From IMG/VR virus record IMGVR_UViG_3300025141_013772, positions 1-26,080 of that record: DNA of 26,080 bases; one strand, given 5' to 3'. Shown here piece after piece: positions 1 through 26,080 of this stretch (positions are counted from its first letter, which is position 1; each line of letters opens with the position of its first letter). The stretch is from a virus. A model generated the notes under the pieces. It saw only the letters and a program-made list of their open reading frames with translations. It was not told the DNA's origin and made no database searches. The position numbers were made by a program, and so were the translations under genes.

Positions 1-133
1 AACCATGAATAACATTACAATGACTGTCTGCTTTCCATTGTCTATATGCACATGGAAATTTATCTACGTATTCTTTTGTACTATTATATTTGTACGTTCT
101 AGATTGTCGATTTTCTAAGGTTATTTTACTCAT
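1..133 (-). CDS. QueD/PTPS-like protein, N-terminal fragment (runs off left edge)
   Basis: An open frame starts with ATG at 133 and stays open for 44 codons to the window edge, so only the N terminus is seen. Its start overlaps the stop of the upstream gene as ATGA (130-133), which supports it as a real gene. The stretch FPCAYRQW followed by HCNVIHG resembles the N-terminal zinc and catalytic region of 6-pyruvoyl-tetrahydropterin synthase / 6-carboxytetrahydropterin synthase (QueD), a queuosine and pterin pathway family found in many phages. The position of the first zinc His in that family (AxHR) appears to be Tyr here (AYR). The family call is from motif resemblance only; the C-terminal half is needed to confirm it. 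Confidence 0.45.
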   Translation of the reverse strand, partial: MSKITLENRQSRTYKYNSTKEYVDKFPCAYRQWKADSHCNVIHG

Positions 134-561
134 GCTGGATCCTTAAGATTTCGTAATTTACCTTTAATAATTTGATCAGTACATATCATGCCAAACATAT
201 TTGCAATCGATTCTTGTTCAGGATTTAATTTTCCACCCCAATTATCTACAAATGATTGTAAAGATACTGCTTCTCGAATTCCGTCCATAATACAACCACA
301 AATTTCTTTTAAATCGTCTGGCCAAAGACTATCTTGCATATATTGTGCATCTTCAAATGCCACATAACATCCATTAATAAAACCATATATTACACCTGAA
401 GGATACTTAGGTTTAAATATTGCATTACTTTTTTCTTCTGCATGTACTTTTTTAGTTATTAAAGAAAACCCAAATCCATGTTCGTCGGTTATTAAAGTCA
501 TACATGTTATTGGTAAACTAACAAGCAATACTATTATTATTGCAATTATAATTTTTCCCAT
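130..561 (-). CDS. Small secreted or membrane-anchored protein, unknown function
   Basis: This 143-aa protein begins with a strongly hydrophobic segment (about residues 3-22) behind a Lys at position 3, which looks like a signal peptide or N-terminal anchor. The following soluble part is Cys-containing (about residues 66, 88, 90 and 127) and has no motif I recognise. Its beginning overlaps the end of the upstream gene by 16 bp and its stop overlaps the next start by 4 bp, so it is one unit of a translationally coupled minus-strand operon. Periplasmic localisation is inferred from the N terminus. The cysteines could form disulfides there. Confidence 0.7.
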   Translation of the reverse strand: MGKIIIAIIIVLLVSLPITCMTLITDEHGFGFSLITKKVHAEEKSNAIFKPKYPSGVIYGFINGCYVAFEDAQYMQDSLWPDDLKEICGCIMDGIREAVSLQSFVDNWGGKLNPEQESIANMFGMICTDQIIKGKLRNLKDPA

Positions 562-896
562 GTTGAATCTCCTAATTGTCTTACTTTAGCAATACATTTT
601 CCGTATGGTGAATCCCATTCATCTGGTCCGATTAATGTTAATGCTAACTTACCTTTTTTTTCATACAGGTAATATTCTTTAAGGTGTACAGGAATAAACC
701 CGCATTTAGCCATAGCAATTTTTTCTGCTAACTTAACTCTTTCGTCTAATTCTTGTGCCTGTTTAACCAATAGATTTGCGTGTTCTTTTAGTTTTTTTAT
801 TTGTTCATCAGCATAATGCCGCATTGCTGTTAAACTATTTTGTTTAACAACTTCTAATTCTGTACTGCCCCTCCATACTATATTTTTTCCACTCAT
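546..896 (-). CDS. DUF2452-like protein
   Basis: The 116-aa protein has a helical, charged N-terminal half (about residues 20-65, ADEQIKKLKEHANLLVKQA) and a C-terminal part with YYLYEKKGK, then LIGPDEW, and a terminal DSTW. This order (helix, a Cys-containing linker, YYLY, S/GPxEW, final W) matches what I know of DUF2452, which includes eukaryotic C1orf50 and many phage proteins of unknown role. Its start follows closely on a 29-codon ORF (TGA then AATG), in the same operon. No catalytic residues are evident and no function is assigned. Confidence 0.65.
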   Translation of the reverse strand: MSGKNIVWRGSTELEVVKQNSLTAMRHYADEQIKKLKEHANLLVKQAQELDERVKLAEKIAMAKCGFIPVHLKEYYLYEKKGKLALTLIGPDEWDSPYGKCIAKVRQLGDSTWEKL

Positions 897-897
897 T

Positions 898-987
898 TCA
901 TATATAGAGTATTGCTAAAATTTTACCTGCTATTATACCAGCAATAATAGAGAAAATAATTATGCAACATATTACATAAAAACTCAT
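898..987 (-). CDS. 29-aa single-span membrane peptide
   Basis: A 29-codon ORF starts at ATG 985-987 and stops at TGA 898-900. The peptide is almost entirely hydrophobic (Ile, Val, Phe, Ala, Gly, with two Cys) with one Lys near the C-terminal end, as in a single transmembrane helix. Its ATG overlaps the stop codon of the upstream exonuclease gene (ATGA), and its stop is one base from the next ATG, which is the coupling used elsewhere in this window. That arrangement and the lack of another explanation for the gap support it. Function is unknown. Confidence 0.55.
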   Translation of the reverse strand: MSFYVICCIIIFSIIAGIIAGKILAILYI

Positions 988-1526
988 TTAGTTAATCCCA
1001 GTGAATAAAATGATGCTTGCACACCTAATATTTGATTATAACAATCATATAAGCAATGATGTTTGGCAGTTTTTGGAAGTTCCATATCTGTAAGACCAAA
1101 CAATGTTCGTGTATCACGTATCTGCCAATACTTCCACGGATTGCCTCGTTGTAATATTCTATTTATAGTTTCAATAATCATTATATCAAATATAGAACCA
1201 TGAGCCCAAAAATGATCGCACCCTTTACAAAATATGTAAAAATCTTTTAATACATCTGCAATGTCATGCCTGTCGTCTAGATCAAATGCTTCTGCTTTAA
1301 CTTCTTCATCTTGTTTTGCCCACCATTCCATTGTCGATTCATCCATTTGTAAACCTATGTTTGTACAAGACTCCGGATCTATTCGTCTATAGAAATGTTC
1401 CATATCAAAAGGATCTTTTTCTACATCGTTATCTGTAGGTCTAAAACGTACTGCGCCAAATGTTAATAAGGCCGCATCGGGTCGAGTACTAAGGCACTCG
1501 AGATCTATCATTAGATGATTATTCAT
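984..1526 (-). CDS. DEDDh 3'-5' exonuclease (DnaQ-like, DexA-type)
   Basis: The 180-aa protein is a DnaQ-fold exonuclease. Visible active-site residues are Asp8 and Glu10 (MIDLECL), Asp114 (SIFDI), His156/157 and Asp161 (HHCLYD), giving the DEDDh set that binds two metal ions. The segments RPDAALLTFGAVRF, FYRRID, MEWW and the pair PWKYW, RDTRTL match the phage exonuclease / Rv2179c-like subgroup that includes T4 DexA. It probably degrades single-stranded DNA or RNA ends during infection. A sigma-70-type promoter ends five bases before its ATG, so the mRNA may be leaderless, and it probably heads the leftward operon. The gene symbol is withheld because the subgroup is not certain. Confidence 0.85.
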   Translation of the reverse strand: MNNHLMIDLECLSTRPDAALLTFGAVRFRPTDNDVEKDPFDMEHFYRRIDPESCTNIGLQMDESTMEWWAKQDEEVKAEAFDLDDRHDIADVLKDFYIFCKGCDHFWAHGSIFDIMIIETINRILQRGNPWKYWQIRDTRTLFGLTDMELPKTAKHHCLYDCYNQILGVQASFYSLGLTK

Positions 1527-1531
1527 ATGTT

Positions 1532-1560
1532 ATTATAACATATTATATAGGATAAGTCAA
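1532..1560 (-). promoter_or_regulatory. Sigma-70 promoter for the DEDDh exonuclease gene, probably leaderless
   Basis: On the minus strand TTGACT (1555-1560) is followed after exactly 17 bp by TATAAT (1532-1537). Only five bases separate TATAAT from the ATG at 1526, so transcription starting at the usual distance would begin at or next to the start codon. No Shine-Dalgarno sequence is present. This suggests an early gene read by host RNA polymerase. Confidence 0.7.
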
Positions 1561-1853
1561 TTTAAAAATTTAGACAAAGGCTCTATTTCACGCAACTTTT
1601 CTAGGCCGTCGCAGTCGTCTCTGAGGTCAAAGACTTCTATTTCACCGTTATCATTTATACGATTTACTGAAACTATTTTTTCTAATTCATCTCCTTCATT
1701 ATGATTTACTTGAAGTTGAAATATAATATTATCATATGTAGTAATTTGAATTTTTGCTTCTTTAACAAATTCGGCAACATTAGATTCGGATTTAATATTT
1801 TTGTCAAGGTCTTGTACGACATTTAATATTTCTTCTAGTATATCGTTAATCAT
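1557..1853 (-). CDS. 98-aa acidic protein, unknown function
   Basis: The protein is strongly acidic and has two halves: a helical N-terminal part (about 1-35, INDILEEILNVVQDLDKNI) and a part with alternating hydrophobic residues and an NRINDNGEIEVFDLRDD strand-turn-strand pattern. I recognise no family. Its stop region overlaps the -35 box of the exonuclease promoter. Upstream, a strongly structured RNA segment fills the gap to the next gene and ends just before its AGG ribosome-binding sequence, so its translation could be controlled by that structure. Confidence 0.65.
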   Translation of the reverse strand: MINDILEEILNVVQDLDKNIKSESNVAEFVKEAKIQITTYDNIIFQLQVNHNEGDELEKIVSVNRINDNGEIEVFDLRDDCDGLEKLREIEPLSKFLN

Positions 1854-1863
1854 AATAGCCTAG

Positions 1864-1982
1864 TGGAAGGGCGGACTATTTGTAAAACATTTTATTTAGA
1901 ACCGGGATACCGGGCTTTCCGGAAGTTTGCCTGGTTTGTTGAGTTCTAAATTTTTTAAGATTTTACTGCGGTTGCCCGCCCT
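1864..1982 (-). ncRNA. Structured RNA of about 119 nt, possible riboswitch-like leader or small RNA
   Basis: Read on the minus strand, this gene-free stretch folds into nested helices: a 7-bp GC-rich closing stem (AGGGCGG at 1976-1982 with CCGCCCT at 1868-1874), a 6-bp stem (GTAAAA near 1961-1966 with TTTTAC near 1882-1887) and a perfect 9-bp stem (ATTTAGAAC at 1943-1951 with GTTCTAAAT at 1894-1902). The roughly 40-nt apical part contains a CCGG-TATC-CCGG hairpin option. The 5' strand can instead form GCGG-GCAA-CCGC, which competes with the closing stem. The closing stem is followed by TCCA. It lies directly upstream of the 98-aa gene. It has no U-run, so it is not a simple terminator. No known class was recognised. 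Confidence 0.55.
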
Positions 1983-1989
1983 ATTTAAT

Positions 1990-2559
1990 TTAAATATTTG
2001 TTGTTATATGGGTAAGATTTGATATACTTTCCCATTCTGATATATTATTTTCGTATAATCTATAAAAATTAATTTCAGGAAATTCTTGAAAGCAATAAGT
2101 AAGTTGATTTATTTCTGCTTTAACTACATGCCGTTGTTCGACACTATTTTGATTAGCGTAATGAGTTGTTCCGGCATATATGTTTTTATATTTCCCGTTA
2201 CTGTATTTAACATCAAACCCCGCTAAGTACACGTTTTTGGGGTTTTTTTGGCATGCATATAAAACTGCCAACGAACCACAATTCCATTTTTTCCATTTTC
2301 CTTCTATTGATATTATCTTTGCTTCTGAACAAATATATTTGCAAGGCGAAACAACTTTGTGTACTTTACAATAACTACTACTATGTACTTCACTCAACAT
2401 ATTATCATCTACAACAAACAATATATCTGGAGCAAAATCTCGCCATAATGCATTACAACCATATATAATATATTTTTCTTTAAGTTTATGTAAATCTAGT
2501 TCTTTGCGACTTATGCCGTTACCAAGAACAAGAATATCAGACTTCTTCGATTTCAACAT
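1990..2559 (-). CDS. DUF115/sialyltransferase-like Rossmann protein
   Basis: The 189-aa protein opens with an LVLGNGISRKELDL loop typical of a nucleotide-binding Rossmann strand. It later has IIYGCNALWRDFAPDILFVVDD, then NCGSLAVLYA and VYLAGFD. This series resembles the fold shared by DUF115/MptE-like proteins and GT42 sialyltransferases, in which an NGS motif precedes a strand ending in GxD. It might modify a glycan or nucleotide-linked substrate, but I would not assign a reaction. Its start overlaps the 3' end of clpS by 23 bp. The structured RNA begins a few bases after its stop. Confidence 0.45.
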   Translation of the reverse strand: MLKSKKSDILVLGNGISRKELDLHKLKEKYIIYGCNALWRDFAPDILFVVDDNMLSEVHSSSYCKVHKVVSPCKYICSEAKIISIEGKWKKWNCGSLAVLYACQKNPKNVYLAGFDVKYSNGKYKNIYAGTTHYANQNSVEQRHVVKAEINQLTYCFQEFPEINFYRLYENNISEWESISNLTHITTNI

Positions 2560-2851
2560 TTAAGGGGTGGCCATTTTGTCTGGCTTGTGTTGTGGATTCA
2601 ACAGCTTTTTGTTCAGCTATTTCGTATGTATATACTCCTGCAATTCCTTTACCTTTTTCATGGACCTGGACCATAATTTCTTCGGCGGCTTCATTTGAAT
2701 GATGAAATATTGTTACTAATATATAGATAACAAAATCCATAGGAGTAAAATCATCGTTAATTAAAAGTACCTTATACTTGTCAGGTTCTTTCACATTAAC
2801 GTCAACCGTCGTATCAATATTTTCTTTTGTTGTTGTTTCTATCTCTGCCAT
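2537..2851 (-). CDS. clpS: ClpS, N-degron adaptor for the Clp protease
   Basis: The 104-aa protein matches ClpS over its whole core (YKVLLINDDFTPMDFV, then VHEKGKGIAGVYTYEIAE, and NGHPL). The N-degron pocket residues are kept: Asn32, Asp33/Asp34, the gate Met38 and His64. ClpS binds proteins with bulky N-terminal residues and normally hands them to ClpA for degradation by ClpP. The start at 2851 is chosen because the upstream alternative is a GTG lying inside the terminator hairpin. A TATAAATA late box lies eight bases before this ATG, so a leaderless late mRNA is possible. ClpS is phage-encoded here near ClpX rather than ClpA, and neither ClpA nor ClpP is in the window. Confidence 0.93.
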   Translation of the reverse strand: MAEIETTTKENIDTTVDVNVKEPDKYKVLLINDDFTPMDFVIYILVTIFHHSNEAAEEIMVQVHEKGKGIAGVYTYEIAEQKAVESTTQARQNGHPLNVEIEEV

Positions 2852-2858
2852 ACTAAAA

Positions 2859-2866
2859 TATTTATA
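2859..2866 (-). promoter_or_regulatory. Late promoter box TATAAATA before clpS
   Basis: This is a perfect match to the T4 late consensus on the minus strand. It is only eight bases from the clpS ATG, so a transcript from it would have little or no leader. It follows directly after the hsp20 terminator hairpin. Confidence 0.55.
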
Positions 2867-2867
2867 G

Positions 2868-2896
2868 AATGCGGTGCAGATTGCCCACACCGCATT
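2868..2896 (-). terminator. Hairpin terminator downstream of hsp20
   Basis: AATGCGGTG (2868-2876) and CACCGCATT (2888-2896) form a perfect 9-bp stem with an 11-nt loop, about ten bases after the hsp20 stop codon. It is followed on the minus strand by an AT-rich stretch rather than a clean U-run, so termination may be partial. Confidence 0.65.
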
Positions 2897-2905
2897 ATAT
2901 GTTGC

Positions 2906-3364
2906 TTAATTAACCGTGATAGGAATTACCTTAGGTTTTTCTTCCTCAGGTATGTCTTGTTCCAAATCTATAGCCAACATGCCATTTTTAAGAATTGCAT
3001 CCTTAACAAGCACATGTGGACCTAAGCGAAAAGTTCTGTCAAAAGAACGATTAGCAATACCATGGTGGACAAAGTGATCTTCGTCCTCATTAGTTTTACT
3101 TTCAATCTTACCTTTAACTGTAAGATTACGTTCTTTTTGTGAAACTTCTATATCGTCTTCACCGAAGCCAGCAATGGCCATTGAAATTACCCATTTACCG
3201 TCATCGACTTGCTCGATGTTATAGGGTGGATACCCTGTAGATGATGCAGTATATGAATTAGAGAACTGCTCTAAGTCTCTAAACATTCTGTCCATTCCAA
3301 CTGTAAACGGTGTAAGTGAAGTGATGAAATCGCTAAGATTTCCGGTTGTGAGGTGTCTAGTCAT
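2906..3364 (-). CDS. Small heat-shock protein Hsp20 (IbpA-like)
   Basis: The 152-aa protein has an N-terminal arm with FTVGMDRMFRDLEQ, an alpha-crystallin domain (about 44-140; YPPYNIEQ, MAIAGFGEDDIEV, NLTVKGK, GIANRSFDRTFRL, KNGMLAIDLEQDIPEEEKP) and a short IPITVN tail, as in IbpA. It would hold unfolding proteins in a refoldable state. The start at 3364 follows an AAAGGAG ribosome-binding site; the upstream TTG at 3385 has none. The 71-nt leader folds into a ROSE-like thermometer hiding that site, and a consensus sigma-70 promoter precedes it. Small heat-shock genes are known in marine T4-like phages, where they are thought to protect virion assembly. Confidence 0.95.
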   Translation of the reverse strand: MTRHLTTGNLSDFITSLTPFTVGMDRMFRDLEQFSNSYTASSTGYPPYNIEQVDDGKWVISMAIAGFGEDDIEVSQKERNLTVKGKIESKTNEDEDHFVHHGIANRSFDRTFRLGPHVLVKDAILKNGMLAIDLEQDIPEEEKPKVIPITVN

Positions 3365-3369
3365 AATAT

Positions 3370-3420
3370 TCTCCTTTATAAGCAAGACTGAGTCGAATTA
3401 ACCCTACCATAGGCATTAAT
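3370..3420 (-). promoter_or_regulatory. ROSE-like RNA thermometer in the hsp20 leader
   Basis: The SD-proximal hairpin (3370-3387) pairs UCUUGCU with AGGAGA around a UAUAA loop, leaving the G of UUGCU bulged and forming a U-G pair. This is the arrangement that defines ROSE thermometers, which repress small heat-shock genes in Proteobacteria. A second hairpin (3397-3420) has an ATTAA/TTAAT outer stem and a CCTA-TGG-TAGG inner stem. The AUG lies just outside the SD hairpin. The pairing is read by eye and has not been energy-calculated. Confidence 0.7.
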
Positions 3421-3430
3421 CCTCTCATAA

Positions 3431-3438
3431 TATTTATC
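3431..3438 (-). promoter_or_regulatory. Late promoter box GATAAATA before hsp20
   Basis: This 7-of-8 match to the T4 late box lies between the sigma-70 -10 element and the ROSE-like leader. Both promoters would give nearly the same leader, about 60-70 nt, so the thermometer would control early and late messages alike. Confidence 0.45.
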
Positions 3439-3441
3439 ACT

Positions 3442-3470
3442 ATTATACTATGTTATAATAAAAATGTCAA
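3442..3470 (-). promoter_or_regulatory. Perfect consensus sigma-70 promoter for hsp20
   Basis: On the minus strand TTGACA (3465-3470) and TATAAT (3442-3447) are separated by exactly 17 bp, which is full consensus at both boxes and spacing. The expected start near 3435 gives a leader of about 70 nt that contains the thermometer. Strong host-polymerase transcription early in infection is implied. Confidence 0.85.
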
Positions 3471-3484
3471 GTTTTTTTGATTCT

Positions 3485-3736
3485 TTATTTTACTTTTCCA
3501 TATCGGCTAGCTAATTCTAGCCATTGTTCATATAATTTTTCGTCTCGTTTCTCAATACGAGAAATACATTGGGCCCGCCGTCTTCGGCGCTTGTCAGATG
3601 GTTTTTCGTAATATTGTCTTTTTTTCAAATCACGTATTATACCTTCGGCATTAACTTTTTTCTTTAAAATTCTAAGTGCTTTCTCCACATTGCCACGTTG
3701 AACTTCAACAGAAATTCTTACTTTTTTGTGCGTCAT
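3485..3736 (-). CDS. rpsU: Ribosomal protein bS21
   Basis: The 83-aa, very basic protein matches bS21: an N-terminal RISVEVQRGNVEKALRILKK, a central KKRQYYEKPSDKRRRRR and a helical tail. It is slightly longer than the 71-aa Escherichia coli protein. bS21 sits on the 30S platform near the mRNA-exit and anti-SD region and affects start-site choice. It is the ribosomal protein most often carried by phages, including SAR11 phages. Its ATG shares a base with the IF3 stop (TAATG at 3734-3738), so the two are translationally coupled. Together with IF3, this suggests that the phage remodels initiation on host ribosomes. Confidence 0.95.
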   Translation of the reverse strand: MTHKKVRISVEVQRGNVEKALRILKKKVNAEGIIRDLKKRQYYEKPSDKRRRRRAQCISRIEKRDEKLYEQWLELASRYGKVK

Positions 3737-4284
3737 TAGTTATTTTTTTTCATTATACCGATAATTCTTGGACCGGTTCTTTGCGGTTCTGTAAGGTACT
3801 CTACTCCTTCTAATAATTCTTCTACTTCTTTAAAAATTTCAAATCCCGCTTTTATATGCCCTTGTTCACGACCTTTAAACCGTATTACTACTTTTACGTT
3901 ATTGCCTTTATCTATAAATTTTTGAATTTGTTTGGCTTTGGTTTCTAAATCGTGTTTTTGTGTTACTGGCCGCAACTGAATTTCTTTGATTTCAATTCTA
4001 GATTCACGGGCTTTCTTATCTTTTTCTTTTTGTTTCTTTTTTTCTGCGTATATGTATTTATTAAGATCCACTATTTTACAAACAGGCGGATTTGCCTGTT
4101 CTGAAATCATAACAAGATCGAGATTTTTTTCCTTTGCTATTTCGACAGCATCTCTTGGGTCTTTTATGCCTAATTGAGCGCCGTCGGCATCTATAAGACG
4201 TATTTCTCGCATTCGTATATCATTATTAACTTTAAAATTATGATTATTTCTTTTATTATATTTCCGTGGATGTTGGTTTCTCAT
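3736..4284 (-). CDS. infC: Translation initiation factor IF3
   Basis: The 182-aa protein carries both IF3 domains. The N-terminal domain includes NNDIRMREIRLID, GAQLGIKDPRDAVEIAKEKNLDLVMIS and ANPPVCKIVDLNKYIY. A lysine-rich linker follows, then the C-terminal domain with IEIKEIQLRP, KFIDKGNNVKVVIRFKGRE and RTGPRIIGIM. Its length is close to the bacterial factor (about 180 aa). IF3 keeps 30S subunits free and proofreads the start codon. The start at 4284 is preferred because AAAGGAG precedes it at good spacing and the protein then aligns with bacterial IF3; a longer frame to 4344 would run deep into clpX. It still overlaps the clpX end by 29 bp. IF3 is rare in phages. Confidence 0.95.
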   Translation of the reverse strand: MRNQHPRKYNKRNNHNFKVNNDIRMREIRLIDADGAQLGIKDPRDAVEIAKEKNLDLVMISEQANPPVCKIVDLNKYIYAEKKKQKEKDKKARESRIEIKEIQLRPVTQKHDLETKAKQIQKFIDKGNNVKVVIRFKGREQGHIKAGFEIFKEVEELLEGVEYLTEPQRTGPRIIGIMKKNN

Positions 4285-5500
4285 TAATTTTTTCTCCTTT
4301 AAAGACAAATATTGGTTTTGTGTTTTCTGAAACACATTTTTCATTTATAACAATTTTTTCTACACCTTCTTCTCTAAGCTCGGGTAGTATAAATTGTAGT
4401 TCTAGTAATAATTCTTCTATTGCAGAATTAAGTCCTCTTGCTCCTACTTTTTTATTAATACATTTTTTAGCTATTTCTTGACATGCATCTCCGGTAATTT
4501 CTAAGCCAATATCATCCATTTTAAATAATCGTTGATATTGCTTTACTAATGAATTATCTACATCTAATAAAATATTAACAAGGTCGCCTTTTGTTAATTC
4601 TTCTAAATGTGATATAATTGGTATTCTACCTACAAATTCAGGTATTAATCCATATATAACAAGATCTTCTGGTTCTACAAATTGTAGTAAATTTTCAGGT
4701 TTTTTATCATCAGATAAATTAGCACCAAACCCAATAGAAGATCCTTTCTTAAGGCGTTTTTTGATTATTTTATCCAAACCTATAAATGCTCCGCCAAGAA
4801 TAAACAAAATATTAGTAGTATCTACAGAAACAAGATCTTGGCTTGGATGTTTACGTCCCCCTTGAGGAGGAATTTTGCATTCATATCCTTCTATCATTTT
4901 AAGTAGTGCTTGTTGGACACCTTCACCTGACACGTCACGAGTGATACTTGCAGATTCTGTTTTTCTACTTTTTTTATCTATTTCATCAATATATATAATA
5001 CCCATTTCTGCTCTGTCTATATTTCCATCAGCAGATATTAATAATCTAGTAATAACATTTTCTACATCGTCACCAACATATCCTGATTCAGTTACAGTTG
5101 TTGCATCTGCAATGGCAAACGGTACATCTAATAATTTTGCTATAGATTTGGCTAATAATGTTTTTCCAGATCCACTCGGACCCAAAAATAATACATTACT
5201 TTTGTCAATTTCAATATCATTGATATGGGCATTTAATCGTTTATAGTGGTTATAAACAGCGACACTCAGAACTTTTTTTGCGGCTTCTTGTCCAATAACA
5301 TATTGTTCTAAGTGATTATAGATTTCTCTAGGTGTGAATATTTCATAGTTATCAATTTTTGCGGCTTCTTCTTGTATTATTTCATAACAAAGATGAATGC
5401 ATCTATCACAAATGTATGCATGTTCGCCTTGGATAAGTTTTGATACTTCGTCTTTGTGTTTACCACAAAAATGGCAATTCATAATTTGAAGTTCATTCAT
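4256..5500 (-). CDS. clpX: ClpX, AAA+ unfoldase of the ClpXP protease
   Basis: This full-length 414-aa ClpX has the N-terminal zinc domain (Cys9, 12, 31, 34), Walker A GPSGSGKT (107-114), the pore-1 loop GYVG (140-143), Walker B IIYIDE (Asp172, Glu173), the RKH loop (216-218), the ClpP-docking IGF loop (256-258) and the sensor-2 segment [14 protein letters not shown] and GYVG bind ssrA-type tags ending in LAA; IGF contacts ClpP. So it should be an active unfoldase that can dock on host ClpP, because no clpP lies in this window. The tmRNA here encodes a tag ending in LAA. It precedes infC and rpsU in one operon. No clear SD is seen at 5500; Met7 is an alternative start. Confidence 0.97.
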
Positions 5501-5513
5501 ATAGATTACATTA

Positions 5514-6992
5514 CTATTTTGAAGAGCCTAACCAGGCTTGAAGTCCTCGTAACCCAGTTTTCCTCTTATTAGTACTAACCATTTCATTGTATACTTCTTT
5601 TAACGTTCTTTCATCTGCTTTTTCTAATACTTCTTTTATTTCATTAATGTCTTTTTCAGGCCCAATATCTTCTTGGGGCTCAACATTTTCTTTAATTTTT
5701 ATTTTTTCAAGCATTTTCTGCTCAAGAGTTTCTTCTTCAGTTTCTTCTATATCATTGTCATTATCTATTTCGGATGTAGGCAATGTTGTATCATAAATAT
5801 TATCGGGTTCAGGAACAGATAATTCTGTTTCTAATCCTAGATCTTCTTCTTCCTCGGATTTAACAGGAACTAACATATATCCTTTTCGTCCTCTTGCCCA
5901 AACTATAGTCATATTACCTGCAACAACAAGTAATACGGCTAGTGGATCAAAAACAAATATAAGTGTTATTATAACAGCTCTAACAGCAGAGTCGAGCATT
6001 GTTCTAGCATCATCGCCGTAAATCATATCAGCAATATATTTTACAGGCCCAACATCAACTTCTATTTCTCTATACTTGCTTTCATGTTGTAATTTCGTAA
6101 CCCTTGCATTATCTGCAACAGTTTGTTCTGATTCTATAAATCCTTCAAGTTGTATAATTTTTGTATCAATATCTTCTGTTTTTAATTGTGCTTGCTGTCG
6201 TAATTCTTGTATTCGTGTGTTAACAGTTTTTATCTGAGGTGCATACTCTTTATCTATTTTGTCATAATCGTTACGTAATTGCTCACTAACTTTTCTCATT
6301 TTATCTCGTGCAACCCACGAAACGCCTCTATCTCTTTTACGTACTTTGTCTATTGCTATTTCTTTTTCTGTTTTACCTGTTTCTTCGTCAACTTTACCAT
6401 CTGGTCGTTCTTGTAATAAAGCCAAATCATTTTTAGTACGTTCTGCATATTCTGTTAATTTACTTTCTTGTACCGCAATTTGTTCATCGGCTATTACTTT
6501 TAATTGTGCTTTTTTGTCTTTAATTCTATCGTATATAATGTTTAATTGTTCTTGTTCGTTCTTAATAAGAAGGTCTACCCGAACATTTTCACCTCTATTA
6601 AGCCGGCCAATGTCGTCATTCCATCGTTGTATTTTTGCATTTGATCTTGTTAATTTTTCTGCATATACTTCGATTTGTGCAACCTCTTCTTCAGACATTG
6701 CATTTTGTTGTAGGTGTGCTTTTGAGAGGTAACCAAAAATACCCATGGAAGTTATGAGCATTAATATAACAACAGATATTGTAAGGTATGATCTTATTAA
6801 TTTAGGAATTCTAGGCCAAAATTGGTAGAGCCAACTTGCTGTAACAAGTTTACCAACTTCTAATACTGTACCCATTACTGCAATAGAAACCATTGCGCCA
6901 CTGAAGATGGCCATTAAGCCTACGATAGAATAATACGCGGCTGTTGCTGAAATACAAAGTGCGGTGAATAAAACGAAGAGAGCAAATATCAT
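5514..6992 (-). CDS. Membrane protein with a long coiled coil, unknown function
   Basis: The 492-aa protein has a hydrophobic N terminus (about 1-45, probably two spans), a further span at about 70-90, a charged coiled-coil region (about 98-310, rich in Glu, Lys, Gln and Arg), a conserved-looking GPVKYIADMIYGDDARTML stretch and another span at about 336-366 (VFDPLAVLLVVAGN). An acidic, Glu-rich tail follows, ending in a basic KRKTGLRGLQAWLGSSK. Similar membrane coiled-coil proteins occur in marine T4-like phages, with no known function. It could remodel the host membrane or be carried in the virion; neither can be chosen from sequence. It starts five bases after the preceding virion gene's stop. 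Confidence 0.8.
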   Translation of the reverse strand: MIFALFVLFTALCISATAAYYSIVGLMAIFSGAMVSIAVMGTVLEVGKLVTASWLYQFWPRIPKLIRSYLTISVVILMLITSMGIFGYLSKAHLQQNAMSEEEVAQIEVYAEKLTRSNAKIQRWNDDIGRLNRGENVRVDLLIKNEQEQLNIIYDRIKDKKAQLKVIADEQIAVQESKLTEYAERTKNDLALLQERPDGKVDEETGKTEKEIAIDKVRKRDRGVSWVARDKMRKVSEQLRNDYDKIDKEYAPQIKTVNTRIQELRQQAQLKTEDIDTKIIQLEGFIESEQTVADNARVTKLQHESKYREIEVDVGPVKYIADMIYGDDARTMLDSAVRAVIITLIFVFDPLAVLLVVAGNMTIVWARGRKGYMLVPVKSEEEEDLGLETELSVPEPDNIYDTTLPTSEIDNDNDIEETEEETLEQKMLEKIKIKENVEPQEDIGPEKDINEIKEVLEKADERTLKEVYNEMVSTNKRKTGLRGLQAWLGSSK

Positions 6993-6996
6993 TCAG

Positions 6997-7932
6997 TTAT
7001 AACGATGTCACTGTTACTTTTCCTACGGCGGCTCCGAAAGAAGCAAACATTGCCGGTGCTATTACACCATCATGATCTTTTTGATCATCGCCGGTTGGAT
7101 CAACAGATCCTAATGATCGATTATGTGTCAATATATTAGATAAAGGGCTTGCTAATATTCGTTTAATAGCGGTGTCGGGTGAATTAACTAGTGTAGTTGT
7201 TACTGCCCCGGAAGCATCTAAATATGTAGTTGGTGTCCAATTCGTTGGATAATTTACTGTGAACCTAACTTTTGTAAAATTGCCTGTGTTACCACCATCT
7301 CGTACATTATTAGCATCTACTCCTGCCCAAGTTACAGAATTGGGATTTTCTCGTTCGCTTAATACTTCAAGTATTGCACCCCATCGCATATTACCTTTTT
7401 CAAGCCTTCCATAACCTGCGGCGTCATTGATTGTTACGCTTGCTTGGGCTGTTGCTAAACTTTCAGGACATATTGTTCCATCATTATTGGCTACGTTACC
7501 TGAACAATCTATGGTTACTGCATAAGATTTTCCTGCATCACCGGCATAAGATGGTGGAGCATCTACGCATGAAATGGTACCTCCCTGGAGTGCGGAAGTA
7601 ACACCGGCTTTTGAATAATATAATGTTGAAGGAGCATCTGCGGCAACTACCCATTTTATTTCTGTACCAGCAGTTACACCAGTAGTATATGCACCTGTGC
7701 CATCGGCTGCGGTGAATAATGCTAATGTATTGCCTGTATTAGTTGAATCAGATTGATCAAAATAATATGTTGATCCTCGTTGAACTGTCATGTTTGGTTG
7801 CCTACCGTTTAGAAAACCATCAAACACAAATTTTGCTTGAGAACTAATTGTTTCTACTTTAATGTAGTTAATTACTACTTCTGCAGGGGTTACTCCTGTT
7901 ACTTGTCCCTGACTAACAAATTCTTCTGCCAT
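6997..7932 (-). CDS. Virion protein with a degenerate cupredoxin-like domain
   Basis: The 311-aa protein is rich in Gly, Thr, Ser, Asn and Ala, as phage structural proteins are. Residues about 48-125 (RGSTYYFDQSDSTNTGNTLALF, GTEIKWVVAADAPSTLYY) match a beta-sandwich module seen in marine phage fibre and virion proteins that resembles cupredoxins. The usual metal-ligand stretch after LYY (CxxHxxM-like) is absent here (LYYSKAGV), so metal binding is unlikely. The remainder carries no motif I know. A late box (AATAAATA, 7956-7963) and a GGAG ribosome-binding site precede it, which fits late expression. A tail or head-decoration role is inferred. Confidence 0.65.
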   Translation of the reverse strand: MAEEFVSQGQVTGVTPAEVVINYIKVETISSQAKFVFDGFLNGRQPNMTVQRGSTYYFDQSDSTNTGNTLALFTAADGTGAYTTGVTAGTEIKWVVAADAPSTLYYSKAGVTSALQGGTISCVDAPPSYAGDAGKSYAVTIDCSGNVANNDGTICPESLATAQASVTINDAAGYGRLEKGNMRWGAILEVLSERENPNSVTWAGVDANNVRDGGNTGNFTKVRFTVNYPTNWTPTTYLDASGAVTTTLVNSPDTAIKRILASPLSNILTHNRSLGSVDPTGDDQKDHDGVIAPAMFASFGAAVGKVTVTSL

Positions 7933-7955
7933 TATAATACTCCAATGCTTTTATG

Positions 7956-7963
7956 TATTTATT
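7956..7963 (-). promoter_or_regulatory. Late promoter box AATAAATA
   Basis: This T4-late-like box lies 24 bases before the virion gene starting at 7932. It overlaps the last codons and stop of the thermonuclease gene. Confidence 0.5.
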
Positions 7964-8315
7964 CTTTTTCTGTAAAATACTTTGTTGCATATCCTTCTTT
8001 TATCATTGTTTCATTTACGTTTACTTCTTTTCCGTCTAGGTCAACGGCATAAACATGTCCGAGAACTCTTCCAAATTTTCCTCGTTTATTTAATACTGTT
8101 CGTACTTTAAAATCTCTTGGTAATAATTCTATTAATTTATTTTTTGCTTTTATGCCTTCGTCTTTTTCTGTTGGAACTTTAGATCTTGATTGAGGTGTAT
8201 CAACGCCATATAATTTTATTCGTTGTTTTACAAAAGTTTGAAATCCGAGGTCTATGTCTGCATCAATAGTATCCCCGTCAATTACTTTTCTTAATTTTGC
8301 ATTATATTCATACAC
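7959..8315 (-). CDS. Staphylococcal-nuclease-like protein with altered active site
   Basis: The 118-aa protein has the thermonuclease core: VIDGDTIDADIDLGF (metal-binding Asp15), IKLYGVDTPQ (Asp39, Thr40), EKDEGIKAKNKL and KFGRVLGHVY (Arg83). Against Staphylococcus aureus nuclease, the position of Arg35 is Lys34 here and that of catalytic Glu43 is Gln42, while Arg87 is kept as Arg83. Catalysis may therefore be weak or altered. No signal peptide is seen, so it acts inside the cell or virion. The start is GTG at 8313-8315, one base after the upstream stop, with AGGA nearby. Related nucleases are common in marine T4-like phages. Confidence 0.85.
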   Translation of the reverse strand: MYEYNAKLRKVIDGDTIDADIDLGFQTFVKQRIKLYGVDTPQSRSKVPTEKDEGIKAKNKLIELLPRDFKVRTVLNKRGKFGRVLGHVYAVDLDGKEVNVNETMIKEGYATKYFTEKE

Positions 8316-8316
8316 G

Positions 8317-9003
8317 TTATTTGGTCCTTTTATCTAATTTATTTATATATTTAAAGATAAATTTAATTAACTTTCTAACAATTGGATCGTCGCTAGTTTC
8401 AAAACTATACAAGTATGCCTGCCAATTTGGGCTATCTTTTAATATATTTAGATCACCTTTTCTAAAAGCATCTATAATTGTGTCCTTGTCATGCTTGTGT
8501 AATAATTCTTGTGCTATGTTATAAGCATGAGCTTCTAGTTCATCTGGGTGTCCTAAATATCTCCTTTCTGCTTTGTCTTTACCTGGACCTTTATATCCTC
8601 GTTGTTGTTTATACCTTCGCTTTCGTGCTTGACCTCTATGTATTAATTCGTGACCTAAACTATCTAATATTTTTTTTACGTATTCATCAAAGCCGTCGTC
8701 GAGTAGAATAATCTTTTTTTCTTTATTGCTAAACAAAAGTTCTAATTCAACTGGTGCATTAGGATCATCTTTATCTTTATCTATATCCTGACTGTAGAAA
8801 GCATTTAAATTTTGTTCACCTGGTTTTAAATTTTCAGTTCTTGTAACTTCTACATCGATAGCAAAATCTTCTAATGGTCCTTGCAATATTGCTCCTAGTT
8901 TTTCGGGAGTCAATTTGTAACCAACAATTCCGTTTTTTACTGATAGTAATGCGTCTTTATATTTCTGTAATGGTGGCAACTTTGTAATTTCATTTATCAG
9001 CAT
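8317..9003 (-). CDS. HExxH metallopeptidase-like protein
   Basis: The 228-aa protein has HELIH at residues 118-122, the zinc-binding motif of gluzincin and related peptidases, and a downstream DELEAHA stretch (154-160) whose Glu155 or Glu157 could be the third ligand. Between them is a very basic segment (RGQARKRRYKQQRGYKG) that could bind nucleic acid. The N terminus (MLINEITKLPPLQKYKDALL) resembles the short leader sequences of other internal proteins here. It may be a virion-carried peptidase that acts on host proteins or on assembly, but no substrate can be named. Its start overlaps the upstream stop as TAATG. Confidence 0.6.
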   Translation of the reverse strand: MLINEITKLPPLQKYKDALLSVKNGIVGYKLTPEKLGAILQGPLEDFAIDVEVTRTENLKPGEQNLNAFYSQDIDKDKDDPNAPVELELLFSNKEKKIILLDDGFDEYVKKILDSLGHELIHRGQARKRRYKQQRGYKGPGKDKAERRYLGHPDELEAHAYNIAQELLHKHDKDTIIDAFRKGDLNILKDSPNWQAYLYSFETSDDPIVRKLIKFIFKYINKLDKRTK

Positions 9004-9203
9004 TAGCTAATCTCAAAAGTTTCATCTATATTTGAACCTTCAAGTTTAATATAATACCCGCCACTTTCTGTGGGACCAAATGTTGTTTTATGATCTGGTA
9101 TGCGGCCAACTACTTGCTTGAAGATATCATTAGATGCTGTTCCATTATCAGTAAAGTTATATTCTGAACACCACTGTTCTAACCATGCTCTATCGTAAGC
9201 CAT
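9003..9203 (-). CDS. 66-aa protein, unknown function
   Basis: The short protein begins MAYDRAWLEQWCSEY and has a C-terminal beta-like stretch (GGYYIKLEGSNIDETFEIS). I recognise no family. It has a strong ribosome-binding site (GAGGAGG) before the ATG and a late box 25 bases upstream, and it is coupled by TAATG to the metallopeptidase-like gene. It is therefore probably a late gene, first in a unit that continues through the metallopeptidase and nuclease. Confidence 0.7.
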   Translation of the reverse strand: MAYDRAWLEQWCSEYNFTDNGTASNDIFKQVVGRIPDHKTTFGPTESGGYYIKLEGSNIDETFEIS

Positions 9204-9227
9204 AAATCCTCCTCTAATGTATAGTAA

Positions 9228-9235
9228 TATTTATT
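9228..9235 (-). promoter_or_regulatory. Late promoter box AATAAATA
   Basis: The box lies 25 bases before the 66-aa gene at 9203 and overlaps the end of the lysin gene. It probably starts the late transcript through 9003-9203, 8317-9003 and 7959-8315. Confidence 0.5.
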
Positions 9236-9878
9236 TCAATGCTACCAGACTGCCATTTTCCCATCTATAAAATAAATGAGTATCGATTCTTACCGTTTTT
9301 ATAAATTTTTTATTTTTTGCCCATCTGGGTAAATCTATATAATTTGCATGGTAATGGGTTGCCCCTTCTGTAAAGTCAATAAACAACATGGATCTTTTTA
9401 GAAAATATTCTGCCAAGGCTTGTGAATAAACCCATGCCTTTCTATTTTTTGGTATATCAGACAAGCCATCACAATACCAACTAAACTGGCATCGATCTTT
9501 ACTAGGAAGTTTCTTTTTAAGAGTTTTGTGGTAATAGTGTTTACCTTGGTGTACCACTTGACAAATAGATCCAGGAAATCTTTCATCTGCAACTCTATTC
9601 ATGGTAACCAACATAACACCGATTTTTCCAGATAAACTTTCGTTTCGAGCTTCGTGGTAAATGTTCATAGCAAGACACTTGAGTTCACTGCTAGAAAAAA
9701 CCATAAATGTATTTCTATATTTAGGTTCTGTATGTTTTTGAATACGTTTCTTTACATCACTTATTGAGGGATAATTATGTTTCCCGGTATCACTGTTAAC
9801 AACAATTTTAATTGCTGTTGCAGTTGTTGTAAAAAAGATACAAGATAAGGCACTTAGTATTAAAGTTTTAATACTCAT
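9231..9878 (-). CDS. SleB-type cell-wall hydrolase, probable endolysin
   Basis: The 215-aa protein has a hydrophobic N-terminal segment (about 4-22, ending ATA) that looks like a signal peptide or SAR anchor, then the Hydrolase_2/SleB domain. Conserved parts are LKCLAMNIYHEARNE (about 66-80, with likely catalytic Glu76), MLVTMNRVADERFP, CQFSWYCDG and GATHYHANYIDLPRWA. Enzymes of this family cut the peptidoglycan glycan strand. An exported lysin fits a phage released through a Sec-dependent route, with the neighbouring holin-like protein. It starts after a GGAG site. Confidence 0.9.
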   Translation of the reverse strand: MSIKTLILSALSCIFFTTTATAIKIVVNSDTGKHNYPSISDVKKRIQKHTEPKYRNTFMVFSSSELKCLAMNIYHEARNESLSGKIGVMLVTMNRVADERFPGSICQVVHQGKHYYHKTLKKKLPSKDRCQFSWYCDGLSDIPKNRKAWVYSQALAEYFLKRSMLFIDFTEGATHYHANYIDLPRWAKNKKFIKTVRIDTHLFYRWENGSLVALK

Positions 9879-9942
9879 TCATTTCTCCAAAATTTTTTAA
9901 TTTGATTTGTTCCGCATAAAGTTTCCTTTAGCAAGTACGGCA

Positions 9943-9982
9943 AATCCCAGTCTAGGATCATACATGAATAAAGACTGGGATT
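9943..9982. terminator. Perfect 11-bp hairpin between holin-like and lysin genes
   Basis: AATCCCAGTCT (9943-9953) and AGACTGGGATT (9972-9982) are perfect inverted repeats with an 18-nt loop, in the 122-bp gap between the holin-like gene and the lysin. Neither side has a long U-run, so it may stabilise or process RNA rather than terminate. No other gene is seen in the gap. Confidence 0.5.
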
Positions 9983-10000
9983 ATTTAATAGAATTACTCG

Positions 10001-10228
10001 TTACTTTTTGTCGTAGATTCCCCAAAGAATCCAAAGAGCAATCAAGCCTACAAGTCCTTCTCCACCTAATGCTTTTACGAAGCTAACTACGTTACCTAGA
10101 ATGTCAAAAGGAAGGAACACTACATTTGCTCCAAAAATAATTTGAAATACAACGCCTAGCATTACAAGTGAGAGTCCTATTTCAGTGAGGCCTCTTACCC
10201 ATATAGCGATATTTTTAATAATATCCAT
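10001..10228 (-). CDS. Holin-like small membrane protein
   Basis: The 75-aa protein has two predicted membrane spans (about 14-38 and 57-72), a Gly-rich turn (KALGGEGLVG) and a charged YDKK tail. This size and layout suit a class II-type holin, and the next gene in transcription is the exported SleB lysin. No conserved holin family was recognised, so the role rests on topology and neighbourhood. An AAAGGAG site precedes the ATG and lies next to a 6-bp hairpin (GCAATT/AATTGC, 10247-10263) that could affect initiation. Confidence 0.5.
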   Translation of the reverse strand: MDIIKNIAIWVRGLTEIGLSLVMLGVVFQIIFGANVVFLPFDILGNVVSFVKALGGEGLVGLIALWILWGIYDKK

Positions 10229-10359
10229 TTAATAATCTCCTTTAAAGCAATTGTAAAAATTGCTGTCATATATTTAGTGAATTTTTTAGTATTTTTTGCT
10301 TGTTTTGGTGTATTTTAACGTATTTTTTGTATTATAAGATACTATAATGACTGGTTTTC
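10229..10359 (-). promoter_or_regulatory. AT-rich leader with repeated GTATTTT motifs and a weak late box
   Basis: This gene-free gap holds several copies of GTATTTT (as read on plus; two are GTATTTTTTG), a weak late-like box ACTAAATA (minus, 10271-10278) 43 bases before the holin-like gene, and a hairpin beside its ribosome-binding site. No ORF of note is present. Confidence 0.35.
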
Positions 10360-10644
10360 TTATGTTTTTGCATAAATGCTTTTTTTAACAGCATCTATTC
10401 CTTTAATGCTTTTTTCAACAGCATTTATTGCTTTTAAATATTCTTCTTTATTTTCGGCTATATTGTCTGCGTTAGATAAACGAAATTTTAAATCTTTCAA
10501 AGTTAAAGACGTCTTGGCGAAAGTGAAACTGTTTTTCCATTCCATAACGGCTTTAACAATAGGTTTTTGTAAATCATATACAATTTTTATTCGTATAAAA
10601 TACGGGTCCAATTCATCTAACCTTTGATAGGTTATACCTATCAT
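10360..10644 (-). CDS. 94-aa protein, unknown function
   Basis: The protein is mostly helical and basic, with a near-repeat in its C-terminal third (INAVEKSIKGIDAVKKSI) that looks like a short coiled coil. The N-terminal half (YQRLDELDPYFIRIKIVYDL) is mixed strand and helix. I recognise no family. It has a weak ribosome-binding site and lies alone between the terminator at 10699-10727 and the holin leader, so no function can be drawn from its neighbours. Confidence 0.55.
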   Translation of the reverse strand: MIGITYQRLDELDPYFIRIKIVYDLQKPIVKAVMEWKNSFTFAKTSLTLKDLKFRLSNADNIAENKEEYLKAINAVEKSIKGIDAVKKSIYAKT

Positions 10645-10698
10645 ATTTCTTATTTTGTTAGATTTAATAGAGTATATGTAATACCTATTTTTATTGAG

Positions 10699-10727
10699 GG
10701 AGTTATTGTTTTCACATATAACTCCCG
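10699..10727 (-). terminator. Hairpin terminator after the tmRNA/76-aa gene unit
   Basis: GGGAGTTAT (10699-10707) and ATAACTCCC (10719-10727) form a perfect 9-bp stem with an 11-nt loop, 11 bases after the stop of the 76-aa gene. On the minus strand it is followed by TCAATAAAAATAGG, so the U-run is poor. Confidence 0.65.
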
Positions 10728-10738
10728 TTTAAAGTTAC

Positions 10739-10969
10739 CTACTTCTTCTCTACAAATTCGTAGAGCTCAGTGGCCTTAGTCTTAATATCATCAATGCTAT
10801 ATGACTTTGGCTGAAGTTCTTTCCAAAACTCCATAGTTGCGGTACCGTTATCTATTGCTAGAGACCAAGCATCCGTAACAAATTGCTCTTGTCTTGCTGT
10901 TTGTTCTTGAAGATAGCCTTGGGCCATTTCAAGTAATTTGAACCTAAGTTCGAATGGATTACTAGACAT
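10739..10969 (-). CDS. 76-aa conserved phage protein, unknown function
   Basis: The protein starts MSSNPFELRFKLLEMAQGYL and is helical throughout, with a Trp (MEFWKEL) and a SIDDIKTKATELYEFVEKK tail. Small proteins with this kind of N terminus occur in marine T4-like phages, where I know of no assigned role. The start at 10969 is preferred over a longer frame to 11023 because AAAGGAG precedes it and the longer version would begin inside the tmRNA. It lies directly downstream of the tmRNA coding piece, so it is probably read on the same transcript. Confidence 0.8.
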   Translation of the reverse strand: MSSNPFELRFKLLEMAQGYLQEQTARQEQFVTDAWSLAIDNGTATMEFWKELQPKSYSIDDIKTKATELYEFVEKK

Positions 10970-10999
10970 AATTTTCTCCTTTATGTGTGTCTGTGTGTA

Positions 11000-11335
11000 A
11001 TGGAGGGATTCTTCTGTTCCCAAGTGATCCCCCGGAGGACAATCCTCTAACTCGGCTACTGACTATGCGGCAAGCATAACCTGTGCAGATGTATAATCGT
11101 TATTATTTGCGATTAAGTTTAATGTCGTCTCGTCTTTGCTTCCCACGGTGTCGAAATCTATTTCACCCCCATCAAAGAATTACATGTTATAATTAAGATA
11201 AAACCATGCTATACCCATTCCTAATATTGTCAGAGTAAAAAACCATGTTAATACTTTATCCATATAATCCTTTGGTGGAGGTGATGGGAATCGCACCCAT
11301 GTCCAGTCGCTTTCAACATAGAGTCTTAAACAACA
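11000..11335 (-). ncRNA. ssrA: Circularly permuted two-piece tmRNA
   Basis: In transcription order the locus holds an acceptor piece (about 11335-11273) ending in a T-arm (ATGGG-TGCGATT-CCCAT), CACCTCC, discriminator A and encoded CCA; a spacer (11272-11171); then a coding piece (11170 to about 11000) starting GGGGGTG and a GATTTCGAC D-arm region. GGGGGTG pairs with CACCTCC, including the G3-U wobble needed by alanyl-tRNA synthetase. The tag frame (11110-11063) reads ANNNDYTSAQVMLAA then stop, preceded by TTAATC as resume context. Helix GAGGA-TTG-TCCTC and a long GGGGGAT/ATCCCTC pairing follow. The outer ends of both pieces are approximate. The order matches alphaproteobacterial tmRNAs, which are cut into two RNAs. 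Tandem late boxes precede it. Confidence 0.93.
11180..11263 (-). CDS. 27-aa membrane peptide inside the tmRNA intervening segment
   Basis: Between the CCA end of the acceptor piece and the 5' end of the coding piece is a 27-codon ORF (ATG 11261-11263, TAA 11180-11182). An AAGGA site overlaps the end of the acceptor CCA. The peptide starts MDKVLTWFF, continues hydrophobically with a GMGIAWFYL stretch and ends NYNM, so it is a single membrane span with a charged N terminus. The ORF fills most of the spacer removed during tmRNA maturation. Its reality is inferred from the ribosome-binding site and its composition; it could be chance in an AT-rich spacer. Confidence 0.45.
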   Translation of the reverse strand: MDKVLTWFFTLTILGMGIAWFYLNYNM

Positions 11336-11339
11336 ATAG

Positions 11340-11361
11340 TATTTATAAAATAGTATTTATA
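11340..11361 (-). promoter_or_regulatory. Tandem TATAAATA late promoters for the tmRNA
   Basis: Two perfect T4-late boxes (11354-11361 and 11340-11347), each within a repeated TATAAATACTATT unit 14 bp apart, precede the tmRNA. The first box contains the TAA stop of the 712-aa gene. A start a few bases after the second box would lie at about 11334, at the inferred 5' end of the acceptor piece. Confidence 0.65.
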
Positions 11362-13495
11362 ATGTGACGTCCGACGGTATTTGAACGTAATCTACTGCAA
11401 TTGACCAATTTATACGTTTGTTTGCTTCGCCAGTTATTGTTATTCGTAAAACATTAGTTGCTGAATATGCAGTTATTCCTACATCCCAAGCATCTGTTCC
11501 GGTGGAAGCTCCACCTAAATCATCATTAGTTACTGAGGCCTGATGCTGAAATGTATGTTCAACATTAGCACCTACTAATGTTAAATTGCCGCTAAAGTTG
11601 TTTATTACATTTCTAAATTCCCAGGCTTTTTGTTCGCTTATAAGACCAACACGTCTTGCCGCAACTCGTATTGTGAAGAACCAACTTGTATTTAAAGCAG
11701 GACCAATTTCTGTTGCAATGTTATTAACAGTAAAGGTTGCTATTGTTGAAGTTGCATCTATAGTTTGTACAACTGAGGTATATTCTGCAGATGTTGTTCC
11801 TGCACCGGTACCGCCTGTTCCGCCGGTTGTTCCTCCGCCGGTGGTAGATCCCGATCCGCCGCCTGTTCCGCCGGTTGTTCCTCCGCCAGTTGTTGTGGTC
11901 GTTGTTTGAGTAGTTACTGTTGATACCGCTGTACCTGCTTCAGTATCTAATACCAATTCTTCCGGTTGACCAATTGCTTGTTGTTCTCTTATTGTTATAT
12001 AAGCGTCAGGAGCAGTTAGTTCAGTGCCTTCTTGAACTATTTGTTCTCCTTGAGCAGTAACAGTTGTATATCCAACAATATTTCCACAGTAATCATACAA
12101 TGGAGTTCTTGTCTGTACTAATGCAGAATAATTATCACCGGTTGCTAATAACCCTGTTATTTGGCTAGGCAAAAATTTATCAAAAATATTATCTGAACAT
12201 TTTCCTTCTTGACTTGAACCAGTTTTTCCACACACAGGATATCCGCCTAAACTATCATGCGTTGCTCGTAAATTAATTGCTCTATTAATTACTGTACCAA
12301 TATCTGAATTTGTTTGACCTGTACCAACTGCATACGTTGGAGTTTGAGTAGATGATCCTACATGAAAAGAATGATTTTCGTATGTACTTTCCATCGCTAC
12401 TCCAGTTTCAAAAGAACTGGCTACCCCGGTTGTTATTTTAACATAATATGTAGTATTAGCAGACAGATTTGCCGCTGGTGAAAATTGAAAAGTAGTATTT
12501 TGTTTTGACGCAATTACTCCTACATCTGACATTATAACTTCTAGAGTATGATCTCCAAATGCTGAATCAGTTGAAACAAGTATGTTTCCGCCATTACTCG
12601 ATCCGGCCGCAGTTCGTATTGTTATTGTTGCAGTATTCATTGGTTGCGAAAACACAACCGTAAATTTTAAATCTCTATAACCATCCGAACTATCTTTAAT
12701 AGGTGTAAAAGAAACAAGTGCTGGCGGATCACCTGTTGCAGTAAAAGTTGGATTTGCACTACCTAAACCGTCAGCTTCTGTTGATGCAGTGGATATTGCT
12801 AGTTCACTTGCAATTAAATTATTTGTTTCCGATGAAAATTGATCTAAAGTAGAAACAAAATCTGCATAATCTTCTGCGGCCCATGCTCCGCTACCTATAT
12901 AATCTATTTTTGCCTGTATTTGTTTTAATAATCCAGTAGGCGGGAATGCATTATGATTTACTTTTCCGGTTGCTGGATTATAACAAACTTCTAGTTGATC
13001 AGGAATAACTCCACCTAATAACGCCATAAGATCTTCGCCTTCACCTAAAAATGAACCCATAACATTTTCTAACAAATTAGGTATAGGTTTAGCATTGATA
13101 GGTGTTGCACAGAAATTAATCATTGATGCTACGCTTGCAACTTCGCCCATAACAGCATTTAATCTACCCAAAACAGAATCAATTCCTGTGGCATCAATAA
13201 ATGATTGCATTGCTGTTCTAGCACCTGTTAGAGCAGAAGTTAAATCAGCCGGTAAACCAGTTTGCCCAATAAGTGCGGCTAAATTAGCATCTAAACATAT
13301 TTGTACTTGGGGGAGAGTAAGATTGCCTGCCAATAACTGACAGATCATATCTTTCATATTTCCGCTTAGTTCTGCTCGGATCGACCCTAATGATTTGTTA
13401 CCAAAAAGAGCAGTATTGCCGAGTAAATCTACTCGTTCGGTTGCTATATATTCATTAAAATTCTGTAGTCCGCCTCTGAATTCACTATATGACAT
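11357..13495 (-). CDS. Large virion protein with an Ig-like domain and Gly/Thr linker
   Basis: The 712-aa protein has an N-terminal helical, Ala- and Leu-rich part (about 1-230), a beta-sandwich resembling bacterial Ig-like Big_5 domains (about 255-375: LVSFTPIKDSS, LKFTVVFSQPMN, NTTYYVKITTG), a region with several Cys, a low-complexity Thr/Gly linker (about 530-570) and a C-terminal beta-rich domain. This modular design suits a tail, neck or fibre-associated structural protein. The linker is encoded by two identical 29-bp copies of a GC-rich sequence. It begins as TAATG with the previous gene and ends inside the first tmRNA promoter. The exact virion part is unknown. Confidence 0.7.
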   Translation of the reverse strand: MSYSEFRGGLQNFNEYIATERVDLLGNTALFGNKSLGSIRAELSGNMKDMICQLLAGNLTLPQVQICLDANLAALIGQTGLPADLTSALTGARTAMQSFIDATGIDSVLGRLNAVMGEVASVASMINFCATPINAKPIPNLLENVMGSFLGEGEDLMALLGGVIPDQLEVCYNPATGKVNHNAFPPTGLLKQIQAKIDYIGSGAWAAEDYADFVSTLDQFSSETNNLIASELAISTASTEADGLGSANPTFTATGDPPALVSFTPIKDSSDGYRDLKFTVVFSQPMNTATITIRTAAGSSNGGNILVSTDSAFGDHTLEVIMSDVGVIASKQNTTFQFSPAANLSANTTYYVKITTGVASSFETGVAMESTYENHSFHVGSSTQTPTYAVGTGQTNSDIGTVINRAINLRATHDSLGGYPVCGKTGSSQEGKCSDNIFDKFLPSQITGLLATGDNYSALVQTRTPLYDYCGNIVGYTTVTAQGEQIVQEGTELTAPDAYITIREQQAIGQPEELVLDTEAGTAVSTVTTQTTTTTTGGGTTGGTGGGSGSTTGGGTTGGTGGTGAGTTSAEYTSVVQTIDATSTIATFTVNNIATEIGPALNTSWFFTIRVAARRVGLISEQKAWEFRNVINNFSGNLTLVGANVEHTFQHQASVTNDDLGGASTGTDAWDVGITAYSATNVLRITITGEANKRINWSIAVDYVQIPSDVTL
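11811..11887. repeat. 29-bp direct repeat in the Gly/Thr linker
   Basis: The segments 11811-11839 and 11859-11887 are identical over 29 bp (beginning ccgcctgttccgccggttg), 48 bp apart, within a GC-rich island in an AT-rich genome. They encode the TTGGGTTGGTGG-type linker of the 712-aa protein. The pattern suggests slippage or recombination changing linker length. Confidence 0.8.
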
Positions 13496-14088
13496 TAATT
13501 TGCCCCAAATACATTCGGTGATTTTTGTTCGGTAAAATGTTTTTTAGATGGATCATCTAACATTCCGTAATAACTTTGGGTGGGTATCTGATTTGTTGGT
13601 GTAGAAAAATAATTACTTCCGGTACTATATAAATCTACTCCTGTCTTATCACATCTATCCCAATCAAAATCACCAGGATGACTTTTAATTGTATCTAAAT
13701 AATTTTGATGAGCAGGAGGCACCCCTTTTGTTGTATTACCTAATCCTCCTCCTGTACAAGCATGGCTTGGAGGTAAAGTTCGCGGAGTACCATATTGTAA
13801 TCGTAAATGATCAGTGTAACCAAGATCTTCAGAGGTATTCAACGGGCATCCGCCTGCAAAAACACTACCTGCAGACATTATACTATTAGAAAGTGCGGTT
13901 GCTTGTTTTGTTTTAACTGCACAAGTATATGGTTTTGGAGGCATTACAGTAAATGTTCCAGCAGGTTTCCCGTTCATAAACACATTACCAGCCGGTCTGA
14001 AGACAATTTTAGAGTAATCTATTTTACCGGGTCCGGTATCATAACACTTTTCGGGTGGTTTTTGTAAATTATGTAAGCCAAAGCCCAT
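13495..14088 (-). CDS. Probable virion-associated protein, unknown function
   Basis: The 197-aa protein is Pro-, Gly- and Cys-rich, with little predicted helix (YDTGPGKIDYSKIVFRPAGN, FMNGKPAGTFTVMPPKPYTC). Several cysteines are spread along it. Its start lies three bases after the 93-aa gene, and its stop is coupled (TAATG) to the large virion protein, so the two are likely made together. I recognise no family. A surface or tail-tip role is only inferred from composition and neighbourhood. Confidence 0.6.
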   Translation of the reverse strand: MGFGLHNLQKPPEKCYDTGPGKIDYSKIVFRPAGNVFMNGKPAGTFTVMPPKPYTCAVKTKQATALSNSIMSAGSVFAGGCPLNTSEDLGYTDHLRLQYGTPRTLPPSHACTGGGLGNTTKGVPPAHQNYLDTIKSHPGDFDWDRCDKTGVDLYSTGSNYFSTPTNQIPTQSYYGMLDDPSKKHFTEQKSPNVFGAN

Positions 14089-14091
14089 TAA

Positions 14092-14373
14092 TTATCCTAC
14101 TATTGTGATTCCTGAATTTGCTTCTATATATTTATCGGCAATTTCTTTCACAGCAGGTGCTTTGGCAACTATTTGATCTTTATTGATCCATACTTTTTTA
14201 TTATTGCCCGAATTTGGCCATTTAACTATAGCAATTCCTTGAGGGGTTTGTGCTAAAGCCATAGCATTTTCAATATACAATTCACCTTCTTCATCAGTAA
14301 GGCGACCAAGGATTTCTAATCCTCCAGCTATTGATATACTAACTATTTCGGTACTATTTTTCTCTATCAGCAT
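14092..14373 (-). CDS. 93-aa protein, possibly LSm-like, unknown function
   Basis: The protein has an N-terminal beta-rich part (VSISIAGGLEILGRLTDEEGELYIENAMAL) with a glycine-loop pattern seen in some phage Sm-like small beta-barrels, then a helical tail (VKEIADKYIEANSGI). The resemblance is weak and no RNA-binding site can be pointed out. It overlaps the end of the glutaredoxin gene by 20 bp and is followed by virion genes. No function is assigned. Confidence 0.6.
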   Translation of the reverse strand: MLIEKNSTEIVSISIAGGLEILGRLTDEEGELYIENAMALAQTPQGIAIVKWPNSGNNKKVWINKDQIVAKAPAVKEIADKYIEANSGITIVG

Positions 14374-14599
14374 TATAATCTTTTATAAATTGTTCTATAC
14401 CAAGCCAATTTCCAATAATTTTTCCATCACAGATGGCTTGAGGAAGAACTTTAGATCCGGGTATAACCCACAAAAGTTCTTCTTTTGATATATCTTTACC
14501 AACTATATATTCGATAAATTCTATACCATTTTTTTTGAGAAGAGCTTTAGCAACATCACATGCATTGCAATTAAGTTTTGAATATAGTGTAAAATTCAT
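14354..14599 (-). CDS. Glutaredoxin
   Basis: The 81-aa protein is a small thioredoxin-fold redox protein: an LYSKLNCNACDVAKALLKKNG start with the active-site pair Cys11-Asn-Ala-Cys14, the cis-Pro loop KVLPQAICDGKIIGNW and a terminal helix. Its length is normal for a glutaredoxin. Its start overlaps the stop of the ribonucleotide reductase gene (ATGA at 14596-14599), so the two are translationally coupled, and it probably recycles the C-terminal cysteines of that enzyme after each turnover. The Cys-Asn-Ala-Cys pair differs from the classic CPYC. Confidence 0.92.
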   Translation of the reverse strand: MNFTLYSKLNCNACDVAKALLKKNGIEFIEYIVGKDISKEELLWVIPGSKVLPQAICDGKIIGNWLGIEQFIKDYNADREK

Positions 14600-16920
14600 A
14601 CAACTTTTAATTTAATTTCTGCTTCTTCTTCTTTTTCCCATTGTTTTTGTTCTTCATCAAAGTCTATCGGGCAACCGCCTGGAGTCCCACAATCAACATG
14701 TTCTCTGCCAATATCTTCTGCCATTGCTTTGGCAATTGATCTGCTAATATCTTCAAACTTTACTTTCGTAATAGCTTCTTCCGGTTGATATTCATATGCA
14801 GATATATTAGTTTGAGGCATAACAGAACATGCCCTTACATTAGATTGATGTTTTCGCATCATATCTCTAAAATGTTTATAATCTACTACATCAGGTACAT
14901 ACTTTAATGTATAACTAATTTGATTACCTACATCTTTAGCCAATGTACCATCTTCATTAACACCCTGAATCCAATATTTTTCTCCTAATTTTAACCATTG
15001 ATATTGTTCTTCGGGTGTTGCTTCGCCTGCTGTTACAAATGCATCTCCTAAATCCATTCCTGCAATAACAGGTTCTGTCGGAAAACCAATAACAGTTGTT
15101 CCACTATACTGGACAAGTTCTTTATATGGATAACCATTTGCTTTATATGCTTCTACCAACGGATCGTCATGTCTAAATTGTACCCATCTCATATACCAAG
15201 CAAGTGCTGGCAAATGCCATCCTTCAGTAAGCCCAAATAATTTACTTGTAGTTCCTGCTGGCTTAATAGTTGTCATTGTGTGTGGTACAGATTGTCCTAT
15301 ATAAGCAGAATATTTTGTTGCTTCGTCTTTAACTGTTTGATTAAAACGAGCCATTGTCATCCAAAAGTCTTTCGATTTTTCTTCATCAACTAAATCTCTA
15401 AAACCAAACTTAAAAAATTTCCAAGCAAATTCATGAACACCTGTTATGCCTACACCAATACGATTTGTACGAGTTACTTCCTTACTATAGATGCTATTCA
15501 TAAGATTAACTCGTAACAACGCCCTCGTAGCAACACGAAAGGCTTCCTCTGCTTCATCTAATGTATCGGCATGAAAAGGTACTACATCTGCAATAACACA
15601 AAATCCTCCTAACACATTAAGTGCAATTTCACCACACGGATTAGTAATTGTATGATATTTTTTCTTTTTAGCTCGTTTTGCCAAACGACTCATTAATATT
15701 TGTGTATCTTCACGAAGCGGGTACTTTTTACTACCTGCATAATCTCCACGATTAAGATCATCCCATCCTTCGTCGTTTTGTACTAACATATCGGAATTAA
15801 GTATGCCAGGTTCGCCTGTTCCGTCGGCGTAAGCGGCCTCTGTGAGTAGTTTAAACACCCCTCTAGCGTGTTTTGTTATATCATCGTTGTATTTGGTGTC
15901 CCCACGCTTTATATTGAGTTTATCCCAGAATTCTTTATCTGTTGTAACAGAATTATTACTAGACCATAAGAAACCCATTGGTGGATAAGCAGATTCTTTA
16001 TTATATTGAACTATGTCTTCCATGTTTAATCCAATATATTCAATAGGTCGCTTAACGGTAATAAAATCTAATACAGTTTTATCCTTCCATGTTTTAGTAC
16101 TCATCCGAGCGGCACGTCTTGCTCCTCCGACAAGTACACATTCAGCCATATAATGATCAACATACATAGCCTGACGCCATGGTTCCATGCCTGCATCTTT
16201 AATAGTTGCACATTTTTCAAAAGCATTTAACAAAGATATTGGACCACTTGCTGGTCTGTTTTGCATACCACCAATAGGTGAGCCTTTTGCTCGTACTTTA
16301 CTAAAATCTAATACCAACATTTTATCTTTATGTATTTTTTCAAATGCGGCATTTTCCCAAAGTTCTAGTGCTTGAGCCCAGCCTTCGCGTGAATCTGGAA
16401 TTTCATACCAAAGAGTGTTTGCCCCTTGGCCATATTTGTGTTTTCCGTCTCGTAAAGATGTATGTGCAGAATAATCAAAATCAGGATGACTTTCGGCTAA
16501 TACACATCGCAGTTGGGGTGCATTATTCCAATCAACCAACATCATGTCATCATCATAACACCGACCAACTCCAGCACCATTTAATAGTAAGTAAAAAAGT
16601 AAAAAACTTGTGCTCGAAGTAGCACAATTTGTAAACACTTCCATGTTTCGTTTTGGCTGTTTTTCATCACCATGTTGTAAATGTCTGCCACTCATTAGCA
16701 GACTTGCTTTTGCTATATGTTTCTTTAGTAATCTAAATTCTCTATCTTTATCGTTTTCTTTTGGGCAAAGTAAACTATTACCCATTGCTACTCTGTTGGC
16801 TACATCGTGCCAATTTTCCCATTCTCCATTTGGTTTTTTTCTAAGAATTGTTCGTTCGGCGACGGCTTGCCCCATGCCAGGATGAAATGACCTGACATTA
16901 GGGAAAAAGGCTGGCTTCAT
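14596..16920 (-). CDS. Adenosylcobalamin-dependent (class II) ribonucleotide reductase
   Basis: The 774-aa protein reduces ribonucleotides to deoxyribonucleotides for phage DNA synthesis. The NPCGE motif (427-431) gives the thiyl-radical Cys429 with Asn427 and Glu431. Cys99 (TNCATSST) and Cys441 (GGFCVIADV) are the likely redox pair, and the tail has a second pair in VDCGTPGGCPID that is re-reduced by the coupled glutaredoxin. Length and these motifs fit the monomeric cobalamin-dependent triphosphate reductases, which need no oxygen and no small subunit but depend on host B12. A late box (16962-16969) and AAGGAG precede it. Confidence 0.92.
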   Translation of the reverse strand: MKPAFFPNVRSFHPGMGQAVAERTILRKKPNGEWENWHDVANRVAMGNSLLCPKENDKDREFRLLKKHIAKASLLMSGRHLQHGDEKQPKRNMEVFTNCATSSTSFLLFYLLLNGAGVGRCYDDDMMLVDWNNAPQLRCVLAESHPDFDYSAHTSLRDGKHKYGQGANTLWYEIPDSREGWAQALELWENAAFEKIHKDKMLVLDFSKVRAKGSPIGGMQNRPASGPISLLNAFEKCATIKDAGMEPWRQAMYVDHYMAECVLVGGARRAARMSTKTWKDKTVLDFITVKRPIEYIGLNMEDIVQYNKESAYPPMGFLWSSNNSVTTDKEFWDKLNIKRGDTKYNDDITKHARGVFKLLTEAAYADGTGEPGILNSDMLVQNDEGWDDLNRGDYAGSKKYPLREDTQILMSRLAKRAKKKKYHTITNPCGEIALNVLGGFCVIADVVPFHADTLDEAEEAFRVATRALLRVNLMNSIYSKEVTRTNRIGVGITGVHEFAWKFFKFGFRDLVDEEKSKDFWMTMARFNQTVKDEATKYSAYIGQSVPHTMTTIKPAGTTSKLFGLTEGWHLPALAWYMRWVQFRHDDPLVEAYKANGYPYKELVQYSGTTVIGFPTEPVIAGMDLGDAFVTAGEATPEEQYQWLKLGEKYWIQGVNEDGTLAKDVGNQISYTLKYVPDVVDYKHFRDMMRKHQSNVRACSVMPQTNISAYEYQPEEAITKVKFEDISRSIAKAMAEDIGREHVDCGTPGGCPIDFDEEQKQWEKEEEAEIKLKVV

Positions 16921-16960
16921 GTTGTGTTCTCCTTGGTTTTTTTGATTTTGGGTTAGTTCT

Positions 16961-17623
16961 TTATTTATAAAATTCTTCTAATCGTTCGGTCCACTTGCCA
17001 CATTTGTCTTCAAATTTTTTGCCATCACAAATAAATTCTTGATACTGTTTTTCACGTGAACACATTAAAATAACAATTTTTTTTATTTTAGTTTTAAATA
17101 TCTCATTATGGGCCATTGCATAGGCACAACATTGTAAATAATAATCTTCGACCCATTCTTCTCTTTTAGGTTTTTTTGTACTTTTATAATCTATGATAGC
17201 AGGCTCTCCTTTATATGTTCCAACTAAATCTGTAGTACCTGCATACAAATTAGGATAATAAAGACCTACTTCCGAACCCCATACTTCATCTATATTTGAT
17301 AGTCCTTTTTCTATGACTACCTCACTCATTTCTTCTGCTAATTTATAAACTAAATTGTTACCTTCTGGCCGAGGTTTATTTAATATATAATTTTCTAAAT
17401 GTTTATGGAATACAGTACCTAATCCTACTGCTTCTTTAGATATACGATTGGCTTCTTCGTCGCCTACTCGCTTTCTCCATTCTATAAGAAATGTTTTATC
17501 TTTAGTTTTGTCTAATATTGTTGTTACAGAAGGCAAGGCACCGGTAGGTGTCAGATAAGACCGTTTACCATTGAGGTCAGTTCTGTCCATAAGGACATAA
17601 TCAAATTTTTCATTTATAACCAT
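16961..17623 (-). CDS. PD-(D/E)XK nuclease, RecB/MGME1-like
   Basis: The 220-aa protein shows the exonuclease order of the superfamily: PSVTTILDKT near the N terminus, GTVFHKHLE (about 69-77), AGTTDLVG with the metal-binding Asp (about 128-135), IDYKSTKK (about 144-151) with Asp and Lys, and YYLQCCAYA (about 163-171) with the Gln-x3-Tyr motif. These match RecB-family, MGME1-like single-strand exonucleases common in phages, used in DNA recombination or turnover. A sigma-70-type promoter ends five bases before the ATG, so the message may be leaderless. Its stop overlaps the RNR promoter region. Confidence 0.88.
   Translation of the reverse strand: MVINEKFDYVLMDRTDLNGKRSYLTPTGALPSVTTILDKTKDKTFLIEWRKRVGDEEANRISKEAVGLGTVFHKHLENYILNKPRPEGNNLVYKLAEEMSEVVIEKGLSNIDEVWGSEVGLYYPNLYAGTTDLVGTYKGEPAIIDYKSTKKPKREEWVEDYYLQCCAYAMAHNEIFKTKIKKIVILMCSREKQYQEFICDGKKFEDKCGKWTERLEEFYK
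16962..16969 (-). promoter_or_regulatory. Late promoter box TATAAATA before the RNR gene
   Basis: This perfect T4-late box lies 42 bases before the reductase ATG, at the very end of the nuclease gene. It gives a leader of about 35 nt that contains an AAGGAG ribosome-binding site. Confidence 0.6.
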
Positions 17624-17628
17624 ACTAT

Positions 17629-17657
17629 ATTATAGCAAATATATAGGGGAATTGCAA
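17629..17657 (-). promoter_or_regulatory. Sigma-70-type promoter for the PD-(D/E)XK nuclease, probably leaderless
   Basis: TTGCAA (17652-17657) and TATAAT (17629-17634) are separated by exactly 17 bp on the minus strand. TATAAT is five bases from the ATG at 17623, the same spacing as at the DEDDh exonuclease gene, and there is no Shine-Dalgarno sequence. Confidence 0.6.
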
Positions 17658-17661
17658 GAGA

Positions 17662-18069
17662 TTACCACTCAATTTTCCAATCAAAAATCGTAGTAATTGT
17701 GGCGTTTGTGTTACGGTATATAGTATATCCGTGGGCTTCAAAATGTAAAATAACCTGTTTCATTTGGTCTTCTTTTACTTTATCAGTAACAGAACCTTTC
17801 CAAACATTAAAATATGCTTGTCCTGTAGCATCATTACCTGTTATTGTTGTGCCGGTATCATTACCTATTGTTGTATCATATGCAATAGTTGAAGATAACA
17901 AACCTGCGGCGGCATCTGTCATTACTTTCTGTTCCATTAACCGTATTTCATGTAAAATTGTAGAATTAGATCTTGCTTTATTTCGTGCTTCTGTGGCAGT
18001 CATAAAAGGATGACCGGAAGGATGATTCATGTATGCTTTCGCTGTTGTTTGGTATGTGTATGTTGCCAT
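17662..18069 (-). CDS. 135-aa phage protein, possibly virion-associated
   Basis: The protein starts MATYTYQTTAKAYM and has a helical middle (TATEARNKARSNSTILHEIRLMEQKVMTDAAAG) followed by a Thr- and Gly-rich segment and a C-terminal beta part (FEAHGYTIYRNTNATITTIFDWKIEW). The tail pattern suggests binding to a larger assembly, but no family was recognised. It follows the 109-aa gene without a gap and is the last gene before the nuclease promoter. Composition resembles that of neighbouring late proteins; function is unknown. Confidence 0.65.
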   Translation of the reverse strand: MATYTYQTTAKAYMNHPSGHPFMTATEARNKARSNSTILHEIRLMEQKVMTDAAAGLLSSTIAYDTTIGNDTGTTITGNDATGQAYFNVWKGSVTDKVKEDQMKQVILHFEAHGYTIYRNTNATITTIFDWKIEW

Positions 18070-18399
18070 TTATTTTAAATCCTTTTTAACTTGTCCAAGG
18101 GCTTTTCTATGTATATCTTTTTCTTCTTGTTCTGCATCTGCAGGTGTTTTAAATCTATCTTTATCAAGAAGTACTAATTCTATTTTTTCTCCATCAATTG
18201 ATTTAACAATAGGTTCATTCTGTAATATTTGCATTAATCCATTAAATCGTATTGGATAACCTATACGTCTTAATTCTGCTAATATTTCTCGTGAATTAAT
18301 TACACTTTGTCCTTTAGCCGCATATGCAGTGAGTAGATTAATAGCATCGGCTTTCATCTTATCAATGTAATTATAATCTGCTATCTCTTTAATAATCAC
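18070..18399 (-). CDS. 109-aa protein, unknown function
   Basis: The protein is helical and charged. Residues about 33-75 (INSREILAELRRIGYPIRFNGLMQILQN) have the look of a small helical-bundle or winged-helix fold, but no family was recognised. The start is GTG at 18397-18399, overlapping the stop of the upstream gene as GTGA. Its end runs straight into the 135-aa gene. It belongs to the unit led by the late box at 20378-20385. Confidence 0.65.
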   Translation of the reverse strand: MIIKEIADYNYIDKMKADAINLLTAYAAKGQSVINSREILAELRRIGYPIRFNGLMQILQNEPIVKSIDGEKIELVLLDKDRFKTPADAEQEEKDIHRKALGQVKKDLK

Positions 18400-18878
18400 C
18401 AGTAATGACTCCCGTAACCAGTATTATATTTGTCAAATTCTTCTTTTGATCGTTCATCTCTCTTCTCTGGATCATCCCATTCAGCATCCGGATCTTCCCA
18501 ATTTTTTACTGGTTTTGTTTTTTTAGTAATAGTTAATAAGCCAGCTAGCCAACCAGCACCTTTTTGTATTGCAACATTATTAGAAGTAAATGCGGTATTA
18601 ATTTTATGCCCTACTGTACCTTCTACTTCTGTTCCAAAATCATGAATCCATGCATCATTTCCTGCTTTTGCTTCTTCGTATCTGTTTCTAGCATCATCTT
18701 TTGTCCAGCCCATTTGTTGCATTTTATCTGCAATCCATTTAACAAATGCTATATTATTACTAGACGAAATGGAAAATTCTTCCGTATGTGAAAAATCATC
18801 CGAGGCTACTAATTCAGAATTTTCTTTGATAATTTCTGAGTATTTACGAAGCATCTGTACAGAGTTTGCATAACTCAT
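18396..18878 (-). CDS. 160-aa protein, unknown function
   Basis: The protein has a mixed N-terminal part (about 1-45, rich in Ser and Asn), a helical central region (FVKWIADKMQQMGWTKDDARNRYEEAKAG), and an acidic, Trp- and Asp-rich tail (NWEDPDAEWDDPEKRDERSKEEFDKYNTGYGSHYW). The aromatic-acidic tail is unusual and may bind a partner. Its start overlaps the previous stop as TAATG. No family was recognised. Confidence 0.65.
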   Translation of the reverse strand: MSYANSVQMLRKYSEIIKENSELVASDDFSHTEEFSISSSNNIAFVKWIADKMQQMGWTKDDARNRYEEAKAGNDAWIHDFGTEVEGTVGHKINTAFTSNNVAIQKGAGWLAGLLTITKKTKPVKNWEDPDAEWDDPEKRDERSKEEFDKYNTGYGSHYW

Positions 18879-20350
18879 TACGGCTTTTTCCTAGGTGTTT
18901 TTGGATTTGCTACCATAGTATTGGTATCTTTAGTAAATCCTCCTGCAAACCCAGAACTAAAATCGCCTACATCACTAGCCTTATCACTCATCCAGTCAGT
19001 AGCTATATCATACGGTTCAGTAACATATTTTTTGATAAATTTTCTTGTTGGTTCGTGAGGAGTAGAATCATAACTCGGTTTTACGTGTTGGCCTTCTCCT
19101 GATCTTTGAGCACCTAGATCTATTCCAGCATCCGTTGCGGCTCTCTCTGCATCGGCTTGGGCTTGTTTATATTCTTCCCAGGCCTCACCAGACTTCACTT
19201 TTCGACCAAAGTTTTTTACCATTTGTGCGAAATCGCGACCCATTTGACGAGATGAATCACCTTCGGGTATTATGACTTTTTTTTTTTGAGTTAATGCCAA
19301 AGCGGCTTCTTTTACTGCTTGCTTAGAAACTTTACCATTTTTTGCACCTTGCATTAAGATTTTCTTTGCTTGTACTAATGCAGAAGTTGAAACAGATTCT
19401 GGTTTCATTTCTCTACCAATAGCTGGGACATCGCCCGCCATTGCTTCGTCGCCACCAAAATCTTCTTCTGATGGAACTTCCATTCCAGGTTCTGCATCCA
19501 TGCCCATTTCTGGTCCGGGCATACCGCCCATATCAGATTGAACAGGGGCTTCGCCTGTTAAAGCCAATACTGCATTATCAACACCATCACGTGTTGCTTT
19601 AATTGTATCTAATGCTTGTTGAAGGGTTGCTTCTACTGAGGAATTAAACATTTGTGCTTGGTCTGGACCAAAATGCTCTTTCATTGCATCTACTAATGGC
19701 ATTAGTTCTTCTACTTGCATCTCTGCAAGATTTTCTGCCATTTTTTGTATTCTATCAACCATGTCTTTAGCGGCAAGAACTAATTCTGCCTGATCTAAAT
19801 CTTGTTCTAAGAGAGTGCGTAAATTTTCTAACGTAACCGAGCGTGGGTTAATGCCTTCGTTTGTCTTTGCATCACTTTCACTTCCTTTTTTTGATTTTGT
19901 AGCTGTAAATTTGCGGCCTCCACCTTTTCTGTCGCCTTTTTTTGGACCAGGCATTACTTGTATATTGTTTCCTGATCCAGGACGAGTAACGCTAATTCCG
20001 CCACCTCCTGGTCCGCTAATTTCTTGTTCTTTTACTTGTTTGGTCATTTTAGATTCCTGTACGTTAGTATCTTTTTCTTTGGCTTGTCGTTTTGGAGCTA
20101 TTTCTTTTAGCAATATTTTTAATGCTTCAGCGACCATTACAGTTTTATTATATTCTGGTATTTTATGGTAATCTTTAACATTTGTTTCATTTGCTATTTG
20201 TGCTTGCCTTGCAAGAACCTTTTTAAGTGTTGAATTAACTCTATCTGAGTCAATACTTTCCATATTAATGGTGTAACCAAAATTCTCTTGCAAATATCGG
20301 TTTATTCTTTTTAGTTGATTGGCATAGTCGCCGAATTCATTTAGTTTCAT
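18878..20350 (-). CDS. 490-aa probable internal virion or assembly protein
   Basis: The protein starts MKLNEFGDYANQLKRINRYL and is highly charged, with a Gly- and Lys-rich linker (about 110-165), a helical acidic domain (about 170-265: LENLRTLLEQDLDQAELVLAAKDMV, LMPLVDAMKEHFG), a Met- and Gly-rich acidic stretch and a basic C-terminal part (KKKVIIPEG, NFGRKVKSGEAW, KPSYDSTPHEPTR). Proteins with this helical domain occur in marine T4-like phages with no known role. Heavy charge and low complexity suit a prohead core or packaged protein. A late box (20378-20385) lies 28 bases before the ATG. Confidence 0.65.
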   Translation of the reverse strand: MKLNEFGDYANQLKRINRYLQENFGYTINMESIDSDRVNSTLKKVLARQAQIANETNVKDYHKIPEYNKTVMVAEALKILLKEIAPKRQAKEKDTNVQESKMTKQVKEQEISGPGGGGISVTRPGSGNNIQVMPGPKKGDRKGGGRKFTATKSKKGSESDAKTNEGINPRSVTLENLRTLLEQDLDQAELVLAAKDMVDRIQKMAENLAEMQVEELMPLVDAMKEHFGPDQAQMFNSSVEATLQQALDTIKATRDGVDNAVLALTGEAPVQSDMGGMPGPEMGMDAEPGMEVPSEEDFGGDEAMAGDVPAIGREMKPESVSTSALVQAKKILMQGAKNGKVSKQAVKEAALALTQKKKVIIPEGDSSRQMGRDFAQMVKNFGRKVKSGEAWEEYKQAQADAERAATDAGIDLGAQRSGEGQHVKPSYDSTPHEPTRKFIKKYVTEPYDIATDWMSDKASDVGDFSSGFAGGFTKDTNTMVANPKTPRKKP

Positions 20351-20377
20351 AGCTCAAACATCCATTTCGCTTTTTAA

Positions 20378-20385
20378 TATTTATC
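20378..20385 (-). promoter_or_regulatory. Late promoter box GATAAATA
   Basis: The box lies 28 bases before the 490-aa gene at 20350 and overlaps the stop of the 194-aa gene (TGA in the box region). It probably leads the unit 17662-20350. Confidence 0.5.
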
Positions 20386-20968
20386 AAATGAGTTGTTTTA
20401 TTTCGCCCTTTGCGGTACGGGCTTTATGTAATGTTTCAGTATATTTGGCTTCAAATATCTGTTTAGTTGAATTATCTGGTGCTGTTCTAATACGTCTTTT
20501 ATGTTGTCCTGCTTTTATTAGAGCGTTAGCATATTTTTGATCAATTTCAGCAATTAATTGTTGTTTAGGTCTATCATTTTCGTTTAATAAATTTTTAGTA
20601 ATAGTTATTGCACTTTCAAACAATGCTAAATTTTTATATAATGTTTTACCGGAATATATATCTACTATATTATAATAATTTTTATTCTTTTTTCCAAAAG
20701 GAACTTTGTCTACAGTAATTTCAAACAACCCCATTCGAACACCTTGCTTAGTTGGAATTTCTAATACTTCTTCCGCAACAATATCTGCGGCATTATTAAA
20801 TTTTTCCATTATAATATTCATTGCTTCCACATCAGGACTTGAAAATTTTGATGTAGGAATAGGTTTACCTGTCGATGTTTCAGTATATGCAGAAGGTGCA
20901 ACAACTGGTTTATTTAAAGCATTCATTGCTTTTTTCATTGCATCTACATCTTTTGCTGATGCTACCAT
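20384..20968 (-). CDS. 194-aa protein, unknown function
   Basis: The protein has a Lys- and Ala-rich N terminus (VASAKDVDAMKKAMNALNKP), a second similar helix (SPDVEAMNIIMEKFNNAAD), a beta-rich middle (VRMGLFEITVDKVPFGKKNKNYYNIVDIYSGKTL) and a basic helical tail (HKRRIRTAPDNSTKQIFEAKY). The two DxxAM helices look like an internal duplication. Similar proteins are present in marine T4-like phages, without a known role. Its start overlaps the end of the 69-aa gene. No function is assigned. Confidence 0.7.
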   Translation of the reverse strand: MVASAKDVDAMKKAMNALNKPVVAPSAYTETSTGKPIPTSKFSSPDVEAMNIIMEKFNNAADIVAEEVLEIPTKQGVRMGLFEITVDKVPFGKKNKNYYNIVDIYSGKTLYKNLALFESAITITKNLLNENDRPKQQLIAEIDQKYANALIKAGQHKRRIRTAPDNSTKQIFEAKYTETLHKARTAKGEIKQLI

Positions 20969-21171
20969 GTTACCTCTTTGTTATTTAAATTATAAATGTT
21001 ATTCTCCCTACTAAGGACACCACGAGAAGTAAGTAATTTTGCTAAATGCAAATCTCGTTCGTTTAATTCATCTTTTTTAATACCATTTGCTTCTCTAATT
21101 TTGCAACAAAATTTATGTTCTCTATTAGAAATAGCAACAGAAATTCCACCTGTTACGTCTTGCATTCTCAT
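20962..21171 (-). CDS. 69-aa protein, unknown function
   Basis: The short protein begins MRMQDVTGGISVAISNREH and has a helix-turn region with a Cys pair (HKFCCKIREANGIKKDELNERDLHLAKLLTSRGVL). The second half could be a small helix-turn-helix fold, but that is not established. Its start overlaps the previous stop as ATGA, and its end overlaps the next gene start. It belongs to the coupled unit 20384-23204. Confidence 0.7.
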   Translation of the reverse strand: MRMQDVTGGISVAISNREHKFCCKIREANGIKKDELNERDLHLAKLLTSRGVLSRENNIYNLNNKEVTW

Positions 21172-21485
21172 GATACACCTGCTATTTTTCGTATTGCTTG
21201 ACCTCTGTTTGCTACAGTACCTGCTCTTTTTTTCCGCATAGCAGTAGATGCACTATCTACTGATTGATCTATCACCTCACCGTCTGGTCCTGTTATAGTT
21301 GTAGTAAATTCATCTGGTTGTTCTTTTCCTGCATCCATGTCTGCTTGGTTAGCATTTTGTCCTTTTACTGTAGGTCGTTTTGATCCTATCGGACCTTGAG
21401 ATTGAATAGTTCCGCCTGCAGATGGGGCAGGAGAATTAGGCCTTTGTTTATATACCTCATCTAAATATTCTTTAAATGTTTTCAT
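21168..21485 (-). CDS. 105-aa protein with shared KTFKEYL N-terminal motif
   Basis: The start at 21485 (MKTFKEYLDEVYK) is chosen over a GTG 12 bases earlier because it falls just after the upstream stop and because the same KTFKEYL(D/E)E peptide occurs within the transglycosylase encoded next to it. The rest is Pro-, Gly- and Gln-rich, then has a beta-like stretch (TTTITGPDGEVIDQS) and a basic tail (MRKKRAGTVANRGQAIRK). A 23-bp DNA identity underlies the shared motif. The motif may mark proteins packed into the virion. Function is unknown. Confidence 0.7.
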   Translation of the reverse strand: MKTFKEYLDEVYKQRPNSPAPSAGGTIQSQGPIGSKRPTVKGQNANQADMDAGKEQPDEFTTTITGPDGEVIDQSVDSASTAMRKKRAGTVANRGQAIRKIAGVS

Positions 21486-21699
21486 CTTATGCACCACTTA
21501 TTTCTCCACGAGCCGCAATGTCCACCTTGTCTTGGCTCTTTGCCCACTTCTGAGCCTGGGCTTTATTTTTAAATCCATTAGAAACTGGTATCCATTTGTT
21601 GTTCCCCACATGACCCATTACATACCATTTCTTGTCGTTAGGGTTCATGGAAACAATATACTTGGAATTTGCTTCTTCTAAATATTCTTTAAATGTTTT
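21460..21699. repeat. 23-bp direct repeat encoding the KTFKEYL motif
   Basis: Positions 21460-21482 and 21677-21699 are identical over 23 bp and encode the same peptide in two neighbouring genes. In one it forms the N terminus; in the other it lies internally. This suggests recombination or fusion of a short module. Confidence 0.75.
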
Positions 21700-22911
21700 T
21701 GATTCGTTTGTATTAGACAATTGTGTACTCAAAAGTTCAGTATTTGAAGGTTTTATACTCTTAGGTGTTTTTGGACCGGCTGCAACAGCCTGTTTCTTTT
21801 TATTAAGTGCGGCCATACGTTTGTTTTTGCCTTCCTCACTTTCTGGTCCTCCTCCCAAATTTGGAAACCAAGTTTGTGGATTCCATGTTGTTGTTTCGTC
21901 TGCAGGATCGGCCCAGTCCGACCATGTCATGTCAGGCTTCGACGGATCTATTTTAACAAGATTTCCTCCTGTATCATAATAATATCCTTTTGGCACTTTG
22001 TGAAGATTGTCGCCTTTTTCTGATCCTGTAATCGTATTCATAGTTTTAGTTATGGCTTTGTTCCATTCATCGGGATCACTTAGTTTCCCATATATTTCTT
22101 TACTTCTTTGTTTTATTTTTTCTTGTTCTGCTGGTGTACTTGTCACTTGTTCAGGGTCATCGATAGTTGCTACTTGGCTCCATTCATCGGGAACACTCAG
22201 TTTCCCATATAATTCTTCTCCTCTTTGTTTTATTTTTTCTTGTCCTGCTTCCCATTCCTTTTTTCTCTCATCGCTCCATTTTGATTTCCAAGGGTCATCG
22301 ATAGTTGCTACTGCAAAGGGTTTGTCTGCAAATTTGTTTATACTTGCTATAAACTGATTACCAAATTTTTGGCTATTTTTATCCTTTCCTCTATAACTAC
22401 CTGGACTCGCAGTATATGCATTTAATAATGTTTCGCCGTCGTTGTTTCCTTTATTAGCAGGATCATTAAATAAATCACGAAAATGTATTACAGATAATTC
22501 AGCCGCCAATGCATCATTAGCCTTTAAATCATTCCATGTAATATCTTTAACATTCTTTTCTCCAATTTTTAATTCAGGATGTGAGTTTTGTACTTTAGTT
22601 AATGCTCTAACACTGAAATGTCCAGGACCATAACTCATATGGGCTTCAGGCTCTTTACCATACGCTTTTACATAAGGATTATCTTTCCATTTTTCAGGGG
22701 TCGCGGTCTTTTTCCATTTATCTTTTATGTCTTGTAAAAAAGTTTGATCACCGACTTTGTAGTAAACATCTTTTATCATACTCTCATGATTAAATAAACC
22801 TAGAATATACTTAGGATTTATACCATGCTTTTTTCCATATATATTTGCATATGATTTTATTCTGTCCCAATCCGTTTCTTGTAGGGCCTCTATTAAATCT
22901 TTATATCTCAT
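21487..22911 (-). CDS. Lytic transglycosylase-like virion protein
   Basis: The 474-aa protein has an SLT/goose-lysozyme-like domain in its first 200 residues: YANIYGKKHGINPKYILGLF, NHES with likely catalytic Glu43, MSYGPGHFSVRAL, and LLNAYTASPGSY. This would cut peptidoglycan strands, probably locally during genome entry. A duplicated module follows (EKIKQRGEELYGKLSVPDEW and EKIKQRSKEIYGKLSDPDEW), then a linker, a KTFKEYLEE motif and a C-terminal beta-alpha module (WYVMGHVGNNKWIPVSNGF, AQAQKWAKSQ). Its start overlaps the preceding stop as ATGA. No signal peptide is seen, which fits a virion enzyme rather than the endolysin. Confidence 0.7.
   Translation of the reverse strand: MRYKDLIEALQETDWDRIKSYANIYGKKHGINPKYILGLFNHESMIKDVYYKVGDQTFLQDIKDKWKKTATPEKWKDNPYVKAYGKEPEAHMSYGPGHFSVRALTKVQNSHPELKIGEKNVKDITWNDLKANDALAAELSVIHFRDLFNDPANKGNNDGETLLNAYTASPGSYRGKDKNSQKFGNQFIASINKFADKPFAVATIDDPWKSKWSDERKKEWEAGQEKIKQRGEELYGKLSVPDEWSQVATIDDPEQVTSTPAEQEKIKQRSKEIYGKLSDPDEWNKAITKTMNTITGSEKGDNLHKVPKGYYYDTGGNLVKIDPSKPDMTWSDWADPADETTTWNPQTWFPNLGGGPESEEGKNKRMAALNKKKQAVAAGPKTPKSIKPSNTELLSTQLSNTNESKTFKEYLEEANSKYIVSMNPNDKKWYVMGHVGNNKWIPVSNGFKNKAQAQKWAKSQDKVDIAARGEISGA
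22063..22313. repeat. Imperfect tandem duplication in the transglycosylase gene
   Basis: Sequences starting at 22063 and 22180 repeat for about 70 bp, and those starting at 22153 and 22291 repeat for about 22 bp. They encode the EKIKQR...YGKLSxPDEW and VATIDDP modules. The partial divergence points to an old duplication. Confidence 0.7.
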
Positions 22912-23204
22912 CGCATAGCCCTATTAAGTGCCGCAACTCGTTTGCTTGCTGGATTGTACTTTTTTGTTTTTCTTGCTTTTCTCATCATTCGAGCACCCTT
23001 GGCGGCCTTTGTTCTTTTAAGAACATAACGTTTTTTAAGATCTAATGGGGCCGAGCATTGAGATTGTTTTGCTACTAATCTACCTTTGCGTCTACCAAAA
23101 GTACATCTAAATTTTCGTACAACTTTATTTTTGCCCTTCTTGGCCCAGACTAATTTTGCTTCAATTAAGTCTTCCGAGTCAGGAATAAATTCAAATAGGT
23201 TCAT
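22908..23204 (-). CDS. Basic phage protein with acidic leader, probably prohead or DNA associated
   Basis: The 98-aa protein has a short acidic N terminus (MNLFEFIPDSEDLIEAK) followed by a very basic body with FRCTFGRRKGRLVAKQSQC, then KKRYVLKRTKAAKG and a tail rich in Arg and Lys. LIE at residues 13-15 matches the T4 prohead protease pattern (Leu/Ile-x-Glu), so the leader may be removed in the prohead; this is inferred. Similar small basic proteins occur in marine T4-like phages. A DNA- or core-binding role suits the charge. A late box (23224-23231) precedes it. Confidence 0.6.
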   Translation of the reverse strand: MNLFEFIPDSEDLIEAKLVWAKKGKNKVVRKFRCTFGRRKGRLVAKQSQCSAPLDLKKRYVLKRTKAAKGARMMRKARKTKKYNPASKRVAALNRAMR

Positions 23205-23223
23205 AGCGACATTCCACTATGTG

Positions 23224-23231
23224 TATTTATT
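23224..23231 (-). promoter_or_regulatory. Late promoter box AATAAATA
   Basis: The box lies 20 bases before the 98-aa basic protein gene and includes the TAA stop of the 104-aa gene. It probably starts the coupled unit 20384-23204. Confidence 0.5.
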
Positions 23232-23541
23232 GGATAATAGTAATAACGGAACCAATAAGGGTAGCAATAATTGTTATAGCACCACCTAATATAAGTTTAT
23301 TAGTGCTAGACAGATGATTTTCTAAGGCCTCTTGGCGAGTATCGATTGCATGAAATCGATCTGTATGATGATTTGTTGCAAATTCTTGAATTACATCCAA
23401 CGATTTTTCCATTTTATCAAAACGGACATAACTTCGTTCAATGCGACGTACAACGTCATCTATTTTATCTTCTAAGTGAGAGTATCTCTCACTACAAAGT
23501 TCTACGTGAGCTTCTAAGTTCTCTGATTCAATATTAGACAT
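23227..23541 (-). CDS. Coiled-coil protein with a C-terminal membrane anchor
   Basis: The 104-aa protein starts MSNIESENLEAHVELCSERY, continues as a charged coiled coil (about 20-60) and ends in a hydrophobic span (LILGGAITIIATLIGSVITII). The design is like small phage proteins described as holin- or spannin-like accessory proteins, with no catalytic motif. The start at 23541 is preferred because a GGAAG site precedes it; the longer frame begins with TTG. A gene-free leader of about 100 nt lies upstream. Function is unknown. Confidence 0.6.
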   Translation of the reverse strand: MSNIESENLEAHVELCSERYSHLEDKIDDVVRRIERSYVRFDKMEKSLDVIQEFATNHHTDRFHAIDTRQEALENHLSSTNKLILGGAITIIATLIGSVITIIQ

Positions 23542-23571
23542 TTCTTCCAAACCACTTTTACTGGTGTTTTT

Positions 23572-23650
23572 ATATTACACTTAGTAATATCGATTCGGGC
23601 CTATATTTGCCATTAATAGCCAAGGGTTTTTTAGTACTAATTTATTTATT
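23572..23650 (-). promoter_or_regulatory. Late box AATAAATA and hairpin leader upstream of the 104-aa gene
   Basis: An AATAAATA box lies at 23643-23650, about 100 bases before the gene. The leader has a perfect 7-bp hairpin (ATATTAC-TAAGT-GTAATAT, 23572-23590). No other gene is supported in this gap. Confidence 0.4.
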
Positions 23651-23680
23651 AAATTTTTATGTAGAATTATATAGTAAGAA

Positions 23681-23708
23681 AATACTCTCTGATTGCTCAG
23701 AGAGTATT
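23681..23708 (-). terminator. Rho-independent terminator after the 177-aa gene
   Basis: A perfect 12-bp stem (AATACTCTCTGA / TCAGAGAGTATT) with a GCAA tetraloop on the minus strand lies five bases after the stop at 23713, followed by TTTTCTT. This is a good intrinsic terminator. Confidence 0.85.
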
Positions 23709-23712
23709 AATA

Positions 23713-24246
23713 TTAAAGAATGTCAGTTTTAGAAATAAATGTATTTCTATTGACTGCATCGGCTTGTTCGGTTGTATTAATATAATCATTAGATGCAGAC
23801 CAGGTAAATCCGCCTACCGATCCGCCAGTCCCCATTGTTGCTGTTATAATGTCTATTGCAATACCTTTTAAATCATTCGATAAGTGATATACTAAATTAG
23901 CGGCGGCTTGTGTTTGGCCTGTCGCTAATGTTGTGGCTGTTCCTGAATATGCCTTCGGATAATCTGTACTGAATTTCATTGTCCAGTAATTATGATTACC
24001 TCCGGAAAATCCCGTACCAAACATATTATTTGTTCCGTCATGTGTAGGACCTGCGGCACCTGTTGTCGCGGCAATCGACATAATTATCGGATTACATCGA
24101 AGCATAATAGCCTGCAAAAATCTATTTAAATTCTGTGACCCTGTGGCTTCGCTAATATCAATCATTGTAGTAAGGATGAAAAACTCTAGATTCCTGGAGA
24201 CCGTTTCGAATTGTTCACCTTGAAATGTGGCTTTTGTTGCTACCAT
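23713..24246 (-). CDS. 177-aa probable structural protein
   Basis: The protein starts MVATKATFQGEQFETVSRNL and is rich in Ala, Thr, Gly and Asn (NLNRFLQAIMLRCNPIIMSIAATTG, GTGFSGGNHNYWTMKF). It is bounded by its own late box (24276-24283) upstream and a strong terminator downstream, so it is a monocistronic late gene, a layout common for abundant virion proteins. No family was recognised. Its neighbour at 24348-24719 has the same layout. Confidence 0.65.
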   Translation of the reverse strand: MVATKATFQGEQFETVSRNLEFFILTTMIDISEATGSQNLNRFLQAIMLRCNPIIMSIAATTGAAGPTHDGTNNMFGTGFSGGNHNYWTMKFSTDYPKAYSGTATTLATGQTQAAANLVYHLSNDLKGIAIDIITATMGTGGSVGGFTWSASNDYINTTEQADAVNRNTFISKTDIL

Positions 24247-24275
24247 TTATTTTCTCCAAAATCAAACTGTTAATG

Positions 24276-24283
24276 TATTTATC
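24276..24283 (-). promoter_or_regulatory. Late promoter box GATAAATA
   Basis: The box lies 30 bases before the 177-aa gene, whose ATG is preceded by a GGAG site. Confidence 0.55.
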
Positions 24284-24300
24284 TAGAGGTCACAAAAAAA

Positions 24301-24323
24301 GCGTTCATTTTAATAATGAACGC
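24301..24323. terminator. Bidirectional-looking intrinsic terminator
   Basis: GCGTTCATT (24301-24309) and AATGAACGC (24315-24323) form a perfect 9-bp stem with a 5-nt loop. On the minus strand the stem is followed by TTTTTTTG, and on plus by TTTT. It ends the unit of the 123-aa gene. Confidence 0.9.
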
Positions 24324-24347
24324 TTTTATGTTATAAGTTATTAAAAC

Positions 24348-24719
24348 TTATGCTAATACAAGTGCTGTCGAAACTGTGGGGACTGCGGCAGCCATGCTAA
24401 CCGAAGTTGGATCATCGTTTCTTAAAGACGCTTGCATTGCGGCAGTATTGCCCCAACCAAATGGACCTTCAAATATCATATGAACTTTACCACCTGTTGC
24501 GCCATTTATTGCAACAACTGTACCTTTTTGTGATGCCCACTCAATTAAATGAGTTAAAATACCGTCTGTGCCTGTTGATGCGGCTGCCGTATGATCGGTA
24601 TTTGCACCGTCAGTCAATTGTACATACGTAAAATTTGCACCTGAAAATTCAGATGCGCCAGCATTTGCTGTTCCTTGAGCGCCTCCTACTGGGACGCCTC
24701 CTGCTTTAGATACTACCAT
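24348..24719 (-). CDS. 123-aa probable structural protein
   Basis: The protein is very rich in Ala, Gly, Thr and Val (VVSKAGGVPVGGAQGTANAGAS, LRNDDPTSVSMAAAVPTVST), with a KVHMIFEGPFGW core. This composition is typical of phage virion proteins. It has a GGAG ribosome-binding site, a late box (24751-24758) upstream and a strong terminator downstream, so it is a monocistronic late gene, probably abundant. No family was recognised. Confidence 0.65.
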   Translation of the reverse strand: MVVSKAGGVPVGGAQGTANAGASEFSGANFTYVQLTDGANTDHTAAASTGTDGILTHLIEWASQKGTVVAINGATGGKVHMIFEGPFGWGNTAAMQASLRNDDPTSVSMAAAVPTVSTALVLA

Positions 24720-24749
24720 TTGTAATCTCCTAAATGTAATCTATTTTAA

Positions 24750-26080
24750 TTATTTATCATCTGATGACAGTTTTTCTAGCTCAATCATCATATCTAGACG
24801 TTTTGACTTTAATCTAAAGAAATGAAGCATGGTTGTAATGACAAGATGACGTTGATGTTTTGTTGCTAACGGCCATTCTTGAACTATACGTCTACATGCT
24901 CTAAATTTACTATTAACAATTTTTAAATCACCTTCTAATTTCAATAAAAACCGTTTTATAAAATTAGAATTTACATCACCACTTTTAATTTCATAAAAGA
25001 ATTTTTTAAGTAATGGATAATCTATATTAACTTTACTTAACATATTATTTGTATCATTTATTAAGTCTTTTGCTTTTTCTTCGTCGCTCATTATTAAATA
25101 ATATGTCAAATACATATCAGTTTCTGATATTCTAAATTTATTAAAATTAACAAATGCCATTGTTTTTGTTGCATATTGTATTGCATAGTTTTTATCTTCA
25201 TAAAGTAAAACATATAATGCCAATGCTTGCATAAATGCTAAGTCTGCTACTTCTCTGCCATCATATCTTTCGATTGTAAATCTTTGATGAAACAATCTAC
25301 TTTCAGTAATATTATTAATAAAAGTTAAACCCTCTGAAAATGTTTTATCAATTAATTTGGCAGTTGTTGCTTTACGTTCTGCTTTTGCTGTTCCTACTTC
25401 GCCAGATTTAATTGTTACTAAACTATTAAACATTCCTTTTATTCTATGTTTACTTCTAGGATTTGCTAATGATAATTTTACATCTCTAACTAAATCTTCA
25501 AATTCAGCATTTAAATCATATTTTTGCAACAACCTCACAACATCATTCCAACTCATTGATTGCCATACAGATTTTCTATTTAATTCTTTATAATTTTCGC
25601 CTAATGTAACAATTCGTAACTCAAGTCTAACTCCACTTAAATTAAATTCGTACTCTTGATTTTCTTCTAATGGTGGAGCATTGATACCCATTCTATTAAA
25701 TACTGCTTCGGGTTGTTCTTCTAACATAATTGTTTTAATTAAGCCAATCATTAACCCTTGCTTTTCTGCAGGATAATCTAAAAAACGTCGTTTGTAAATT
25801 GATTCTTCTGGGGTTATTGCAACAATATTATCTATTTGTACTGTTTTATCTGAATAACTAGATTGGGGGAATAATACACTAACTAGTTCGCCTGCGTTAT
25901 AGTATTTGCGGCCTTTATACTTAGAACTTTTAAAAGGAACTATAGTTGAATCAGGAAGTGATGCAAAGTAATCTGCTAATTGTTGTTTAACATTTTTTTT
26001 GTCATCGCCTTTGATATGAACAATTAAATCAATATCACCGAAGTCTTCTCTGTTGCCATAATTAAAACTACCAACCCCTT
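24750..26080 (-). CDS. Nucleotidyltransferase-fold protein, N terminus beyond window
   Basis: The frame ending at 24750 stays open past the ATG at 25751 to the right edge, giving at least 442 codons, so the true start is outside. Near the edge it encodes VGSFNYGNREDFGDIDLIVH, the GS-x3-G-x6-DxD pattern of DNA polymerase-beta-like nucleotidyltransferases, which transfer a nucleotide using two metal ions. The long helical C-terminal part (about 330 aa; VADLAFMQALALYVLLYE, ISETDMYLTYYLIM) has no recognised motif and may bind the substrate. Its substrate is unknown. It overlaps the late box of the 123-aa gene at its stop. Confidence 0.65.
   Translation of the reverse strand, partial: GVGSFNYGNREDFGDIDLIVHIKGDDKKNVKQQLADYFASLPDSTIVPFKSSKYKGRKYYNAGELVSVLFPQSSYSDKTVQIDNIVAITPEESIYKRRFLDYPAEKQGLMIGLIKTIMLEEQPEAVFNRMGINAPPLEENQEYEFNLSGVRLELRIVTLGENYKELNRKSVWQSMSWNDVVRLLQKYDLNAEFEDLVRDVKLSLANPRSKHRIKGMFNSLVTIKSGEVGTAKAERKATTAKLIDKTFSEGLTFINNITESRLFHQRFTIERYDGREVADLAFMQALALYVLLYEDKNYAIQYATKTMAFVNFNKFRISETDMYLTYYLIMSDEEKAKDLINDTNNMLSKVNIDYPLLKKFFYEIKSGDVNSNFIKRFLLKLEGDLKIVNSKFRACRRIVQEWPLATKHQRHLVITTMLHFFRLKSKRLDMMIELEKLSSDDK
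24751..24758 (-). promoter_or_regulatory. Late promoter box GATAAATA
   Basis: The box lies 32 bases before the 123-aa gene and contains the TAA stop of the nucleotidyltransferase gene. Confidence 0.55.

Follow-up and report, generated by a model that had tools for sequence, protein, structure and literature searches.

Organization of the tmRNA locus

We analyzed a 26,080-nt stretch of viral DNA (IMG/VR record IMGVR_UViG_3300025141_013772, positions 1 to 26,080), hereafter the window. The part of it displayed above reads as a complete permuted tmRNA gene, in which an ORF with a Shine-Dalgarno sequence, a start codon and a stop codon lies between the encoded CCA and the coding piece (Table 1). 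On the minus strand, the acceptor piece comes first and the coding piece second, which is the permuted order. An initial annotation of the same DNA had proposed a permuted two-piece tmRNA of the alphaproteobacterial type, and every sequence element that it named was found on the minus strand. Its range of 11000-11340 was accurate within a few bases, the first piece starting at about 11334 and the second ending at about 10995.

Table 1. Features of the tmRNA locus and neighboring genes in the window.
Feature	Position	Strand	Basis or remark
ClpX with zinc finger, IF-3, ribosomal protein S21, Hsp20, ClpS	2537-5500	-	Host-like genes
Cell-wall hydrolase (PF07486)	9231-9878	-	About 1 kb downstream of the tmRNA
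Hydrophobic 75-aa ORF	10001-10228	-	Hydropathy; beside the cell-wall hydrolase
Conserved 76-aa phage protein	10739-10969	-	Downstream of the tmRNA; anchor for the clade, independent of the spacer
Coding (mRNA-like) piece, ~176 nt	10995-11170	-	3' end inferred from the terminal hairpin
3'-terminal hairpin GGGGGAT..CACTTGGGAACAGAA..ATCCCTCC	11002-11033	-	In coding piece; corresponds to the 3' end of RF01849
Tag reading frame ANNNDYTSAQVMLAA-TAG	11063-11110	-	Ala codon start, small hydrophobic degron end
Resume codon GCA of tag frame	11110	-	Sequence elements, Rfam
D-arm GATTTCGAC	Inside coding piece, 3' of GGGGGTG	-	Sequence elements, Rfam
GGGGGTG, 5' acceptor strand of coding piece	11170-11164	-	Sequence elements, Rfam
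Intervening segment, 102 nt	11171-11272	-	AAGGA directly after CCA; not part of the mature tmRNA
Predicted nested gene MDKVLTWFFTLTILGMGIAWFYLNYNM-stop, 27 aa	11180-11263	-	One predicted membrane helix; 82% of the segment
Acceptor piece, ~62 nt	11273-11334	-	Sequence elements, Rfam, covariation
T-arm ATGGG-TGCGATT-CCCAT	11300-11284	-	Within acceptor piece
Acceptor 3' strand CACCTCC	11283-11277	-	Followed by A (11276) and encoded CCA (11275-11273)
Two copies of TATAAATA	11340-11361	-	T4-type late-promoter motif, directly upstream of acceptor piece
B12-dependent (class II) ribonucleotide reductase, then glutaredoxin	14354-16920	-	

Two Rfam covariance models matched the locus far above chance expectation. 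RF04321 (tmRNA_permuted) scored 80.2 bits (gathering cut-off 47, E = 3.8e-14) over positions 11334-11063 of the minus strand, while RF01849 (alpha_tmRNA), against which the initial annotation had proposed a check, scored 57.2 bits (gathering cut-off 50, E = 1.4e-13) over positions 11366-11002 of the same strand. ARAGORN detected no tmRNA at the locus, so routine annotation would overlook it. The two pieces pair over a 7-bp acceptor helix with G3-U70. When 17 phage tmRNAs were compared, two-sided changes were observed at four of the 12 pairs of the acceptor helix and T-stem, two of these pairs joining the two pieces. In this comparison G3-U70 was invariant and 100% of the cells were paired, which for the acceptor helix is partly by construction because its complementarity was required at extraction; the T-stem pairs and nine other pairings were not forced in this way. 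Together, the two covariance models and the compensatory changes between the pieces support the proposed identity. The arms of the terminal hairpin also covary in relatives when compared by eye (L072 GGGGG/CCCCC, L218 GGGTTG/CAACCC, L229 GGCCGT/ACGGTC). The coding piece alone did not fold better than its shuffled versions (MFE z-score of -0.68, with a model that ignores pseudoknots).

The T-loop, TGCGATT, had been described as a notable deviation because of its G at the second position, which proved wrong. Among 41 alphaproteobacterial permuted tmRNAs, the loops were GGCGGTA (29), GGCAGTA (9), and variants (3), and the second position was G in all 41. TGCGATT was the most frequent T-loop in the window's own clade, and it is also present in cellular tmRNAs from Saccharibacteria, Ruegeria, and Sulfitobacter.

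Regarding the surroundings, the motif TATAAATA was not enriched across the window (6 found, 5.4 expected). Among permuted tmRNAs, 26 of 78 viral ones had it in the 140 nt preceding the gene, compared with none of 41 cellular ones; this association is suggestive only, being uncontrolled for GC. Downstream, a mechanical ORF call at 10739-11023, which begins at a TTG within the tmRNA, was rejected as an artifact, the likely start of the 76-aa protein being the ATG at 10969. The hydrolase and the hydrophobic 75-aa ORF (9231-10228) form a possible lysis cassette. The presence of ClpX, ClpS, IF-3, S21, and Hsp20 suggests a phage-borne set for quality control of translation and proteolysis, and the combination of ClpX and ClpS with a phage tmRNA suggests that tag-directed proteolysis is controlled by the phage. 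Of 80 viral contigs that encode a related ClpX (G001-G050 and G052-G081; records of L122-L201), 36 also carried a permuted tmRNA, a proportion that comes from a sample unmatched with the 2.3% given for phage genomes in the accessible text of PMC9004378. In several of these contigs, tmRNA and clpX shared one orientation, the tmRNA being located some 5-10 kb upstream.

A predicted gene in the intervening segment

The initial annotation overlooked that the intervening segment (11272-11171) contains an ORF preceded by a Shine-Dalgarno sequence. The 102-nt segment is laid out as CCA, AAGGATTAT-ATG...TAA-TTCTTTGAT, GGGGGTG: AAGGA abuts the CCA, the ATG follows nine bases further, and the stop codon lies nine bases upstream of the second piece. 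The remaining two frames are interrupted by stops. The 27-aa product has the hydropathy of a transmembrane segment (KD19 of 1.62). A protein identical to that of the window was found at L231, the two genes differing at one synonymous base. The tmRNA body of L231 is clearly distinct and has another acceptor helix (CAGCTCC/GGGGCTG). The same nested protein thus occurs in different tmRNA bodies, and nested gene and tmRNA body appear to recombine. Considering these features together with the comparisons below, the locus is very probably a phage gene for a permuted two-piece tmRNA with a protein-coding gene as its intervening segment.

Host, SmpB, and activity of the tmRNA

An alphaproteobacterial host had also been proposed. 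This is plausible at most. According to the accessible text of PMC9004378, the host of phage Melnitz is a gammaproteobacterium although the phage has an alpha-type tmRNA, so a tmRNA of this type is insufficient to prove such a host. Assignment by ClpX was tried and abandoned, as the protein is about 53-59% identical to its counterpart in almost every alphaproteobacterium sampled and does not discriminate between them. We searched for SmpB in all 36 tmRNA-bearing phage records, many of them fragments, and found none; the tmRNA, if functional, presumably uses the SmpB of the host. With this provision, ribosome rescue with the phage's own tag, as initially suggested, fits the predicted anatomy.

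Alternatively, a real nested ORF could be combined with a tmRNA that does not carry out trans-translation, a relic that is decaying or acts as a decoy and whose tRNA-like halves are kept, for example, for RNA stability. The absence of SmpB from the phage records and the modest score with the alpha model (57 bits, cut-off 50) would agree with this, and the available part of PMC11915505 describes a phage tmRNA that has no tag and inhibits that of the host. However, the tag frames of the window and eight relatives are intact and end in LAA or IAA while the surrounding sequence varies, and the acceptor helix and T-stem show compensatory changes. We therefore consider a relic improbable.

Conservation of the predicted nested gene in the clade

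Relatives were collected through the downstream 76-aa protein to avoid selection on spacer content. A permuted tmRNA was found in the fetched stretch at 55 of 80 such loci. Counting ORFs that start with ATG, encode at least 20 aa and cover at least 70% of the spacer, 50 of these 55 tmRNAs contained a spacer-filling ORF, corresponding to 36 of 37 distinct spacers, when 2.8 were expected from shuffles. Judged by these ORFs, nesting is nearly universal in the window's clade. The majority encode a 27-33 aa protein with one helix. In five distinct spacers (L503, L520, L544, L546, L555), an unrelated basic protein of 52-59 aa replaces the microprotein; it is soluble and has a C-terminal DWDxDLWD or similar motif. 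In spacers of 95-115 nt, the nested start lies 7-17 nt past the CCA and the stop is frequently the TGA of a TGAT that directly precedes GGGG. This TGAT leader terminates 41 of 78 phage spacers vs. 4 of 41 cellular ones.

To these counts we added substitution patterns from 47 distinct spacers of 95-115 nt, which came from all searches and encode 42 distinct peptides. Between near pairs, the in-frame pN/pS was 0.20, 0.30, 0.37, and 0.48 for the groups of 27, 28, 29, and 30 aa, respectively, the pairwise values being non-independent and the 27-aa group, which includes the window's ORF, being small (4 distinct sequences, few substitutions). In the shifted frames, pN/pS was at least 0.64 for the 27-30 aa groups, and most of these frames contained stops. 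An earlier dN/dS estimate based on four microproteins only had ranged from 0.29 to 1.05; the frame-specific pattern is clear with the larger clade sample. These ratios indicate that purifying selection acts on the nested ORF and its relatives.

The locus might instead be an ordinary phage two-piece tmRNA with an AT-rich spacer that happens to be open in one frame. Indeed, a single 27-aa ORF is by itself weak evidence, and spacers of 26-100 nt without an ORF are common in phages, such as that of HTVC008M (46 nt). Chance would nevertheless have to account for ORFs filling nearly every distinct spacer of the clade, for selection that is specific to one frame and for a recognizable nuclease family in the same slot of other phages (see below), which makes this explanation very unlikely.

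The same slot in other phages and in cellular controls

When sampling was independent of what the spacers contain, strict criteria identified 7 coding spacers among 79 viral ones (0.37 expected). A pattern scan, which looked for a Shine-Dalgarno sequence and an ATG past the acceptor end and in which the partner piece was obligatory, was pooled with the earlier loci and gave 36 distinct nested proteins. These fell into at least 11 clusters, the clustering being approximate for such short and hydrophobic proteins, and they occur in alpha- and beta-type phage tmRNAs. The RF04321 cut-off was exceeded by each of the 18 nested-gene loci tested, and four of them also matched the beta-type model RF01850. 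Among these proteins, pN/pS was 0.07-0.38 for a nested 41-aa membrane protein, 0.16-0.22 for one of 114 aa, and 0.04-0.15 for an SNase-family nuclease (PF00565, E = 2.6e-12) of 146 aa that takes up 97% of a 455-nt spacer. Alphaproteobacterial tmRNAs served as the cellular control, and no segment-filling ORF was found in their 43 spacers, of which 40 were short (10-65 nt) and only three reach 75 nt. Among the sequences compared, predicted nesting is thus recurrent in phages and unseen in the cellular control. Neither the nested microproteins nor the downstream 76-aa protein was found in named phages in the collections searched.

The complete SNase-family nuclease gene lies within the tmRNA spacer at L104, L320, L323, L346, L357, and L374. 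The window carries a free-standing SNase relative at 7959-8315 (42% identity). An SNase match in Melnitz was rejected as a nested gene, since it is found beside a baseplate gene and carries the annotation of an ordinary nuclease. At L308, L319, L335, and L352, the nested frame ends only inside the mature coding piece, so that processing would give a non-stop message. L022 and L024, with spacers of 101 and 140 nt, share an open frame (ENEWSRLGxxGPLPPERNKQLLTNE) with apparently synonymous changes, which has no clear ATG and continues into the coding piece. On the cellular side, the Ruegeria spongiae genome (G051) has two permuted tmRNA matches (L383 and L399) about 6 kb apart, with 145.9 and 83.7 bits, and the weaker one may come from a prophage or island.

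A mobile or intron-like nature of the segment, as an insertion bearing an intron-type gene, is hardly credible: unrelated genes do fill the slot and the L104-type nuclease is reminiscent of intron-borne homing endonucleases, but Rfam gave no group I or II intron at the gathering threshold in the window and 18 nested-gene loci, the insertion point is the normal spacer of a permuted gene rather than the T-loop, and the nuclease is of the SNase type, with free-standing relatives in the window and in Melnitz.

Proposed mechanism

We propose that the window's tmRNA and its nested gene are expressed from one transcript, probably initiated at the T4-like late promoter just upstream, which would contain the acceptor piece, the nested mRNA, and the coding piece, in that order. 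The pre-tmRNA would also serve as an mRNA, with ribosomes reading the nested ORF on the precursor, on the excised segment, or on both. Cleavage by RNase P would occur at GGGG, and 3' processing would trim the acceptor piece back to CCA. The two pieces, paired by 7 bp with G3-U70, would then form a tmRNA acting with the SmpB of the host. The tag added would be AANNNDYTSAQVMLAA, its first Ala being supplied by the charged tmRNA, and it would target the products for proteolysis. The nested product is predicted to be a single-pass membrane microprotein. A role in late-infection membrane events or lysis timing is a weak guess, made because the genes for the cell-wall hydrolase and the hydrophobic 75-aa protein are found some 1 kb further downstream.

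Mutual regulation between tmRNA maturation and nested-gene translation is also conceivable and would form a self-limiting circuit in one transcript. In many loci the nested frame terminates at the TGA of the TGAT leader that precedes the RNase P site, and in some only within the coding piece, so cleavage would leave a nearly or truly non-stop mRNA, and the same tmRNA would rescue ribosomes from its own cleaved nested message and tag the product. We consider this circuit unlikely.

Significance and comparison with known systems

The discarded spacer of a structural RNA gene, used as a recurrent slot for protein genes, would be a form of gene nesting, and it exposes many overlooked predicted phage microproteins in permuted tmRNAs that ARAGORN-style annotation can overlook. 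It raises the question of one RNA being both an mRNA and the precursor of an RNA that clears failed mRNAs. The locus also adds to the evidence that some marine phages carry their own parts for quality control of translation and proteolysis. In the accessible text of the open-licence PubMed Central literature, we found no permuted tmRNA described as having an ORF, or a protein encoded, within its intervening sequence. The tmRNA database paper, in its available part, lists a tRNA-Ala and a repeat as oddities of the intervening segment, with no protein-coding gene among them (PMC11915505). Protein genes as a recurrent occupant of this spacer do not seem to have been described.

The window's tmRNA itself is a further example of the already published phage two-piece tmRNAs. 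As far as the accessible text of PMC9004378 goes, a screen of 18,146 phage genomes found a tmRNA in 2.3% of them, of which a minority were two-piece, and 53 two-piece structures were obtained. Melnitz, HTVC008M, and other marine phages reported there combine a marine phage with an alpha-type permuted tmRNA, as here. Unlike that of the window, the HTVC008M spacer of 46 nt is non-coding, and for Melnitz the same text reports a glutamine riboswitch and does not mention a gene within the tmRNA.

With the alphaproteobacterial two-piece tmRNA (RF01849/RF04321; PMC11915505, in the part available), the window's tmRNA shares the reversed order, the acceptor helix with G3-U70, the T-arm, the Ala resume codon, a tag ending in AA, and a 3' hairpin of the coding piece. 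The cellular spacers are mostly short and none of the 43 is filled by an ORF, whereas that of the window appears to be a gene. Two other arrangements in the available part of PMC11915505 come close. In one, group I introns interrupt the T-loop of the tmRNA, and a few of these introns carry homing endonucleases. They likewise have a protein gene in a removed part, but they are self-splicing and inserted at another position, whereas here no intron was found and the nested genes mostly encode predicted membrane microproteins. The other is a permuted tmRNA whose intervening sequence holds a tRNA-Ala, likewise a reuse of the spacer for another gene; that is one case with an RNA gene, whereas the phage spacers described here would form a recurrent slot for protein genes.
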